The notes under the pieces: model-generated
Seen by the model: the letters and a program-made list of their open reading frames with translations, nothing else
Told to the model about the DNA's origin: nothing
The model's database searches: none
Translations under genes and position numbers: made by a program
Shown here: positions 1 through 64,000 of the stretch, piece by piece
Layout: the number at the start of each line of letters is the position of its first letter
Numbering within the stretch: the first letter of the stretch is position 1
NCBI RefSeq assembly: GCF_028713855.1
Contig: NZ_JAQTNN010000004.1
Location: 62,001 to 126,000, forward strand
Length of the DNA stretch: 64,000 nucleotides
Source of the DNA: Sulfuricurvum sp.
GTDB lineage: Bacteria > Campylobacterota > Campylobacteria > Campylobacterales > Sulfurimonadaceae
Direction of reading: 5' to 3'

Positions 1-35
1 GTTTACACCGAACAAGGTCTAAAGTAAAAATGAAG

Positions 36-41
36 TACAAT
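36..41 (+). promoter_or_regulatory. -10 promoter element of the first gene
   Basis: TACAAT lies 17 bases before the ATG at 59, with a GAGG ribosome binding site at 51-54. No convincing -35 box is seen, as is usual for sigma-70 promoters in Campylobacterota. Confidence 0.4.
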
Positions 42-58
42 AAAAAGAAAGAGGTCTT

Positions 59-436
59 ATGAATTCCGAAAAAGTGATTTCCGGTTTTTTTATCATCCTT
101 GCCCTTACTCTGAATTTCGGGTTTGTTTACGGTGATTTTGATGTTATAGCCTATCACAGTGTGTATGAACTGGTTGCCGCTATTACGGTCAACATTATCG
201 CCACAATCATGAAATTGGGAGACAAAACCCAGACGGGGTCAGTTCTCCTTGCCACCAGTTTTGTTGCCGATTTACAACTGATCGCTGCTGCATTATTTTG
301 GGGAATCGTCAACATGACCGGTGTGATGAGCGTAGAGCTTTTTACCATCGTCGTCTCTTTGGCAGCCGGTGCATTGGTCGCCAATGTTATATCTGTCACC
401 CTCTTCGTCGGTGAAACGCTCTTACTTAAACGTTGA
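59..436 (+). CDS. small four-helix membrane protein (DUF6394-like)
   Basis: A 125-residue, almost entirely hydrophobic protein with about four predicted membrane helices (roughly residues 5-25, 33-52, 66-90 and 95-120) and very short loops. It resembles a small uncharacterised family I associate with Campylobacterota (DUF6394). No catalytic motif is visible. It sits 11 bases upstream of the K+ channel gene on the same strand, so co-transcription is likely and a role in the membrane alongside the channel is possible but unproven. Confidence 0.7.
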   Translation: MNSEKVISGFFIILALTLNFGFVYGDFDVIAYHSVYELVAAITVNIIATIMKLGDKTQTGSVLLATSFVADLQLIAAALFWGIVNMTGVMSVELFTIVVSLAAGALVANVISVTLFVGETLLLKR

Positions 437-447
437 TATACTGATCG

Positions 448-2109
448 ATGAGCAACGAATCGACCATTTGGCTTTTTTTACGAAAAATGAGGGCTCCCCT
501 CATTATCCTCAATCTCGCCCACGCTTTTCCCGTGATTCTTCTCACCCTCGTTCCCGGAACCGGAGATAACGGACAGCCTGTTTACCTCAGTTTTTTTGAT
601 GCGATGTATATCGTCGGTTATACCGCCACAACCATCGGATTCGGAGAAATTCCCTACGCATTTAGCTATCCGCAGCGTATGGTCGTGCTGCTCACTATTT
701 ATGCCACCGTACCGGCATGGATTTACGCATTGGGTTCAATCATTGCATTGTTGCAGGAAAAAACTTTTACCACTGCGATAAAAATGAATGCCTTCCGTCG
801 GAGGGTTCACCATCTCGGACAAGATTTTATCATCGTCTGCGGATATACCGATGCTGGAAAATTACTGATTGACAAAATTAACAAAGACAATCGTTACCGT
901 ATTATTGTGATCGATAAAAGCATCGAAAAAATTGAAGCGTTGCAAAGTGAAATGTATCTCCCCTCTATCCCGGCGATTGTTGCCGATGCGTCGATGACGG
1001 ATGTTTTGAAATCTTCAGGGATCGAGTCTCCCCACTGTAAATTTCTCGTAACACTTTTCGATGACGATCAACTCAACCTAAAAATCTCCGTTCGTGCCCG
1101 AATTCTGAATTCAAAGCTTTGTATTATCGCTCGTTCAGGGATCAAACAAGGGGGAGAAAATTTAGCCAATATCGGTGTCAATCATATTATCGACGCGTTC
1201 TCCATCATCGCAAAACGGATCGATTTTGCGCTCCGTTCTCCCTATCTCTTTAATCTGCTTAGCTGGGTACAGGGGGGAAATCTGCACGTTAGTAAGAGCG
1301 ATATTCTTCCTGTGGGAAAATACATCGTATGCGCTAAGGGTCGCTTCGGGAAAACGCTCCAAAATACCCTCGACAACAATCAAATCGAATACACCTATCT
1401 GGATATCAATAAAGATACCCATGAAAAGGTTTCTTCGGATCAAGATTTCTTCATTCAGGCAGGAATTATGGAAGCTGCCTGCATTATTGCCGGAACCAAC
1501 GACGATGCGATTAATCTTTCGATCGTCGCTACCGCGCGCAGTCTCAATCCCGCTATTTTTGCCATCGTTCGGGAAAATGAGCTCGAAGAGCGAAGTCTTT
1601 TTAGTAATCTCAAAGTCGATAAAATTTTTATCCTTGATCAAATTGCCGCATTGGACGGCTATAACTACATAGACCGACCGATGACGTTTAAGTTCATCAA
1701 CGAGATTTCCAAGCAGAACACAGAGATGTTTGTCGACACCCTGTTACTGATTACGAGTAAGGTCAACAAACGCCCTGCTCTCCTTGAGATGGAAATCGAT
1801 GAGCACCATATGTACGCCCTTAGCCGATATTTAACCGAAGCATCGGTAACTATTGGACAATTACTCCGGAATCCGTACCGTGACGGTGAAGATTTAGAAA
1901 TCGTTATTTTAGGACTTGAACGATCAAACGGTGATTTTATCCTCTTACCGCAGGATACTACTCTCCTTCAACCGAACGACCACATACTCTTTGCGAGTAC
2001 CCGTCCTAGTTTGGAAACGTTCCAAACTATCGTAAACCATTATTACGAACTCTATTACGTCATACACGGTGTTGAAGCGCAACGGTTCATACTCCCTTTT
2101 AAACGATGA
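448..2109 (+). CDS. potassium channel with two cytoplasmic RCK (TrkA-type) domains
   Basis: A 553-residue channel subunit. Two N-terminal membrane helices (about residues 16-36 and 78-102) flank a pore loop with the selectivity filter TIGFGE at 62-67, a variant of the usual TVGYG. The first RCK/TrkA-N Rossmann domain starts near 127 (VCGYTDAG), a second lies near 290, and a TrkA-C-like domain is at the C terminus. Proteins of this layout conduct K+ across the inner membrane and are gated by nucleotides or ions bound to the RCK domains. The stop overlaps the ATG of hrpB by four bases (ATGA), so the two genes are translationally coupled. Confidence 0.88.
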   Translation: MSNESTIWLFLRKMRAPLIILNLAHAFPVILLTLVPGTGDNGQPVYLSFFDAMYIVGYTATTIGFGEIPYAFSYPQRMVVLLTIYATVPAWIYALGSIIALLQEKTFTTAIKMNAFRRRVHHLGQDFIIVCGYTDAGKLLIDKINKDNRYRIIVIDKSIEKIEALQSEMYLPSIPAIVADASMTDVLKSSGIESPHCKFLVTLFDDDQLNLKISVRARILNSKLCIIARSGIKQGGENLANIGVNHIIDAFSIIAKRIDFALRSPYLFNLLSWVQGGNLHVSKSDILPVGKYIVCAKGRFGKTLQNTLDNNQIEYTYLDINKDTHEKVSSDQDFFIQAGIMEAACIIAGTNDDAINLSIVATARSLNPAIFAIVRENELEERSLFSNLKVDKIFILDQIAALDGYNYIDRPMTFKFINEISKQNTEMFVDTLLLITSKVNKRPALLEMEIDEHHMYALSRYLTEASVTIGQLLRNPYRDGEDLEIVILGLERSNGDFILLPQDTTLLQPNDHILFASTRPSLETFQTIVNHYYELYYVIHGVEAQRFILPFKR

Positions 2110-4616
2110 CATCTCTACCGATCTATGACGTCCTTGACGATATCCGCACCGTACTATCAAACTCAAACCGCCTTATCCTCCAAGCGCCTCCTGGAGCAGG
2201 GAAAACCACGGCTGTTCCCCTTGCTCTTTTAGATGAACCTTGGCTTAAAAACAAACAAATCATTATGCTGGAACCTCGCCGTATCGCAGCTCGAAGTGCC
2301 GCCGCACGTATGGCACATCTACTGGGGGAAAAGGTAGGGGAACGGGTCGGCTATCAAATCCGTGCCGAAAAAAAGATCAGTGATAACACCAAAATCCTCG
2401 TCGTCACCGAAGGAATTTTGACCCGAATGCTTCAAAATGATCCTTCACTCGAAAATATCGCACTCATTATCTTCGATGAATTCCATGAACGTCATCTCCA
2501 CAGCGATCTCTCCCTCGCTTTTGCTCTACAATCTCAGGAATTTTTACGAGATGATCTGAAAATTTTGGTGATGTCGGCGACACTCGATACCGATTCTTTA
2601 CAAACTTTAATGGATAACCCTCCTCTCATTAGAAGTGAAGGTCGAAGCTATCCGATTACTGTCGAATACATGCCGCCCTCTTCTCCTCCCGTAGAACCCA
2701 AAAAAATCGTCCCTGCACTTGTAAGTCTCCTCCAAAACATTATCGTCAATGAAACAGGAAGTATCCTCGTCTTTTTACCCGGAACACGTGAAATCAAAAT
2801 GGTTGAAACGTCGATGAAAGAGCTTTGCCGTTCGATGGATATCATTATCGCTGCGCTGTATGGCGAACTTTCCAAAGAGGTGCAAGAGCGAGCCGTTGCC
2901 CCCACAGAAAAACGCAAAATCGTCCTCGCCACCAACATCGCCGAAACGAGCCTCACTATCGAGGGTATCACTATCGTCGTCGATTCAGGATTGGAAAAAG
3001 TACTCACCTTTGACCCACGCAGCGGTATGGAACGGCTTATTACACAGAAAATTTCCCGTGCCTCAGCCGATCAGCGTGCCGGACGTGCCGGACGACTCAG
3101 TGCAGGAAAATGTTACCGCCTATGGAGCGCAACCGGACATCATGCCCTCACACCCCATAAAGAACCGGAAATTCGTCTTTGTGACCTCACACCGCTCTCT
3201 CTGGAACTGGGTGCTTGGGGAGATTCGGAACTCTCATGGATTACACCCCCTCCGGTAAAAGCACTCGAACACGGCAACGTATTGCTGCACCGCTTGGGTG
3301 CTACCGATCTCAAAGGTGCAATCACCCCGCACGGTAAAGCAATGATGGGTTTAGGAGTTCATCCCCGCTTAGCCCATATGATGATTATCGGACGAACTTT
3401 GGGTTATGAGAGTGAGGCCATCTTGCTCGCATCATTGCTCAACGAACGGGATCTCTTTTCTAGAAGCGGGAGCCGATCTTCCGATATGCGAGAGCGTTTT
3501 TGGGCTTTATCGGATTACATACGCGGAAAAGGGATCGCTTCAGAACTAACCGAGAGTGCTGAAATGATCTTAAAAACCGCACGGGAACTCTCAGGGCGTT
3601 TAACGACATCGCTTCGATTATCGCCTGACTTTCCCTCCTCTATGATCGCCCTCTTACTCGCCCTCGCGTATCCCGACCGTATCGCCCGTTTACGTACACC
3701 TAAAGGGGAAAAATACCTCCTCTGCAATGGCAAGGAGGCGATTTTATCCCACGAAGATGATTTGCACGGCGAAGAATGGCTCGTCGTCTCCGAGAGTGAC
3801 GGGGATTCCACCATGGCTCGAATCTATCGGTGTGCACCGCTGGATATCGCTCTCTTAGAAATTCATGCACCTGAACTCTTTGAGAGTGAAGAAGTAATAG
3901 TATGGAACAACGAGTTAAAACGGGTCGAAGCCAGAGAGGTTCGCCGTATCGGAGCCATCATCATCGAATCGCATCCACTTGCCAATCCCAATGCGAGAAA
4001 GATTAAACAAACACTCTTGGAAGCGATAGGCACTCACGGATTAGAGGCTCTGGTCTGGTCACCTTCCGCACTCTCACTACGCCACCGTCTCCAAGCCCTG
4101 CACTATCATTCTCCGGATGGTTCATTCGGCGATTTTAGCGACGAAGCCCTCATAGGTTCTTTGGAAACATGGCTTTTGCCTCACATCACGACCCAAAGCT
4201 CATTCCGAGACTGCGAATCCCTCGATCTGTACGCGATTCTTTCAACACAACTGACGTGGGAGGAGACAAAGCGGTTAAATACCCTCTTACCAACTCATTT
4301 TACCACCCCGACCGGAAGTTCTATCGTACTCGATTATTCCGATCCCGAAGCGATCGTTTTGGCGGTACGGATTCAGGAAGTTTTCGGGCTGAGTGAACAC
4401 CCGGGCATCATGGAGGGAAAAATACCGCTACTGATACATCTGCTCTCTCCTGCACGCCGTCCGATACAAGTAACGCGTGATTTGGTCGGATTTTGGAACG
4501 GTTCGTACAGTGATGTCAAAAAAGAGCTAAAAGGGAGATACCCAAAACATTACTGGCCGGATGATCCGCGCAATGCCGTGGCGACAAGCAGAACGAAAAA
4601 GTATATGGGGAGTTAA
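2106..4616 (+). CDS. hrpB: ATP-dependent RNA helicase HrpB
   Basis: An 836-residue DEAH-type helicase, near the usual HrpB length of 800-850. Visible motifs in order: Walker A APPGAGKTT at 27-35, the DEFH box near 122, MSATLD (motif III), and QRAGRAGR (motif VI), followed by the long HrpB-specific C-terminal region. The family unwinds RNA using ATP; the physiological role of HrpB is poorly defined. It is coupled to the K+ channel gene by ATGA overlap and ends at a strong inverted repeat that separates it from the convergent recR. Confidence 0.93.
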   Translation: MTSLPIYDVLDDIRTVLSNSNRLILQAPPGAGKTTAVPLALLDEPWLKNKQIIMLEPRRIAARSAAARMAHLLGEKVGERVGYQIRAEKKISDNTKILVVTEGILTRMLQNDPSLENIALIIFDEFHERHLHSDLSLAFALQSQEFLRDDLKILVMSATLDTDSLQTLMDNPPLIRSEGRSYPITVEYMPPSSPPVEPKKIVPALVSLLQNIIVNETGSILVFLPGTREIKMVETSMKELCRSMDIIIAALYGELSKEVQERAVAPTEKRKIVLATNIAETSLTIEGITIVVDSGLEKVLTFDPRSGMERLITQKISRASADQRAGRAGRLSAGKCYRLWSATGHHALTPHKEPEIRLCDLTPLSLELGAWGDSELSWITPPPVKALEHGNVLLHRLGATDLKGAITPHGKAMMGLGVHPRLAHMMIIGRTLGYESEAILLASLLNERDLFSRSGSRSSDMRERFWALSDYIRGKGIASELTESAEMILKTARELSGRLTTSLRLSPDFPSSMIALLLALAYPDRIARLRTPKGEKYLLCNGKEAILSHEDDLHGEEWLVVSESDGDSTMARIYRCAPLDIALLEIHAPELFESEEVIVWNNELKRVEAREVRRIGAIIIESHPLANPNARKIKQTLLEAIGTHGLEALVWSPSALSLRHRLQALHYHSPDGSFGDFSDEALIGSLETWLLPHITTQSSFRDCESLDLYAILSTQLTWEETKRLNTLLPTHFTTPTGSSIVLDYSDPEAIVLAVRIQEVFGLSEHPGIMEGKIPLLIHLLSPARRPIQVTRDLVGFWNGSYSDVKKELKGRYPKHYWPDDPRNAVATSRTKKYMGS

Positions 4617-4632
4617 CTTTACCCGTTCGTGG

Positions 4633-4673
4633 TGAGCTTGTCGAACCATGAGCATCACCCTTCGACAAGCTCA
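4633..4673. repeat. long inverted repeat (REP-like) between convergent hrpB and recR
   Basis: Perfect 13-bp arms TGAGCTTGTCGAA (4633-4645) and TTCGACAAGCTCA (4661-4673) around a 15-base loop, flanked by more partial complementarity (4625-4682). The motif CTTCGACAAGCTCAGGG is a palindromic extragenic repeat I recognise from many unrelated proteobacterial genomes. Here it lies just after the hrpB stop and just before the recR stop, where it could act as a two-way transcription stop. Confidence 0.75.
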
Positions 4674-4699
4674 GGGCGAGCGGGACTATATTGATGCTC

Positions 4700-5269
4700 T
4701 TAAATACTCACCCGATCTTCCATCGCTTTGGTCAGGGAGAGGATATCGACGTTTTCCAAACTCACCCCCGTCGGAACCCCCTGAGCGATTCGGCTGAAAC
4801 GGACATCGCACGTGCTCAGTTTGTCTTCGATGTAGAGCATTACCCCTTGATTTGCGATAGAGGGAGTCAGGGCGAAAATAATCTCTTTTATCCCGCTTTG
4901 AACGACACCGCGCAAATGTGCGAGGTCGAGTTCTTCAAGAGAATCGAGGACAAAATAACGCCCGTCAAAAAGGGCATTCTCTTCAAACGTCAAAATATCT
5001 TTAGCGTTTTCGACGATACAGAGGATTTCATGATTTCGCCGTTCGTCACTGCAAATCGCACACAGTTCATCTTCGCTCAGCCCGCCGCACGATCGGCATT
5101 TTTTCAGCGAAGTAATCGCATTTTCGATAGCATGGGCGAGTTTGAGCGCACCAAAACTGTCATGCATCACCATATGATACGCTAGACGTGTAGCGGATTT
5201 TTGTCCGATAGTCGGAAGTTGCTGCAATGCATCGACAAGGCGGTTAAATTTCTCTAGGGAACGTTTCAT
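4700..5269 (-). CDS. recR: recombination mediator RecR
   Basis: A 189-residue protein, slightly shorter than the usual 200. N-terminal helix-hairpin-helix (LPTIGQKSATRLA, about 18-30), a four-cysteine zinc finger (Cys58, 61, 70, 73), then a Toprim domain beginning ILCIVENAKD near 82. RecR works with RecO to load RecA onto SSB-coated single-stranded DNA at gaps. A RecO-like protein is encoded at 35921, so both mediators are in this window. It is a single gene convergent with hrpB. Confidence 0.95.
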   Translation of the reverse strand: MKRSLEKFNRLVDALQQLPTIGQKSATRLAYHMVMHDSFGALKLAHAIENAITSLKKCRSCGGLSEDELCAICSDERRNHEILCIVENAKDILTFEENALFDGRYFVLDSLEELDLAHLRGVVQSGIKEIIFALTPSIANQGVMLYIEDKLSTCDVRFSRIAQGVPTGVSLENVDILSLTKAMEDRVSI

Positions 5270-5348
5270 GGACGTATTGTAGCAAAGCTTGTTCCAAAAA
5301 TAGTTTAGTCTTTATGACTCAATTAAGCTAACACTCTTTTTGACATGG

Positions 5349-5354
5349 TATAAT
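5349..5354 (+). promoter_or_regulatory. -10 promoter element of dnaJ
   Basis: Perfect TATAAT 31 bases before the dnaJ start. A TTGACA at 5340-5345 is too close to serve as its -35. No CIRCE-type inverted repeat is visible nearby. Confidence 0.6.
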
Positions 5355-5385
5355 TGCGCGAAAAATATGTTTTTGGAGTCAATGC

Positions 5386-6501
5386 GTGGAAAATTTGAGT
5401 TATTATGAAATTTTAGAAGTCACTAAAAATGCTAACGGTGATGAGATAAAAAAAGCCTATCGTAAAATGGCGAAACTGTACCATCCTGACCGTAATCCGG
5501 GTGATGAAAGTGCAGAACATAAATTCAAACTTTGTAATGAAGCGTATCAAGTCCTAAGCGACGATCAACAACGCTCGGTTTATGACCGTTACGGGAAAGA
5601 GGGTCTCCAAGGCGGTGGCGGTCGTAGAAGCAGCGGCGGCTTTGACGATCTCGGAAGTATCTTCGAAGAGATGTTTAACGGTTTTGGCGGAGGCGGCCGT
5701 AAACAATCCCGTGCGGCAGCGGATAAATTCCCTCTCGATATGGGTGTTGAGATGCGCGTCAGCTTCAAAGAAGCGGTTTTCGGATGCGAAAAAGAGGTCA
5801 CTTTTACGACTAAAAGTTCATGCAAAACCTGTAAAGGAACCGGTGCCAAAGAGGGGAAAGTCACAAGCTGTAGCCAATGTGGCGGCAAAGGACAGGTATA
5901 TGTGCGCCAAGGGTTTATGACCTTCTCACAAACCTGCCCTGCGTGTCATGGTGAAGGAACTATGGCGAGTGAGAAATGCGGTGATTGTAAAGGCAAAAGC
6001 TACACAGAGACCAAAGAGAGCGTCACGATCAAAGTCCCTGCCGGAATCGATACCGGTAACCGTTTACGGGTATCAGGACGAGGGAATACGGGTAAAAGCG
6101 GTGTGAGAGGTGATATGTACGTGACCTTCGAAGTGGAAGAAGACAGCCACTTTATCCGTAACGGCAACGACATCTATCTCGAAGTTCCGGTATTCTTTAC
6201 CCAAGCGGTTTTAGGTGAGGACATTACGATCCCATCATTAAACGGCGAAGTGACCTTAGAACTCGAAACGGGAACCAAAGACGGACAGCAATATCGTTTC
6301 CGAGGTGAAGGGATTGCCGATGTCCACGGACGAGGAAAAGGGGATTTGATCGCTCAAATCCACCTCACTTACCCTAACCGTCTGAATGCCTCACAAGAGG
6401 AACTTTTGCAAAAGCTCCAAGAGAGTTTCGGTATCGAATCCAAGCCGCATGAGAGTTTGTTTGAATCAACCTTTGAAAAAGTAAAAGGGTGGTTTAAATA
6501 A
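5386..6501 (+). CDS. dnaJ: chaperone protein DnaJ (Hsp40)
   Basis: A 371-residue, full-length DnaJ. J domain with the HPD motif ([10 protein letters not shown]) near 33-42, a Gly/Phe-rich linker (about 75-105), a zinc-binding region with four CxxCxGxG-type motifs ([32 protein letters not shown]; the last lacks the final Gly), then C-terminal substrate-binding domains. It stimulates the DnaK ATPase and delivers unfolded clients. The start is GTG at 5386 with GGAG at 5375-5378. It has its own promoter and no dnaK or grpE beside it. Confidence 0.97.
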
Positions 6502-6518
6502 ACTGCCGCTAATATTAA

Positions 6519-6524
6519 TATAAT
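6519..6524 (+). promoter_or_regulatory. -10 promoter element of the HD-GYP sensor gene
   Basis: TATAAT in an AT-rich 50-base gap after dnaJ, 28 bases before the ATG at 6552. A GGAAGGG ribosome binding site lies at 6541-6547. Confidence 0.55.
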
Positions 6525-6551
6525 TAATAGTATTTTATTTGGAAGGGTGTT

Positions 6552-8291
6552 ATGAAATCAGAAAAAAAACAACTTTCCAAAATATTTATCATTGTCGGAG
6601 TGTCATGGACCTTTTTTATTGCTCTGATGATCATTTATTTAACCTACCAAAAATATCAGCAAGTCCAAGCGCTTGCGCTCCTCGAAGCTAAAACCAGTAT
6701 CAATAAAGATATTGCCTACCGCAAATGGGTAGCTACTCACGGCGGTGTTTACGTCCCCATCTCCAAAGAGACGCAGCCTAATCCTTATCTCAAAGTCAAA
6801 AATCGTGACCTCAATACTACTACAGGTCTCCAATTAACCCTAATCAATCCTGCCTATGCCCTGCGTCAGATGACAGAGCAATACAGTTCTCTTTACGGTA
6901 TCAAAAGCCATTTATCCAGTGATAAGTTCATTAATCCTAAGAATGCTCCTGATGCATGGGAAAAGCAGTCGCTTCAATCCCTTCTTAAAACCAAACAGGA
7001 TGTGTATAAATTTCATACCATCAACAACCAAAAATACCTTAGTTATATGACGCCTTTCTTAGTCAAAGAAGAGTGTATGAAATGCCATGGTGAGCAAGGA
7101 TACCATATCGGAGACATCAGAGGTGCCTTAACGATTACTCTCCCGATGGATCGATATGATGATGTCTTTTTCAAAGGGCTTATCACTACTATCATCATTT
7201 TACTATGGGTATGGATATTGGGACTGGTAAGTTTTAGATGGGGATATCGTTCCTCCTCTTCGCATATTCAAGAAAAAATAGACTTGTATGAGCAAAACCT
7301 TTTTTCCCTTGTTTCACTTATTGAACAAAGAGACAATTACACTGCCGGCCACGGACAACGAGTAGGTGAGTATTCACGGCTTATTGCGGCACAAATGGGG
7401 TTGTCGCATTCTCAGCAGGATGAACTGTACCGGGCAGGAGCTCTTCATGATATCGGTAAAGTAGCTATCCCCGATTCCATCTTGCTTAAACCCGGAGCAC
7501 TGCAACCGATCGAGCGAGTCTTGATCGAAGAGCATGTCAATGCAGGGTACAATCTGTTGAAGAGGGTCGATATATTTGCTGCTATCGCTGAAATCGTCCG
7601 ATATCATCATGAACGTATTGACGGCAGCGGATATCCGAATAAACTTTTCGGAGATAGCATACCGCTTACTTCACAAATCATGGCGGTAGCGGATTGTTTT
7701 GACGCTATGACTACCAACCGTATCTACAAAGCCCGAAAATCCTTAAATGAAGCATTAATGGAACTTACTTCAGTAAGAGGCATCAAATTTCGTGCCGATA
7801 TCATTGATGCCGCCTTGATTGCTCTTGCAAAGATTTCCCTCGAAGCCAATCATTCACAGCGTCCTACAACACTGTTAGAAATGGAACGCTTCTCCTATTT
7901 TTACAAAGACTCTCTAACCGGTATTTATACCTATGCCTATCTCAATTTTCTCTTTTTTGAGCCTGATTTCGATCAATATAAACAATTATGGTTGGTAAAT
8001 CTAGGGAATATCAGTCAGTTCAATAAAGCATACGGATGGGAAAAAGGGGATGATTTGCTCAAACATTACGCACAAATGCTGCAAGAGTATTATCCGCAAC
8101 TCCCCGTCATTCGCTTTCAAGGAGATGACTTTATTATCTTTCGTAAGGATGATAAAGTACCTCAAATCGAGGATTTGTATGCGCATTGGTTAAAAGAGGT
8201 AGGGATCACCGTTACCGTATCTATTATTACTTTAGATAAAGAGACAGTTAGGAATTTAGAGACCTTGCAATCACGTTTAGCCAAGCGCTAA
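6552..8291 (+). CDS. heme-type sensor HD-GYP phosphodiesterase with degenerate GGDEF domain
   Basis: A 579-residue membrane signalling protein. A membrane helix at about 10-32 is followed by a periplasmic DUF3365 (Tll0287-like) sensor domain with the signatures HGGVYVP and CMKCHG, a CxxCH c-type heme site. A second helix lies near 212-232. The cytoplasmic part has an HD-GYP domain (GHGQRVGEYSRL, HDIGK, HHERIDGSGYP), the class that hydrolyses cyclic di-GMP. A C-terminal GGDEF-like domain has QGDDF in place of the signature, so it is probably not a cyclase. The sensor likely responds to redox state or a gas through heme. Its neighbour is a PilZ c-di-GMP receptor; the ccsBA gene about 1.1 kb further on makes the heme-attachment machine it would need. 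Confidence 0.88.
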   Translation: MKSEKKQLSKIFIIVGVSWTFFIALMIIYLTYQKYQQVQALALLEAKTSINKDIAYRKWVATHGGVYVPISKETQPNPYLKVKNRDLNTTTGLQLTLINPAYALRQMTEQYSSLYGIKSHLSSDKFINPKNAPDAWEKQSLQSLLKTKQDVYKFHTINNQKYLSYMTPFLVKEECMKCHGEQGYHIGDIRGALTITLPMDRYDDVFFKGLITTIIILLWVWILGLVSFRWGYRSSSSHIQEKIDLYEQNLFSLVSLIEQRDNYTAGHGQRVGEYSRLIAAQMGLSHSQQDELYRAGALHDIGKVAIPDSILLKPGALQPIERVLIEEHVNAGYNLLKRVDIFAAIAEIVRYHHERIDGSGYPNKLFGDSIPLTSQIMAVADCFDAMTTNRIYKARKSLNEALMELTSVRGIKFRADIIDAALIALAKISLEANHSQRPTTLLEMERFSYFYKDSLTGIYTYAYLNFLFFEPDFDQYKQLWLVNLGNISQFNKAYGWEKGDDLLKHYAQMLQEYYPQLPVIRFQGDDFIIFRKDDKVPQIEDLYAHWLKEVGITVTVSIITLDKETVRNLETLQSRLAKR

Positions 8292-8294
8292 ACG

Positions 8295-9395
8295 CTAAAT
8301 AGTCCATTCAACAGCAGAGTCTGTACTAGGCGTCGAAATCATCTGTACAAAAGTACGTACTTCTTTGATGAGGTGAAGCTGTTTTTCATTCAGCCATTCC
8401 CGTAATAAACTGCCATTGTGCAAATCATACCCGATACTAAATGCCGCCTTCATTTGGGTACCTGAACCCAAAGCAATCGAATAAAGCCAAACCGCTTTAA
8501 TCACTATTTTTGTATTCGATAGATGCAATTCTGCCTCAAGCGTTTTCCCTTTTACCGACGATAATGCAAGCAAAAGTGCCCCATTATCTGTCTGAATAGA
8601 TGAACCCTTTTCCGAGATATCATGCAGTGAAGAACTATATTTTTTACCGTTGATGAAGATAATCATCTGGTCTTCCGAAGATACCCCATATCGTATAACT
8701 TGACGAAGGTGAAAACTGCTGTTCACGATTTGGAGGCTGTTAAGCCATACGACTGACTGTGTCAGATCATACTTCAAAACCTCTCCAGCAACCATTTTAT
8801 CCCGTCGATTTCCAATCAGCCATTGAATCCCGATTTGTGCGGCTGAAAGTTGTTTTTTCTCCACTTTGATCGCGATTTCGCCTTCATGGGCATGAACAAT
8901 AAGACAATCTGCTTTAATCGGAATCCCTTTGTATAAAACCACCGAAGGAATAGTAAGATTTTTCCAATTTCCAAACGCTTTGTTCAATAACGCATGTTCA
9001 TCCTGTTGTTGTTTGGAAGCGGATGAGAGATTGTTTGCACACATTTGGCGCAAGGAACGTGTATCATCGACCATTTTAATTGATTCATCGCTTATACGGA
9101 CTATAACGAAAATATCAATATTATCAACATGTTGCCGATCAATTTGTAAGAGTCGATCATGATAAAGAAAAAGTTCAGTGAAGGAGAAAAAATCGCAAAG
9201 AGATTCATGTGAAGCATTTTCAACGCCCACCATATCCCCTAGAATTTGGATAACTTCATCACTCCCTAAATTTTGGAGCAATAAAATACTTCGTAGATGA
9301 TCATTGACAAAAAAAAGTTGCTTATCTTTAAAAAACATCACCCCGATAGGGAGATGTTTATACGCGTTAAAAAGTTCTTTTAACGCTTCTGTCAT
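8295..9395 (-). CDS. PilZ-domain c-di-GMP receptor with N-terminal PAS-like region
   Basis: About 366 residues, soluble. The N-terminal 90 residues look PAS-like (GVMFFKDKQLFFVNDHLRSI). The C-terminal third carries both halves of the PilZ cyclic-di-GMP binding signature: RxxxR (LRQVIRYGV) and, about 24 residues on, DxSxxG (DISEKG). I use the ATG at 9393-9395, which clears the ccsBA stop; a TTG at 9425 would add ten residues and overlap it. Neither start has a good Shine-Dalgarno. It is convergent with the HD-GYP gene, three bases apart. The middle section is not recognised. Confidence 0.75.
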   Translation of the reverse strand: MTEALKELFNAYKHLPIGVMFFKDKQLFFVNDHLRSILLLQNLGSDEVIQILGDMVGVENASHESLCDFFSFTELFLYHDRLLQIDRQHVDNIDIFVIVRISDESIKMVDDTRSLRQMCANNLSSASKQQQDEHALLNKAFGNWKNLTIPSVVLYKGIPIKADCLIVHAHEGEIAIKVEKKQLSAAQIGIQWLIGNRRDKMVAGEVLKYDLTQSVVWLNSLQIVNSSFHLRQVIRYGVSSEDQMIIFINGKKYSSSLHDISEKGSSIQTDNGALLLALSSVKGKTLEAELHLSNTKIVIKAVWLYSIALGSGTQMKAAFSIGYDLHNGSLLREWLNEKQLHLIKEVRTFVQMISTPSTDSAVEWTI

Positions 9396-9396
9396 A

Positions 9397-12300
9397 CTAT
9401 TTTGTAACCCGTTTCGGATAGGCAAAAGCTATCACAATAGCCACTACCGCATACGTCCACGGAACGAAATCAGGCACCGGTACCGGATCGCCTTTGGCAT
9501 ATGAGTGCATACCTGCCAGGTAGTAGTTGACTCCGAAATACGTCATCAATACCGAAGTAAATGCCAGTAAAGAGATGACACTGTACACATATTCACTGTA
9601 CGCACCTTTGATAAACCGGACATGGATTACAACGGCGTAAACAAGAATAGTGACCAATGCCCATGTCTCTTTCGGGTCCCATCCCCAGTAGCGTCCCCAG
9701 CTCTCATTCGCCCAAACTCCTCCAAGAAAGTTCCCCACAGTGAGAAGTACCAATCCGAAAATAAGACTCATTTCATTGATCGCATTAAGCTCTTTGATCG
9801 CAAGATTCAAGCGCTGCGCATTATCCGGTTTTTTGAGGATAAAGAGGATAAGTGTAATCATCCCCAGCAATGCCCCCAGACCCAAGAACCCGTAACTCGC
9901 CGTAATCATAGCCACATGGATAGCAAGCCAGTACGATTGAAGTACCGGTACGAGATTGGTCACCTGCGGATCCATCCAGTTTAGATGCGCTACAAAGAGG
10001 ATAAGCCCTGTCATAATCGCCGTGGCCGCCATCGTCATTAAAGATTTACGCGAGAAGATAAATCCGGCTAATACACTCGCCCATCCGATATAAATCATCG
10101 ATTCATATCCATTTGACCACGGAGCATGACCTGCGATATACCAGCGCATAATCAATCCGGCCGTATGCGCCATAAAGAAACCGATAAGAAGTCCGAAAGA
10201 AAGCTTGCGGAGCCATTCGGCACTAAAAGACGGTTTGAGAATTTTAATAAACGATAAAATCAATAAGGTAAAGCCGACTACAAAATAAAGCGGCCATAAT
10301 TGTTCAAAAATATTGGCATGATTATAAAAAATCTCAATCTTGACTTTCGCGTCATTCGGATACACACTCGCACCCACGAAACGTTGATATTTTTCGATTC
10401 GCTCCAATGCTGCATCCGCTTTGGTCCAATCTTGGGTTTTCATCGCTTCATCGATTGAACCGAAATAGCTGATCGCTAACAAACGAACAATTTCAGCTTC
10501 TTTCGGAGGAAAGTTTTGCAATGCATCGATTGTGGCATCCCATTTGTGATTTTTATCATTCGGTATCGGCCACATACGCATCAACGAACCGGTATAGACC
10601 ATATAGGCAACATTCACCCGTTCATCGACTTGCAATAATGCTTTATCAAACTTATCCCGTTTCCCGGGAGCTTTACGATTAGCTTCATCAACCAAAGCAG
10701 ATAACTTATAACCGCTAATCTGATCAGGAGCCTCAAAAAATTGTGAAAATGCCGCTGTTTTAGCATCAGGAGAGAGTCCGATCAGTTTATTGACCTCTTT
10801 GTCTCCCGTACGGATCATTGCAATCTCACGCCACGCATCAGGGCGAAGCATCATCCCTAAAACAACTTGATTGGACGACAATCCCATAAAGGAATTGTTA
10901 CGGTTTAGCTTGGCTAAAATTTCATGAGAAAGGGTATCGATCGGTTTCATACGACCGCCCGCATCCTGAATGATCAGGTGACCGAATTTATCCGCATGAG
11001 TTTTATCAAACGCTTTAGCCGTTTGGATTACCGGATTGTTTTCATCGGATGCCACGGCATTCGTTGTCGAAAATGCCATGATCACCAACGCCAAAGAAGC
11101 TACGACTTTTTGACCATCCATCTTTTTGAGTTTTTCACTCAGTGCATTGAATCGGCTGTTTTTTACAATCAATACCCCAAACATTCCGATCGCAAGCAAC
11201 AAATATCCGATATAGGTTATCAATGTTCCCGGGTCATGGTTAACCGAGAGAACAGTGCCGAGTTCATCCTGATCGAATGACGATTGGAAGAATCGGTATC
11301 CTTGATAATCGAGGATATGATTCATGTAAATACGGAAATCAAATTTTTGCGCCGCAGGATCAATAACACTCACTTCACTCGCATACGATGCAGGGGACAT
11401 TGATCCCGGATAACGTTCCAGTTCAAAATCGCGCAGCTTGATTGCGAAAGGAAGTTTACGTTCAATCGAGCCATACGATGCTTCGATAACCGTATCACCT
11501 AACATGATACGCTTAGGTTCACCGACATCACCCGGAGACCCCAATACAACTTCAGTCGATTTTTTATCACCGCTGACAAAACTAAGGGTTAATGCATCCT
11601 GCGATTGCGCTTGCTGCATCATAGGTCCGCTTTTCCCTTTGGAAGCTTTGGAAACTAACTGCATCGATGCTTTCGGGAAGAAATTACGAAGTACGAATCC
11701 GCTTTGCGCCGTTTGGAAAAGGGTACGCTTCGTCATTTCATGTTTGCCTACCGCCAAAGTGGAACTTTGTTGTGTATCCATACTGAGTGTGTTTAACGTA
11801 GCAGGAGTATCAATATAGGCTTTATCCCCTTCAACCGTGAGGGCAACGACCGGTTTGTCGAATGTTTTATTCGATTCAAAATCGATTACGATATCGTTCG
11901 CTTCAACAAATTCACCTCGTTTAAGAGAGACTTGCTCTGCACCTTGCGCACCGGTAACCATCAGATTAAAGAGTGGGGAGCCTTTGGGATCAGCAACCGC
12001 TTCATAGTGTGCATCTCCCATATACTGATCCAATTTAACGTTGATAGATTCACCCTCGACCGCCAATGTCCGTTCAAAGTGATTTGACGTACGTTTAGAC
12101 AGGTACAAAGGTTCTTTAAACGGATACGATTTCCCGTCTTTGAGAACATTAAAGGAAATATAAGGTTCAGAACTGACCAAAATATCGCTTTGCTCGCTCT
12201 CTCGGATGTGCATTGTCCCCTCATATCCAGCATAACGGGTGACTGCAGCACCCACTAAGATAATCAAGAATGAGGCATGAAACGTAAATACCAATAGTTT

Positions 12301-12522
12301 GGCTTTTCGTGCCATGTTAAAATTGATAATATTCAATACCAAATTGAGAGCCAAAAGACCCAAGAGAATTTCAAACCAACGGGCATTGTAAACATCCGCT
12401 TTAGCAGTCATTGTCCCATAATCGTTTTCGATAAAGGTAGCATAGCCGATCGAAACGGCAAATATGAGCATGAGAGCCGCCATGGTTTTCATGGAACTCA
12501 AAAGTGAGTGAAGTTTATTCAT
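9397..12522 (-). CDS. ccsBA: fused cytochrome c synthetase CcsBA (ResB-ResC type, system II)
   Basis: About 1041 residues, combining CcsB/ResB (N-terminal helices, large periplasmic domain, ending near residue 460) and CcsA/ResC (C-terminal multi-helix part) as in Helicobacter and relatives. The CcsA tryptophan-rich heme-binding motif WGRYWGWDPKETWAL is present near 970, with histidines in the surrounding helices. It transports heme across the inner membrane and ligates it to CxxCH motifs of apocytochromes. Start: ATG at 12520-12522 has AGG at 12530-12532. An upstream start at 12552 would lie before a likely -10 (TATTAT on the minus strand near 12541). A region between the two halves resembles the periplasmic insert of epsilon-type fusions. 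Confidence 0.94.
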   Translation of the reverse strand: MNKLHSLLSSMKTMAALMLIFAVSIGYATFIENDYGTMTAKADVYNARWFEILLGLLALNLVLNIINFNMARKAKLLVFTFHASFLIILVGAAVTRYAGYEGTMHIRESEQSDILVSSEPYISFNVLKDGKSYPFKEPLYLSKRTSNHFERTLAVEGESINVKLDQYMGDAHYEAVADPKGSPLFNLMVTGAQGAEQVSLKRGEFVEANDIVIDFESNKTFDKPVVALTVEGDKAYIDTPATLNTLSMDTQQSSTLAVGKHEMTKRTLFQTAQSGFVLRNFFPKASMQLVSKASKGKSGPMMQQAQSQDALTLSFVSGDKKSTEVVLGSPGDVGEPKRIMLGDTVIEASYGSIERKLPFAIKLRDFELERYPGSMSPASYASEVSVIDPAAQKFDFRIYMNHILDYQGYRFFQSSFDQDELGTVLSVNHDPGTLITYIGYLLLAIGMFGVLIVKNSRFNALSEKLKKMDGQKVVASLALVIMAFSTTNAVASDENNPVIQTAKAFDKTHADKFGHLIIQDAGGRMKPIDTLSHEILAKLNRNNSFMGLSSNQVVLGMMLRPDAWREIAMIRTGDKEVNKLIGLSPDAKTAAFSQFFEAPDQISGYKLSALVDEANRKAPGKRDKFDKALLQVDERVNVAYMVYTGSLMRMWPIPNDKNHKWDATIDALQNFPPKEAEIVRLLAISYFGSIDEAMKTQDWTKADAALERIEKYQRFVGASVYPNDAKVKIEIFYNHANIFEQLWPLYFVVGFTLLILSFIKILKPSFSAEWLRKLSFGLLIGFFMAHTAGLIMRWYIAGHAPWSNGYESMIYIGWASVLAGFIFSRKSLMTMAATAIMTGLILFVAHLNWMDPQVTNLVPVLQSYWLAIHVAMITASYGFLGLGALLGMITLILFILKKPDNAQRLNLAIKELNAINEMSLIFGLVLLTVGNFLGGVWANESWGRYWGWDPKETWALVTILVYAVVIHVRFIKGAYSEYVYSVISLLAFTSVLMTYFGVNYYLAGMHSYAKGDPVPVPDFVPWTYAVVAIVIAFAYPKRVTK

Positions 12523-12597
12523 TGAAAGACCTGTCTGTATAATATGTCGCAATTGTAGTCATAGTTGGGTAAATATTTGTTAATTGAATATGAATAG

Positions 12598-13950
12598 TTA
12601 AACGCCCTCAAGAATCATCGCCTCCGCCACCCGTTTAAAGGCGGCAATATTTGCTCCGTCTACGAAGTTTCGCTCAACTGCGTACTCTTTAGCGGTCAAT
12701 GCAACCCGTTTATAAATCTGACGCATCAGTTCATCGAGTTTACGATCCACTTTGTCAAAATCCCATTTCTCCATCGAAGCGTTTTGAGACATTTCAAACT
12801 CACTCACGGCAACCCCTCCGGCATTGGATGCTTTACCCGGAGCGAACAAAATACCCTCCCTTTGCAGAAGTTCGATTGCTTCGGGTTCAGTCGGCATATT
12901 AGCCCCTTCTACTACTGCGACACATCCATTGTCAAGCAATTGTTGTGCATCAGATACAGTAAGTTCATTTTGTGTTGCACATGGGAAGGCAGCAAAACAC
13001 GGAACTTGCCATACTGCATGAGCATCTTTTGGATAATCTGCTTTTTTTGTATAGATCGCACTTGGAAATTGACGCTTATACTCTTCTAGAGAATGCCTCT
13101 TTCCCTCATCTTTCAAATGCCTTAACAATGCCAAATCGATACCGCGCGAATCATATATCGTTCCATCACTATCACTGCACGTGACAACAATGGCACCCAA
13201 CTGTTGAAGTTTCTCAATCGTATGGATTGCGACATTTCCCGCACCGCTAACCGTGCATACTTTTCCTTCTAGAGATTCTTGTAACTCCTGTGCCAACATT
13301 TCGCGGGCGAAATAAACAACACCGTATCCAGTGGCCTGAGGTCGCATCAATGAACCGCCAAACGCATAGGGCTTACCGCTGAGAACGCCGTCATAATTTC
13401 GGGTAATATGTTTGTATTCTCCAAACAGATAGCCGATTTCTCGGCTCCCTACCCCGATATCACCGGCTGGAACATCGACACGCGCTCCGATGTATTGATG
13501 AAGCCCTCGCATAAAAGCATGGCAAAACTTCATAATCTCAAAATCGCTCTTTCCTTTGGGATCAAAATCGCTCCCCCCTTTGGCTCCGCCGATCGGCAGA
13601 CCCGTCAGAGAATTTTTGAAAATCTGCTCAAATGCTAAAAATTTGAGTACTCCCGTTGTCACACTTGGGTGAAATCGCAACCCCCCTTTATAGGGTCCCA
13701 GAGAATTATTAAACTGGATACGGTAGCCCTTGTTAATATGGACATGATTGTTATCATCGAGCCATTGAACTTTAAACTGGATAATACGATCCGGGGTTAC
13801 GAGACGTTCCAAAATGGCAAACTGTTCATAGCGCGGATCGCTTTTGACGATCGGTTCTAACGAAGTAAATACTTCGCTCACTGCCTGAAAAAATGTATCA
13901 TCATTCACACACTTGGATTTTTCGAGATTAGCTAAGATTTTTTCGATCAA
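12598..13950 (-). CDS. gdhA: NADP-type glutamate dehydrogenase
   Basis: About 450 residues. Catalyses reductive amination of 2-oxoglutarate with ammonium to glutamate. The family signature around the catalytic lysine is clear (LPIGGAKGGSDFDPKGKS), followed by the Rossmann nucleotide domain (VSGAGNVAIHTIEKL). Start: a GTG at 13977 is possible, but TTG at 13948-13950 has AAGGGG six bases upstream and removes the overlap with the preceding gene. The cell therefore has both this route and glutamine synthetase-dependent GOGAT (gltBD at 29916-35748) for ammonium assimilation. Confidence 0.95.
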   Translation of the reverse strand: MIEKILANLEKSKCVNDDTFFQAVSEVFTSLEPIVKSDPRYEQFAILERLVTPDRIIQFKVQWLDDNNHVHINKGYRIQFNNSLGPYKGGLRFHPSVTTGVLKFLAFEQIFKNSLTGLPIGGAKGGSDFDPKGKSDFEIMKFCHAFMRGLHQYIGARVDVPAGDIGVGSREIGYLFGEYKHITRNYDGVLSGKPYAFGGSLMRPQATGYGVVYFAREMLAQELQESLEGKVCTVSGAGNVAIHTIEKLQQLGAIVVTCSDSDGTIYDSRGIDLALLRHLKDEGKRHSLEEYKRQFPSAIYTKKADYPKDAHAVWQVPCFAAFPCATQNELTVSDAQQLLDNGCVAVVEGANMPTEPEAIELLQREGILFAPGKASNAGGVAVSEFEMSQNASMEKWDFDKVDRKLDELMRQIYKRVALTAKEYAVERNFVDGANIAAFKRVAEAMILEGV

Positions 13951-13964
13951 AGAGATCCCCTTTT

Positions 13965-15059
13965 TTAAAGATAACACTCTATTTTATTTTTTAACCGCAT
14001 TGCCAAAGAGAGGTGTGCCTCTTTCAACGCATCATAAATCATTTGTGCTTCAAGTGCATATTTTTTCTTTTTTGCTTCATCCCAATGTGCAGGAACATTC
14101 GAAAGGTTACTAATACGATCTGCTAATTTAACGGATTGAACCGCTTTAGGCTGTTGCAGCAATTTTTTCAGACTCTCTTGCATTTGTTCTTCTTTTGATG
14201 AAAGAGATTTATTTTTGGTCAATGCGGACACCCCATGAGCGACCTGTTCTCCGAATTCCGCTTCAATCTCTTCAAAAAGCGTAGCCGTATCTTCAATCGT
14301 ATCATGAAGAAGCGCGCAGCTAATTGCTAAATCAAGTTCATCACTGTTGAGTTCAGAAGATGCTGCAATAATCTCTGAAGCTACCGAAACAATGTGAGCG
14401 AGATAAGGATAGCCCATCGGTGTTTTTTGCTCCCCGTGAGCACGCGCGGCAAATTCCAATACTTTTTTATACTTTTCGATATCAAATTTCGGTTCAGTTG
14501 CCGTGTCCAAAAATTCTATAATAGTCTGAAAATGGCGTTCGATCCCTTGAAATCCATGATCGCCACCCTCTTCGATAATCATTTGTGCACGAGACAATTT
14601 TTCAACTGCTTCGGTGTAATCAAGTACTTCATCGGCAGTTTGAACCATTAAAAGAGCATTCTCTCCGCTGTATTCCTTCACTTCATGCTTTTTGAGCATT
14701 TCTAAATGGGAAATGTTCCATTCATAGGTACTTTGATCGTAAAAATTGGGAGGAAATCCAAGTGCCCGGCTAAGTGTTTTATAGGGATAAATGGCCGGAT
14801 TAATCAGTACGCACGGAAGATTGTATTTATAAGAGAGGGACATTGCATAATATCCCCCCAAAGAAGAACCGACAAGAGAGACATTCTCTGTCATTTGAAA
14901 ACTTTCTATTAACTCTTCTAACGTTTGAATAGCTAAATCGGGAATTGTTGACAGAGACGGGGCAATAAAATGTATATTTTTGCGTTTACAAAAATCTCTT
15001 AAAGCGACCGCTTTTGATCCATTGCCATGACTTCCGAATCCGTGAATATAGATAATCAT
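13965..15059 (-). CDS. fusion of YqiA-type esterase and MESH1/RelA-type HD hydrolase
   Basis: 364 residues with two complete enzyme modules. Residues 1-185 are an alpha/beta hydrolase of the YqiA (UPF0227) type: IYIHGFGSHGNGSKA near the start, nucleophile Ser66 in GSSLGG, acid Asp143 (ADEVLDY) and His168 (GGDHGF). Residues 195-345 are an HD domain like MESH1 and the SpoT hydrolase: His208, His222, HDTIED at 252-257, and Asp314 in KLADRISNL. That HD family removes pyrophosphate from ppGpp or dephosphorylates NADPH in characterised members. All expected catalytic residues of both domains are visible, so both may be active. The substrate link between them is unknown. Confidence 0.85.
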   Translation of the reverse strand: MIIYIHGFGSHGNGSKAVALRDFCKRKNIHFIAPSLSTIPDLAIQTLEELIESFQMTENVSLVGSSLGGYYAMSLSYKYNLPCVLINPAIYPYKTLSRALGFPPNFYDQSTYEWNISHLEMLKKHEVKEYSGENALLMVQTADEVLDYTEAVEKLSRAQMIIEEGGDHGFQGIERHFQTIIEFLDTATEPKFDIEKYKKVLEFAARAHGEQKTPMGYPYLAHIVSVASEIIAASSELNSDELDLAISCALLHDTIEDTATLFEEIEAEFGEQVAHGVSALTKNKSLSSKEEQMQESLKKLLQQPKAVQSVKLADRISNLSNVPAHWDEAKKKKYALEAQMIYDALKEAHLSLAMRLKNKIECYL

Positions 15060-15075
15060 TTTTAACCCTCTGTTA

Positions 15076-17805
15076 TTATTTTAACTCACCCCAGTGATTA
15101 CCAATATGCATTGAGGTTTTCAGCGGAACGCGGAGTTCTAAAATACTCTCCATCGTCTCGACAAAGCGCGCGGCGTAAACCTCTGCCACATCCTCATCCA
15201 CCTCAAAAATAAGTTCATCGTGGATTTGTAATAACATTCGGGCGCGTAATCCCTCAGCGCGGATCATCGTATCGATCTTGTTCATCGAAAGTTTGATGAG
15301 ATCGGAGGCGGAGCCTTGGAATACGGTGTTAACCGATTCGCGCTCGTATGCCGCTTTGAGCATCGGGGTGGCGGAGGAAAAATCAAAATAACGGCGGCGA
15401 TGTAACAGCGTTTCTACATACCCCATCTCTTTTGCCTGCTCGACAATGCCGCTAAAATACCCTTTGACACTCGGAAAGGTCTCGAAATAACGCTCGATGA
15501 TCTCTTTTGCCTCTTTAGTGGTGATTCCGAGAGTATCGGAGAGCTTTTTTTGCCCCATTCCATATAGTAGACCAAAATTGACCGTCTTAGCGATGTTACG
15601 CTTACGCGGTGCATCCTCGGCACCAAAAAGCGCTATCGCCGTTTGCATGTGAATGTCATGCCCCTCATTAAAGGCGTTGACTAAAACACTATCCTCGCTA
15701 AAATGGGCGAGGAGACGAAGCTCGATTTGCGAATAGTCGATCCCGATCAGTTTTTTCCCCTTCGGTGCAACAAACGCTTCGCGGATACGCATCCCCAGAG
15801 CCGTTTTGACGGGGATATTTTGGAGGTTCGGATTTTTGGAACTGAGCCGACCCGTTGCCGTACCCGTCTGAACAAACGAGGTATAGATGCGGGATGAGGG
15901 ATCATTTTGTGCCAATGCGATCAACGGTTCGATATAGGTCGAATAGAGCTTATGATACTCACGGTATTGGAGCAACATCGTAATAACAGCGTGTTCCTCT
16001 TTAAGCCCTTCTAAAACCTGTTCATCCGTGCTGTATCCGGTTTTGGTTTTCTTACCGTGTGCCAGCCCCAGCGTTTCAAACAGAATTACTCCAAGCTGTT
16101 TAGGTGAATTGAGATTAAATACCGTACCACACGCAGTGTGGATTTGCTCAGTAAGGGTGGCGATCTCTAACGCTACCTCTTTTTTAAAGAGTTCCAATAC
16201 CGACGTATCGACTGCTATCCCCTCTCGCTCCATTCCAAGTAATGTGATAGTAAAAGGAAACTCAACGTTAAATGCTTCATCCAGAGCGTCCTGCCCACCC
16301 TTTAAAAGGAGCTGTTCTCTAAGGACTTCATACAAACGATAAGTGATATAGGCATCTTCTCCGGCGTATTTGCATGCATCTTCGATCGCGACCGAAGCGA
16401 AGTTCTCCCCTTTTTTCACCGTGTCTTTAAAATGGATCATCTCGTGGCTCAAAAGATTTTGAGCCAGATTATCCATAGAAAGTGATCGTGAAGAGTCCGT
16501 AAGCCATGCCATCACCATAGAATCAGCATAAATAGTGAGTCGATCAACCCCTAAAAAACGGGTGACGAAATGAAGATCAAATTTGATATTATGACCTATA
16601 ACACGACGCTCAAAAATAGCGTTTATAGCACTTTTAGCCGCATTATGGGTGACTTGATTCCCTACGCCCAAATAGCTGTGAGCCAACGGCACGTAATAGC
16701 CTGTTTTATCGTCACTGCTGAAACTAAAACCGACCAAATGGTCTTTCGTAGGATCGAGTCCTGTCGTTTCAGTATCAAATGCGACTAATGCATCCTGAGG
16801 AATCGAAGCAATAAGACGCTCCAACGCTTCGTCTGTATCAATCAACAGTGTGCATCCTTCACTGCTCTCACATTTCGGAAGATCAAGGGGTTTAGTTTCT
16901 GCCACGCGCGCAGTTGAAGTACTTTGCGATTCCTCAAACAACGCTTTAGCTTTCAACGTACGAAGAACTGCGTTCATCTCATAATGAACCAAATCATCGT
17001 AAATCGGCAAAAACGGATTCTCAAAGTGCATTGCAAATTCATTGAAATCAAGCGTCTCAAATACATTGTCCCGTAAGCTTACCAGTTCACGTGAGCGAAA
17101 CGCATCATCCCGATACGTTTCCAGTAAACCTTTGATTCGAGGCGGTGTCACCTCACCCAGACGTGCATACATCTCATCGAGCGTCCCGAACTGAGTAAGC
17201 AGTTTCTGAGCTGTTACTTTACCGATCCCTTTAACTCCGGGAACATTATCCGCCGTATCTCCGATAAGAGCTTGATAGTCGATAAACTGTTTGGGATGAA
17301 CGCCGTACTTTTCATCGCAATGGCGCTCGTTCATCACCTTTTTACTTATCGCATCGACGAGGACGACCACATCGTCTTCGATAAGCTGATACAGGTCCTT
17401 ATCGTGTGAAACCACACGGACGATATGTCCCTGAGAACGTGCATGACGAACAACCGACGCGATCATATCGTCGGCTTCGTATCCGCTTTGCATAAGCGAT
17501 TTATACCCCATTTTGTCAATCCACTCAATCGCAATCGGAAGCTGCATAATCAGCTCTTCGGGTGCAGGAGAACGGTTGGCTTTATACTGAGGATCGATCT
17601 CGGAACGGAAACTTGGGCCTTTGGCATCGAGGGCAAAAATCAAATAATCGCTGCTGTGATCTTTATGTAAAGAGGCTATAAAATTGATAAATCCTGTCAA
17701 CAGACCAGTAGGAAAACCCTGTTTATTTTTGAGGGGAGGAAGCGCGTAAAAACTGCGGAAAAAAAATCCGAATGTATCGATTACAGTAACGGTTTGTTGA
17801 GCCAT
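15076..17805 (-). CDS. polA: DNA polymerase I
   Basis: 909 residues in three modules: an N-terminal 5'-3' exonuclease/flap nuclease domain (GIGKVTAQKLL helix-hairpin-helix near 195), a 3'-5' exonuclease domain with its acidic residues apparently intact (FDTETTGLDP, GHNIKFDLHF, YAGEDAYITYRLY), and a family A polymerase domain (IDYSQIELRLLAH motif A, KTVNFGLLYG O-helix, QIHDELIFEV motif C). It fills gaps and removes RNA primers during replication and repair. It begins 9 bases after the HDOD gene ends and uvrA lies just upstream, so repair genes cluster here. Confidence 0.97.
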   Translation of the reverse strand: MAQQTVTVIDTFGFFFRSFYALPPLKNKQGFPTGLLTGFINFIASLHKDHSSDYLIFALDAKGPSFRSEIDPQYKANRSPAPEELIMQLPIAIEWIDKMGYKSLMQSGYEADDMIASVVRHARSQGHIVRVVSHDKDLYQLIEDDVVVLVDAISKKVMNERHCDEKYGVHPKQFIDYQALIGDTADNVPGVKGIGKVTAQKLLTQFGTLDEMYARLGEVTPPRIKGLLETYRDDAFRSRELVSLRDNVFETLDFNEFAMHFENPFLPIYDDLVHYEMNAVLRTLKAKALFEESQSTSTARVAETKPLDLPKCESSEGCTLLIDTDEALERLIASIPQDALVAFDTETTGLDPTKDHLVGFSFSSDDKTGYYVPLAHSYLGVGNQVTHNAAKSAINAIFERRVIGHNIKFDLHFVTRFLGVDRLTIYADSMVMAWLTDSSRSLSMDNLAQNLLSHEMIHFKDTVKKGENFASVAIEDACKYAGEDAYITYRLYEVLREQLLLKGGQDALDEAFNVEFPFTITLLGMEREGIAVDTSVLELFKKEVALEIATLTEQIHTACGTVFNLNSPKQLGVILFETLGLAHGKKTKTGYSTDEQVLEGLKEEHAVITMLLQYREYHKLYSTYIEPLIALAQNDPSSRIYTSFVQTGTATGRLSSKNPNLQNIPVKTALGMRIREAFVAPKGKKLIGIDYSQIELRLLAHFSEDSVLVNAFNEGHDIHMQTAIALFGAEDAPRKRNIAKTVNFGLLYGMGQKKLSDTLGITTKEAKEIIERYFETFPSVKGYFSGIVEQAKEMGYVETLLHRRRYFDFSSATPMLKAAYERESVNTVFQGSASDLIKLSMNKIDTMIRAEGLRARMLLQIHDELIFEVDEDVAEVYAARFVETMESILELRVPLKTSMHIGNHWGELK

Positions 17806-17814
17806 CCTGCGCCT

Positions 17815-18633
17815 TTATATGGCGCGAGTTTTTTCAAGAATCGAATCAATCGCCGCTTGAAGTTTTGTCAAATCATACCCTGCGGCTTCAGCTTTTTTAA
17901 GGCCATACGCAATCCCGTGTTCACCGAAGGGATCATTAATCGGAAGAATCGTTTTAACAATATGAAGTGCAGTTGCAAATTCTTTGATTTCTTCAGGAGC
18001 TTTGTCCGGAGCATCCGAATATTCGATCATCTCTACGAATTCTTTGTCAAAATTCCAGTGGGTAAAAATCGCTGCCGTAACGGTCGCTGTCGTCTCTTCG
18101 ATATACGAACGTTCTACTTGCGAAATATCGATTGCAGAAGTGATATCCGCTTTAAAGTTGGTGGCTAAATCTTCTTGGATAACATCACTGGCAATAATGA
18201 TTTTACCCGTCTCTTGTAAAAATGCAGCAAGAAACAGTTTATCAGCTTTGGCACGGTCGATCTTAGTGTACCACGCGTGCATCAAGGCCGCCTGCATCGA
18301 AGAGATTTCTGCGAAATGATCCGAAGATACCCCATAAGGTTCCATATCGACATTGAGAAGTTTACGAACAGAGTTTCCTAATCCGATCGATCGGGTCATA
18401 CTCATACCGAACAATGAAACGGCCTGCCCTACGTTGTTAATCTCACGTCGGAAACTGTATAAAGGCGAATTAGCCGCTTTGAGTAAGTTGGCAACGATCA
18501 TCGGATCGGTTTCGACCGTTTTGACCAGATCCTGAATCGATGAATTCGGATCGTTACAGACACGCTGCATATCAATAACGGTTTTAGGAAGCGGCGGCAA
18601 AGATTTAATACTGTTTATAATCGAGCTTTTCAT
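17815..18633 (-). CDS. HDOD-domain signalling protein
   Basis: 272 residues that are nearly all an HDOD domain (LPPLPKTVIDMQRVCNDPN; VETDPMIVANLLKAANSPLY; INNVGQAVSLFGMSMTRSIGL). HDOD proteins are non-catalytic relatives of HD phosphohydrolases found in bacterial signalling; most lack biochemical assignment. The gene is 9 bases upstream of polA and 31 bases downstream of uvrA, same strand, so co-transcription is likely. Confidence 0.88.
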   Translation of the reverse strand: MKSSIINSIKSLPPLPKTVIDMQRVCNDPNSSIQDLVKTVETDPMIVANLLKAANSPLYSFRREINNVGQAVSLFGMSMTRSIGLGNSVRKLLNVDMEPYGVSSDHFAEISSMQAALMHAWYTKIDRAKADKLFLAAFLQETGKIIIASDVIQEDLATNFKADITSAIDISQVERSYIEETTATVTAAIFTHWNFDKEFVEMIEYSDAPDKAPEEIKEFATALHIVKTILPINDPFGEHGIAYGLKKAEAAGYDLTKLQAAIDSILEKTRAI

Positions 18634-18664
18634 TAAAATTCCTCTACAAAAGCAATTGAAGTTA

Positions 18665-21481
18665 TTATACCCTACTTAGCTCAAGAGCCAAATATTTTCC
18701 GGTAAAACTTCCGGTTTTTTCCCAATCTCGGGCAACAGACTCAGGATCGCCCTGAGCGACGAGCAATCCGCCGCCGCTTCCCCCTTCAGGCCCCATATCG
18801 ATGATGAAATCGGCATTTTTTATCATATCAAGGTTATGTTCGATGACCAGCACCGAATTCCCCAATTCAACGAAATTATGAAGTACCCGGGTAAGACGAT
18901 TGACATCATCAAAATGTAACCCTGTCGTCGGTTCATCGAGAATATAGAGGGTATTTCCGGTATCACGGCGGCTTAACTCTTTCGCAAGCTTGATCCGTTG
19001 AGCCTCTCCTCCGGATAAGGTAACGGCATTTTGTCCCAATGTTATATAATCAAGTCCCACATCGCTAAGAGTTTGCAAAATTACTTTGATTTTAGGGATA
19101 GGAGCAAAAAATTCGAGCGCTTCGCCTACGGACATATTTAATACATCAGAGATAGTTTTCCCTTTGTACTCCACTTGAAGAGTCTGCATATTATAACGGC
19201 TGCCATGACACGAATCACATTTGACCATAATATCGGGAAGAAAGTGCATCTCAATCTTGATTTCCCCTTCCCCCTGACATTTTTCGCATCGTCCGCCCTT
19301 GACGTTAAAACTAAAGCGTGATGCCGTGTAGCCTCGAATTTGCGCCTCTTTGGTCTTAGCGAAGAGATTACGAATTTCATCCATAACTCCCGTATACGTT
19401 GCAGGATTTGAGCGTGGAGTTCGTCCTATAGGACTTTGATCGAGATAGATTACTTTGTCGAGCTTCTCCAATCCTTCTACTTCAACTCCTGCAACGCGGT
19501 TTATTTTACGGGCATGATTCAATATCTCACGGGTAACAGGGAGAAGTGTTTGCAATATCAGCGAACTTTTCCCGCTTCCGCTTACCCCCGTCACACAAAC
19601 AAAATTATGAAGCGGAATCTCTACACTTAAATTAGTAATATTATTTAATGTCACATTTTTAATGCTCATCCACTCTTTTTGCTCGCGTCGATAAAAATAT
19701 TCGATCTTTTTCCGACCGGAAAGATACTGAGCAGTGAGAGTATCCGATTTTTTCATCTCTTCAAGCGTTCCTGCGAAGACGACGTTTCCTCCGAATTTTC
19801 CGGCACCCGGCCCGATATCAACGATGTAATCGGCATTCTCGATGGTCTCTTTGTCATGTTCGACGACGATAACCGTGTTTCCTTTTTCCTGCAATGATCT
19901 CAGTGTTCGGATGAGTTTGAGAGTATCACGTTCATGCAGTCCGATACTCGGCTCATCGAGGACGTACATGACACCGGTCAAACCGCTGCCGATCTGCGAA
20001 GCGATACGGATACGCTGAGCTTCTCCTCCACTGATGGTACGGGCATCACGGCTGAGGGATAGGTATCCCAATCCGACATCGAACAAAAAGAAAAGACGTT
20101 CGCGTATTTCGTTCAAAATAGACGCGGCAATCATCGCACTTTGATCGCTTAATCCTTCAAAAGTCTGCGGATCGGAAAACCATGCATAGGAATCTTTCAG
20201 CGGCATGGAGATCACCTCTCCAATCCCTTTATCCGCGACACGAACCGCTAGCGATTCACGCTTGAGACGATGAGAGTTACAGATATTACACGGCTTTTCA
20301 GACATGTAATCGGCGAGATCTTTTTCGTCTTTGAAGATATCATACGCAATGCGGACAATCCCCGGCCATGTGCGTTTGATCGGGTGATCTTGCCATTTGA
20401 ATTCCACTTCATCGACACTGCCGTGGAGAATCGCTTTTTTCTGATACTCTTCGAGGGTGTAGAAAGGGGCCGTAATGCTGATCCCTGATGCGGCACAAAA
20501 CGCTTTTAGAAAGGTGAAGTAATATCCTTTGTTAAAGCCGTAAACAATCTTGATCGCCCCTTTTTCAATGGGGAGTTCAGAATCGATGATTTTCTCATAA
20601 TCAAGTGCGTATCGTATTCCCAACCCGTCACATTCACTGCACGCCCCTTTAGGAGAGTTAAACGAAAACGAGAGAGGTTCCAGCGGATCAAAACTCACTT
20701 TACAGTCAAAACAGGCGCTGTGCTCACTGTAATGGATCAGCTTTTCAGCCATCCCTATCTCTTCGTGGTTTTGAATCTCAATCTCTACCTCACCGTAGGA
20801 CTCTTTGAGCGCTTTTTCGACATCTTGAGCCACACGGTCATGGTTGTCATCTTTGATAATAAGGCGGTCAATGACCACTTTAAGGGTATGTTTTTTAGTT
20901 TTGGAAAGCTCGATCTCTTCATCCAGCCGTACCATAACCCCATCAACCATCGCACGCACATATCCTTTGTGACGGAGTGATTCAAGAATATCGGCAAACG
21001 AACCTTTCTTTTCCCGAATCAAGGGAGCCAAAATAACAATTTTAGCCCCATCCGGGAGTTTGAGTACCTGCGTGATGATATCTTGTGCCGACATCTTCGA
21101 GATTTGTTTACCGCACAGATGACAATGTTGAATACCGATACGGGCGTACAAAAGGCGTAGATAGTCATAAATTTCGGTAATCGTCCCTACGGTTGAACGG
21201 GGATTTTTGGACGTGGTTTTTTGATCAATCGCGATGGCCGGGGTAAGCCCTTCGATTTTATCAACATCAGGCTTTCCTACCCGATCCAAAAACTGACGTG
21301 CATAGCTTGATAACGATTCGATATAACGGCGCTGACCTTCGGCATAAAGGGTGTCAAATGCCAATGTCGATTTTCCGCTACCGCTGATTCCGGTACAAAC
21401 AACGAGCTTATTCTTCGGAATCTCCAAGGAGATATTTTTGAGATTGTGTTCTCGTGCTCCGATAATTTTAATCATATCCAT
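18665..21481 (-). CDS. uvrA: excinuclease ABC subunit A
   Basis: 938 residues, the usual UvrA size. Two ABC ATPase modules are visible: Walker [16 protein letters not shown] near 32 and [15 protein letters not shown] near 635, with signature sequences LSGGEAQR in each half (the first as [13 protein letters not shown]). Zinc-binding CHLCGK and the second-module [17 protein letters not shown] cysteines are present. UvrA with UvrB recognises bulky DNA lesions in nucleotide excision repair. It is followed 31 bases later by the HDOD gene. Confidence 0.98.
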
Positions 21482-21487
21482 AGTCGT

Positions 21488-22225
21488 TTACCCCGCGATC
21501 AATTTGTATGCCGTAATGGCAAAAATAAGTATGTAAAAAAGCACCAAGACCTGCTTGTAATGGGTGATGCGTGTTTTGTGCAGCAACCCTATTCCCAATA
21601 TTATCCCAACCAACGAGCTAAGTGCCATAATGATTCCAGCCTGAAGATTGATGAATCCTAAAAATAATAAGGTAGCGAATGCCGAAATAGAGGTGAACAT
21701 AACAAAAAAGAGTCCTACTGCTGAAGCTTTTTTCAAAGGAAATCCCATAAAACTAACCAGTATCGGGGTCATTAAAATCGATCCTCCGACACCGAGCATC
21801 CCTGAAAATATCCCGATCCCGCTTCCTATAAGAGTATATAAAGGACGATTGACCACTTCAGAACGGCTCGGAACAGGATTGGAAAATGCTAATCGTCCCA
21901 ATGTAAAAGCAACAATACTCAAAAAGAGCCATTCCAATATTGTTGCATCGAGTAATTTAACCATAAACCCTCCGATAATCGCACCGAGTATCCCGCCATA
22001 ACCGAAATATTTGATCTCATGTACCACATAGGTCTGATTTTTATGATGAATCCATGCTGCCAGCAAAGAGCCTGCGACCATCTGCATCATGGATATACCG
22101 ATCGCCTCTTTGATACCAAAACCTAAATACAGCAAGATAGGTACACTCACCGTCCCTCCGCCTATTCCGAAAAATCCGGATAGCGTTCCGACCGTCATAC
22201 CTAAAAGTGCTAATTCAATCACCAT
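21488..22225 (-). CDS. TauE/SafE-family anion exporter
   Basis: 245 residues with about eight membrane helices. The N-terminal half ([21 protein letters not shown]) and C-terminal half ([20 protein letters not shown]) repeat the same glycine-rich motif, the hallmark of the TauE/SafE (DUF81) family. Members export sulfite, sulfoacetate or other small anions. In a likely sulfur oxidiser sulfite export is plausible, but the sequence does not fix the substrate. It ends 6 bases before the uvrA start. Confidence 0.88.
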
Positions 22226-22309
22226 ATTGTCTGCTTTAATTTTTGTGTCGCGCGATTATACTTGTTTCGTGCTTCAATAAACCCCCTTCTCCATCAACTG
22301 ATTTTACGG

Positions 22310-22315
22310 TATAAT
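22310..22315 (+). promoter_or_regulatory. -10 promoter element of the cheX-fliN-fliO operon
   Basis: Perfect TATAAT 38 bases upstream of the ATG at 22353, with GAGGAAA as ribosome binding site just before the start. The region 22226-22352 separates it from the divergent exporter gene. Confidence 0.6.
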
Positions 22316-22352
22316 CAATCTTCTATACTTACACCCGATAAACGAGGAAACG

Positions 22353-22775
22353 ATGTTACCGATCATTGTGCAAGCGGCCGAAAACTTTTGTATTCATCAG
22401 TTACGACTGCCATACCATCGTATCAGTGATGCCTCTAAAAAGAGAACGTTTCTTGCTTATATCGATATTGAAGCTAATGACGGAACCTTCCAAAGGGTCT
22501 ATATCGGATGTGATTACACACTGATTCAAACCATCGCCGAAACATTTTTAGGCGAAGACGAGAGTGATGATCAGACCCTGATTGATATGCTTTTGGAAAC
22601 AACCAATATGATCGTCGGAAGCGCAAAAGTGTTGGCAGAAGAATCATATAAGACATCAATGACTATCATGACCCCATTTTTCGTATGCGATAAAACAAGC
22701 CAAGGCGATCCTGAAGAGATTCAGCACCTTAGTGTCGAAAACGGCGAAATGATGATTGCACTTAAAAGGCTTTAA
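22353..22775 (+). CDS. CheX-like chemotaxis phosphatase domain protein
   Basis: 140 residues. The central helix LLETTNMIVGSAK carries the E-x2-N arrangement used by CheX/CheC/FliY phosphatases to dephosphorylate CheY-P, and the surrounding beta-rich segments fit the fold. It lies 3 bases before fliN in one operon with fliN and fliO, so a role at the flagellar switch in terminating CheY-P signalling is a reasonable inference. The family assignment rests on motif and context. Confidence 0.7.
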   Translation: MLPIIVQAAENFCIHQLRLPYHRISDASKKRTFLAYIDIEANDGTFQRVYIGCDYTLIQTIAETFLGEDESDDQTLIDMLLETTNMIVGSAKVLAEESYKTSMTIMTPFFVCDKTSQGDPEEIQHLSVENGEMMIALKRL

Positions 22776-22778
22776 CGT

Positions 22779-23126
22779 ATGGATGAAACACTAACAAAAG
22801 CAGAACCTTCCCTTCTCAAAGATCACCCTTTTGATGCTGTTAAAGAGCTTTCATGGATGGACTATGAAGGATTGCTCGATATGGAAGTTGAGTTCGTCGC
22901 CGATTTGGGACAAACAACTCTTTCGCTCGGAGATATCCTCAAACTCGAGAAAGGGTCAGTCATTGATCTTGGAAAACCGGCAGGTGAAAGTGTTGAATCC
23001 TACGTGAACCGTCGTATTATCGGCAAAGGAGAAGTAATGGTTTATGAAAAAAACTTGGCTATCCGTATCAATGAGGTTCTCGATTCGAGCGCCGTCCTTT
23101 ATTACCTTTCAAAAGAGAGACTATGA
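22779..23126 (+). CDS. fliN: flagellar motor switch protein FliN
   Basis: 115 residues, the size of a minimal FliN, with a C-terminal SpoA domain (VEFVADLGQTTLSLGDILKL; GSVIDLGKPAGE; NRRIIGKGEVMVYEKNLAIRI). FliN forms the lower C-ring of the flagellar motor and binds CheY-P and the export chaperone FliH. Its stop overlaps the fliO start by four bases (ATGA). Confidence 0.92.
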   Translation: MDETLTKAEPSLLKDHPFDAVKELSWMDYEGLLDMEVEFVADLGQTTLSLGDILKLEKGSVIDLGKPAGESVESYVNRRIIGKGEVMVYEKNLAIRINEVLDSSAVLYYLSKERL

Positions 23127-24019
23127 GATATCTGATCCTTTTACTTCTTCTCCCCGCGTTTCTTTGGGGAGCTAAAATCCTAAGCTATAACGTCTATGAT
23201 CGCAATGATCGTGTTGATGTCATGCTGACATTCGATACTCCGTATGAGGGTGTACTTCGCCAAAATCGTCAAGGAGATACCGTTGTCATTAAACTCGAAG
23301 AGGCATTTATCGATGCACCGACTGTCAAAAATGTCAATTCAAAGTATTTGGAAAAATTAGCCATAGCCCCACAAGGTGAACACATTGAGATTGTCGCTCA
23401 GGTTACTCCCGATGTAACCATGCAAGCGTCTAAAACGTCTGATTCGTATGGATTAAGACTCCGTTTTATGCCTGCCGCTGCCACCAGCAATGCAACTGAG
23501 CAAACACCGCCTGTTGATGAAACATCGCTTACAGGACTTCCAACTAAAAACAACGCTGAATTTGAACAAAGCTATTACGTCGTTATCGTTATTATGTTAA
23601 TCGGTATCGCCATCTTGTTTTGGCTCAAGCAAAGTATCGCCAAGCGTACCGCAACCATCCAAACGGAGCCTAAAACACCATGGCTTTTCAACAAAACAGT
23701 CCCTGAGCCTAAATCTGCACCGGTTGCACCGATTAAAACTGCCGGGGATGCTGGAGGCGTTCATATCCGATTTCAGAAAACGCTTGATCCGTCCCATACC
23801 GTAGCGATGCTCGATTACGGAACTATGAGTTATTTGGTATTGTTGGGCAATAACACTATTTTACTGGACAAATACCAAGATAACATTCCCATTACCCAAA
23901 ACGATTTCGAGACGCTCTTGCAATCCAAACACCGTGAACTCGATGGCTATTTCCAACTCGCTCCCGCACAAGACGAAGCATTCGATTCCTATAAAGAAAA
24001 AGCTTCAGGGGTTTATTAA
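23123..24019 (+). CDS. fliO: FliO-like flagellar export protein with N-terminal AMIN-like domain
   Basis: 298 residues. Signal peptide (about 1-17), a periplasmic beta-rich AMIN-like region (about 18-115), a Thr/Pro-rich linker, one membrane helix near 151-168 and a cytoplasmic domain (AMLDYGTMSYLVLLGNNTILL) like the FliO C terminus. FliO helps assemble the FliP-FliQ-FliR export gate; fliP is at 45588. Enteric FliO is much shorter and lacks the periplasmic domain. Position directly after fliN matches the Campylobacter order. It is convergent with the Sel1 gene, with a hairpin over its stop. Confidence 0.75.
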   Translation: MRYLILLLLLPAFLWGAKILSYNVYDRNDRVDVMLTFDTPYEGVLRQNRQGDTVVIKLEEAFIDAPTVKNVNSKYLEKLAIAPQGEHIEIVAQVTPDVTMQASKTSDSYGLRLRFMPAAATSNATEQTPPVDETSLTGLPTKNNAEFEQSYYVVIVIMLIGIAILFWLKQSIAKRTATIQTEPKTPWLFNKTVPEPKSAPVAPIKTAGDAGGVHIRFQKTLDPSHTVAMLDYGTMSYLVLLGNNTILLDKYQDNIPITQNDFETLLQSKHRELDGYFQLAPAQDEAFDSYKEKASGVY

Positions 24020-24025
24020 ACCCCT
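24007..24025. terminator. hairpin between convergent fliO and Sel1-repeat genes
   Basis: Perfect arms AGGGGTTTA (24007-24015) and TAAACCCCT (24017-24025) spanning the fliO stop. A long T tract is missing, so it may be a weak two-way terminator. Confidence 0.5.
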
Positions 24026-24028
24026 ACT

Positions 24029-24496
24029 TTAGTTGACATTTCCAAGATCGTACCGAGTATACACATCATAAGCTTCTTCTCCTCCGGTTGAAGAAAGAAC
24101 TTCACGAATCAATACAGCAGCTTCTTTACGACTTCCTCCTGCAAACCCTTTTGCATAGATCTCCGCCAAAGTCACCTTGGCCGCCGGTTCACCTTGGGCA
24201 ACTGCCATTTTGAGATAATGCGCCGCCTTGTCAAAATCTTCAGGAACTCCCATCGCATTGGCATACGCAAATCCGGCAGAGACTTGTGCAGGTAAAATAC
24301 CCGCTTCTGCCGCGATCGTATAATATTCAGTTGACTTGGTAAAATTACGCATAACGCCTTGACCGTTATAATACAGTGTTGCCAGTGCAAATAAACAGCG
24401 CGGATCCGTTTCACCCTTCATAAACCACTCATACGCTTCCTCAAAGCGTTTCGAAGCATAAGCATTCATTCCGGCATTATAAAAATCGATTTCCAC
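24029..24496 (-). CDS. Sel1-repeat (TPR-like) protein
   Basis: 155 residues made of about three Sel1-like helical repeats, for example ATLYYNGQGVMRNFTKSTEYY and FAYANAMGVPEDFDKAAHYL. No signal peptide is apparent, so it is probably cytoplasmic. Such repeats mediate protein-protein contact; no specific partner can be named. It is the last gene of the long minus-strand run, 78 bases after the preceding gene. Confidence 0.8.
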   Translation of the reverse strand: MEIDFYNAGMNAYASKRFEEAYEWFMKGETDPRCLFALATLYYNGQGVMRNFTKSTEYYTIAAEAGILPAQVSAGFAYANAMGVPEDFDKAAHYLKMAVAQGEPAAKVTLAEIYAKGFAGGSRKEAAVLIREVLSSTGGEEAYDVYTRYDLGNVN

Positions 24497-24574
24497 ATCA
24501 TCCCCTTTTTGGTGCGATTGTAACCAAAGAGGCTAACAATAGAGTAATCATATGAAGGGAGGTATAAGAATTTA

Positions 24575-24901
24575 TTAGAAAAAAAGCCAAAGCAGCAATG
24601 CAAATCCGAGGGTGAGGTTAAACCAGCTTCCGCCCTCTTCAAAAAGCATCACCAGTAAATTGTAGTACTGCCGTTCCACAGCGCTTGAAGCTATGATTAA
24701 CCCTTCCTTCGCATAATGGGTAATCTCAACACCATAAATAAAAGCGATGATCTCAGGTACAATAAAAAAAAGAATTACCCCGACAAATCCCCAGATGCTT
24801 TTTTCCGGTTTCATCGACATGAATGCTTTTTTAGTTGCAGGATTTTTGGCTATCTGTTCTGCTTTGGCCTTGATTTTATGATGCATAAACAGTATTAGCA
24901 C
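24575..24901 (-). CDS. small membrane protein of unknown function
   Basis: Up to 108 residues. A basic N terminus is followed by two hydrophobic segments (about 36-56 and 90-108); no family is recognised. The longest reading starts at GTG 24899-24901, overlapping the dus stop; an ATG at 24884-24886 would give 103 residues. Neither has a strong ribosome binding site, so translation may be coupled to dus. Confidence 0.6.
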   Translation of the reverse strand: MLILFMHHKIKAKAEQIAKNPATKKAFMSMKPEKSIWGFVGVILFFIVPEIIAFIYGVEITHYAKEGLIIASSAVERQYYNLLVMLFEEGGSWFNLTLGFALLLWLFF

Positions 24902-25884
24902 TCACATTTCATATCGGAAGCTTTAAATCCTTCGCCTATTTGACGATGAGTGAGAAAAAATTCATCGACTATGGCGCGAAAATGAACCGGATCATCGATG
25001 CGGTTTACGAGATCACGCAGTGCGGATGCCCCCTCGTACCCTTTTGAGTAGGTGTGTACGTGTTTACGGAACGTCACAACGCCACGTGCACCGTAACAGC
25101 TTATCATACCGTCTAAATGCTCCATAATAATCGCGTGTTTGATGAGAGGATCGACAGTGGAGCTTCCGGTTTTGAGTTGATGAAATATCCACGGCGCACC
25201 GACGGCTCCGCGCCCGATCATTACGCCATCGGCTTTAGTATGTTCTAACACCCACTGCGCTTTCTCAAACGAGTCTATATCACCGTTGGCAATCACAGGT
25301 ATTGAGACTGCCGCTTTGATCTCAGCAATAGCATCGTAATCAACGGGAGCTTTAAATTTACCCGCACGGGTACGCCCGTGAACGGCAAGGAAATCAGCTC
25401 CGCAATCCTGAACCAGTTTAGCAATCTCAATATGGTTTTTCGACTCAAATCCGAGCCTGATTTTGACACTGAGGGTCGATTTATTGGACGTCTTTTTAAT
25501 CATCTCGATGATACGTGCCATACGAGGCAAATCATTTAGAAGAGAGCTTCCCGAACCGTGACACACGATTTTAGGAACCGGACATCCGCAGTTAAGATCG
25601 ATAATATCGATATCCTCCACACTGTTGAGAACTTCGACTGCACGTCGGACAATATCCTCTTCTGCACCCGCGATTTGAACCGAATATGGGTCTTCATTCG
25701 GACTTCGTTCCAACATACGAATCGTTTTTGCCGAACCGTATGCAAGGGCATTAGAGCTGATCATCTCACTGACCGTCAAATCGGCACCGAATTTTTTGAC
25801 GACATTACGAAACGGCAGATCGGTATATCCGGCAAGTGGAGCAAGCGCATAAACGGGAAAATCAAAAGAGAGTTTAGGAGTCAT
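24895..25884 (-). CDS. dusB: tRNA-dihydrouridine synthase
   Basis: 329 residues, FMN-dependent TIM-barrel enzyme that reduces uridines in tRNA D-loops. Landmarks: VSEMISSNALAYG, the catalytic cysteine region LNCGCPVPKIV near 98-108, IANGDI and GVMIGRGAVGAPWIF for FMN phosphate binding. Closest to the DusB/NifR3 group by the CGCP motif, though the exact subgroup is not certain. It follows a 54-base gap containing a perfect hairpin. Confidence 0.92.
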   Translation of the reverse strand: MTPKLSFDFPVYALAPLAGYTDLPFRNVVKKFGADLTVSEMISSNALAYGSAKTIRMLERSPNEDPYSVQIAGAEEDIVRRAVEVLNSVEDIDIIDLNCGCPVPKIVCHGSGSSLLNDLPRMARIIEMIKKTSNKSTLSVKIRLGFESKNHIEIAKLVQDCGADFLAVHGRTRAGKFKAPVDYDAIAEIKAAVSIPVIANGDIDSFEKAQWVLEHTKADGVMIGRGAVGAPWIFHQLKTGSSTVDPLIKHAIIMEHLDGMISCYGARGVVTFRKHVHTYSKGYEGASALRDLVNRIDDPVHFRAIVDEFFLTHRQIGEGFKASDMKCEC

Positions 25885-25904
25885 AAAAAATTACCTTGGA
25901 AGAG

Positions 25905-25928
25905 AAGGTAGCCAAAAAGGGCTACCTT
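25905..25928. terminator. perfect hairpin between the 340-residue protein gene and dus
   Basis: Arms AAGGTAGCC (25905-25913) and GGCTACCTT (25920-25928) with a 6-base loop. In the direction of transcription (minus) no U tract follows, so it may be an RNA-processing or attenuating structure rather than a full terminator; on the plus strand TTTT follows. Confidence 0.5.
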
Positions 25929-25938
25929 TTAAAGTCAG

Positions 25939-26961
25939 TTAACAGTTTGGACGTAAAAAGATCGCGATATCATAGTGCTTATTCGCACGTTTAAGGTCAC
26001 GATACGCTTTGAAAATCTGATAATCACTGTTTGCCGTATTGTTTAGAATTTCATTAGCGGTGTCGATCATCTGTAGATCATAAAGGGTATAAAGATACCC
26101 TTCCATCGCTTCATCATTGTGTTCACTGAGCATTTCGAAAAGTCGGATTCGTTGCTCAGGGAGCATGTTTTTAGACATTGCCTCAGAAAGGTCAATCCAA
26201 TCCGTACTGGTTAGTTTAAGCGTTCCAAAAAGTGTTGCTAATTCTTCATTACTGATTTGGATGCCGTTTTCAGCTGCATTTATCCGTTGAACGAAATCAA
26301 CCAAAGAGGCTTTTGTAAAGAGATGTTTAAATTTCATGATCGAACCGACCGATGCTGTTTTAACATACGATTCGTACGCTTTGGCGCATACGATTTCGCC
26401 ATAGCTTTCAGGACGTGACAGGATGCTGTCCGCATCCATCTCTCCACGTTCAAGACGGTTAAGGTTGTTTTGGATCGCAATTGATGTCGTCGATGGCAAA
26501 TGAAATTTCTTGATATCGATTTTTTTCTTCTCTTTGACATCGCGCATTAACTCAAGCGCTTCATCAATTTTCTCATTTCCGATAGAACGGAGGGTTTCAT
26601 ACGGGAGGATTAGAGAGTTATCAACCAACTTGCCCATAAGTTTATACGCTTCACTTTTGTACACATAATTTCGCTCACCAATCCCCAAGAGTGAATCACG
26701 CAGTGCATCAATCATCTTCTCATGGTCTTTATTTAAACGGCGAAGTTTAAAGTTACCGACCAAAGCATAAACACCCATGTGCAATATGCTCGCTATGTAC
26801 ATGATTGCAAGAGGTACTACAACCCAAAATGCGACTGGAAGGTTTGGAAAATGCATCCCTAATAAATCAAATGCGATCGAACCATTATCTATCGTGTAGA
26901 CGGCAATACCGACTAACATCATTAAAATGAACGATGCGATGGTGTAACGTTTTAGTTGCAT
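25939..26961 (-). CDS. unrecognised membrane-anchored helical protein
   Basis: 340 residues. Two N-terminal membrane helices (about 8-27 and 42-68) are followed by some 270 residues of mainly helical, charged cytoplasmic sequence without a motif I recognise. It is 12 bases downstream of the dksA-like gene in the gltB-headed run. Placement among translation and regulation genes gives no clear hint. I associate similar two-helix proteins with Campylobacterota but cannot name the family. Confidence 0.7.
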   Translation of the reverse strand: MQLKRYTIASFILMMLVGIAVYTIDNGSIAFDLLGMHFPNLPVAFWVVVPLAIMYIASILHMGVYALVGNFKLRRLNKDHEKMIDALRDSLLGIGERNYVYKSEAYKLMGKLVDNSLILPYETLRSIGNEKIDEALELMRDVKEKKKIDIKKFHLPSTTSIAIQNNLNRLERGEMDADSILSRPESYGEIVCAKAYESYVKTASVGSIMKFKHLFTKASLVDFVQRINAAENGIQISNEELATLFGTLKLTSTDWIDLSEAMSKNMLPEQRIRLFEMLSEHNDEAMEGYLYTLYDLQMIDTANEILNNTANSDYQIFKAYRDLKRANKHYDIAIFLRPNC

Positions 26962-26973
26962 TTTCTCTCCTCC

Positions 26974-27330
26974 TTAGTGTTTGTTTTTTTCAACGATTGG
27001 ACGGCATACAATACAATATTTTGCATGCGGTTTCACTTTTAAGCGCTGAAAACCAATATCGTCTTCACACATTTCACAAATTCCGTATTGTTTGGACTTG
27101 ATTTTAGCGAGAGCGGCTTCGATCTCCTCGAGTTCATGCATCTGTTGTGCACCGATAGCATTCTCAACCATGTTGTCATTACTGGCAGATGCGTAATCAC
27201 CCTCGTCGTTGAGTTCCATCTCACGTAGCTGTTTCATCTCGCTCTCGACACCGGTAATATTTTTGATAATCTGAGCTTTTCGCGTCAGCAATATTTCTTC
27301 AAAATACTGCAACTCATGGTCTCTCATCAA
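26974..27330 (-). CDS. dksA: DksA/TraR-type zinc finger regulator
   Basis: 118 residues. A coiled-coil N-terminal half with an acidic tip (NDEGDYASASND) precedes a C4 zinc finger (CEMCEDDIGFQRL, then CIVC). DksA enters the RNA polymerase secondary channel and works with ppGpp. The length and intact tip acids favour a true DksA over the shorter TraR form. It lies 6 bases after rlmH. Confidence 0.85.
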   Translation of the reverse strand: MMRDHELQYFEEILLTRKAQIIKNITGVESEMKQLREMELNDEGDYASASNDNMVENAIGAQQMHELEEIEAALAKIKSKQYGICEMCEDDIGFQRLKVKPHAKYCIVCRPIVEKNKH

Positions 27331-27336
27331 TGCTCC

Positions 27337-27795
27337 TCATTTGTGGTACGGATGGTTTGCTAACAGTGAATAGGCGCGGTATATTTGCTCTAAGAGCACC
27401 GCTTTAGCGATTTTGTGGCTCATTGTCATCTCAGAGAGACTGATAGCCACGTCGCATTGGTCTACAAAGCTCTTTTCAAAGCCGTAGGCTCCTCCTATAA
27501 AAAATTGCATCGAAATTTTATCACTTATAAGCTTACTAAATGCAAAGCTATCCATTTTTTTACCCTCAGGATGGAGGACAATCGAGTAATTTTTACCCAA
27601 CATCGGTGATAATAGTTTTGAATACGCCGTTTGTGATGCTTCCGGACTGATAGTGTGAGCTTTAACTATCTCTTTTGGAAACAATTCAACGTCATCCACT
27701 TTAGCAAAACGGGAAATCATTTTCATCTGTTCTTGATAAAGAGGGTCATACAAAGAGCGCTCTTTTTTAGCGATGGATATAATCGAGATATTCAC
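27337..27795 (-). CDS. rlmH: 23S rRNA (pseudouridine1915-N3)-methyltransferase RlmH
   Basis: 152 residues, the usual size of this SPOUT methyltransferase. The SAM-binding knot region [13 protein letters not shown] (canonical IGGxxG) and the preceding [10 protein letters not shown] segment are present. It methylates pseudouridine 1915 in helix 69 of 23S rRNA. Its start overlaps the thiE-like gene by four bases and dksA follows after 6 bases. Confidence 0.92.
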
Positions 27796-28349
27796 AGTAA
27801 TCCTGATCCGATAACGAGATATGTAACGTGACTAAAGGTATCATCGAGCTTAACTCCGCCGATAGCCCCTACCGGGTGATTAGAAAGAGATGCAATTTCA
27901 TCGAGACGCTCCCCTAACACTTTGGCTTCCGATTTTGTAGAGGTGGCTCTATACGCTCCCAATCCGATGTAATTAACATCCAATGTGTTGGCAATCGTAA
28001 TCTCTTCGGCGTTATGGGTGGAAAGACCGATGATTTTATCTTCCCCGATTGCCATTTTTAATATTTTAATAGCGCGTATAGGATCAGGATCAATCGCATA
28101 CAAATCTTCCTGACCGATATGAACGCCGTCGCAAAACGCTGAGAGCTCATAATGATCGTTAATAATCAAAAATCCTTCCCAAATCTGTCGTAAAGTGATT
28201 AAATCGGCTTTTACGCTAGCAATATCAGTATGTTTATTACGGTATTGGAGAACTGTGGCGCCTAAAGATTTAGCACGCTGGGCAAACGAGAGAGGATCAA
28301 TCCCCCGCGTATGGAGCGTATCGGCATCACAAAGAGCGTAAAGCTGCAT
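27792..28349 (-). CDS. thiE: thiamine phosphate synthase-like protein (ThiE/TenI family)
   Basis: 185 residues, about 20 shorter than typical ThiE. The TIM-barrel motifs are in order: [28 protein letters not shown] (substrate and Mg2+ site), [20 protein letters not shown] (phosphate loop, where most ThiE have GPxxxTxTK), and VGAIGGV. It would join the pyrimidine and thiazole moieties of thiamine. No other thiamine gene is adjacent, so it could be a second copy or a TenI-type aminotransferring relative. It overlaps accD upstream by one base. Confidence 0.75.
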
Positions 28350-29191
28350 TAAGGGAGAAGCAGTTTGAGCATATCACTCAAGGTTTCTTTGAGTTCACTG
28401 CGGGCAACGATCATGTCGATCGACCCTTTCTCAAGGAGAAATTCAGCACGTTGGAATCCTTCCGGCAAATCGCTTCCGATGGTTTGTTTAATAACCCGCT
28501 GACCTGCAAATCCGACCAACGCACCCGGTTCGGCAATGATAATGTCACCCAACGTTGCGAAAGAGGCGCTTACCCCTCCCATTGTTGGGTCGGTAAGGAG
28601 TGAAATATACGGTAGTTTCGCATCGGCTAATTTTGCCAATGCCGCTGAAGTTTTTGACATTTGCATGAGAGAAAAGGTACTCTCCTGCATACGCGCACCG
28701 CCGCTGGCACTGACAATGATCAAGCCCATACGTTTCTCTAGTGCACGGTTCACCGCACGAACAATTTTCTCCCCTTCAACCGAACCGAGTGATCCGCCCA
28801 TAAAGTTGAAATCAAAGACAACGAGTTGTGCCGGGACCGAATGGATCGTACACTCACCGCTCACTACGGAAGAATACGTTCCATTTTTAGCATACCCCTC
28901 TTCAACACGTGCCGCATAGCTTTTTTTATCGACGAAGTTAATCGGGTCAACCGGACGAAGATTGGCATCAAATTCGACAAAACTACCCTCGTCCGCAATG
29001 AGGGCTAAACGCTCTTTAACACCGATACGAAGATGAAACCCGCATTTAGGACATACATGATTTTGTTTTTCAATCTCTTTATAGTACATTAACGACTGAC
29101 AAGAGGGGCATTTTACCCAGTGAGAAGGGGCTTCACTTTTGGTGGGTTGTTTTTTCTTTTCGGAGTCCCCGAACAGGTTAAATAGACTCAA
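28349..29191 (-). CDS. accD: acetyl-CoA carboxylase carboxyltransferase subunit beta
   Basis: 280 residues. An N-terminal C4 zinc ribbon (CPSCQSLMYY and CPKCGFHLRIG, about 24-50) precedes the crotonase-fold carboxyltransferase domain with SASGGARMQES and LTDPTMGGVSASFA forming the acyl-CoA and carboxybiotin sites. With AccA it transfers carboxyl from biotin to acetyl-CoA in fatty acid synthesis. It overlaps the preceding phosphatase gene by four bases. Confidence 0.96.
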   Translation of the reverse strand: MSLFNLFGDSEKKKQPTKSEAPSHWVKCPSCQSLMYYKEIEKQNHVCPKCGFHLRIGVKERLALIADEGSFVEFDANLRPVDPINFVDKKSYAARVEEGYAKNGTYSSVVSGECTIHSVPAQLVVFDFNFMGGSLGSVEGEKIVRAVNRALEKRMGLIIVSASGGARMQESTFSLMQMSKTSAALAKLADAKLPYISLLTDPTMGGVSASFATLGDIIIAEPGALVGFAGQRVIKQTIGSDLPEGFQRAEFLLEKGSIDMIVARSELKETLSDMLKLLLP

Positions 29192-29919
29192 AAATACTCC
29201 TTTTCTACAATCAAACGTATCTGCTCAAAAAGCTCTTTATCCGCACTAATGAGAATATATCTATCATCTTGAAACACGTGCAAGTGTTGACTTAGATAGA
29301 GTCCGGCTTGGATATCGTATGGCCGCATTGTACCCAAAAATAGCACATATTTTACATAAGGGGCATACGCCAGAGAAAGAGCAAGTCCCCCTGGAGAGCG
29401 AAATTTCAGCTTTTTAGCTATCAATTTTTGGATTAATTTAGGGTGCTCGGGAGCTTTTTCAAATAGACCGATTTTAGCCCATTTATTAAGAACAATCTCT
29501 TTTTTTTGCAAGGGATTTTGAAGAGCGGTTAGAAAATATTCATCTAAAGTACGAACGAACAAATCGCCGTTCGCGAGATTGCAGACGATGGCTTCCGTCG
29601 TTTTCCCTGCACAAACACGGGCGATAGAAACACCGTAATAGGGAAATCCGGAGACGAAATTATCACTCCCGTCGATAGGGTCAATGATAATGTTAATCGA
29701 AGATTCAGGACTCATCCAGCCGCTCTCTTCGGAAAATACCGATCCAAACGGTGAAAGGTGCCGGTAGCAGATCGCTTCGGCCTCCATATCGATACCGTTG
29801 CTGATATCTCCGCCATAACCTTGTTCATGGAGAGCAAACAAAGTATGATGCCCTTCCTTTACAAGAGCGGATATCTCTTGACACGCTAAAATAGAAGCGT
29901 GGATAAAACGCTCCATCAA
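29188..29919 (-). CDS. inositol monophosphatase-family phosphatase
   Basis: 243 residues. The metal-binding signature IIDPIDGSDNFVSGFP and upstream SEESG are intact; the second metal motif reads RPYDIQAGLYL where the family usually has WDxAAG. The family removes phosphate from inositol phosphates, fructose-1,6-bisphosphate or PAP, so the substrate cannot be fixed. Overlaps gltD upstream and accD downstream by four bases each, so it is firmly in the operon. Confidence 0.85.
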   Translation of the reverse strand: MMERFIHASILACQEISALVKEGHHTLFALHEQGYGGDISNGIDMEAEAICYRHLSPFGSVFSEESGWMSPESSINIIIDPIDGSDNFVSGFPYYGVSIARVCAGKTTEAIVCNLANGDLFVRTLDEYFLTALQNPLQKKEIVLNKWAKIGLFEKAPEHPKLIQKLIAKKLKFRSPGGLALSLAYAPYVKYVLFLGTMRPYDIQAGLYLSQHLHVFQDDRYILISADKELFEQIRLIVEKEYF

Positions 29920-31298
29920 ACCAACAATGATTTAACGATTGAACGAGCAGCTTCACGCCCGTCATAGGCTGCGGTAACGACCAAATCAGCACCGCGATAA
30001 CAGTCCCCACCGGCATAAATGCCTGATGTAGTCGTTTCATGCTTCTCATTGACGATAATGCCGCCCCATGAGTTCACTTCGATTCCGTTTTCAGCTAAGA
30101 ACGGTGGTACTACCGGATCAAATCCGAGCGCCATAATAATGACATCGGCGTTGACATTAAAGTCGCCCCCTTTGACCTCTTCCATTTTTTGACGACCCGA
30201 CTCATCTTTGGAACCAAGAACGGTTTTAGCCATATGGATACCTACTGCCTTGCCGTTTTCACCTAAAATGACCTCTTTGGGAGAAGCGTGGAAAACAAAT
30301 TCTACCCCCTCTTCAATCGCATTTTTATACTCTTTGACTGAACCGGGCATATTATGCGCATCACGGCGATATAGGCAGGTCACGTTTTTAGCACCTTCGC
30401 GTTTTGAGGTACGGACACAGTCCATAGCAGTATCACCACCCCCGATGACAACAACATCAAGGTCTTTGAAATCAAATTTTTTATCGTAAGTAGAACCGAA
30501 ATTCTTACGCTGAATTGCACTCAAATAGTCCATTGCAGGATAAACATTGGAAGCATTTTCTCCTGCTATTTTGGCTGTTTTGCTTTTCGTAGCACCGATA
30601 CCGATAAATACGGCATCATGGTTGTCGGCAATGGCATCAAATTCGATATCTTTACCCACTTCACAGTTCACCACAAGTTCTAATCCCGCTTCCAGAAGCA
30701 AGTTAACACGGCGCTCAACAATTTTTTTGTCGAGTTTAAAATTTGGAATACCATACGTGAGTAATCCGCCCGCACGGTCACTTCTCTCGTACATCGTTAC
30801 CGCAATGCCGGAACGAAGCAAATAGGTAGCGCACGAAAGACCTGCAGGCCCTGAACCGATAATCGCTACCTTTTTATCCGTTGTGATCCCTGGAAAGTAT
30901 GGTTTTAACCCTTGACGGAATCCTTCTTCGTTAATAAAAGTCTCAATCCCGCCAATGGTGATAGCACCATGTCCGTCATTTAATGTGCAATCGCCTTCAC
31001 AAAGACGATCATGCGGACACACACGTCCCATGACTTCAGGAAACGGTGAAGGTTCATTGGAGAGATTAAACGCAAATTTCAAATCTTTTTCCGCAACCGC
31101 TTTGAGCCATTGGGGGATATAGTTATGCAACGGACATTTGTTCAAACAAAATGGATCACCGCACTGGATACAACGATCACTTTGAGAAGAGGCATCGCTG
31201 GCACCCATCGGCTCGTAAATTTCACTAAAATCTTTTAAGCGTTGTAATACAAGGCGTTTCGTGGGGTCGATACGCTCAATCGTTAAAAATTCTCTCAT
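29916..31298 (-). CDS. gltD: glutamate synthase small subunit
   Basis: 460 residues. N-terminal cysteine-rich iron-sulfur region (CIQCGDPFCLNKCPLHN), an FAD-binding motif IIGSGPAGLSCATYLLRSG near 147 and an NADPH-binding motif VVIGGGDTAMDC near 285. It passes electrons from NADPH to the large subunit. It starts 4 bases after the gltB stop, with AAAGGGG inside the end of gltB as its ribosome binding site. Confidence 0.97.
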   Translation of the reverse strand: MREFLTIERIDPTKRLVLQRLKDFSEIYEPMGASDASSQSDRCIQCGDPFCLNKCPLHNYIPQWLKAVAEKDLKFAFNLSNEPSPFPEVMGRVCPHDRLCEGDCTLNDGHGAITIGGIETFINEEGFRQGLKPYFPGITTDKKVAIIGSGPAGLSCATYLLRSGIAVTMYERSDRAGGLLTYGIPNFKLDKKIVERRVNLLLEAGLELVVNCEVGKDIEFDAIADNHDAVFIGIGATKSKTAKIAGENASNVYPAMDYLSAIQRKNFGSTYDKKFDFKDLDVVVIGGGDTAMDCVRTSKREGAKNVTCLYRRDAHNMPGSVKEYKNAIEEGVEFVFHASPKEVILGENGKAVGIHMAKTVLGSKDESGRQKMEEVKGGDFNVNADVIIMALGFDPVVPPFLAENGIEVNSWGGIIVNEKHETTTSGIYAGGDCYRGADLVVTAAYDGREAARSIVKSLLV

Positions 31299-31302
31299 AA
31301 TA

Positions 31303-34300
31303 CTAGTCCCCTTTATCCGGATTAAGTGGCAATTTGGTTAAGTTTTTCGGGCGAACAAGCCAGAAATTTCGGATTTCGACACGGAAATTTTTAAGCAGGT
31401 TCTGCGCCATTTCACTTTCAGTTTCCGCAACGTACTCTTTAAGAAGACGTTTAAGGTAATGTCGTGCTTCATCACCGTCATCGGTATCGATACGCAACGC
31501 ATCGATCAACTCACGGTTTACATTTTCAACAAAACTGTGATCTTGGTCATAAACAAATGCAAAACCGCCCGTCATACCCGCACCGAAGTTGATTCCCGTT
31601 TTACCTAGGATGACAGCAACACCGCCGGTCATGTATTCACACGCATTGTCTCCTGTCCCCTCTACAATTGCAAGGGCACCCGAGTTACGAACAGCAAATC
31701 GTTCGCCGACCGAACCGGAAATAAAGAGTTTTCCCCCAGTCGCCCCGTAAAGACAGGTATTTCCACCTGCAGCAAATGTTTCACCTTGATTTTGAGAACG
31801 TATAACGATTTTACCGCCATGCATCCCTTTACCGATGTAATCGTTTGCAACACCCTCAAGACGGATAGACACACCGTTAATCAAGAATGCACCAAGTGCC
31901 TGTCCTGCAATCCCTTTGAGATTGATTTTAATCGTATTATCTTTAAGACCTGTGTCCCCGTAATATTGAGCAATTTCACCACTGATTCGAGCACCGAAAC
32001 TACGGTTCAAGTTACAGATATCACGAACGATTTTAATCGGACGTTCCGGATTTTTAATCGCATCCATCGCTTCAGCAAGAACTTCTTGCTCAAATTCATT
32101 CAAATCGAACGGTTCGTTGCTCGGTGATTGACAGGTATTAACACCCTCTTCACGATGCAATACGGAGCTGAAATCGAATTTTTTTGCGAATTCAGTATCG
32201 ATGACACGAAGCATATCACTGCGTCCAACCAGCTCTTCAATCGTTTTATACCCGAGTTTCGCCATAATTTTACGAACATCTTCAGCCAAATAAGTGAAGT
32301 AGTTGATTAACTCTTCAACCGTTCCGTTGAAAAATTCTCCGCGTAATTTTTCGTTTTGGGTCGCAATACCGACGGAGCATTTGTTAACGTGACAGATACG
32401 GAGCATTTTACATCCGATGATTGTGAGTGCTCCCGTTCCGAAGGCATAACTCTCTGCACCTAGCAATGCCGCTTTAACGATATCTTGACCCGTTTTGAGC
32501 CCACCGTCGGTTTGTACGTGAACAAGACCGCGAAGATTATTCACTTTCAGGGCATTATGAGCTTCCGAAAGACCGAGTTCCCATGGATTCCCCGCAAATT
32601 TTATCGATGTAAGCGGAGCCGCACCGGTACCGCCATCACCGCCGGAGATGATGATTTTATCGGCATATGCTTTGGCAACACCGGCCGCAATCGTACCGAC
32701 ACCTGCAGAAGAGACGAGTTTGACCGCTACTTTAGCGTTCGGATTAACCTGTTTCATATCGAAAATCAACTGCGCCAAATCTTCGATCGAATAGATATCA
32801 TGGTGCGGCGGAGGTGAAATCAATGTCACACCCGGCATCGTATAGCGAAGACGTGCGATGAGACCGCTGACTTTGTGACCCGGAAGCTGTCCGCCCTCAC
32901 CCGGTTTTGCCCCTTGGGCTACTTTGATCTGAATCTCTTCGGCAGAACGGAGATACGCCGGAGTGACCCCGAAGCGTCCCGATGCAACCTGTTTGATTTT
33001 AGAGTTTTTGAGGGTTCCGAAACGTGCGGCATCTTCACCCCCCTCACCCGAATTGCTTTGTGCGCCAATGGTGTTCATCGCCACCGCGATGCACTCATGT
33101 GCTTCAGGAGAGATAGACCCCAGAGACATTGCTGCCGAAGCAAAACGTTTAAAGATTTTTTCTTTAGGCTCTACTTCTGAAATATCGATAGGTGAACGAT
33201 CCGAGTTAAACTCAAAGAAATCGCGGATGAATTTTTGTCCACGGCCGTTGACCAATGCACTCAACTTATCAAAATCTTCCCGTTTACCGGTTTTCGAAAC
33301 ACGGTGAATCGCATGAATTACATCCGGATTGAAATCGTGGTGCTCTTGTCCGTTGTAAAATTTGTAGTAGCCGCCGATTTTTAGAGGGAAAATACGGTTG
33401 AATCCGCCGACCTCAAACGCATCTTTGTGATTACGTTCCAAACGTGCATCAATATCGTCATACGTAAGTCCAGGGATCATTACATGAGATTCACCGAAAC
33501 ATTCATGAACGATCTCTTTACTTAAACCGATAACATCGAAAAGTCCTGAATTACGGTATGACGCGATCGTCGCAATCCCCATCTTGGACATAATTTTGAG
33601 CAAGCCCGCATTAAGGGCATGATGAACCGCTTTGAAAGCTTCAGAACAGCTCACTTCAGTGACGCTTCGTTCAGCACGGGCAGCTACGGTAGCAAAAAGA
33701 AGCGTCGGATAGACCGCACTCGCCCCGTACGCGATCAATGTTGCAGCGCCGTGAGAGTCGATTACCTCTGATGTACACGCAACAATCGATGCAAGATGAC
33801 GAATACGTGCATCCAATAATGCACGGCTGATACGGCCAACCGCCATAGCCATCGGGATTGCTTTGTGCTCTTTGTCAAAGCCGCTGTCATCGAGGATAAC
33901 AATACGGACACCCTCTTCGCGCACTGCTTTGATAACCTGATCAACCAATGCTTCAAGTGCCGGTTTCAACGCACCTTTATAGGCTGTTGAAAACTCTTGG
34001 TTGGTATAGAATGATTGATGTCGAGGTGATTTTTTATCCCCGAATGATTTAAGCACTTCGAGCTTTTCGCGGATAATGATCGGTGAAATCGCTTTCAAAC
34101 GGTTCGCATGCGAAGGAATTTCATCCAAGATATTATGAGTTTCTCCGAATCCGGTATTCAAACTCATTACGACCTTTTCGCGGATCGGGTCAATCGGAGG
34201 ATTGGTAACTTGAGCAAAACGTTGTTTGAAATAATCACTAAAATTACGTTGTACCGTACTAAATGCCGCTAACGGGGTATCATCCCCCATCGATCCGACG

Positions 34301-35748
34301 GCTTCTTTCCCATCACGCATCATCGGTTCAATCACCTGTTCAACGACCTCTTGGGTGATGTTGAAATAGCGTTGACGCTCCACTAGATTGGTTTCATCAT
34401 ACTCACAGCGGGTAATATATTGTTCCTCTACATGTTCTTGGAGATAGATCATATGATCATTCAGCCATTTCATGTACGGATTTGATGATTTTAGATATTG
34501 GTTAATATCTTCATCTTTAAGCACTTTTCCGAATTTCAAATCCAGACCGATCATTTGACCTGACTGTAAACGACCGCGTTCTTTGATTTGATCTTCTGAG
34601 ATATCGATAACCCCATATTCACTGGCAATCAAAAGCGTGTCATCGTGAGTGATGATGTATTTGGACGGGCGAAGACCGTTACGGTCGAGTACACATCCGA
34701 TATAGCGTCCGTCGGTCAAAGAGAATGCCGCCGGACCGTCCCATGCTTCAAAAACGGTAGAGTGGTATTCATAAAACGCACGTAGCTGAGGATCCATATG
34801 CGGAGCATTTTGCCACGGAGCGGGGATAACGGCGCGCGCCGCCTTAAAGAAATCCATTCCGTTGATGATCAAAAACTCGAAAAAGTTATCGGCGCTCGCA
34901 CTGTCTGATCCGCCCGGTTGGAGGATCGGAAGCAAGCGTGCAATCTCTTCGTCGGTAAACACTTCACTTTTAATCGATTCGGATTTAACCGCAACGTTAA
35001 AGCGGTTCGCTTCGACAGAGTTAATCTCACCGTTATGGGCAACCGCACGGAACGGTTGAGCCAAACGCCATTTTGGAAGAGTATTGGTTGAGAAACGTTG
35101 GTGAAAGAGAGCAAAAGAGATTTTAAAGTTTTCGTTTTGCAAATCGGTATAAAACTCTTTGATATGCGTCGGCATAATCAAACCTTTATACGAAACAACA
35201 CTGGCCGACATAGAGGCGATGTAAAAATCCTGATCGTCTACAAGAGCATGTTCGATCTCTTTACGGCTAAGATACAGCAATGCATCAAAGCGTTGGCTTG
35301 CCATCAAAGAGTTTGGTGTAACAAAAATATGATGAATTGCCGGCAACGTTGCAAGGGCTTGTTCCCCAAGCGCATTGGTATCTACAGGAACAACACGATC
35401 CAAAACAACTTTGAGATCATTGTCATTACAAATTTTTTCAAAACGGGCCAAATTTGAAGTATCACGGGTAAAAACCACGGCTACCGCATACATTTCAGGG
35501 AGTTCAACCCCTGCTTCCAAAGCCGTTGAACGCATAAAATCATGCGGAAGAGATAAAAGCAATCCGCTTCCATCGCCCGTTTTACCATCAGCCGCAACCG
35601 CTCCGCGGTGCATCATTCGCTCTAACGCAGTAATCGCGTTTTCCAAATTTTCATGCGAAGGACGGTTTTTGATATTTGCAATCAATCCAAATCCGCAGTT
35701 ATCTTTAAATGATCGTAATAGGTCTTGGTATTCCACTCTAATCGTCAC
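31303..35748 (-). CDS. gltB: glutamate synthase large subunit
   Basis: 1481 residues. Class II glutamine amidotransferase domain with catalytic Cys in FKDNCGFG (exposed after removal of a short propeptide), the central and FMN domains (HKVSGLIARLRYTMPG; ISGGDGGTGAAPLTSIKF), the 3Fe-4S cysteines in CKMLRICHVNKCSVG, and a C-terminal beta-helix domain. It makes two glutamates from glutamine and 2-oxoglutarate. The start is GTG at 35748; a second GTG at 35736 fits the AGGTG ribosome binding site better (spacing about 9). It heads an 11-gene minus-strand run. Confidence 0.97.
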   Translation of the reverse strand: MTIRVEYQDLLRSFKDNCGFGLIANIKNRPSHENLENAITALERMMHRGAVAADGKTGDGSGLLLSLPHDFMRSTALEAGVELPEMYAVAVVFTRDTSNLARFEKICNDNDLKVVLDRVVPVDTNALGEQALATLPAIHHIFVTPNSLMASQRFDALLYLSRKEIEHALVDDQDFYIASMSASVVSYKGLIMPTHIKEFYTDLQNENFKISFALFHQRFSTNTLPKWRLAQPFRAVAHNGEINSVEANRFNVAVKSESIKSEVFTDEEIARLLPILQPGGSDSASADNFFEFLIINGMDFFKAARAVIPAPWQNAPHMDPQLRAFYEYHSTVFEAWDGPAAFSLTDGRYIGCVLDRNGLRPSKYIITHDDTLLIASEYGVIDISEDQIKERGRLQSGQMIGLDLKFGKVLKDEDINQYLKSSNPYMKWLNDHMIYLQEHVEEQYITRCEYDETNLVERQRYFNITQEVVEQVIEPMMRDGKEAVGSMGDDTPLAAFSTVQRNFSDYFKQRFAQVTNPPIDPIREKVVMSLNTGFGETHNILDEIPSHANRLKAISPIIIREKLEVLKSFGDKKSPRHQSFYTNQEFSTAYKGALKPALEALVDQVIKAVREEGVRIVILDDSGFDKEHKAIPMAMAVGRISRALLDARIRHLASIVACTSEVIDSHGAATLIAYGASAVYPTLLFATVAARAERSVTEVSCSEAFKAVHHALNAGLLKIMSKMGIATIASYRNSGLFDVIGLSKEIVHECFGESHVMIPGLTYDDIDARLERNHKDAFEVGGFNRIFPLKIGGYYKFYNGQEHHDFNPDVIHAIHRVSKTGKREDFDKLSALVNGRGQKFIRDFFEFNSDRSPIDISEVEPKEKIFKRFASAAMSLGSISPEAHECIAVAMNTIGAQSNSGEGGEDAARFGTLKNSKIKQVASGRFGVTPAYLRSAEEIQIKVAQGAKPGEGGQLPGHKVSGLIARLRYTMPGVTLISPPPHHDIYSIEDLAQLIFDMKQVNPNAKVAVKLVSSAGVGTIAAGVAKAYADKIIISGGDGGTGAAPLTSIKFAGNPWELGLSEAHNALKVNNLRGLVHVQTDGGLKTGQDIVKAALLGAESYAFGTGALTIIGCKMLRICHVNKCSVGIATQNEKLRGEFFNGTVEELINYFTYLAEDVRKIMAKLGYKTIEELVGRSDMLRVIDTEFAKKFDFSSVLHREEGVNTCQSPSNEPFDLNEFEQEVLAEAMDAIKNPERPIKIVRDICNLNRSFGARISGEIAQYYGDTGLKDNTIKINLKGIAGQALGAFLINGVSIRLEGVANDYIGKGMHGGKIVIRSQNQGETFAAGGNTCLYGATGGKLFISGSVGERFAVRNSGALAIVEGTGDNACEYMTGGVAVILGKTGINFGAGMTGGFAFVYDQDHSFVENVNRELIDALRIDTDDGDEARHYLKRLLKEYVAETESEMAQNLLKNFRVEIRNFWLVRPKNLTKLPLNPDKGD

Positions 35749-35920
35749 CTTTCACCAGAAAATTTCGGCAAATTGTTATTTTTTAATCTCTTTTTAAACA
35801 TAAGTAGTTTAAAGGGGAGATGAAATTTTCTTATTTTAACGATAACAAGGTTAAAAAAGGTTAAAATAATGGATAATTTTTGATCATTAAGAAAAAAATG
35901 TGTAGAGTAGAGCCAAAAGC

Positions 35921-36538
35921 ATGCAGGGATTCATTATCAAACTCACTCGAGTGCGCGAAGAAGATATGATTGTTACTATCATAGCCGAGGAAAACTTACA
36001 GACTCTTTATCGCTTCTACGGAGCACGCCACAGCCCTATCAATATGGGATTCAAAATCGACTTTGAAGCGGAACATTCCATGAAATCTTCCATCGGACGA
36101 TTACGAGACGTGATTCATCTGGGATTTCCATGGATGGGGCAATATGAACGGATTCGTTTGTGGCAGCAGTTTATTACACTTTTTCACCCGCATCTGAAAG
36201 ACTCTGAGGGGATCGGAGATTTTTATTTCTCACTTTTGAATGATGCCTCGTTACGATGGAGAGATCAAAATCCAAAACGCGTCGCCATTGAATCGTATGT
36301 TCGTTTATTGGACTATGAAGGACGTTTACATAAAGAGCTCAATTGCTTTTTTTGCGATCTTCCAATCGAAGATGATATTTCGTTGATACGGGCTTTTTTA
36401 CCGGCACATAAAAATTGTTCCCATACGCTCTCCATTAATTCGAAAGGACTTGAATGGCTTTATACACACGCTTCAACCCTTTTCTTGAACGATCAGGAAA
36501 TTGATCGCTTGTGGTACGTCGTCAACGAAGGATTCTAG
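35921..36538 (+). CDS. recO: RecO-like DNA repair protein (epsilon type)
   Basis: 205 residues. The N-terminal segment (MQGFIIKLTRVREEDMIVTII, through LYRFYGARH) matches the OB-fold start of RecO, followed by a helical domain with paired cysteines (CFFCDLPIE and NCSH). The protein is shorter and more divergent than enterobacterial RecO, as in other Campylobacterota. RecO anneals SSB-coated DNA and loads RecA together with RecR (4700-5269). Divergent from gltB across a 172-base AT-rich gap. Confidence 0.78.
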   Translation: MQGFIIKLTRVREEDMIVTIIAEENLQTLYRFYGARHSPINMGFKIDFEAEHSMKSSIGRLRDVIHLGFPWMGQYERIRLWQQFITLFHPHLKDSEGIGDFYFSLLNDASLRWRDQNPKRVAIESYVRLLDYEGRLHKELNCFFCDLPIEDDISLIRAFLPAHKNCSHTLSINSKGLEWLYTHASTLFLNDQEIDRLWYVVNEGF

Positions 36539-36552
36539 GCACACATTTTGCT

Positions 36553-36558
36553 TATAAT
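36553..36558 (+). promoter_or_regulatory. -10 promoter element before the 81-residue protein
   Basis: Perfect TATAAT 35 bases upstream of the ATG at 36594, just after the recO stop. No -35 is apparent. Confidence 0.5.
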
Positions 36559-36593
36559 TATGCAGTTGAAAATTACTACCGAATGAGACAATT

Positions 36594-36839
36594 ATGCGCA
36601 ACCATAAAATCCGCGAAGCCATATTGGCAAAATACACTCCAAAACCTAAATTATCTCCCTACACATATATCCGTACAAAAACAAAAGGGTCTACCCTCGA
36701 AGAATTTTACAATGAGGTTCATGCCAAACATACGCTGCATCAAGAGCAGTTGTACCCCAATAAAAATGCTCAGGAAATCGAATTGATTATGATGCAAAAC
36801 CGCCGTCTGATTGAAGCACAACGTAATCATAGAAAGTAA
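36594..36839 (+). CDS. small basic protein of unknown function
   Basis: 81 residues, hydrophilic, rich in Lys, His, Asn and Gln, with no membrane segment and no recognised motif. The C-terminal half is probably helical. It has its own TATAAT and is 9 bases before the HerA-like ATPase gene, so the two are probably co-transcribed. The ribosome binding site is weak (GAGA). Confidence 0.6.
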   Translation: MRNHKIREAILAKYTPKPKLSPYTYIRTKTKGSTLEEFYNEVHAKHTLHQEQLYPNKNAQEIELIMMQNRRLIEAQRNHRK

Positions 36840-36848
36840 AGGAACCCT

Positions 36849-38294
36849 ATGTCCACTCCGCAAGCCATTGCCAAATCCGCTGATCATTTTTTAACCCTCC
36901 TCCCCTCTATGGCAAATCGCCACGGTCTTATAACCGGAGCCACCGGAACCGGAAAAACCATTACCCTTCAAAAACTGATCGAATCTTTTTCATCGATCGG
37001 CGTTCCTTGTGTCGTCAGTGATATTAAAGGAGATCTGAGCGGTATCGGTTCAGTCGGCGGAAATAATGAAAAAGTAGCTCAACGCCTTGAGTTGATGGGG
37101 CTTGAAGCAGCTTATACAAATTGCCCCGTTACGTTTTGGGATGTTTGGGGTGAGAACGGGCATCCTGTACGTGCTACCGTCAGCGATATGGGACCGTTGC
37201 TCCTCTCTCGTCTTATGGGGTTGAATGAGACTCAAGGGGGTGTTCTAAATCTTGTATTCAAAGTAGCTGATGATGAGGGATTAGCACTGCTGGATTTGAA
37301 AGATCTCCGTGCAATGGTTCAAAATGTCGGTGAACGTGCCAAAGAACTGAGCTTAAGTTACGGAAATGTCTCTACGGCATCCATCGGTGCAATTCAACGT
37401 GCTCTCCTTTCCCTCGAATCTCAAGGTGCGGAAAAGCTTTTCGGTGAACCGATGCTCAATATCCACGATCTTATCCAAAGTGTCGACGGCAAAGGAGTTG
37501 TTAATCTCCTCGATGCCACCAAGCTGATGAATACCCCTAAGCTCTATGCCTCATTGTTACTCTGGATACTCTCAGAACTTTTTGAAACGCTTCCTGAAGC
37601 AGGTGACAGTAAAGCACCAAAACTCCTCTTCTTTTTCGATGAAGCCCATTTGCTGTTTAATGATGCCCCTGACGTTCTAATCGAAAAAATTGAACAAGTC
37701 GTTCGTCTCATCCGCTCAAAAGGGGTAGGAATTTATTTCATCACCCAGCACCCCAACGATATTCCCGAAAAAATTGCAGCGCAATTGGGTAATCGGATTT
37801 CCCATGCACTGCGTGCCTTTACTCCAAAAGACCAACAGGCTGTCCGTGCAGCGGCTGAGACGATGCGGGATAATGAAACATTGGATGAGAATACGGCATT
37901 GATGGAACTCGGTGTTGGAGAAGCGTTAGTATCCTTTCTTGATGAAAAAGGGACCCCAGGTATTACACAACGTGCCCTCATTATCCCTCCGTTATCGCAT
38001 ATCGGGCCGATCAGTGCGGAAGAGCGTACATTGCTTATGAGTACCTCGATTGTGGGAGATACGTACACTCAGACGATTGATTCTGAATCAGCGTATGAAG
38101 ATCTAACAAAGCGTCTAAAAGAACAAGCAACACAAGAGGAGCAAATCAAAGAAGAAGTTAAAGAAGAGCAAAATTCGGGACGTGGCCGTGAAAGTGCTGC
38201 CGAAGCATTGGCGAAATCAGCTGCCCGAGCCATCGGTTCTCAACTTGGACGTGCAATTATTCGCGGAATATTAGGGAGTATCTTTAAAAAATAG
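36849..38294 (+). CDS. HerA-like/YjgR-type ATPase (DUF853)
   Basis: 481 residues. Walker A GATGTGKT near 31-38, Walker [10 protein letters not shown] near 258, then [21 protein letters not shown], and a charged Glu/Lys-rich tail. The arrangement matches the DUF853 family (E. coli YjgR), related to HerA/FtsK translocases. The function of bacterial members is not settled. An AAAGGAA ribosome binding site precedes the ATG. It is convergent with the Rrf2 gene. Confidence 0.88.
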
Positions 38295-38310
38295 AGGCTT
38301 TTACCTCTAT
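38291..38310. terminator. small hairpin at convergent gene ends
   Basis: Arms ATAGAGG (38291-38297) and CCTCTAT (38304-38310) overlap the stop codons of the DUF853 and Rrf2 genes. No clear T tract follows on either strand, so termination is a guess. Confidence 0.35.
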
Positions 38311-38711
38311 ATCTCATAATAATGGGGCTGATACGATTGATCGAGTTCGGAAAGTTTCATCCCGAAAAGTGCTCTCATCTTATCTTCTATATCTCTCCAA
38401 AAATACTCCAGAATCAAACTTGAACCGACATTCCCCTCTACCTTATAAAATGGCCCTTCCAGCGCTTCGACAATCTCAATCACTTCGATTTCATGACTCG
38501 CTCGGGAGAGTTTATATCCCCCTGATGCTCCTCGGATGCTGCTTACCAGGTTGTTACGACGTAAAATTGAGAGGAGTTGTTCGAGATAGCCGTGTGATAT
38601 CTGTGTCATTGCTGCAATCTCGCGTACCTGCATCGCTCTACCGTGCGGAGCATGAGAGAGTACGTGCATTGCAGCAAGACCGTAAATTGCTTTGGACGAA
38701 AGTGCCGCCAT
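38307..38711 (-). CDS. Rrf2-family transcriptional regulator without iron-sulfur cysteines
   Basis: 134 residues with an N-terminal winged helix (AIYGLAAMHVLSHAP; VREIAAMTQISHGYLEQLLSILRRNNLVSSIRGASGGYKLSR) typical of Rrf2 proteins. The protein has no cysteine at all, so it cannot bind an Fe-S cluster as IscR and NsrR do; in this it resembles CymR, a cysteine-metabolism repressor. Its start overlaps the stop of the DUF4395 gene by one base, so it may control its own operon. Confidence 0.85.
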   Translation of the reverse strand: MAALSSKAIYGLAAMHVLSHAPHGRAMQVREIAAMTQISHGYLEQLLSILRRNNLVSSIRGASGGYKLSRASHEIEVIEIVEALEGPFYKVEGNVGSSLILEYFWRDIEDKMRALFGMKLSELDQSYQPHYYEI

Positions 38712-39154
38712 TACTCAAGCTCATTCGGATAGAGTTTTTTAGCAATGTAATATATTTTACACGCAATACAATATCCGAAAAACAGTTCTAGTGCCGCACA
38801 AAATAGAAATATTCCGGAGATAAACGCTATAGCTAAATCAGCACCGATCCATGAACAAATCAATAAAGCAATACTAAATCCCGTCCCGAAAAATGCTGCA
38901 AGTCGTTTAGCCCCGGCATCTTCCATTTTAACCGGAAGGGAAAGTTTTTTCTGAATAAACAGTGAACTGATATTGACTGGACTTAAATGTTTATAGCCAT
39001 ACAATCGAAGAACAAAATCTACAATCAGTACGATCAATACAATCGAACTCTGCGTCACTAAAAATACAATAATGCCTAGAATTACAAATAAAGTATTAAT
39101 TCTTGTAACCGTAGCATCAACTTGTCGAAAGATTAAAGGGCATTGTTGAGCCAT
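38711..39154 (-). CDS. DUF4395 membrane protein
   Basis: 147 residues with about four membrane helices. It begins with the DUF4395 signature CPLIFRQVDATVTRINT and has a second Cys pair (GYCIACKIYY) near the C terminus. The family is widespread and uncharacterised, often near thiol or sulfur genes. It is the first gene of a two-gene unit with the Rrf2 regulator and has a good promoter upstream. Confidence 0.8.
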   Translation of the reverse strand: MAQQCPLIFRQVDATVTRINTLFVILGIIVFLVTQSSIVLIVLIVDFVLRLYGYKHLSPVNISSLFIQKKLSLPVKMEDAGAKRLAAFFGTGFSIALLICSWIGADLAIAFISGIFLFCAALELFFGYCIACKIYYIAKKLYPNELE

Positions 39155-39177
39155 TGTTTTCTCCTAAATTTTTCACA

Positions 39178-39206
39178 ATATTAATATAGCTTTTTTTTAT
39201 TGTCAA
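39178..39206 (-). promoter_or_regulatory. promoter of the DUF4395-Rrf2 operon
   Basis: On the minus strand TTGACA (39201-39206) is followed after exactly 17 bases by TAATAT (39178-39183), about 24 bases before the start. The AT-rich dyad TATTAATA around the -10 could be an operator for the Rrf2 protein encoded downstream, by analogy with self-regulated Rrf2 genes. Confidence 0.5.
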
Positions 39207-39245
39207 GTATCCATATTAGTTTACTAGGGTATAAAATTTTAAGAC

Positions 39246-39271
39246 AAAAAAAAAGGGGATAGTTCCCCTTT
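39246..39271 (-). terminator. intrinsic terminator after the receiver gene
   Basis: Perfect 8-bp stem AAAGGGGA (39252-39259) with TCCCCTTT (39264-39271) and a four-base loop, followed on the minus strand by a run of about nine T. It ends the three-gene signalling operon, 5 bases after the last stop. Confidence 0.85.
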
Positions 39272-39275
39272 CGTT

Positions 39276-39644
39276 TTATGAACGTTTTTTTACCAATTCA
39301 CGCACTTTTTTTTCAACATTTGCAAGAGAATCAAAAGGTTTTAGAAGATAATGATCTGCCCCTATTTTATGGCTGCTTAGTACCTTATCAAGCGTTGAAT
39401 AAGCCGTCATCATAATAACGACACACTCCGGATCTTTGGCTTTTATCGCTTCTAAAACACGTAGACCATCTTTTTGCGGCATCATAATATCCAGTAAGAC
39501 ACCATCGTATTCGCCTTTACGAAATCGCTCAAGCGCCTTTAGGGGGTTGTCAAAGAAAGTCACTTTGATATCCCCTGAGCGCGTCAATGCTTTTTCCAAC
39601 ATCGTCCCTATCGGTGCTTCATCGTCAATAATCATGATATGCAT
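39276..39644 (-). CDS. single-domain response regulator
   Basis: 122 residues, a CheY-type receiver without output domain. The acidic pair (IIDDE, 5-9), phosphoacceptor Asp in VLLDIMMP, Thr in MMTAYS and Lys in LLKPF are all intact. Its start overlaps the stop of the chemoreceptor gene. It probably receives phosphate from the kinase two genes upstream, whose own receiver lacks the acceptor Asp. Confidence 0.92.
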   Translation of the reverse strand: MHIMIIDDEAPIGTMLEKALTRSGDIKVTFFDNPLKALERFRKGEYDGVLLDIMMPQKDGLRVLEAIKAKDPECVVIMMTAYSTLDKVLSSHKIGADHYLLKPFDSLANVEKKVRELVKKRS

Positions 39645-40966
39645 TATTTTTCTCCCTTAAATAGATCTTCAATAGCAGTCCCCATGAGGTTATCCGTTTT
39701 TTCGGCTACCAATTGATCGAGCGCTCCAAATACCTCCTGACTCGCCTCTTCAATCGCCTTGATTCGCTGTTCAATTTGATGACGGGAACAGAGCATTTTA
39801 CCATCACCGCAATCAGCTATCAGGGCATTCGCTTGTGTATGAACGATAGCATGCGGGGTTTCAAGACGGCTGTATGATTTGAGCTTTCCAAATTCCTCTT
39901 TTCCGACACCCGTGTCATACCATTTGCCCAAACGGCAATTATGATGATCAACTGCTTTAAAATCACTCTCTTGTCCGAATAAAAAGGCATAAACATTATT
40001 TTTATAGATAACGTGATCGATTTTTGCTAAATTACTGAAAATATAGTTACTGATATCCATAATTTCATACACGCTGCGTGAAGCATTTCGTTGAAAGACA
40101 GACATTTTACCGCTCATCTGAGAGACTTCGTTTTTAGTGAAAGATACAATTTCTGACAATTGTTCCGTATCGTTTTCGATCTCATTGGTATCTTGCTGCA
40201 TTGATTGGATCACGATCTCAATCTCTTTGGTCGCCTTCTGAGTCCGTTCCGCAAGTTTACGCACCTCATCCGCTACTACTGCGAATCCGCGTCCGTGTTC
40301 TCCGGCGCGAGCCGCTTCGATGGCAGCATTCAATGCGAGCAAGTTGGTCTGATCTGCAATATCTTTGATCAATGCTACCACATTCGAAACTTCATTGGAA
40401 CGCGATACAAGATTGGATGTCGTTGACACGGTCCCCTCCATCAACTCAGCTAGACGATTCATATGATCATCCACATGATTGGCAATTTTTAGCCCTTCAT
40501 CAGATCCTTGTGCAGTTTCTCGAGATTGCACTACCAATTCTTTGAGTTTTTCAAGAATTTCGGTGAATACTTTCTGGGTAGCGTATAAAGAGCCGCGAAT
40601 ACTTTTTTGGTGCATTTCAAGCAATCCGCCTTCTCCACCGCCGACAACGGTTGATTTTACCAAGACAAACCCTTTTGCACCGTTACTCAAATTTTTTTGG
40701 ACAACCGAAGCTTCACATTCCCCGACGTTTATCTCATCCAATCCTTTGATTAACTCCCGTACTACTATATCTTTATCTCTGATTGCCTCAGCACGGGTAT
40801 TAAAAAAAACGGCCTCATTATTCTCATTCAATACAATTACGGCCTCTTTATCACTGATAGCGGCAATCTCTTTATAAAGGGCCAGTTCAGCGGCTAATAT
40901 ATCACGTTCCACTCTGAGTAAATCAGCCGTCTCTTTATGCTTTCTTGCTTCTGCCCCAAAAAACAT
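39644..40966 (-). CDS. soluble chemoreceptor with PAS-like and C-terminal CZB zinc-binding domains
   Basis: 440 residues and no membrane helix. N-terminal coiled coil and a PAS-like segment ([18 protein letters not shown]), a methyl-accepting signalling hairpin ([20 protein letters not shown]), then a CZB domain with its zinc ligand pattern ([26 protein letters not shown]). CZB receptors respond to zinc and to oxidants such as hypochlorite in other bacteria. It lies between a histidine kinase and a receiver gene with no spacing, so it may feed that phosphorelay rather than only the flagellar pathway. Confidence 0.9.
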
Positions 40967-42865
40967 CTATTTATTCTCCTTATATACTTTTAATCTGATT
41001 TCAAATACAGCACCCTGCTCATCATTATTGACATGGATACTGCCGCCATGCTTGTCTATGATCGCTTTTGCCACATTAAGTCCGATTCCCATACTTTTCT
41101 TTTTCTCGCCGCCGACCGCAAAATCAAACAAAGTATCCAACATCCCTTTTGGTATCCCTCCGGCATTATCACTGATGGTTATTGTAACATCATCATTATC
41201 ACATTTCAGCCAAACATCAAGCCGACGCTGCTCATAAGGCATTATACCTTTTTCAAATTCATCCAATGCGTTATTAAGAATGATAATCCACACTTGTTCC
41301 AACCGTGTCGATATCCCCATAGTCATACAGCTTTTTGGATTATATTTAGTCCTATGTGTAAACACTTGGCCGTTTAATCGGATAGGGACAATCTGTTTTG
41401 CACGGTTCATAACAATTCGCAGTCCGTAAATCAGTGTCATATCTACACTGCATACATCCATCACTTCTTTCCCTGTACCGGCAAATTCGTACATCGAACC
41501 TACAATAAATTCAATCCGTTCAATCCCCTCGTCGATCGGTTTGAAATAATGCTCTAATTGTTCAATTTTTCCATCGCACTCCCATTTGAGCAGTTCAAGG
41601 TTCCCTTTGATATAGGTTATAGGAGTATTGATTTCATGCGTGATTGCAGCAGCCAAACGCCCTACACTTATCAGCTTCGCATCGTTTATTTTTTCTTCTT
41701 TAAGGCGCTCAAAATCACTCACGTCAACGAAATAAAGAATATGATATTGTTCATTTTGGATCAAAGGGTTTATCATTGAACTCATATGAACCGTATAATA
41801 TGCTTTAGTATTGTTCAAATCGATAGAAATAATACGTCCGTTAATATGCCCTTTTTTCATCTCTTTGACGATAAATTCAAGCCCGTCTTTTTGGGAATAC
41901 TTATCGGATAAAAGGGGTTGTAATCCCTGCTGCGTTTCTACCATCCATGACCATAAATCACAGCTCTCCTTCAGCGCCTCAAAATTATCATATCCATTAG
42001 CATCCAAAAATTTGCGATTTACCATGATCGCTTCGTATCGATGATCAAATAAAACCGCCAAAGAGGTATCATAATCGATCAGTTGTTTCATACTCTCTAA
42101 AATAGCTCGCTTCATCTCACTGACATCATGTCCGATAAAAACAATTTCTTCGATATTGCCTCGACTATCAAGTACCGCATAAATTGTGGAGTCGACAGTG
42201 ATCATTTGCTTTTTAGGGCCGATAATTTCAATGATTCCACGATAAATTTCTCCGGATTGCAAACGAGCCCGAACCAATGTTCTAAGATAAATCCAAAATC
42301 GCTGCTCGACAAATCGCAGCCAATAATGTCCTATCATCTCTTCGGGAGCCAAACCGATCAGGGAGCTTAGTAACGAGTTCACTTCTGTAATCATCCCATT
42401 ATGGGCAATTCGAATCACCAAAGCCGTTTTAGAAATCGATCCGAACATCATATTGATTTGTCGGTATGCTTTTTGCGCCTGTTTGGCTTCAATCGATTGA
42501 GACATAAGGCGTTCAACTACTTTTTGAACCGCACTGGGCAACAAAGGTTTGAGGAGATATTTATCAACACCGACATCAATTGCTTGTAAAAAAAGATCAC
42601 TGCCGTGTGCACTCGAAATGACGACGGTTTTAATGGCAGGGTTTTGATTCTTGCTGCGGCTAATGGTCTCAAAAATAGTACTATCCATCTGCATCGGATG
42701 AAGAATCAAAAGATCAATTTCATCAAATAGTTCCGGTAAGTCGTTACGAATACTCAGATCTGCATTGAATCCTTTTAAGACATTAAAAAATGGATCTTGA
42801 TCCGCTAGATTATAATCTCCGATCGTCCAATCGGTTACATAAACGATTTTTATAACTTCAACCAT
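40967..42865 (-). CDS. hybrid-type histidine kinase with N-terminal pseudo-receiver and PAS domains
   Basis: 632 residues. The N-terminal 115 residues fold like a receiver, keeping Asp12, Ser84/85 and Lys106, but the acceptor position holds His56 (DLLILHP). Two PAS regions follow (about 140-255 and 262-385). The kinase core has the H box AAITHEINTP with His410, an N box (ILNNALDEF) and G boxes (DNAGGIP, GIGLNVAKAI). No membrane helix is seen, so it senses cytoplasmic signals. It is the first gene of the operon with the CZB receptor and the receiver. Confidence 0.88.
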   Translation of the reverse strand: MVEVIKIVYVTDWTIGDYNLADQDPFFNVLKGFNADLSIRNDLPELFDEIDLLILHPMQMDSTIFETISRSKNQNPAIKTVVISSAHGSDLFLQAIDVGVDKYLLKPLLPSAVQKVVERLMSQSIEAKQAQKAYRQINMMFGSISKTALVIRIAHNGMITEVNSLLSSLIGLAPEEMIGHYWLRFVEQRFWIYLRTLVRARLQSGEIYRGIIEIIGPKKQMITVDSTIYAVLDSRGNIEEIVFIGHDVSEMKRAILESMKQLIDYDTSLAVLFDHRYEAIMVNRKFLDANGYDNFEALKESCDLWSWMVETQQGLQPLLSDKYSQKDGLEFIVKEMKKGHINGRIISIDLNNTKAYYTVHMSSMINPLIQNEQYHILYFVDVSDFERLKEEKINDAKLISVGRLAAAITHEINTPITYIKGNLELLKWECDGKIEQLEHYFKPIDEGIERIEFIVGSMYEFAGTGKEVMDVCSVDMTLIYGLRIVMNRAKQIVPIRLNGQVFTHRTKYNPKSCMTMGISTRLEQVWIIILNNALDEFEKGIMPYEQRRLDVWLKCDNDDVTITISDNAGGIPKGMLDTLFDFAVGGEKKKSMGIGLNVAKAIIDKHGGSIHVNNDEQGAVFEIRLKVYKENK

Positions 42866-42932
42866 AGTCTCACATTGCTTTTTTCAAATAATACCTTGTT
42901 TTTATTCATCTAAGTGTTAATTCACTTTTAGA

Positions 42933-42938
42933 TATAAT
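42933..42938 (+). promoter_or_regulatory. -10 promoter element of the rhodanese gene
   Basis: Perfect TATAAT 32 bases before the ATG at 42971, with an AGGAG ribosome binding site at 42959-42963. Confidence 0.6.
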
Positions 42939-42970
42939 TGTGATATTAATTAGCGATCAGGAGTTTATGT

Positions 42971-43483
42971 ATGAAAAAATTACTGCTCATTTTGCTTGCG
43001 TGCGCTGCACTTTGGGCTGATGATGTATATGAAGGTGATCTCACCGCTACCGAAGCACATGAAATGCAAAAAAAAGGGGAAGCGATCATCGTGGATGTCC
43101 GTACGACGCTCGAATATATCTATACGGGCCACGGTGAAGGATTTATCAATATTCCCGCCTATGAGTGGACCTATATTCCAAAATCCATCGAAGAGCGGGT
43201 AAAAAGTTCCGAGTTTGAACTTAAAACCGATAAACCAAAAGGCCATATCGATATTCAAAAGCTCTACGATGCCAAAGAGGTATTTAACAAAAACTTCGTC
43301 ACCGATGTCATGAGTGCGATGAAAATGCGTCATGTTGATGCAGTCATTCTCGTATGCCGCAGCGGTCCGCGTTCCAAAGCAGCCGCTAATCTCCTGGCCA
43401 AAGAAGGGATCAAATCCTACAATCTTGAAAACGGGTTTATGTTCGGATGGAAAGAAGCAAAATTGCCGTTTGATGGGTATTAA
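42971..43483 (+). CDS. periplasmic rhodanese-domain protein
   Basis: 170 residues with a signal peptide (about 1-16, cut before DDVYEG). The rhodanese fold shows IIVDVRTTLEY and the active-site loop CRSGPRSKAA with catalytic Cys, six-residue loop. It would carry sulfane sulfur in the periplasm. Downstream of its own TATAAT; convergent with the SH3-like gene, three bases apart. Sulfur metabolism is a natural context but no partner gene is adjacent. Confidence 0.88.
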   Translation: MKKLLLILLACAALWADDVYEGDLTATEAHEMQKKGEAIIVDVRTTLEYIYTGHGEGFINIPAYEWTYIPKSIEERVKSSEFELKTDKPKGHIDIQKLYDAKEVFNKNFVTDVMSAMKMRHVDAVILVCRSGPRSKAAANLLAKEGIKSYNLENGFMFGWKEAKLPFDGY

Positions 43484-43486
43484 TAC

Positions 43487-44458
43487 CTATCTGCGGATAA
43501 CATCACTCTCTTTTACCCATAGATTTTCATCTTCTCTCGCAGCCGTCCACACACGATTGACAAAATACCCCGTAATATGAACCCATCCGCTTGACGGATT
43601 TCCTGCCGTAAATGACCGACGTTCTTCCCATGTATCGACTTGAGAACCGTTTGGAGCATTGTAGATCGGAGCATTGGAAGCCATACGATAGGCAGAGGAA
43701 AATCCGATTTTTTTTGCTACTGGGGTGATAGAAGCTGTAATCGGAGCTTTTGCTTCAGGAGTATGAACTACTTTTGATACTTTCTCAGGAAGTGCAGGGG
43801 TCTTTATGATTTTCGTCACGATCTTTTCTTGAATAACCGGTCGATCTTTATAGACTACTTTTTCAACCGGACGATCCTTATAGACTACTTTCTCTTTGAC
43901 AACCGCCCGGTCTTGGTAAACTACTTTTTCAACCACTTTTTCCTGAATAACCGGTCGATCTTTATAAACTACTTTTTCAATCACTTTCTCTTGAACAACA
44001 GGGCGGTCTTTATAAACTATCTTCTCTTGCACCGCCGATTGTGCAGGAGCGCTTTTTTTGAGTTCTTTGAGCAAACGCTCGTTTTCCTCTTTTGCTTTCA
44101 CAAGAGAAGCCGTCAGATTTTGTCGCTCGATTCGGCTCACCTTTGCCGTATTTGCCTGTTCGTTAAGGGCATTATACCGAGTGAGCGTTTCACGCAGCTT
44201 TTGGTCGCGTGCTATGAGCGTTTGTTCCAGACTCTTGATAACACCGCTTTTTTGCGCTATTTCCTGACTCAGTGCTTTGTTTTTTGCGATGCATTCAGCC
44301 AGAACTTTGGGTTCAATCCCCTGCACCACACACTGCCCTGCTCGACATTCTTCGTATTTCTGACGAAGTTTAGCCACATCTCCGAGTATCGCTTGCGACT
44401 CGTTCGTCACTGCGTTCAAACATACAGCAGTACACAATGAAAGGAGGATTATTTTCAA
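43487..44458 (-). CDS. secreted coiled-coil protein with VYKDRP tandem repeats and C-terminal SH3-like domain
   Basis: 323 residues with a signal peptide (1-16), a Cys pair (CRAGQC) near 38-43, a helical coiled-coil stretch (about 50-135), and five or six copies of a Val/Lys-rich repeat with core VVYKDRPV spaced 9-18 residues (about 144-222), then a bacterial SH3-like domain at the C terminus (YNAPNGSQVDTWEERRSF). It is probably a periplasmic protein that spans or contacts the cell wall. Its start overlaps the trmA stop by four bases. Confidence 0.75.
   Translation of the reverse strand: MKIILLSLCTAVCLNAVTNESQAILGDVAKLRQKYEECRAGQCVVQGIEPKVLAECIAKNKALSQEIAQKSGVIKSLEQTLIARDQKLRETLTRYNALNEQANTAKVSRIERQNLTASLVKAKEENERLLKELKKSAPAQSAVQEKIVYKDRPVVQEKVIEKVVYKDRPVIQEKVVEKVVYQDRAVVKEKVVYKDRPVEKVVYKDRPVIQEKIVTKIIKTPALPEKVSKVVHTPEAKAPITASITPVAKKIGFSSAYRMASNAPIYNAPNGSQVDTWEERRSFTAGNPSSGWVHITGYFVNRVWTAAREDENLWVKESDVIRR
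43800..44030 (-). repeat. in-frame tandem repeat coding for VYKDRP units
   Basis: Degenerate repeats of about 30-54 bases (TTTATAAACTACTTT-type cores on the plus strand) encode the VVYKDRPV units. They stay in frame, so the copy number can change without breaking the protein. Confidence 0.8.
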
Positions 44459-45570
44459 CTCAAACCCTTCCGAGTCAGTTTTACCCCCATCTCCAAATGA
44501 TGAGTGTAAGGGAATTGATCAAATGCCGCCATTGCGACAATCGTATGAGTTTGTGTCAAAATCTCCAAATCGCGCAGCAGTGTTTCGGGGTTGCATGAGA
44601 TATAAAGCAAATGATCAAACCGTGCCGCAAACGTACACGGTTCTTCTCCCAAACCTGCACGCGGAGGATCAACGAAAAGAGTTTTAAGATGGTAATCGCT
44701 TACTTTGAGCCCTTCTAAACGACGAAATTCACGTGCGCCATCGAGCGCTTGCGTAAACTCTTCGGCACTGAGGCGGACGAATTGAATATTCTCTACACCG
44801 TTAAGTTCCATATTTTGTTTAGCGGCATGAATGGAAGCTTTGGAAATCTCTGTGGCTAATACACGATCAAATTTGGTTGCAAAAGGAATCGTAAAATTTC
44901 CTGCACCGCAATAAAGCTCAAGCAGATCGCCGCCGATACCGTCCAACTGAGAAAGTGACCATTCAATCATCTGCTCGTTCACTCTTGGATTTGGTTGCGT
45001 AAAACTGTTTTCGATATGGATGTAGCGATATTCACGAGTATTGATCTGAAGTTTTTCGGTGACATAATCTTGGGAAAGGATCAGTTTTTGTTTACGACTG
45101 CGCCCGATGATGTAGACTCCTAATCGCTTTTCGATCTCATGAGCTTTATGTTTCCACTCTTCATCCAATGGACGATGATACAGCATACTAACCGCAACTT
45201 CACCCTCACCGGAGGTCAAGAAATCGACACCGAACAGCTTATGTGCAATCCCTAAATCAGCGATTTCGATAAGAAGCTTTTCCATAACAGCGGCAATAAA
45301 TACAGAAACGATAGAACAATGATTAATTTTCAAAGCCCCTTGCCGATCAAGTCGGCTCATGGCGTAAGACATTCCATTCTCATCATGATAGATTTTAAAT
45401 TCCGCGCGGGAACGATACTGTGCCGAGGGTGATCGGCAAATAGTGATATCACCCTGATAGAGGGAGAGAAAGGATTCCCGTACTGCTGAAACTTTGTGAT
45501 TCAACTGTCCTTCATACCCTGCCTCATAATCGCGGCAGCTCCCGCATACACCGAAATATTCACATTGCAC
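44455..45570 (-). CDS. trmA: tRNA (uracil-5-)-methyltransferase TrmA
   Basis: 371 residues. Catalytic-domain motifs LELYCGAGNFTIPF (SAM), LFVDPPRAGL and YISCNPETLLRDL with the catalytic Cys are present. N-terminal cysteines CEYFGVCGSC may be a remnant of an iron-sulfur site. It makes ribothymidine at tRNA position 54. Start is GTG at 45568-45570 with AAAAGG about 8 bases upstream. The gene lies after fliP, same strand, 17 bases apart. Confidence 0.9.
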   Translation of the reverse strand: MQCEYFGVCGSCRDYEAGYEGQLNHKVSAVRESFLSLYQGDITICRSPSAQYRSRAEFKIYHDENGMSYAMSRLDRQGALKINHCSIVSVFIAAVMEKLLIEIADLGIAHKLFGVDFLTSGEGEVAVSMLYHRPLDEEWKHKAHEIEKRLGVYIIGRSRKQKLILSQDYVTEKLQINTREYRYIHIENSFTQPNPRVNEQMIEWSLSQLDGIGGDLLELYCGAGNFTIPFATKFDRVLATEISKASIHAAKQNMELNGVENIQFVRLSAEEFTQALDGAREFRRLEGLKVSDYHLKTLFVDPPRAGLGEEPCTFAARFDHLLYISCNPETLLRDLEILTQTHTIVAMAAFDQFPYTHHLEMGVKLTRKGLS

Positions 45571-45587
45571 GTAATGAGCCTTTTTCT

Positions 45588-46334
45588 CTATTTAACACTG
45601 GCAATCAGATTTCCGATCAGCAGATTCCACCCGTCTACCATGACAAAAACGAGTATTTTAAACGGCATCGAAATCATTACAGGCGGAAGCATCATCATCC
45701 CCATTGACATCAGGATCGAAGCGACAACCATATCGATGACGAGAAACGGTAAGAAGAGCAAAAATCCGATTTCAAAAGCCGTTTTGAGTTCACTGATAAC
45801 GAATGCAGGGATCACGATAGTAAGCGGAACTTCTTTGATCGATTGAGGGTTTTGCATATGGCGAATCCGTAAAAAGAGCGCCAAATCTTTCTCACGGGTA
45901 TTGCGCACCATAAAATTTTTGAACGGATCGGTTGTTTTATCAAATGCTTCATCGTAGCTGATCTTATTTTCACTGTAAGGTTTTATCCCCTCATCATACG
46001 CTTTCGTCGCAACCGGTTCCATGACAAAAACCGTCAAAATCAGTGCCAGCATAACAAGTAACTGCGTCGGCGGAACCTGCTGTGTCCCTAAAGCCTGACG
46101 TAAAAAACCAAATACGATGACAAAACGGGTAAAAGTTGTCATGACCAATACCAAACTCGGAGCTAAAAAAAGTACGGTTAGTACCAATAAAACGTTTAGA
46201 GAACTCACAACTTCTTGAGGAGATTCGGGTGCGGTAAGATTGAAATTCATCGCCGGAACCTGCGGATCGGCAGCCCAAAGGGCAAAGGGGACCATGAAGA
46301 GTAAAAAGACTAAACGACCCAAATCAGGCTCCAT
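45588..46334 (-). CDS. fliP: flagellar export gate protein FliP
   Basis: 248 residues from the ATG at 46332-46334; a longer upstream reading (to 46442) would add 36 non-homologous residues and run into the glmU promoter. Signal-like N terminus, then the FliP motifs TTFTRFVIVFGFLRQALGTQ, PFKNFMVRNTREKDLALF, and terminal helices (IDMVVASILMSMGMMMLPP). It forms the FliPQR export gate, helped by FliO (23123-24019). Divergent from glmU. Confidence 0.94.
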   Translation of the reverse strand: MEPDLGRLVFLLFMVPFALWAADPQVPAMNFNLTAPESPQEVVSSLNVLLVLTVLFLAPSLVLVMTTFTRFVIVFGFLRQALGTQQVPPTQLLVMLALILTVFVMEPVATKAYDEGIKPYSENKISYDEAFDKTTDPFKNFMVRNTREKDLALFLRIRHMQNPQSIKEVPLTIVIPAFVISELKTAFEIGFLLFLPFLVIDMVVASILMSMGMMMLPPVMISMPFKILVFVMVDGWNLLIGNLIASVK

Positions 46335-46403
46335 ACATAAAATAGATAGTTTTAAAGAGGCGATAATACCACAATCTAAGTGTGTATCTTGATTAAATTC
46401 TGA

Positions 46404-46409
46404 TAAAAT
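46404..46409 (+). promoter_or_regulatory. -10 promoter element of the glmU operon
   Basis: TAAAAT 26 bases before the glmU ATG; AGGAG ribosome binding site at about 46425-46429. Intergenic stretch 46335-46435 is shared with divergent fliP. Confidence 0.45.
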
Positions 46410-46435
46410 TGCACCAATAAATCTCAGGAGCCTCC

Positions 46436-47740
46436 ATGTCAAACTCTCTTTCTATCGTTATTTTAGCTGCCGGGAAAGGGAGCCGGATGAAATCGCCCAA
46501 AGCGAAAGTACTTCATGAAATATGCGGTCGCGAGATGCTTTACTACAGTATTAAAGCGGCACGAGAGATCACTGATGATGTCATCGTCGTCGTCGCTCAC
46601 CAAAAAGATGCTGTGATTGCTGCAATGGAAAAATATTATACAGGACTGACATTTGTCACTCAAGATGCCGAAAACTTCCCCGGTACCGGCGGTGCGATGA
46701 TGGGCGTACAGCCTAAATACGATGACGTGCTCGTACTCAACGGGGATATGCCTCTGATAGAACGCTCCTCGATTGAAAAATTCCTCGCCAATCCTGCTGA
46801 CATCGTCATGTCGGTCATCCCCCTCGACAACCCAAGCGGCTACGGTCGTGTCGTAATCGAAAACGGCCAAGTTCTGCGTATCGTCGAAGAAAAAGACGCT
46901 TCTGAGGAAGAAAAAGCGATCAATACCGTCAATGCCGGAGTTTATGCGTTCAAACACCATGTTTTGCAAACCTACATCCCGCGCCTTTCCAATGCTAATG
47001 CCCAAGGGGAGTACTATCTTACCGATGTAATCGAGATGGCACGTGCCGACGCGCTAAGTATCGCACCGTTGTATGTCGAAGAGATAGAATTCAAAGGGGT
47101 CAACTCCAAAAACGATCTCGCTCAATCCGAGATAATTATGATGGATCGCATCCGCCGTACATGGATGGATGCCGGAGTCATCATGCAGCTTCCCCACACG
47201 ATCTATATCGAAGAAGGGGTTCAGTTTGAAGGAGAATGTATTGTTGAAAACGGTGTACGCCTCTGCGGAAACACCCTTATCTCTCATTCTCATATCAAAG
47301 CCCACAGTGTCATCGAAGAGAGTGTCGTCCGCAACTCTGACGTAGGTCCTATCGCCCACTTGCGCCCACTGAGTGTCTTAGAAGGGACTCATATCGGCAA
47401 CTTCGTCGAAGTGAAAAAATCAACCCTTACCGGCGTTAAAGCGGGACACTTGAGCTATCTCGGCGACGCCACTATCGATGAGGGGAGCAATATCGGTGCG
47501 GGAACCATCACCTGCAACTACGACGGGATCAAAAAATACCAAACCATTATCGGCAAAAACGTCTTCGTCGGAAGCGATACTCAACTCGTTGCACCCGTAG
47601 AGATCGCCGATAACGTTATGATTGCTGCAGGGACCACAGTAACCGCAGGAAAATACGAAAGCGATATCCTCATCCTAAGCCGAACCACGATCAAAAAGAT
47701 TCCCGGCTTTTTCTCCCGATTCTTCGGCAAAGGGAACTAA
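46436..47740 (+). CDS. glmU: bifunctional GlmU (UDP-GlcNAc pyrophosphorylase and glucosamine-1-phosphate acetyltransferase)
   Basis: 434 residues, near the normal 440-460. N-terminal nucleotidyltransferase motif ILAAGKGSRMKSPKAKVLHE and a C-terminal left-handed beta-helix with GAGTITCNYDG and GSDTQLVAPVEI. It produces UDP-N-acetylglucosamine for peptidoglycan and lipid A. First gene of a tightly overlapped six-gene operon (glmU to truA). Its stop shares one base with the coaBC start. Confidence 0.97.
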   Translation: MSNSLSIVILAAGKGSRMKSPKAKVLHEICGREMLYYSIKAAREITDDVIVVVAHQKDAVIAAMEKYYTGLTFVTQDAENFPGTGGAMMGVQPKYDDVLVLNGDMPLIERSSIEKFLANPADIVMSVIPLDNPSGYGRVVIENGQVLRIVEEKDASEEEKAINTVNAGVYAFKHHVLQTYIPRLSNANAQGEYYLTDVIEMARADALSIAPLYVEEIEFKGVNSKNDLAQSEIIMMDRIRRTWMDAGVIMQLPHTIYIEEGVQFEGECIVENGVRLCGNTLISHSHIKAHSVIEESVVRNSDVGPIAHLRPLSVLEGTHIGNFVEVKKSTLTGVKAGHLSYLGDATIDEGSNIGAGTITCNYDGIKKYQTIIGKNVFVGSDTQLVAPVEIADNVMIAAGTTVTAGKYESDILILSRTTIKKIPGFFSRFFGKGN

Positions 47741-49008
47741 TGATTATCCCCTCTAATCTGCTCGCAGGAAAAAAAATCCTCCTCGGTGTTACCGGGTCGA
47801 TTGCGGCGTATAAATCGCTCGAATTACTCCGTTTCTATATCAAAGCCGGAGCTGAGGTACGGGTTGTTATGTCCCCTGCCGCCAAAAAGTTCATCGCACC
47901 TCTCTCATTCGAAGCCCTCAGCCGCAACCGTGTCCTCGATGACACCAACGAATCCTGGGCGGACGATTTTAACCATATCAAGATTTCGCAGTGGGCGGAT
48001 GTGATGGTTATCGCCCCCGCTACCGCAAACACGATTGCCAAACTTGCCAACGGGATCGCTGATACGATCCTCACCCAATGTGCCTTGGCGTTTTCAGGGA
48101 TCAAACTCATCGCCCCATCAGCGAACACCAATATGATCCAAAACCCGATGATCCAAGCCTCCCAAAAAATGCTTGCCATCGCGAATTACGAAATCATCGC
48201 TCCCCAAACCAAAGAACTGGCCTGTCAAGTGGTCGGGGAAGGTGCAATGGCAGAACCGCAAGAAATTTTTTGGCAGAGCGCTAAAATTTTGCTCAAAAAC
48301 GATTTTTGGTCTGACCGCCGTGTTATCGTCACAGGTGGAGGCACCATCGAGAAACTCGATGACGTCCGAACGATCAGTAATCGTTCCAGCGGCAAAATGG
48401 CCTCCGCGCTTGCTACCGCACTCTTTTTACGCGGCGCGGATGTCAACCTGATCGCAACCCGTTTTGAAAACGATTTGCCACAGGGGATTCATACTATCGA
48501 TGTGGAAAGTTCCCAAGAGATGAATGAATACCTCACCGACTCGATCCGTATCGCTAAAAAAGGGAAACTTTCCAAACCTTCCCTCATCCACGATGAGCCG
48601 ATTGCTTTGATCCGAAAAGAGCCGTTTTTATTTATGGCGGCGGCGGTCAGCGACTATCTCCCGCTCCATCCTCAAAACGGTAAGCTGAAAAAAGAGATGC
48701 TTGGGGAAGACTGGAACATTCCGATGAAACAAAATATCGATTTATTGAGTGCATGCAATAAAGAGGGGATCAAAACCGTCGCTTTCAAAGCCGAAACCGA
48801 TCCTTCCGTTGCATCGGCAAATGCCCGCACTCTTTTGGAACGCAAAGGGGTCGATGCGGTATGTCTGAACGTTATTGACGAGAGCAACCCGTTCGGCGGA
48901 GATTCCAACGCTATCGATTTTATTACGCGAAATGAAACAGTGAATCTCCCGAAAAACGATAAACTCACCGTTTCTTTGCGTATCTTAGAGCAGGCCGAAT
49001 CTTTATGA
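47740..49008 (+). CDS. coaBC: bifunctional phosphopantothenoylcysteine decarboxylase/synthetase CoaBC
   Basis: 422 residues. CoaC flavoprotein half begins GVTGSIAAYKSLELLR and has PATANTIAKLANGIAD; CoaB half begins VIVTGGGTIEKLDDVRTISN near 191 and includes AAVSDYLP. The two steps form 4'-phosphopantetheine for coenzyme A. Overlaps glmU by one base and uppS by four. Confidence 0.96.
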   Translation: MIIPSNLLAGKKILLGVTGSIAAYKSLELLRFYIKAGAEVRVVMSPAAKKFIAPLSFEALSRNRVLDDTNESWADDFNHIKISQWADVMVIAPATANTIAKLANGIADTILTQCALAFSGIKLIAPSANTNMIQNPMIQASQKMLAIANYEIIAPQTKELACQVVGEGAMAEPQEIFWQSAKILLKNDFWSDRRVIVTGGGTIEKLDDVRTISNRSSGKMASALATALFLRGADVNLIATRFENDLPQGIHTIDVESSQEMNEYLTDSIRIAKKGKLSKPSLIHDEPIALIRKEPFLFMAAAVSDYLPLHPQNGKLKKEMLGEDWNIPMKQNIDLLSACNKEGIKTVAFKAETDPSVASANARTLLERKGVDAVCLNVIDESNPFGGDSNAIDFITRNETVNLPKNDKLTVSLRILEQAESL

Positions 49009-49682
49009 GCAATCAACCGCGTCACATCGCGATTATTATGGACGGAAACGGCCGATGGGCTACCGCACAGGGGAAAAGTCGCACCTACGGTCATGAGCGC
49101 GGAGCCGAAACAGTACGCGCCATCACCACCTACTGTGCACGCCACAGCGACATCGATCGTCTAAGCCTCTACGCTTTCAGTACCGAGAATTGGAAGCGTC
49201 CGAAAATCGAAGTGGAATTTCTGATGAAACTCCTAGAACGCTACCTCAAAAGCGAATGTTCAACCTATCTGGAGGGAAACATCCGATTCGAACCGATCGG
49301 TGATCTTAGCCTCTTTTCCAAATCGCTTCGCAAGATAATCAATGATGTTCAAAATGCGACGGCAAACTGCAACGGATTGGTACAAAGTCTGGCATTAAAC
49401 TATGGAAGCCGTGATGAAATTGTCCGAGCCATAAATGCCCTGCGCAATGAAGAATCCATTACGGAAGAATCTCTCAGCAATGCACTCGATTGTACCCATG
49501 ATATCGATTTGCTCATCCGTACCGGCGGCGATCATCGGCTGTCGAATTTTCTCCTCTGGCAGGCTGCGTATGCGGAACTTTTCTTTACCGACACGCTGTG
49601 GCCCGAATTTACCGCCGATGAACTCGAAACGATTATCAAAAAATTCAAAACCGTCGAGAGACGATTCGGAGGATTAAATTGA
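49005..49682 (+). CDS. uppS: undecaprenyl diphosphate synthase
   Basis: 225 residues. Cis-prenyltransferase motifs IIMDGNGRWAT near 9-18, YGHERGAE, YAFSTENWKRP and IRTGGDHRLSNFLLWQ are intact. It makes the lipid carrier for peptidoglycan and LPS. ATGA overlap with coaBC; the following gene starts within its stop (TTGA). Confidence 0.96.
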   Translation: MSNQPRHIAIIMDGNGRWATAQGKSRTYGHERGAETVRAITTYCARHSDIDRLSLYAFSTENWKRPKIEVEFLMKLLERYLKSECSTYLEGNIRFEPIGDLSLFSKSLRKIINDVQNATANCNGLVQSLALNYGSRDEIVRAINALRNEESITEESLSNALDCTHDIDLLIRTGGDHRLSNFLLWQAAYAELFFTDTLWPEFTADELETIIKKFKTVERRFGGLN

Positions 49683-50431
49683 GCGAACTGTTTTTTGTCT
49701 TTATCATTGGGGCGGCCATCGGCTCGTTTCTCAATGTCCTCATCCTCCGTACCCCGCGTGATGAGAGTGTCTCGTTCCCTGCTTCACACTGTATGAGCTG
49801 TAATACCCCGCTGCGTGCATGGCACAACATCCCTATCCTCTCATGGCTCTTTTTACGCGGAAAATGTGCGTTTTGCGGTGAAAAAATCTCCGTTCAGTAC
49901 CCATTTATTGAAGCACTCAGCGGTCTTATCTTTGTCTTTAGTGCTATAAAACTGGGGGTTTCGGTTCAAGGATTCGGCGTTGCATTGACGTTTGATCTCT
50001 TGCTCGCCCTATCAGTGATCGATTACCGCTACAAAATGGTTCCTGACAGTATCAATCTCGCCGCATTGACGGTTGCCATGATCAGTGCAACCTCCCTCGG
50101 ACAGCTCGGTTATAATTTCACCAATGCCCTTTTGTTTGCCGGAGGATTTACCCTCCTTCGTTTTTACCTCTCCTACGCCATTAAAAAAGAGGCGATGGGC
50201 GAAGCCGATATTATGATTGCCGCGACGATGGGAGCATTACTCGGGGTAAAATTGGGACTCGTTGCGATTTTCGTAGGTGCAGTGATCGCCCTTCCGGCCT
50301 TATTACTGACCCAAGGAGAGAGCGAAGATTCCAAACAGCTTCCGTTCATCCCCTTTTTGGCAATGGGATGCTGGATCGTACTGATGTTTGATACCTATGT
50401 AAGCGCATATTTGGCGGGGTTGTATGGATAA
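49679..50431 (+). CDS. type 4 prepilin peptidase (leader peptidase/methylase)
   Basis: 250 residues, mostly membrane helices. N-terminal zinc site CMSCNTPL and CAFCGEK, then the two catalytic aspartates in SVIDYRYKMVPD and GEADIMIAATMGA. It cleaves and N-methylates prepilins of type IV pili or type II secretion; no pilin gene is in the window. Start is TTG at 49679, overlapping the uppS stop. Confidence 0.92.
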   Translation: MSELFFVFIIGAAIGSFLNVLILRTPRDESVSFPASHCMSCNTPLRAWHNIPILSWLFLRGKCAFCGEKISVQYPFIEALSGLIFVFSAIKLGVSVQGFGVALTFDLLLALSVIDYRYKMVPDSINLAALTVAMISATSLGQLGYNFTNALLFAGGFTLLRFYLSYAIKKEAMGEADIMIAATMGALLGVKLGLVAIFVGAVIALPALLLTQGESEDSKQLPFIPFLAMGCWIVLMFDTYVSAYLAGLYG

Positions 50432-51446
50432 ATTACGCCACTATATTTTATCAAACTTATCGATTCTCTTTTTCTCGATTTTTTTGCCCCTTTTTGCGAT
50501 AGCCTCGGTCATTTTTATGATCAAACTCGCTACCTACACGGCGGTCATTCAGCTCAGTATCTTGGAAATGGCTAAGCTCTATCTCTTTGTATTGCCGGAG
50601 CTGTTGTTTTATACCCTGCCGATCGCATTTGTCGTCGGAGCCGCATTGACCCTCTATCGCCTCTCGAATGACAACGAAATGGTCGTCGTCTTTTCGCTGG
50701 GTATTTCACCCTCGTTTATCGCCCGAGTATTAGCCGTTCCGGCACTGCTGCTCACGCTGCTTCTACTGATCGATTTTTTACTCGTTACCCCGTATATCAA
50801 AATCATCTCAGCCAATTTCGTCGATCACAAAAGAGCCGAAGCCAAATTCAACCTTACCGCTTCCGAATTCGGGCACAGTTTCGGAGACTGGATGCTCTTC
50901 ATCAACAAAAGCGATGAACAGACCCGCGCGTTCAGTGATGTAGTATTGTTCAACAAAAAGATGAAAGACGAGATTCTCATCACCGCTAAAAGTGCCGAAT
51001 TGCTCAATAACAAAGGGGTATTACAACTCCGTCTGCGTGAAGGGGAAAGTTACAGCTACGATGATGAAACCCTGAAAAAAATGATTTTTAAAATCGCGTA
51101 CATCAATGACATGATGAGCAGTGAAGAGACTATTTACCTTGACGCTATCGACTACTGGACCAACAGTGATTTGCGAGAGCGTAAAGATCAACGCCTTATC
51201 ACCAACACGCTACTAAGCCTTTTCCCGCTTATCTCAGTCTTTTTGGTCATTGCTCTGGGAGTCGTTCATGCCCGTCATCAAAAACGGTGGATTTACCTAT
51301 GGCTTTTCCTCTCCATCATCGGATTTTATTCCGCCGCCATACTCACCCAAAAATGGCTTGGCTTCCATACGATCTGGGCAGTTGCTCTTTTGTGGCTCCT
51401 CATCACGTACGGTTTTTATAAACGTCTGGTAGGACAACGATTTTGA
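50424..51446 (+). CDS. lptF: LptF/LptG-family lipopolysaccharide export permease
   Basis: 340 residues. Three N-terminal and three C-terminal helices surround a periplasmic beta domain, the YjgP/YjgQ layout (AFVVGAALTLYRLSNDNEMVVVFSLGIS is diagnostic). With LptB it extracts LPS from the inner membrane. Whether it is LptF or LptG is not decided. It overlaps the peptidase by 8 bases and truA by 4. Confidence 0.86.
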   Translation: MDKLRHYILSNLSILFFSIFLPLFAIASVIFMIKLATYTAVIQLSILEMAKLYLFVLPELLFYTLPIAFVVGAALTLYRLSNDNEMVVVFSLGISPSFIARVLAVPALLLTLLLLIDFLLVTPYIKIISANFVDHKRAEAKFNLTASEFGHSFGDWMLFINKSDEQTRAFSDVVLFNKKMKDEILITAKSAELLNNKGVLQLRLREGESYSYDDETLKKMIFKIAYINDMMSSEETIYLDAIDYWTNSDLRERKDQRLITNTLLSLFPLISVFLVIALGVVHARHQKRWIYLWLFLSIIGFYSAAILTQKWLGFHTIWAVALLWLLITYGFYKRLVGQRF

Positions 51447-52171
51447 ATCGTGCCAAAATCACCATGAGCTACAACGGCTCGGCGTTTCTAGGCTCACAGC
51501 AACAACCCACGACGCACGAAACCGTTATCGGAACCCTCCTTATCGCCCTCAAACGGCTCAAAATCAACTCCGCACCCAAAGGCTCAGGCCGAACCGATCG
51601 CGGCGTTCATGCCACCCATCAGGTGATGCACATCGACCTGCCGCTGTTTTGGGATGACCTCCCCCGTCTCAAAGATATGCTCAACCTCCAGCTCCCCAAC
51701 ACATTGCGGATTTTACGCATCGAGTTTGTAGAGGGCGAATTCCACGCCCGCTACAGTGCCAAAAAACGGGTTTACCGTTATCTCATCAAAGAGGGAACTA
51801 CCAACCCTTTCGAGGATAATTTCGTCACCTTCGTCCCCAATCTCAACCGTGAGATCATTACTGATGCGATCAAATGTTTCGAGGGAGCTCATAGTTTTGA
51901 ATTCTTTAAAAAAAGCGGCAACGACTTGGAGCACTTTACCCGTATGATCTATCGCGCCTACGCCTACTCTCACAAAGGGTATTTTGTCCTCGTGTTCGAG
52001 GGGAATGGATTTTTACGCTCCCAAATCCGTCTGATGGTCGGTTTTTTACTCCGTATCTCAGCAGGGAAAGCGACGAAAGAGCAGCTTATCGAGCAATTGA
52101 ATTGCATTAAGCGGTACTCGACGGATATCGCGCCGCATAATGGTTTATATCTGACACATATTAAATACTAA
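51443..52171 (+). CDS. truA: tRNA pseudouridine(38-40) synthase TruA
   Basis: 242 residues. Catalytic Asp in GSGRTDRGVHATHQ, KRVYRYLI, and FLRSQIRLMVGFLL are the TruA landmarks. Modifies the anticodon stem of several tRNAs. Start is TTG at 51443 (overlap with lptF). Last gene of the glmU operon, followed by a hairpin repeat that may end transcription. Confidence 0.94.
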   Translation: MNRAKITMSYNGSAFLGSQQQPTTHETVIGTLLIALKRLKINSAPKGSGRTDRGVHATHQVMHIDLPLFWDDLPRLKDMLNLQLPNTLRILRIEFVEGEFHARYSAKKRVYRYLIKEGTTNPFEDNFVTFVPNLNREIITDAIKCFEGAHSFEFFKKSGNDLEHFTRMIYRAYAYSHKGYFVLVFEGNGFLRSQIRLMVGFLLRISAGKATKEQLIEQLNCIKRYSTDIAPHNGLYLTHIKY

Positions 52172-52174
52172 ATT

Positions 52175-52250
52175 CCCGTCATTCCCGCGAAGGCGGGAAT
52201 CCAGCTTACCTTGGGATGGATCCCCGGATCAAGTCCGAGGATGACGGCAG
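52175..52250. repeat. palindromic REP-type element upstream of htpG
   Basis: Perfect stem ATTCCCGC (52181-52188) and GCGGGAAT (52193-52200), then a second conserved block GGATCCCCGGATCAAGTCCG. These CATTCCCGCGAAGGCGGGAATCC units are known as dispersed repeats in many proteobacteria. A related copy lies after htpG (54240-54310). Confidence 0.7.
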
Positions 52251-52294
52251 AGAACACCTTTAGTCAAATACACTAAACTTACTTGATATCTCTT

Positions 52295-52321
52295 GCATTA
52301 TTAATGCTATTTCGTTACAAT
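52295..52321 (+). promoter_or_regulatory. htpG promoter with dyad upstream
   Basis: -10 TACAAT at 52316-52321, 34 bases before the ATG. A perfect dyad GCATTA-T-TAATGC (52295-52307) sits 8 bases upstream of it and could be an operator. It matches neither CIRCE nor HspR boxes. Confidence 0.4.
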
Positions 52322-52355
52322 CATAGCTCAAATTTTAACCTTTAAGGATAGTCAC

Positions 52356-54236
52356 ATGGCAAAACATCAGTTCCAGACTGAAGTCTCACAAATCTTACAT
52401 CTCATGATTCACTCTTTGTACTCCAACAAAGAAATCTTCGTCCGTGAGCTCGTATCCAACAGCTCCGACGCACTCGATAAACTCAACATGCTCGTCCTCA
52501 CCGACGATGCCTACAAAGGGGTAAATTTCGCTCCTCGTATCGACATCATCATCGACAAAGAGGCGAAAACCCTTACGATTTCCGACAGCGGTATCGGTAT
52601 GAACGAAGCCGATCTCGTCGAAAACCTCGGAACCATCGCAAAATCGGGGACCAAAGCGTTCTTGGAAAAACTATCCGGCGATCAGAAAAAAGACTCCAAC
52701 CTTATCGGTCAGTTCGGTGTCGGTTTCTATGCGTCGTTTATGGTAGCAGACAAAGTGGAAGTTATTTCACGTAAAGCCGGAGAAGAGCAAGCCTACAAAT
52801 GGTCATCTATGGCAGGTTCTGAATATGACCTTGAGCCGGCAGAACGCGACAGTCACGGTACGAGCATCATCATGCACCTAAAAGACGATGAGAGCGAATT
52901 TCTAGAGACGCACCGCATCGACAGCATAATCAAAAAATACTCCAACCATATCCCATTCCCGATCTTCATGGACAAAGAGGAGTGGGTAGCCCCAGCCGAG
53001 GGTGAAGAAAAAGGTCACAACGAGACCAAAAACGTCCAAGTCAACAAAGCGAATGCATTATGGACAATCTCAAAAAGCGACATCACCGATGAAGAGTACA
53101 AAGATTTCTATTCGAGTATCGCCCACGATTCAAGCGAGCCGCTATTATGGATGCACAACAAAGCCGAGGGGACATTAGAGTACACTACCCTCTTCTACGT
53201 CCCTGCAAAAGCGCCGATGGACTTGTACCGCGTCGATTACCAAAGCGGTATCAAACTCTACATCAACCGTGTCTTCATCACTGACGATGAAAAAGAGCTT
53301 ATGCCAACCTACCTCCGTTTCCTACGCGGGGTAATCGACTCTGCCGACCTTCCATTGAACGTCAGCCGTGAAATCCTCCAAAGCAACCGCGTTATGGCGA
53401 AAATCAAAAACGCATCGGTCAAAAAAGTGCTCGGCGAACTCGCAAAAGTCTCTGAAAACGACGCAGAAAAATACGATGCGTTCTACAAAGAGTTCGGAAA
53501 TGTTCTCAAAGAGGGACTCTACAGCGACATGGGCAACCGTGAAAAAATCCTAGAGCTTCTCAAACTCAATACCCTCAATTCTGCCGAGCCGGTCATGTTC
53601 AGCAAATTCGTCGAGGGTGTAGATGCAGAGAAAAAAGAGATCTATTATATCAGTGCAAAAATGTCTCTTCAAATGCTCAAAAACTCTCCGGCGTTAGAGC
53701 GTTTCAAATCAAAAGGGATCGATGTATTGGTGCTCAACGAAGAGATCGACACGATCGTCTTCCCGATGGTAACCGAGTACAACGAGTATAAATTCGTCAA
53801 TGTTTCCGATGCGAAACTCGAAGAGTCCGAAGAGGAGAAAAAAGAGCACGAAGAGAAAGCCAAAGGGATGGAATCATTCGTTGGTCAGCTCCAAAATGCT
53901 CTCGGTGAGAACGTATCGAAAGTCGAAACGACGTTTGATCTCACTGACTCTGCGGTATGCTTGAGAGTCGATAAAGAAGACCAAGGGTACATGATGGCGC
54001 AGATGATGAAACAGTTCGGAAATATGGGTGGGGATTTCCCGGCTCCGAAACCGATCCTCCAAATCAATCCGAACCATGAGTTGATCAAAAAACTTAGTGA
54101 TTCAGCGGATATGAATCTCATCGATGATGCGGCGCATGTGTTGCTCGATCAAGCGAAACTCTATGAGGGTGAAACCCTTGCGGATACGGCAGGGTTTATC
54201 GCACGTTTAAATCGCATTATGGCGAAAGCGCTCTAA
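52356..54236 (+). CDS. htpG: chaperone HtpG (Hsp90)
   Basis: 626 residues, normal length. GHKL ATPase motifs: SNSSDALDKL near 34, DSGIGMNEADLVENLGTIAKSG and GQFGVGFYASFMVA; middle domain NVSREILQ; C-terminal dimerisation part with a long acidic, Glu/Lys-rich stretch (KLEESEEEKKEHEEKAKG) near 488-505. Stand-alone unit between two palindromic repeats. Confidence 0.97.
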   Translation: MAKHQFQTEVSQILHLMIHSLYSNKEIFVRELVSNSSDALDKLNMLVLTDDAYKGVNFAPRIDIIIDKEAKTLTISDSGIGMNEADLVENLGTIAKSGTKAFLEKLSGDQKKDSNLIGQFGVGFYASFMVADKVEVISRKAGEEQAYKWSSMAGSEYDLEPAERDSHGTSIIMHLKDDESEFLETHRIDSIIKKYSNHIPFPIFMDKEEWVAPAEGEEKGHNETKNVQVNKANALWTISKSDITDEEYKDFYSSIAHDSSEPLLWMHNKAEGTLEYTTLFYVPAKAPMDLYRVDYQSGIKLYINRVFITDDEKELMPTYLRFLRGVIDSADLPLNVSREILQSNRVMAKIKNASVKKVLGELAKVSENDAEKYDAFYKEFGNVLKEGLYSDMGNREKILELLKLNTLNSAEPVMFSKFVEGVDAEKKEIYYISAKMSLQMLKNSPALERFKSKGIDVLVLNEEIDTIVFPMVTEYNEYKFVNVSDAKLEESEEEKKEHEEKAKGMESFVGQLQNALGENVSKVETTFDLTDSAVCLRVDKEDQGYMMAQMMKQFGNMGGDFPAPKPILQINPNHELIKKLSDSADMNLIDDAAHVLLDQAKLYEGETLADTAGFIARLNRIMAKAL

Positions 54237-54239
54237 TCT

Positions 54240-54310
54240 CTCCATCATTCCCGACTTGATCGGGAATCCATCCCCATTTTCCCCGTTATTCCTGCGAAGG
54301 CGGGAAGAAA
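54240..54310. repeat. second palindromic REP-type element, downstream of htpG
   Basis: Perfect stem ATTCCCGA (54247-54254) and TCGGGAAT (54260-54267), then a partial second unit TTATTCCTGCGAAGGCGGGA (54287-54306). Marks the border between the housekeeping part and the AT-rich accessory island. Confidence 0.7.
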
Positions 54311-54412
54311 AATTTAGCTCTACTCCTATACTAAAGCTTTTTACTGTTTTTAAATAATTTTTGTTAAAATTGTTATAAATATTTTATTTTTTAAGAAAGT
54401 GGCAAAATAGTT

Positions 54413-55342
54413 ATGAAAGACATGTTTTTATGGATCAAAAACAACTTATCGCATTTATTCTCACTCATTGGTATTCTACTAACGATTTATTTTTCTGTCT
54501 ATTATATTCCTCAATATTCAGAAGATTTAAAACATAAGCGTATAGAAGGAATAAACAATGAGCTTATAGGCACCATTCAAGAACTTGTCTATAATCAACA
54601 GCAAATAGATCTTCACGATATAGAAACATTGATCAAAGGTAAAGAACTAAGAGATAATGTAAATTACCCTTATAGCGTAGATGAACTCCTTATACAAGTT
54701 CAAGAAAGTTTTGTATCAAATAAATTCATTACCCTAGAATCACGAAAAAAACTGGTTGAAACAATAGATTCAATTCGAGCAACAATTAAACCTATCAAAG
54801 ATCAAAATGAACTAAAAGAACCTAAAAAATTCAATTGGCTTTCACTATTTTCAGCACTATTAGGAATAATATCTTCTTTATTCGCTACATATAGTCTTGC
54901 CTCCAGGGTAAGCAAACAAAGAGAAGAAGAAGTTACAGAACGCGTAATTGAACAAAATGAAATTTTTCAAGACAAAATCAAAAAAGCATTTGAGTTTGAA
55001 GAATTTGTTGGGAAAAAACTTGAATTACTATATGGAGTGGAATCAGTTATTCGTCAAGGGCCAATTAATACTGGAGTAGATTTCATTATAATGAAAAATA
55101 AAAAGCCAGTATTTGCAGTTGAAGTGAAATTCTCTGATAACATCGTTTCAGCTAATACAATATATAAACTTATACCACTTGTTCAAAGTATCGGTTGCCC
55201 AGTTATTGTTGTTAGTAATAAAGAGCCATCCCAATTGGCTTTAAATCTCTTGAATAAGACTAACTCTGAACTAAAAAATAAGATAAAAATAATAACAATT
55301 AATGAACTTGAAAATATTGAACATATTATTCAATCTGATTAA
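54413..55342 (+). CDS. membrane-anchored PD-(D/E)XK nuclease-like protein
   Basis: 309 residues, very AT-rich and unlike its neighbours in base use. Membrane helices at about 12-31 and 143-161 flank a 110-residue helical segment; a coiled coil follows. The C-terminal 110 residues look like a restriction endonuclease-like fold: Glu197 in a helix (FEFEEFVGKKLELL), Asp223 (GVDFII) and Glu237-Val-Lys239 (VEVKFSD), the D-x13-ExK pattern. This places a nuclease-like domain at the inner membrane. Function is unknown; defence against incoming DNA or DNA uptake are possibilities. The catalytic set is inferred from motifs only. Confidence 0.7.
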   Translation: MKDMFLWIKNNLSHLFSLIGILLTIYFSVYYIPQYSEDLKHKRIEGINNELIGTIQELVYNQQQIDLHDIETLIKGKELRDNVNYPYSVDELLIQVQESFVSNKFITLESRKKLVETIDSIRATIKPIKDQNELKEPKKFNWLSLFSALLGIISSLFATYSLASRVSKQREEEVTERVIEQNEIFQDKIKKAFEFEEFVGKKLELLYGVESVIRQGPINTGVDFIIMKNKKPVFAVEVKFSDNIVSANTIYKLIPLVQSIGCPVIVVSNKEPSQLALNLLNKTNSELKNKIKIITINELENIEHIIQSD

Positions 55343-55360
55343 TGAAAAAAGAAGACAGGC

Positions 55361-55420
55361 TACTTTTTTTCCCTTCCCTCACCCCACATTTCAAATCTTC
55401 TCTGTACTTTACTCTTTACG
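55361..55420 (+). repeat. copy 1 of a 60-bp direct repeat, after the nuclease-like gene
   Basis: Begins TACTTTTTTTCCCTTCCCTC and aligns without gaps to 56391-56450 at about 47 of 60 positions. Pyrimidine-rich, 19 bases after the stop. The rest of 55343-55577 is plain AT-rich sequence. Confidence 0.65.
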
Positions 55421-55577
55421 AGAACCTTTTCTTCTTAAGATATTACATCAATAAATAGTGTTTTCATAGCTCTACATTCTTAAGGAATTAGTAGTAGAAA
55501 CTATTAATAAACTATATAATATTTAATTTTATTATATTTTGATATAAAATTATTATATTTCGAAATAAGGATAAACA

Positions 55578-56348
55578 ATGAAATCTTCGAAAATTGCCTT
55601 ATTTGCTTCTCTCATCCTTCTAACTGGATGTGCATCGATGGAGGAGTTTAAACCTTCAACAAATCCTATTATATCTATTCGTTCAAATTGGAATGAACAA
55701 GTTGCTCAAAGTTTTATCGATGGAACATATAAGAATCGATATAACGAACTCATGTCTAAAATGGGATCCGAAGAAGAAGCGAAAAATGAGCGTAACCGCC
55801 AAATTTATCTAATGATCAATGGGATTGATTCCTATTATGACCGTGAAATTAAAGGTAAGTTAATCACAGGTAAAGCAGCCATGAATACATCATACGACAT
55901 ATTGTTACTAGCATTAACTGGAACAGCGTCATTTGCAGGAGGTGAAACACCTCAAGTTCTCTCTGCTGTAGCTACTGCTATTCAAGGGACTAAAGCTTCT
56001 ATCGATAAAAATTTCTTTCAAAACAACTCCGAAATAATGTTAGTTATCAAAATGGACCAACTGCGTGCTGAGGTTTATACTGACATACAGCAATCCATAA
56101 AGCAATCTTGCCAAGATTATCCACTTGAAGCTGCAATGAGAGATGTAATTCGATACTACAGTGCAGGAACAATGAAAAGCGCAATTATTGCTATTGTAAA
56201 TGAAGCAGGAACAAAGTTGCAACAAGCAGAAGAAAAATCAAAAGAACTCTTAAAATCCAATACTGATATGGCTACGCAAAAAGAGCAACTTAAATTACAG
56301 AAAGATCAATTAGAAATACAAATAAAACGCAAAGAACTTAATCTGTAA
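55578..56348 (+). CDS. AT-rich lipoprotein with C-terminal coiled coil
   Basis: 256 residues with a lipoprotein signal peptide ending LLTGC (lipidated Cys18). The middle (about 60-200) is helical with a small Ala/Gly-rich stretch (LLALTGTASFAGGE), and the last 45 residues are a Lys/Glu/Gln-rich coiled coil. No family recognised. It is the second member of the AT-rich island and, like the first, is followed by a copy of the 60-bp repeat. The ribosome binding site is AAGG at about 55567. Confidence 0.75.
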   Translation: MKSSKIALFASLILLTGCASMEEFKPSTNPIISIRSNWNEQVAQSFIDGTYKNRYNELMSKMGSEEEAKNERNRQIYLMINGIDSYYDREIKGKLITGKAAMNTSYDILLLALTGTASFAGGETPQVLSAVATAIQGTKASIDKNFFQNNSEIMLVIKMDQLRAEVYTDIQQSIKQSCQDYPLEAAMRDVIRYYSAGTMKSAIIAIVNEAGTKLQQAEEKSKELLKSNTDMATQKEQLKLQKDQLEIQIKRKELNL

Positions 56349-56390
56349 ATGATTTTGACTGCTTACAAAAAAATAAAGAAGGGACTATGA

Positions 56391-56450
56391 TACTTTTTTC
56401 CCAATCCCTCACTCCACATTTCAAACTTCCTCCCTACTTTTCTGTTTAGC
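56391..56450 (+). repeat. copy 2 of the 60-bp direct repeat, after the lipoprotein gene
   Basis: Aligns gap-free to 55361-55420. Copies 1 and 2 bracket the lipoprotein gene in direct orientation, 1030 bases apart. Confidence 0.65.
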
Positions 56451-56472
56451 CGAAAAGTAGCAAAAGAGCATA

Positions 56473-56680
56473 CCGCGATCCAAGAACACTCGTTCCTCTC
56501 GGCACTACTGCCTTCGGAACGGCTCTAGGTATTGGATCGCGGGAATAATTTAAATAGAATCATGCCTTGCGACACCACACAGAGCAAGGTCGTTCGCCGT
56601 AGGGCGAAACGTACCGCCAGCGATTTGGCGCAAGGCGATTTTCTTTTCGTTCTTTTCTTATGAAAAAGAAAAGGACATAA
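56473..56680. other. structured intergenic region with nested inverted repeats
   Basis: Within the 405-base non-coding stretch 56349-56753. Outer arms CCGCGATCCAA (56473-56483) and TTGGATCGCGG (56532-56542) enclose CGTTCC (56491-56496) and GGAACG (56516-56521). A second unit has GCCTTGCG (56564-56571) and CGCAAGGC (56629-56636) enclosing CGTTCGCC (56591-56598) and its near-complement (56603-56611). A pyrimidine/purine hairpin follows (about 56640-56680). It may be a non-coding RNA or a mobile palindromic repeat. Confidence 0.55.
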
Positions 56681-56753
56681 TCTTTCATACTGCAATATAT
56701 TTTCAAAACACCCTATCAAAGTATTACACTATTTTTTAAAAAGGGAGTTGACT

Positions 56754-56825
56754 ATGCCCGAAACCTTTTTCCCTAAATATACCCCACCTTTGACATATCG
56801 TACCAAAAATGGTACAATCCAATGA
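56754..56825 (+). CDS. 23-residue leader peptide overlapping the toxin start
   Basis: ATG at 56754 with a strong AAGGGAG ribosome binding site at about 56741-56747, reading MPETFFPKYTPPLTYRTKNG and three more residues. Its TGA overlaps the toxin ATG (ATGA at 56822-56825). The toxin has no ribosome binding site of its own, so coupling through this leader is likely. The ORF also contains the dyad GTACCA-AAAA-TGGTAC, so this could be chance; expression is not shown. Confidence 0.5.
   Translation: MPETFFPKYTPPLTYRTKNGTIQ
56790..56818 (+). promoter_or_regulatory. consensus promoter and operator-like dyad at the toxin gene
   Basis: TTGACA (56790-56795), 17 bases, TACAAT (56813-56818). The perfect dyad GTACCA (56800-56805) and TGGTAC (56810-56815) overlaps the spacer and -10, the usual place for antitoxin autorepression. 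The -10 ends only 3 bases before the toxin ATG, so a transcript from here would be leaderless or miss that ATG. Confidence 0.55.
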
Positions 56826-57160
56826 ATAAGAAAATAAACGTCGTTTTTTATCAAAGTCCAAGCGGTAACGAACCTGTGCGCGAATGGCTCAAATCATTAG
56901 AGCCGCATGACCGTCAGATCGTCGGCAGTGATATTAAAACCGTCGAATACGGATGGCCTATCGGTATGCCCGTATCACGCCCGCTCGGAAACAAACTGTA
57001 CGAGGTGCGAAGCAATATTTCCGATAAACGGATCGCACGGGTGATTTTCACGATAATAGACGATTGGATGGTACTGCTCCACGGGTTTATCAAAAAGAGC
57101 CAACAAACCCCGAAAGAAGAGATAGATTTGGCGATCAAACGCCTAAAGGAGATACGATGA
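56822..57160 (+). CDS. RelE/HigB-type toxin (phage Gp49-like)
   Basis: 112 residues. Family features: VVFYQSPSGNEPVREWLKSL at the start, then LGNKLYEVRSN and ARVIFTIIDDWMVLLHGFIKKSQQTP, typical of Gp49-like/HigB toxins that cleave mRNA at the ribosome. The stop overlaps the antitoxin ATG (ATGA). Toxin-first order is that of higBA. Start at 56822 lacks a ribosome binding site; see the leader ORF. Confidence 0.87.
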   Translation: MNKKINVVFYQSPSGNEPVREWLKSLEPHDRQIVGSDIKTVEYGWPIGMPVSRPLGNKLYEVRSNISDKRIARVIFTIIDDWMVLLHGFIKKSQQTPKEEIDLAIKRLKEIR

Positions 57161-57438
57161 AACCTCAAGGAATCGGAACCAATTTCGATGATTTTTTAGA
57201 AGCAGAGGGGATGCTCGCAGAAGCCGAAGCGGTTGCAATCAAACGGGTTATCGCCTATCAACTCGAAGAGACGATGAAAAAAGAGCATATCACCAAAACG
57301 GAAATGGCAAAGCGGATGAAAACCAGTCGCAGTGCCATCGATCGTCTCCTAGACCCACTCAATACCTCGATTACCCTTGCAACTATCGAAAGTGCGGTTA
57401 ATGCAATGGGTAAACGATTACAGATTCAGATGGTTTAA
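57157..57438 (+). CDS. HTH (XRE-family) antitoxin
   Basis: 93 residues from the ATG overlapping the toxin stop. The C-terminal helix-turn-helix KTEMAKRMKTSRSAIDRLLD is of the XRE/HigA type; the N-terminal helix probably wraps the toxin. A reading that starts at 57064 inside the toxin gene is not credible. It likely represses the promoter at 56790 through the dyad there. Confidence 0.87.
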   Translation: MKPQGIGTNFDDFLEAEGMLAEAEAVAIKRVIAYQLEETMKKEHITKTEMAKRMKTSRSAIDRLLDPLNTSITLATIESAVNAMGKRLQIQMV

Positions 57439-57442
57439 TCCT

Positions 57443-57907
57443 ATGAAAATCACCCCTATTACCGAAATCAACTCCCCTATCTATCACAACCTCATACAAT
57501 CCTACGAAGCCGAGTTCTCACCGATCACTGGGAAGAAACCAAACGCTTCGGGTCTGTTCGAGCTAGATACCCATTTAGGAGACGATACGCTAGCCTTTCT
57601 GCTACAAATCGACAATGCCCCTGCCGGAATCGCTGCGATCCGTTGTAAAGAGACTCAAGCCTACGAAATATGTGAATTTTACGTAGTTCCCTACTTTCGG
57701 AAAAGTGGTATCGGAATGCACTTCGCCCACACTATTTGGAAAAACTATCCCGGAGATTGGGAGATCAAACAGATTCAGGGAGCTGAGTACGCCAGTAAAT
57801 TTTGGCGCAAGACAATAAAGTCTTTTGTCGAGACAGAATATACCGAAGAGAGCTATGATGACCCGTATTGGGGAATCGTCACAAGACAGAAATTTACAGT
57901 AAATTAA
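57443..57907 (+). CDS. GNAT-family N-acetyltransferase
   Basis: 154 residues from the ATG at 57443, four bases after the antitoxin stop. Acetyl-CoA binding motif A is visible (FYVVPYFRKSGIGMHFAH, the RxxGxG type). Substrate unknown. Likely co-transcribed with the toxin-antitoxin pair. A longer reading starting inside the antitoxin gene is not supported. Confidence 0.8.
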   Translation: MKITPITEINSPIYHNLIQSYEAEFSPITGKKPNASGLFELDTHLGDDTLAFLLQIDNAPAGIAAIRCKETQAYEICEFYVVPYFRKSGIGMHFAHTIWKNYPGDWEIKQIQGAEYASKFWRKTIKSFVETEYTEESYDDPYWGIVTRQKFTVN

Positions 57908-57971
57908 AATAAGATATTATGCTCTCCCAAACTGGAGCTTGGAAGCGAATGATAACTTATCTCAACGTTAT

Positions 57972-58157
57972 TTAAAAATCCCGTTCTAAAAAATCCGAAT
58001 CATTCAAAACATGAGAATTTGCACTGTTAGGCATAGAGTGTTTGGGTACGCTTCCAAACCCTTCCAACTTACCGCAATTTGGGCATTTTCCCTTATCAAG
58101 TTCTGCTATCATCTCTACATCGATCACAAAATCACACGCCTGACAAAAAAACTCCAT
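57972..58157 (-). CDS. small zinc-ribbon protein
   Basis: 61 residues with two CxxC pairs (FCQACDF and CPNCGKL, Cys5, 8, 25, 28), a zinc ribbon of the regulatory-protein type, followed by a Ser/Asn-rich tail. Unknown role. Single gene in an AT-rich stretch. Confidence 0.6.
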   Translation of the reverse strand: MEFFCQACDFVIDVEMIAELDKGKCPNCGKLEGFGSVPKHSMPNSANSHVLNDSDFLERDF

Positions 58158-58212
58158 AATGTACTCCTGTACTATTTTCTAAAGTGTCAGATGCATTCTC
58201 TATTCTAATAGA

Positions 58213-58509
58213 CTACACAAACGTAATGCTCTGTGCTTTGATCCGTTTCATATCTTCTTCATCCAGTCCATCGATACCGTAGACAAAACAGCACGGTTTC
58301 TCTTTGATCTGTTTGTGTATCTCGTTAAATGACTCTCTGTTTTCTACGATGTAGACGTTCTCCGCATACAACGCCTTCAGCGGCAGTCCGATGCACCCGT
58401 GCGCGAGGGTGATCGTCAGCAGTTCCATCATCTCGTTGTTGATCGTGATCCCACCGTTGCCTTTGAGCAGTATGACAGGGATAGATACTTTAAAAAGAGA
58501 ATGTCTGTA
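58213..58509 (-). pseudogene. 5'-truncated gene remnant (Toprim-like piece)
   Basis: The frame stays open from 58509 to the stop at 58213, but the only start (ATG at 58429-58431) lies inside coherent protein sequence: upstream in frame one reads VSIPVILLKGNGGITINNE. The downstream part contains YAENVYIVENRESFNEI, reminiscent of the ENxxxF Toprim strand in DUF2220/JetD proteins. The coherent part begins where the CPBP gene ends, so the gene seems cut at that junction. GC-richer than its surroundings. Confidence 0.5.
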
Positions 58510-59137
58510 CTATTGTTGCAAGAGTACCCATATAAAAAAACTGCCCCAATCCTATTGTAAAAAGCATGCACCCATAGAGGGAGTGTGTGAAAAAAATGAG
58601 AGCAAGAGAGTGTGTTTTGGCATAAAGACTCGCAAAGAGAACACCCCCTCCAATTGCAAGGATTACGGCAATCCAATTATGAAAGATAATATGCATGTAG
58701 CCAAATATAAGTGCATTAACAAAAATCATAACCTGCTGATTGGGAAAAAGCACTTGATAGCGGTGAAAGAAAAAAGCCCGATAAACGATTTCCTGCGGAT
58801 AGACTGAAAAAAGCGGATAGAAAAAGAGGATCGCTATCCAAAGCAACGTCTTTTCACGCATAAGTAAAAAAAGCGATTCAGGCTTCAAAAAATAGAGTAA
58901 TAGACTCAAAAGCAGAGAAATAACCAAAAACTGAATCAGCATAGGTTGAAAAAAAGATGCTATCGACTCTTTCCGCCAAAAATTTTGACGGTCAAATGAA
59001 GTATCCTTTACAAGGATACGCAGACAAATCAGCGTGATTATCCATAAAAATAGTAAAACAGGATTAGGGGTGACAAGAAACAAAAGCAGTGGGACAAGTA
59101 AAAAAATGAGCGTAAATTCAAAATATAGCTTTACCAT
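58490..59137 (-). CDS. CPBP-family intramembrane protease (CAAX/Abi type)
   Basis: 215 residues from the ATG at 59135-59137 (AAAGG 8 bases upstream; an ATG at 59176 would add 13 residues). About seven membrane helices. Motif 1 reads PQEIVYRAFFFHRY (QExxxR instead of EExxxR), motif 2 FGYMHIIFHNW, motif 3 FFTHSLYG. The family cleaves membrane proteins or processes peptides and includes bacteriocin-immunity and abortive-infection members. The Gln variant recurs in a subgroup, so loss of activity is not implied. Confidence 0.8.
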   Translation of the reverse strand: MVKLYFEFTLIFLLVPLLLFLVTPNPVLLFLWIITLICLRILVKDTSFDRQNFWRKESIASFFQPMLIQFLVISLLLSLLLYFLKPESLFLLMREKTLLWIAILFFYPLFSVYPQEIVYRAFFFHRYQVLFPNQQVMIFVNALIFGYMHIIFHNWIAVILAIGGGVLFASLYAKTHSLALIFFTHSLYGCMLFTIGLGQFFYMGTLATIVQTFSF

Positions 59138-59388
59138 CCATAGAGCCTTTATTGAACAAAATAAACTTGATTTCATGAACCGCTACTATAGCTCAAAATA
59201 TCATAACTATATTTTCTAAAATTCTTCACCGAAACACTCTCGACACAAATTCAAATTACTTATCTGATTTTTAATAATCATGATAGTAGTTTAGATATAT
59301 TATGATAATAGTAGCATACAAGAACATTCTATGAAAGCCGATAAACAGCTTTCAAAGTATCAACTTATTTCCAGTAGGAGAAAAATGC

Positions 59389-60597
59389 ATGTATCGCCAG
59401 ATCGCATACTTTAGCCTCGGATGGATCGTTATCGTGCTCTGTTCATTTGGATGGGGATATTACAACAGCCGCCAGAAGGATGACCAAAGCATATTGGAAA
59501 TGAGCCGTGCTTTCTTCGGGCAGATTGTCCTCACGCGAGAATGGAACGCTTGCCACGGCGGCGTGTATGTCTATGCCGATGAGAAGACCCCGCCAAATCC
59601 CTATCTTGTCAAAGACCCGGAGCGGGACATTCCCCTACAAAATGGAAAACTGCTGACCAAAATCAACCCCGCCTATATGACCCGACAGCTCTCCGAACTC
59701 GCCGCGCAGTACAACGGAGCACAGATCCATATCACGAGTCTCAAACCCATCCGTCCGGCTAACGCACCGACGCCATGGGAACGCAAAGCTCTGAAATCTT
59801 TCGAAACAGGTATCAACGAAGTAGGTACCTTTACGGACGGACACTATCGCTACATGGCCCCCTTGTTTATGCAAAAAAGCTGCATGAAATGCCACGAACA
59901 GCAGGGGTATAAGGTCGGAGACATCCGCGGCGGTATTAGCATCACCCTCCCCTACAACCGCTACGCTTCCCTCTCACCACGCATCACAGGTTATCTGGCA
60001 GTTACTGCGGCAGGACTGCTGTTTATTCTGTTCTTCGGTCGCCGCCTCGCTAGAGCCTATCAAATGCTCGAAGAACAGAGCATTATCGATCCCCTGACAG
60101 AGATTCCCAACCGCCGTTTCTTTATGAAACGGGCCGAAGAAGAGTTCCGGAGTGCCGGACGCAACCATACCCCAATCGCCTTGATTATGATCGATATCGA
60201 CTATTTCAAAGGCTTTAACGACCGCTACGGCCATATAGAAGGAGATATCACCCTAAAAACGGTGGCCGAAGCGATGAAACATCAGCTGCGACGACCTCCG
60301 GACTGCATCGCCCGCTATGGCGGGGAAGAGTTTATTATCATGCTGCCCAATACCATGCCAGAAGGGGGTGCTCAGGTTGCCGAGTTGCTACGCACCAAAA
60401 TTGAAGCGCTGCAAATCAACAATGAAGCTTCCAAATGTGCCGACGTAGTGACCATCAGCCTCGGTGTTGCCTCTGCTCCTCATGATAGCGTCTCTTTCGA
60501 AACCCTGCTCAAGCATGCAGATGAAGCGCTCTATACTGCCAAGCAAAAAGGTCGCAACCGCAGCGAGAGCATAATTATCCAACCGACGACGAAATAA
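59389..60597 (+). CDS. heme-type sensor diguanylate cyclase (DUF3365-GGDEF)
   Basis: 402 residues. Membrane helix at about 5-24, a periplasmic DUF3365/Tll0287-like domain with ACHGGVYVYADEKTPPNPYL and CMKCHEQQGYKVGDIRGG (CxxCH heme site), a second helix near 203-221, then a GGDEF domain with intact GGEEF and a DxD (IMIDIDYFKGFND). It would make cyclic di-GMP in response to a periplasmic redox or gas signal. Same sensor as the HD-GYP protein at 6552. AGGAG ribosome binding site at about 59373. Confidence 0.9.
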   Translation: MYRQIAYFSLGWIVIVLCSFGWGYYNSRQKDDQSILEMSRAFFGQIVLTREWNACHGGVYVYADEKTPPNPYLVKDPERDIPLQNGKLLTKINPAYMTRQLSELAAQYNGAQIHITSLKPIRPANAPTPWERKALKSFETGINEVGTFTDGHYRYMAPLFMQKSCMKCHEQQGYKVGDIRGGISITLPYNRYASLSPRITGYLAVTAAGLLFILFFGRRLARAYQMLEEQSIIDPLTEIPNRRFFMKRAEEEFRSAGRNHTPIALIMIDIDYFKGFNDRYGHIEGDITLKTVAEAMKHQLRRPPDCIARYGGEEFIIMLPNTMPEGGAQVAELLRTKIEALQINNEASKCADVVTISLGVASAPHDSVSFETLLKHADEALYTAKQKGRNRSESIIIQPTTK

Positions 60598-60604
60598 AAT
60601 CAGG

Positions 60605-60650
60605 ATATAGGGGTCAGATATTCAATCTTTATTTTTCTATCACAGCACAA
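60605..60650 (+). other. short GGGGTCAGATATTCAATC remnant
   Basis: GGGGTCAGATATTCAATCTT follows the GGDEF gene. The GGGGTCAG-type string is often seen at the borders of REP-associated IS200-like transposase genes, so this may be a leftover end. No transposase is present. Confidence 0.3.
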
Positions 60651-60804
60651 AAGTAAAGTCGTTAATAATCTGGTGTGAGGACGCTTTTTTGGATATTTAT
60701 TTTTTCTAAAAAGAAAAACACACCTATAAAATTATCAAATAGTATTAAGTGTTTAAATGTAGAATTGTTGAAAAGTATAGATTTCCTATGATAGGAGGAA
60801 TATC

Positions 60805-61191
60805 ATGCGTATAGCCAAAGATGACGTAGACGTCAGAATGCAGATTCCAGGTGCCGTGATTCGTCAGCATATGAATTTCGGGGACGCAACGGGGCTAGGC
60901 AAAATCAGTTGCGAATATTTCACTCTTTCGGCGGGTGTCGATACAACTGCGTTGTTTCAGGGACTGGAAAGCAATTCCTGCCAAAGCCCCCACTGGGGCT
61001 TCGTCTTACGCGGTCAGCTCACCACGACAGACAATCACGGTTTCCAAGAAACAGTCCACGCAAATGACCTCTTCTACTGGCCGCCCGGCCACAACGTGAG
61101 GGTTGACGCAGACGCTGAAATCATAATGTTCAGCCCTCAACACGAGCACAGTATTGTCATTAATCATATGATCGAAAAAACGGGGGGATAA
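60805..61191 (+). CDS. cupin-domain protein
   Basis: 128 residues of a single cupin fold: PHWGFVLRGQLTTTDNHG and YWPPGHNVRVDADAEIIMFSP, with His residues that could hold a metal. Excellent AGGAGG ribosome binding site at 60792-60797. Substrate unknown; it is 3 bases upstream of the SRPBCC gene, one operon. Confidence 0.8.
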   Translation: MRIAKDDVDVRMQIPGAVIRQHMNFGDATGLGKISCEYFTLSAGVDTTALFQGLESNSCQSPHWGFVLRGQLTTTDNHGFQETVHANDLFYWPPGHNVRVDADAEIIMFSPQHEHSIVINHMIEKTGG

Positions 61192-61194
61192 ATC

Positions 61195-61638
61195 ATGTCA
61201 GGAACTGTTCATCTTCATCATGTGTTGAAAGCACCGCCCGAGCGTGTATACCGGGCATTCACTACACCAGAAGCAATGGCCAAATGGATTCCGCCTTTTG
61301 GTTTTACCTGCACGGTTCACCACATGGAACCAAACGTTGGCGGAACATTCAAAATGTCATTCACCAACTTCACAACACAGCAAAGCCATTCGTTTGGCGG
61401 AGAATACTTAGAACTCGTACCCAACGAGTTCCTTCGATATACCGATACCTTTGACGACCCAAATCTGCCTGGAATCATGCAGGTTGCGGTTACGCTCAAG
61501 CCGGTTTCATGCGGTACAGACTTGAGCATCATACAAGAAGGGATTCCGGATGCGATTCCCCTAGAAATGTGCTATCTCGGCTGGCAAGAGTCGCTTGTAC
61601 AATTGGCAATGCTTGTTGAGCCTGAAATTCAGCAGTAA
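61195..61638 (+). CDS. SRPBCC (AHSA1-type) ligand-binding protein
   Basis: 147 residues. START-like fold with LKAPPERVYRAFTTPEAMAKWIPP at the N terminus and a C-terminal helix (WQESLVQLAMLV). Such proteins bind hydrophobic ligands. Co-transcribed with the cupin gene and convergent with wrbA. Confidence 0.85.
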   Translation: MSGTVHLHHVLKAPPERVYRAFTTPEAMAKWIPPFGFTCTVHHMEPNVGGTFKMSFTNFTTQQSHSFGGEYLELVPNEFLRYTDTFDDPNLPGIMQVAVTLKPVSCGTDLSIIQEGIPDAIPLEMCYLGWQESLVQLAMLVEPEIQQ

Positions 61639-61680
61639 CAGAATATCGAGAACAAAAGACGAAGCTAAAATTCTCTCATC

Positions 61681-62292
61681 CTATCGAGTAAGTTTCAAGG
61701 CTATAGCGGCAACATGCCTGCCTTGATATCTAGCTCCGGAGAGTTCGTTATCACTTGGGAAGCGGCTGCCGTCGCCACCCGCAATCGTCGACGCACCATA
61801 GGGCGAACAACCGGTGATCTGGTCAGAAGACGATTGTCCTGCAAAGGTATAGGGTAGCCCGACAATTACCATACCATGATGCAGCAGCGTAACGTGAAAC
61901 GTTAGGATCGTCGACTCCTGTCCGCCGTGCTGAGTACCGGAGCTGGTCATTACGCTTCCAACCTTGCCGACCAAAGCCCCTTTGACCCACAGTTTGCCGG
62001 TTGCATCGAGAAACTGACGCATCTGAGCACACATGTTACCAAATCGCGTCGGCGTGGCGAAGATCACAGCATCGGCCTCAGCAAGTTCATCCAGTGTACA
62101 GACAGGAATACCGGCTTGCTCTTTTTGAGCTTCAGTCGCCCCCATCTTGTCCAGAACATCGGTTGAAAGCGTCTCAGGAACACGGCGTAATATCGCTTCA
62201 GCCCCCTCCATTGATACGACTCCTTCCGCTGCCGCCTGAGCCATCCGATAGATATGTCCGTACATCGAGTAGTACACAATCAAGACTGTCAT
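61681..62292 (-). CDS. wrbA: NAD(P)H:quinone oxidoreductase WrbA
   Basis: 203 residues, the usual WrbA size. FMN site [19 protein letters not shown], flavodoxin-like [20 protein letters not shown], and [15 protein letters not shown]. It reduces quinones by two electrons to avoid superoxide. Strong AAGGAGG ribosome binding site. Divergent from the encapsulin operon. Confidence 0.95.
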
Positions 62293-62401
62293 ACGTTGCC
62301 TCCTTGTCGATTTTGTTCAATAATAACATAACTTTTTTTTATCTTTTCCAGTATTCCTTTCTTAATTAAAAATTAAAAGAAACACTTCCCGATAAATTCT
62401 A

Positions 62402-62431
62402 TTGACATCCTTTCTTTTGCCTCTGTACCAT
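62402..62431 (+). promoter_or_regulatory. promoter of the encapsulin operon
   Basis: TTGACA (62402-62407), 18 bases, TACCAT (62426-62431), then AAAGGAG at 62454-62460 before the ATG at 62466. The 173-base divergent gap with wrbA probably also holds regulator sites; none is named. Confidence 0.45.
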
Positions 62432-62465
62432 TAGGGATATCAGGATTGAACGCAAAGGAGCAATT

Positions 62466-62840
62466 ATGGCACATGAAGGTTTTCACGAAGATCCCACTAA
62501 ACTCTCAGAATTTACAAAAGATTATCACCGCATTATCCAAAGTACCATGGAAGAACTCGAAGCAGTAGACTGGTACAACCAACGCGCCGAAGCTGCAAGC
62601 GACCCTATGGCAAAAGCAATCATGGAACACAACAGGGATGAAGAGATTGAGCACGCCTGTATGGGGCTAGAATGGCTCAGACGCAATTCCATCATATGGG
62701 ATACCATGATGCGAAAATTTCTATTCACAACTACGGATATCGTCGTGCAGGAGTCCGGCAATACGGATCAAACCGTTCAGGGCAGTCCCGAAATCGTTGC
62801 AGCGCCAACGGGGACACTGAAAATCGGCAACAATAGCTAA
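62466..62840 (+). CDS. encapsulated ferritin-like protein (EncFtn cargo)
   Basis: 124 residues. Two-helix ferritin-like core with metal ligands in EELEAVDWYNQRAEA (Glu30/Glu32) and DEEIEHACMGLEWLRRN (Glu60-x2-His63), closely like Rhodospirillum encapsulated ferritin. The extended C terminus ends GTLKIGNNS, resembling an encapsulin targeting peptide (SLxIGSL type). It oxidises Fe(II) inside the shell, as known for the family. Directly followed by the shell gene, 10 bases apart. Confidence 0.92.
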   Translation: MAHEGFHEDPTKLSEFTKDYHRIIQSTMEELEAVDWYNQRAEAASDPMAKAIMEHNRDEEIEHACMGLEWLRRNSIIWDTMMRKFLFTTTDIVVQESGNTDQTVQGSPEIVAAPTGTLKIGNNS

Positions 62841-62850
62841 GGAGCTGACA

Positions 62851-63648
62851 ATGAAATTTTTAAATCGCGAAACGTCACCGATTGCGGCGGCTGTCTGGAC
62901 TCAGATTGACAGTGTGTTTACCCCCTTGCTCAGCCAGCGGCTGAAACTGCGTAGCCTCGTCGGGTTTACCCCCGTCCCTTTTGAAACCGATGCCGTTGCT
63001 ACGGGAAACCTGAAAACGATTACCGCTTCGGAAGCGCTAACCCTGTCAATGAGAAAACCCATTCCGATGGTGGAAATACGATACGATTTCGATCTCCCCA
63101 AATCGATTGTCGAGGCGTTCAAGCGGGACAAACCCGATTTTGACGACTCGATCTTCAAAAAAGTTGCCAACCGTTTCAGCGCCGTTGAGAATTCGCTGAT
63201 TCTTGATGGGGTGAAAGAAGCAGATATTGAGGGAATTTTGAACAATATCCCGCGTAAACCGATACATGCCAAAAATATCAAGGGGCTGATTGACGCGGTC
63301 GCCTCGATGATCGCCGCTTTCGGTTCCGAATTTGTCGAAGGGCCCTACAAGCTCGTCCTCTCAACCGCAACACTGATCAAGATGGTCGGAGAAAGCGAAG
63401 GGGGAGTCAGTGTCAAAAGCCGTTTGGAGACCCTGATCGGAGCCAACTTTTTTGTGGTTTGCGAGAGCATCGGTGACGACAAAATTCTGGCGCTTTCACA
63501 AAGAGGCGGAGATTTCTTCCTGTATAACGGACTGGATGTCAGCATCGGATTTACCGAAGAAAAAGAGGACAGCTATACCCTTTTTATCAGTGAAAGCTGC
63601 ACATTCCGCATCATTAACCCCGAAGCGGCACTTCTTATCACTCTGTGA
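62851..63648 (+). CDS. family 1 encapsulin shell protein
   Basis: 265 residues, the size of T=1 encapsulins (HK97 fold). Begins MKFLNRETSPIAAAVWTQID as in linocin M18/CFP29 relatives, and has the P-domain and A-domain pattern VEIRYDFDLPKSIVEAF, YKLVLSTATLIKMV and FTEEKEDSYTLFISESCTF. It self-assembles to a nanocompartment of about 60 subunits. AAGGAG ribosome binding site overlaps the cargo gene stop. Confidence 0.95.
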   Translation: MKFLNRETSPIAAAVWTQIDSVFTPLLSQRLKLRSLVGFTPVPFETDAVATGNLKTITASEALTLSMRKPIPMVEIRYDFDLPKSIVEAFKRDKPDFDDSIFKKVANRFSAVENSLILDGVKEADIEGILNNIPRKPIHAKNIKGLIDAVASMIAAFGSEFVEGPYKLVLSTATLIKMVGESEGGVSVKSRLETLIGANFFVVCESIGDDKILALSQRGGDFFLYNGLDVSIGFTEEKEDSYTLFISESCTFRIINPEAALLITL

Positions 63649-63665
63649 GCTAAAAAGGAAAACGG

Positions 63666-63977
63666 ATGGAACCCTCTATAACTGAAACCTCAGAATGCTC
63701 CCGGCAGATCAAGAAAGCTGTGGGCGACGCTATGGAATTCCTCTCAGAGGAAAAACAAAAGGAAGTGATTTTAAGCGTCTGCGCCCTGATCAAAGATCAG
63801 CGAAGTGAGCTAGTCAAAGATCCGGATCTCTCTGAAGAGCTGGCGGTCTCAACCTGCAGTATAAGCGACGAGGTGCTAGCGGAACAAGAGAGGATTCTCG
63901 AAGAGGTGATTACGAAACATCATATCAAAAAAGGCGTTCGTTACGACTTTGAAAAGCACCGACGTAAACCATCATAA
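63666..63977 (+). CDS. unrecognised third protein of the encapsulin operon
   Basis: 103 residues, hydrophilic, predicted helical, three cysteines (SECSRQ, SVCALI, STCSIS). AAAGGA ribosome binding site 6 bases before ATG, 17 bases after the shell stop. No C-terminal targeting peptide of the usual type is visible, so cargo status is not supported. The next gene would lie outside the window. Confidence 0.8.
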   Translation: MEPSITETSECSRQIKKAVGDAMEFLSEEKQKEVILSVCALIKDQRSELVKDPDLSEELAVSTCSISDEVLAEQERILEEVITKHHIKKGVRYDFEKHRRKPS

Positions 63978-64000
63978 TATACAGTCGTTATCCATTTGAA

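Follow-up and report, generated by a model that had tools for sequence, protein, structure and literature searches.

The polA-yqiA-gdhA locus

The window is a 64,000-nucleotide stretch of DNA from a genome (G000) of the sulfur-oxidising bacterium Sulfuricurvum. On its minus strand an ORF running from 15059 to 13965 encodes a protein of 364 amino acids, in which a UPF0227/YqiA serine esterase is followed by an SAH, an HD hydrolase of the RSH type that has no synthetase domain. The plus strand over the same coordinates is interrupted by 14 stops. A fusion of an esterase with an HD hydrolase at 13965-15059 had been proposed in an earlier note on this DNA; Pfam, NCBIfam and PDB matches bear out the proposal and place the gene on the minus strand. 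The locus comprises:

12598..13953, minus strand: gdhA (glutamate dehydrogenase), the downstream neighbour, with a probable TTG start at 13953
13965..15059, minus strand: the YqiA-SAH fusion gene, 364 aa, with an ATG start and an AGAGGG ribosome site upstream
13968..14489, minus strand: C-terminal SAH HD domain, residues ~191-364, PA0431/PbcSpo2-like, HD1 arginine absent
14487..14501, minus strand: junction ATEPK, residues 187-191, linking the final YqiA helix to the start of the SAH, located by alignment with the unfused locus of G013
14502..15059, minus strand: N-terminal UPF0227/YqiA serine esterase domain, residues 1-186, triad Ser66-Asp143-His168, with profile and PDB matches
15076..17805, minus strand: polA (DNA polymerase I), the upstream neighbour; sister genomes share this gene order

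The polA stop and the start of the fusion gene are separated by 16 bases, and gdhA lies directly after the fusion. The start of gdhA is probably the TTG at 13953, since an alternative GTG at 13977 (window 12598-13977) would overlap the fusion stop and the ATG of the sister gene in G013 aligns to the TTG. In G013, which is also a Sulfuricurvum, the slot contains polA, an unfused yqiA (191 aa) and gdhA, and its DNA aligns with the window to the left and right of the SAH segment; comparable flanks to the polA-yqiA-gdhA slot are present in G035 and G011. The alignment with G013 also reveals that the ancestral yqiA stop codon is no longer present at the fusion junction. Both halves of the protein are of full length with ~5 residues between them, and the SAH half begins where stand-alone SAHs begin. 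The simplest history suggested by these alignments is that an SAH gene landed between yqiA and gdhA, with loss of the yqiA stop. The GC content of the YqiA and SAH halves is 38.5% and 39.2%, respectively, compared with 45-46% in polA and gdhA. An assembly error or chimaera is ruled out by the independent fusions described below and by the SAH-free locus of the sister genome G013. The fusion is real; its architecture is new and its component families are known. The earlier note knew of no described link between an esterase and a (p)ppGpp/NADPH hydrolase, and a literature search likewise found no paper linking UPF0227 or YqiA with alarmone hydrolases.

Identity of the two enzyme halves

Residues 1-184 match Pfam UPF0227 (PF05728; E 1.2e-40) over model positions 1-186 of 187, and the score of 139.9 bits exceeds the gathering cut-off of 21 across the whole domain. 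The NCBIfam YqiA model also matches the N-terminal half, with a score under the cut-off of that full-length model, and YqiA structures (4fle/9bi7) match residues 2-189 by sequence. Ser66, Asp143 and His168 are invariant across 19 YqiA domains, and the nucleophile elbow, G-S-S66-L-G, conforms to GxSxG. Other UPF0227 proteins have been demonstrated experimentally to be esterases (PMC13230378; PMC11145796). The YqiA esterases of Yersinia (4FLE) and Klebsiella (9BI7) resemble the N-terminal domain along its entire length and have the same Ser-Asp-His triad, but are stand-alone proteins of ~190 aa, whereas the YqiA in the window carries an SAH domain. The Escherichia coli enzyme (UniProt P0A8Z7) is reported to be active on palmitoyl-CoA and pNP-butyrate (Kuznetsova 2005); the literature search found no paper on the palmitoyl-CoA activity. 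The fusion supplies the sole YqiA of genome G000, which has no second copy.

The C-terminal half matches Pfam HD_4 over residues 201-345 (E 9.6e-18; 64.8 bits against a cut-off of 27.2) and the hydrolase part of the NCBIfam model spoT_relA, under the cut-off of that full-length model. By sequence, the PA0431 SAH (6yvc/6z3n) matches residues 193-363 with 68 of 170 alignment positions identical (40%). In the structure model the SAH domain has a pLDDT of ~90, and its top PDB match is again 6yvc (TM 0.89 by target, rmsd 1.8). The model was built on an alignment (A4) in which YqiA is represented by two rows only, so that neither the YqiA half (pLDDT 33-80) nor the domain interface can be interpreted. 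Both sequence and fold rank the nearest solved relatives in the order PA0431, MESH1 and long RSHs; SAH and RSH structures are the only HD matches, and the MESH1-PAPS complex 9chy is among the fold matches. Residues 195-345 thus score as an SAH, and a different HD family for this segment is ruled out by the Pfam, sequence and fold matches.

His222, His252-Asp253, Glu256-Asp257 and Asp314 are the predicted metal and water ligands, so that the metal-binding residues and the Glu-Asp pair of motifs HD2, HD3, HD4 and HD6 are all in place. Among 19 SAH domains His208, His222, His252-Asp253, Glu256 and Asp314 are invariant, and Asp257 is replaced only in the two f4 sequences. The two catalytic sets listed in the earlier note (Ser66-Asp143-His168; His208, His222, His252-Asp253, Glu256-Asp257, Asp314) were correct in every residue and are conserved in relatives. 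Judged by these residues, both the esterase and the SAH of the fusion are very probably active enzymes.

The description of the HD half as 'MESH1/SpoT-type' needs amendment: it is an HD hydrolase of the RSH type, but its closest relative is a PA0431-type SAH (PbcSpo2) and the HD1 motif is absent. The stand-alone PaSAH/PA0431 (6YVC, 6Z3N) resembles it over the whole length at 40% identity, in fold, in the His/Asp and Glu-Asp catalytic residues and in the absence of the HD1 arginine; in the window the domain is instead C-terminal to an esterase in one chain. Human and Drosophila MESH1 (3NR1, 3NQW, 5VXA) share the HD superfamily, the catalytic residues and the fold (TM 0.83 by target). They are, however, only ~30% identical, lack an esterase and contain two extra residues, with the HD1 arginine, at which the domain in the window displays a two-residue gap; metazoan MESH1 is not the closest relative. 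The absence of HD1 has been reported for the SAH classes PbcSpo, PbcSpo2 and DivSpo (PMC5954133), and PA0431, which is classed as PbcSpo2, prefers adenine alarmones 5-10-fold, (p)ppApp over (p)ppGpp (PMC10434055). The HD half is probably a PA0431-like SAH of the PbcSpo2 class, PA0431 being its nearest relative among solved SAHs, in an assignment made by best match only. The long RSH of the same genome (contig 10, ~720 aa) includes an HD hydrolase domain from this superfamily, at 37% identity, but also a synthetase domain, which the fusion does not have, and the tree clearly sets the genus's long RSHs apart on a branch of their own (100/99).

Distribution and origins of the fusion

An SAH is encoded by 3 of the 41 Sulfuricurvum genomes, all three of which have the fusion, and by 6 of 228 genomes of the family to which the window belongs. 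In G003 the homologue is a full-length YqiA-SAH protein of 367 aa (52% identity) that adjoins a separate HD-domain gene. G005 encodes on contig 5 (L101 1471-2949) a 492-aa protein in which a FliG_C domain (E 2.5e-14) lies between the esterase and the SAH, and on contig 6 (L010) a second copy with a 98% identical YqiA, a FliG_C-like spacer and a shortened SAH. In G532, from another genus of the family (L105 880-2379), the reading frame is interrupted between YqiA and the SAH that comes after it, reflecting either a pseudogene or a sequencing error. Separate fusions are thus present in two other Sulfuricurvum genomes, G003 and G005, and a broken one in G532, and the gene in the window is not an isolated assembly error.

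Phylogenetic analyses indicate that these fusions do not share one origin. In the YqiA tree the domain from the window groups with Sulfuricurvum orthologues that are not fused (100/97); G003 and G005 pair at another position and G532 lies at yet another. A single clade for all four fusions was rejected (p-AU 2.75e-9), as was a clade of the window with G003/G005 when G532 was left out (p-AU 0.0144). The SAH tree, in which the G532 sequence is partial (115 columns), rejects the grouping of all four (p-AU 0.009) and of G003/G005 with G532 (0.0023), but not that of the window with G003/G005 (p-AU 0.12). From these trees the YqiA-SAH fusion appears to have arisen at least twice and, in view of the YqiA tree, more probably three times. 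The remaining alternative is that the domains fused once and that the YqiA half was later exchanged.

SAH and YqiA also occur together when they are not fused. Among 397 genomes sampled from the class, an SAH is encoded in 41, a YqiA in 120 and both in 40; the exception is G244, which has an SAH and no UPF0227 match at all. In family f9 YqiA is present in 54 of 55 genomes with an SAH, compared with 18 of the 49 without. The respective Fisher p values of 3e-22 and 1e-12 ignore shared ancestry, by which the counts are inflated, and within one genus the association is weak (p 0.04). In the family of the window YqiA is found in five of the six SAH genomes (p 0.04), four of these having the fusion. 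Co-occurrence provides moderate backing for a functional link between SAH and YqiA.

Both domains are also found with other partners. A different N-terminal domain ('WAYLNDIEGC...'), which has no Pfam match, precedes the same SAH in G005 and in the majority of f20 genomes (for example L064 1486-2460 and L102 1141-2529); the G005 form, of 462 aa, has an extra C-terminal domain. YqiA is joined to an unnamed C-terminal domain ('FKHT.KVKGVGF...'), also with no Pfam match, in G015 (L011 1501-2961) and G309 (L089 1189-2037). Other YqiA fusions in G005 and G015 are housed in large same-strand arrays of variable genes (L034, L040, L041), which also contain LRR, MORN-like, DUF1566-like, metallophosphatase and exonuclease genes.

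Possible roles of the fused enzymes

The substrates described for SAHs are (p)ppGpp, (p)ppApp and NADPH (PMC9765508, PMC10434055, PMC5954133). The SAHs examined so far form dimers. MESH1 cleaves the 3'-phosphate of CoA and of its thioesters, and the authors of that study suggest that bacterial SAHs may do so too (PMC13221220). Candidate cellular substrates of orphan bacterial SAHs are alarmones and NADPH, to which CoA was added in 2026 as a possible one. G000 encodes a single long RSH and lacks a small alarmone synthetase, which makes the SAH of the fusion such an orphan; the single PF04607 match in G000 is the long RSH. In G003, G005 and G532, too, the only synthetase domain belongs to the long RSH. 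A fusion that recurs with a partner outside alarmone metabolism provides a rare handle both on the SAH substrate and on the physiological substrate of YqiA.

The two halves of the protein are probably, although by no means certainly, linked in function, and there is an even chance that they form a bifunctional enzyme, a YqiA-type esterase or thioesterase with an SAH, that works on linked metabolites. This proposal builds on what the sequence establishes, namely the folds of the two halves, their complete sets of catalytic residues, the ancestral polA-yqiA-gdhA slot and the recurrence of the fusion. The SAH half, of the Mn2+-dependent PA0431 (PbcSpo2) type, would strip the 3'-(pyro)phosphate from purine nucleotides such as (p)ppApp, (p)ppGpp and possibly CoA, and the esterase half would take an acyl group off a substrate of the same metabolic neighbourhood. 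One transcript would provide one dose of both activities, and an intermediate may be channelled. In its most concrete version, acyl-CoA would be converted to CoA by the YqiA half and CoA to dephospho-CoA by the SAH half. We infer that acyl-CoA/CoA is a plausible shared substrate line from the CoA activity of MESH1 and the reported activity of E. coli YqiA on palmitoyl-CoA. Such dismantling of CoA by a single chain, with YqiA cleaving acyl-CoA thioesters and the SAH dephosphorylating CoA or acyl-CoA at the 3' position, is put forward tentatively and at rather low probability. If it is true, the recurrent fusion would be a genomic trace of bacterial SAHs acting on CoA, whether in place of alarmones or in addition to them. 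The joint pathway raised in the earlier note is favoured, as a hypothesis, by recurrent fusion and co-occurrence.

A reading with a lesser, yet appreciable, chance of being correct is that the fusion is incidental, an SAH gene having come to lie behind yqiA and the stop having been lost, with shared expression as the only coupling. The slot without an SAH in G013, the comparable flanks in G035 and G011 and the junction of ~5 residues between two full-length halves are all consistent with this. Furthermore, as other fusions sit in variable arrays and each domain has unrelated partners (YqiA in G015 and G309; SAH in the 462-aa protein of G005 and in f20 genomes), YqiA and SAH may both be easily fused. 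The same partners have, however, been joined at least twice, and probably three times, always with YqiA in front, and the SAH is nearly always accompanied by YqiA; both observations exceed the expectation for random joining.

An antidote function for the SAH half, of the kind proposed for other SAHs, is unlikely; the SAH would remove the (p)ppApp or (p)ppGpp that a toxic small synthetase produces, and the esterase would be a passenger. The preference of PA0431-type SAHs for (p)ppApp (PMC10434055), the frequent presence of bacterial SAHs in the same genomes as toxic synthetases (PMC9765508) and the location of relatives of the fusion in variable gene arrays are all in keeping with such a role. 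Against it, the long RSH provides the sole synthetase domain of G000, G003, G005 and G532, neither genome nor locus containing the small alarmone synthetase that a toxin-antidote pair would need, and there is no PADLOC family match to a known defence system. A pair within the genome is ruled out by the lack of a small synthetase; an incoming toxin from competitors is a possible target. Least probable is the earlier suggestion of alarmone control of the esterase, in which the SAH domain would be mainly a switch that acts upon binding (p)ppGpp or (p)ppApp. Alarmones are bound tightly by SAH domains, XccSAH displaying a Km of tens of micromolar (PMC9765508), but one would expect a pure sensor to have lost some of its catalytic residues, whereas here all are kept and are conserved in relatives. 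The five-residue junction is silent on allostery, and the interface in the model is unreliable (YqiA half pLDDT 33-80). With these residues retained, the SAH domain resembles an enzyme, and there is no specific support for alarmone control of the esterase.

With respect to mobile elements, a phage origin was rejected, as full-protein patterns detected no fusion in IMG/VR and no record in the phage and plasmid collections covers 80% of the fusion protein in one place. The neighbours of SAH genes differ between groups. In f9 the stand-alone SAH gene (L043, L046, L047, L055) follows an RNase_T/DnaQ-like exonuclease gene by 0-4 bases, together with a trpF gene, and does not follow yqiA, a point against functional linkage of SAH and YqiA; exonuclease genes are also present within the G005 array. 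A calcineurin-like (ApaH-like) phosphoesterase gene adjoins the SAH gene in G487 (L103 576-2031) and the gene for the 462-aa SAH protein in G005 (L102 422-2529).

What the first reader, a model, noticed from the sequence alone, without database searches (positions are those of the whole stretch)
62466..63977. Encapsulin nanocompartment operon with encapsulated ferritin
The sequence shows an EncFtn-type cargo (Glu30/Glu32, Glu60-x2-His63) ending in a targeting-peptide-like GTLKIGNNS, followed after 10 bases by a 265-residue HK97-fold encapsulin. A putative iron-storage compartment in a Campylobacterota sulfur oxidiser is notable, and the C-terminal peptide differs from the common SLxIGSL form.
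Basis: partly seen in the sequence, partly recalled or inferred. Interest (0 to 1): 0.75.

Follow-up and report, generated by a model that had tools for sequence, protein, structure and literature searches.

The report
Iron-storing encapsulin with unusual docking tail
This sulfur-oxidising bacterium carries a two-gene set for a virus-like protein shell that encloses an iron-oxidising ferritin; the system is a known kind, but its close relatives share an altered docking tail and altered shell pore that have apparently not been described.

Summary
62466-62840 encodes a 124-residue encapsulated ferritin (EncFtn). After 10 bases, 62851-63648 encodes a 265-residue Family 1 encapsulin shell. Both pass curated cut-offs and model onto solved relatives. 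The ferroxidase residues (E30, E60, H63) and the shell's peptide-gripping residues (R34, D229) are present. The third ORF inside the given coordinates (63666-63977) is absent beside the pair in relatives and is not part of the system. The cassette is patchy: 6 of 41 genomes of the genus (Sulfuricurvum).

In 58 non-redundant tail/shell pairs, the third anchor of the targeting peptide is Leu/Met/Ile in all 46 ordinary ones, but Asn in all 12 of one Campylobacterota clade that holds the window. Mutating this Leu to Ala in Klebsiella abolishes loading. The same clade has shell residue 35 changed from Lys/Arg to Ser/Ala/Gly, and the five-fold pore motif Tyr-Pro changed to x-Ser. All sit on one long stem branch, so co-adaptation is plausible but not shown; peptide-contact positions as a set are not enriched for clade differences. 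Docking could not be modelled here. Verdict: a real Family 1 EncFtn encapsulin, and a lineage variant of a known kind.

The parts
62402..62431 (+). Probable sigma-70 promoter, TTGACA-N18-TACCAT
   Evidence: 10/12 matches; recognisably conserved upstream of EncFtn in four other Sulfuricurvum genomes
62454..62460 (+). Ribosome-binding site of the cargo gene (AAAGGAG)
   Evidence: Sequence; conserved
62466..62840 (+). Encapsulated ferritin (EncFtn) cargo, 124 aa
   Evidence: TIGR04535 135.8 bits, PF22277; PDB EncFtn hits; AlphaFold model TM 0.91-0.94 (target-normalised) to R. rubrum EncFtn
62553..62654 (+). Span of ferroxidase ligands E30 (62553-62555), E60 (62643-62645), H63 (62652-62654)
   Evidence: Invariant in 30-sequence alignment; equivalents of R. 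rubrum E32/E62/H65 (PMC11202242)
62811..62837 (+). C-terminal targeting peptide GTLKIGNNS; Asn123 (62832-62834) stands where Leu/Met/Ile is the third anchor elsewhere
62839..62844 (+). Ribosome-binding site of the shell gene, overlapping the cargo stop codon
   Evidence: Sequence
62851..63648 (+). Family 1 encapsulin shell protein, 265 aa
   Evidence: NF041155 151.6 bits, PF04454; T. maritima 3DKT E 4e-35; AlphaFold pLDDT 92, TM 0.91-0.93 to T. maritima, H. ochraceum and K. pneumoniae shells
62950..62964 (+). Peptide-groove residues R34 (conserved), S35 (Lys/Arg in canonical shells) and G38 (usually Asp)
63403..63417 (+). Five-fold pore loop G-V-S-V-K in place of the canonical G-Y-P-[L/V/I]
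   Evidence: position
63532..63540 (+). L228-D229-V230: D229 binds the peptide backbone in solved shells (conserved); residue 228 is Gln in most others, Leu in this clade
   Evidence: role from PMC10960027

Best explanation
A two-gene operon makes a T=1-type encapsulin shell and a ferritin-like ferroxidase cargo. The cargo (EncFtn) forms a decamer with ferroxidase sites at subunit interfaces. Its flexible C-terminal linker ends in LKIGNNS, which docks into a groove on the inner face of each shell subunit. Leu and Ile fill two hydrophobic pockets and the backbone is held by R34 and D229, while Asn replaces the usual third hydrophobic anchor in a groove that has lost its Lys/Arg35. Fe2+ enters through the five-fold pores, is oxidised by EncFtn, and is stored as ferric mineral inside the shell, buffering iron and limiting oxidative damage. 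Shown: gene identities, folds of the single chains, ligand conservation, clade-wide conservation of the tail. Inferred from studied relatives: assembly, decamer, docking, ferroxidase activity, storage role.
For: Family profiles over curated cut-offs. PDB matches for both proteins. Confident models matching solved shells and EncFtn. Invariant ferroxidase residues. Cargo and shell adjacent in all 13 phylum-sample genomes with a tail-bearing EncFtn. Tail core 74% identical across 12 species while the preceding 14-residue linker is 12% identical, so the tail is under constraint. Shell R34 and D229 identical in all 44 shells compared. The only other ferritin-superfamily (PF00210) hit in this genome is a Dps-like protein. 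Promoter-like element and tight 10-base spacing.
Against: No biochemical evidence; docking was not modelled. In K. pneumoniae, changing the equivalent third-anchor Leu to Ala abolished cargo loading (PMC10960027), so a peptide with Asn there could in principle bind poorly. Peptide-contact positions as a set are not more diverged between clades than the rest of the shell (permutation p 0.91), so there is no statistical proof that the groove was remodelled.
Confidence: 0.88

Rival explanations
1. Two-anchor docking: the third pocket is simply unused. The Asn makes no specific contact and loading relies on Leu, Ile and backbone contacts, perhaps giving weaker or partly loaded shells.
For: Earlier ferroxidase cargo peptides were described with two rather than three hydrophobic contacts (PMC10960027). 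Leu1, Ile3 and Gly4 of the tail are invariant in the clade.
Against: The Asn is invariant in 12 of 12 species, not a drifting position, which argues for a positive role.
Confidence: 0.35
2. The shell and cargo are a stress-protection device (removing Fe2+ and oxidants) rather than an iron store.
For: Patchy presence (6 of 41 genomes of the genus) suggests an accessory role; encapsulin ferritin systems are proposed to do both (PMC8346489). A WrbA-like flavoprotein is encoded divergently next door here and in L105.
Against: No peroxidase or other enzyme is in the cassette. Carriers do not differ significantly from non-carriers in having a second, higher-scoring ferritin (1/6 v 12/35, p 0.64), which neither supports nor excludes a storage role. 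Storage and protection are not exclusive.
Confidence: 0.3
3. The tail is vestigial and cargo is not encapsulated; EncFtn works free, like the short tail-less EncFtn proteins of many proteobacteria.
For: Tail-less EncFtn of about 95 aa, with no matched shell gene nearby, are common, including three genomes of the window's own family (G010, G041, G147).
Against: The tail is conserved while its linker is free to drift, and it occurs together with the shell gene.
Confidence: 0.05

Closest known systems
Haliangium ochraceum encapsulin : EncFtn (PDB 7OE2, 7ODW, 5N5F)
   Same: Same two proteins; cargo about 50% identical and shell 29%; C-terminal docking peptide; same shell size
   Different: Its peptide is GSLGIGSLR with Leu as third anchor; its pore has Tyr188 and Lys192 (PMC8791618). 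Here Asn, and x-Ser at the pore
Rhodospirillum rubrum EncFtn Rru_A0973 (PDB 5DA5)
   Same: Best fold match, TM about 0.92, 55% identity; same ferroxidase ligands
   Different: Its targeting tail and shell were not compared here; the shell is not among the sequence hits listed by name
Thermotoga maritima encapsulin (PDB 3DKT, 7KQ5)
   Same: Best sequence match among solved shells, E 4e-35, TM 0.91
   Different: Its flavin-stacking tryptophan (W90 in PMC8610991; Trp at position 87 of the sequence aligned here) is Ser in the window, and its pore Tyr is absent
Canonical EncFtn encapsulins of other Campylobacterota (L115, L116, L117, L119)
   Same: Same phylum, same two-gene order; their shells are the sister group of the window's clade
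   Different: Leu third anchor (GSLK), Lys35 and Gly-Tyr-Pro pore; shells only 27-32% identical to the window's
Klebsiella pneumoniae DyP encapsulin (PDB 8U50)
   Same: Family 1 shell; R34 and D229 grip the peptide backbone
   Different: Cargo is a DyP peroxidase; peptide SLNIGSLK with three hydrophobic anchors, each essential (PMC10960027)

Membership tests
Family 1 encapsulin | Match to the curated Family 1 shell model above cut-off | tested here: met
   NF041155 151.6 bits, cut-off 100
Family 1 encapsulin | HK97-type encapsulin fold over full length | tested here: met
   AlphaFold pLDDT 92; TM 0.91-0.93 to solved Family 1 shells
Family 1 encapsulin | Cargo gene in the same operon with a C-terminal targeting peptide | tested here: met
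   EncFtn 10 bases upstream, ending in LKIGNNS. The peptide is atypical: its third anchor is Asn, not L/M/I, so canonical three-anchor docking is not claimed
Family 1 encapsulin | Peptide-gripping residues R34 and D229 | tested here: met
   Both present; identical in all 44 shells compared
Family 1 encapsulin | Five-fold pore Tyr188, well conserved in Family 1 T=1 shells (usual, not defining) | tested here: not met
   Val in the window; Tyr in 0/12 of its clade and 40/46 others
Family 1 encapsulin | Self-assembly to an icosahedral shell | not testable with these tools
   Needs expression and electron microscopy
Encapsulated ferritin (EncFtn) | Match to curated EncFtn model above cut-off | tested here: met
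   TIGR04535 135.8 bits, cut-off 125; PF22277 128 bits, cut-off 27
Encapsulated ferritin (EncFtn) | Ferroxidase ligands Glu, Glu, His (R. rubrum E32, E62, H65) and conserved Tyr39 | tested here: met
   E30, E60, H63, Y37 invariant; roles from PMC11202242
Encapsulated ferritin (EncFtn) | Two-helix antiparallel fold matching EncFtn | tested here: met
   Helices 15-43 and 47-73; TM about 0.92 to 5DA5
Encapsulated ferritin (EncFtn) | Decamer and iron-oxidising activity | not testable with these tools
   Single-chain prediction only

The most novel reading that the evidence does not exclude
One Campylobacterota clade has rewritten the cargo-docking code of Family 1 encapsulins. The hydrophobic third anchor became an invariant Asn, the facing shell groove lost its Lys/Arg35, and the five-fold pore lost its Tyr-Pro gate. 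If so, cargo and shell would be orthogonal to canonical systems (neither would accept the other's partner), and the pore would pass iron differently.
Probability: 0.3. Interest if true: 0.6.

Novelty: new variant of a known kind. Interest (0 to 1): 0.4.

Why it matters
Encapsulins are being engineered as loadable nanocages, and most tags rest on the LxIGSL-type peptide, whose anchors were found intolerant to alanine in one careful study. A natural clade that keeps an Asn at an anchor otherwise essential gives a ready-made test of how strict the code is, and possibly an orthogonal tag and shell pair. It also puts iron-storing encapsulins in Campylobacterota, for which I found no paper in the library searched. 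The iron-storage biology itself is as expected.

Tried and rejected
Third ORF (63666-63977) as an operon partner: rejected; no family match, found only in this genome apart from one weak hit (30% identity, E 4e-4), and other genes follow the shell in relatives.

Secondary cargo with the same tail: the pattern LxIGxN-x-stop in the whole genome gave nine hits; apart from the EncFtn tail, the four checked were not ends of sizeable ORFs; other hits end in TGG (not a stop) or were not checked, and other spacings to the stop were not scanned.

Enrichment of clade differences among peptide-contact positions: tested, negative (p 0.91).

Mutual-information docking of tail and shell: position 35 ranks 3rd for the third anchor, but many non-contact positions rank as high, as expected for one clade; not usable as proof.

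Coupling of tail residue 5 with shell residue 38: Fisher p 2e-5, but only 3-4 independent pairs on the tree, so not significant once relatedness is counted.

Encapsulin replacing classical ferritin within the genus: no significant pattern.

Full report
What is there. The window end holds two adjacent plus-strand genes, 62466-62840 (124 aa) and 62851-63648 (265 aa), separated by 10 bases, each with a good ribosome-binding site. A promoter-like element TTGACA-N18-TACCAT (62402-62431) lies upstream and is recognisably conserved in four other Sulfuricurvum genomes.

Identity. The cargo passes the curated EncFtn model (TIGR04535, 135.8 bits against 125) and Pfam EncFtn-like; its best solved relatives are H. 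ochraceum and R. rubrum EncFtn. The shell passes the Family 1 encapsulin model (NF041155, 151.6 against 100) and matches T. maritima encapsulin over its whole length. AlphaFold models from native alignments are confident (shell mean pLDDT 92; cargo above 95 over its helices, disordered from residue 101) and match solved Family 1 shells at TM 0.91-0.93 and EncFtn at about 0.92. E30, E60, H63 and Y37, the equivalents of R. rubrum ferroxidase residues (PMC11202242), are invariant in 30 sequences.

Distribution. In the window's family the shell is found in 8 of 228 genomes and EncFtn in 11; the three extra EncFtn proteins are short and tail-less, with no matched shell nearby. The pair is in 6 of 41 genomes of the genus. 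Of 397 genomes sampled across the phylum, 14 have an EncFtn: 13 with tail and shell, one tail-less. The genome's only other ferritin-superfamily (PF00210) hit is Dps-like. No paper in the library searched holds encapsulin together with Campylobacterota, Sulfuricurvum or Sulfurovum; of the two that hold it with Epsilonproteobacteria or Arcobacter, PMC6934571 (looked into) does not treat such systems in the passages shown, and PMC9765461 (not read) holds each word once. Subscription papers and supplementary tables were not covered, so earlier listing of these sequences is quite possible.

The tail. I collected 72 tail and shell pairs, 58 after removing shells at 90% identity or more. Aligned on L1-x2-I3-G4-x5-(6)-x7, residue 6 is Leu, Met or Ile in all 46 pairs outside the window's clade (Pseudomonadota, Actinomycetota, Halanaerobia and other Firmicutes, Kosmotogaceae, and four Campylobacterota) and Asn in all 12 of the clade. 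Five further tails of the TIGSL/TVGSL type also have Leu there. No register of the window tail offers a hydrophobic third residue: what follows Ile-Gly is Asn-Asn-Ser. Within the clade L1, I3, G4 and N6 are invariant, and the core is 74% identical while the preceding 14 residues are 12% identical, so the tail is constrained. In K. pneumoniae, alanine at any of the three hydrophobic anchors or at the terminal Lys abolished loading, and R34 and D229 of the shell were crucial (PMC10960027). The window keeps R34 and D229. It lacks the Lys (Ser instead) and shell Asp38 (Gly instead), the salt-bridge pair of that structure; both losses occur together in the Sulfuricurvum members and in no other clade member, which is a single event.

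The shell. The Asn-tail shells form one clade (support 100/100) on a long stem (1.18 changes per column), sister (99/96) to the canonical Leu-tail Campylobacterota shells. The cargo domain gives the same clade with weaker support. Two clade-wide shell differences touch function. Residue 35, a peptide contact in M. tuberculosis (PMC11676171), is Ser/Ala/Gly in 12/12 and Lys/Arg in all but two of 46 others. The five-fold pore loop Gly-Tyr188-Pro189 (Tyr in 40/46, Pro in 43/46) is Gly-x-Ser with Lys two residues on in the clade (Ser 12/12, Lys 12/12). Tyr188 forms an inner bound of the closed pore in H. ochraceum (PMC8791618).

How far this goes. Because these changes share one branch, their co-occurrence counts as a single event and cannot prove co-adaptation. 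A direct test, whether peptide-contact positions differ between clades more than other positions, was negative (p 0.91): the contact set is dominated by conserved residues. A charge pairing between tail residue 5 and shell residue 38 (9 of 10 Asp5 tails face a non-acidic residue 38, against 8 of 48 others) fits the known groove but does not survive the tree-based test.

Mechanism. Best supported is the standard one: cargo decamers docked inside the shell by their tails oxidise iron that enters by the five-fold pores and deposit it as mineral. Gene identity, single-chain folds and conservation are shown here; assembly, docking and activity are inferred from relatives. Verdict: a genuine Family 1 EncFtn encapsulin. 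The family is known; the Asn tail with its own shell clade is a lineage variant worth a bench test.

Noticed in passing
window 61681-62292 (-): WrbA-like flavodoxin-fold protein transcribed divergently from the encapsulin operon; the same arrangement occurs in one other Sulfuricurvum (L105) but not in the others examined, so probably not a partner.
   Followed up: partly
window 63666-63977 (+): 103-aa ORF of unknown family 17 bases after the shell stop, without relatives beside the cassette in other genomes.
   Followed up: yes
L170-L183 and L153-L155: Tails ending GDMK/GDLK mostly go with a basic or neutral shell residue 38 (K/R/H/N), GRMK with Glu38, and GSLK/GSLR with Asp38: a possible charge code between tail position 5 and shell position 38, not significant once relatedness is counted.
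   Followed up: partly
L017-L081 (many), L097-L099, L118: Many proteobacteria, and a few Campylobacterota, have an EncFtn of about 91-102 aa with no targeting tail and no matched shell gene in the fetched flank (the s-FLP type of PMC11202242); their function without a shell is open.
   Followed up: no
L120 1474-1980 (-), genome contig C7: The genome's only PF00210 hit is a Dps/bacterioferritin-like protein with an NCNCG stretch; about a third of the genus has in addition a second, higher-scoring ferritin (about 130 bits).
   Followed up: partly
window 59389-60597 (+): Diguanylate cyclase (GGDEF) with an N-terminal Tll0287-like domain holding a CxxCH-like heme-binding motif.
   Followed up: no
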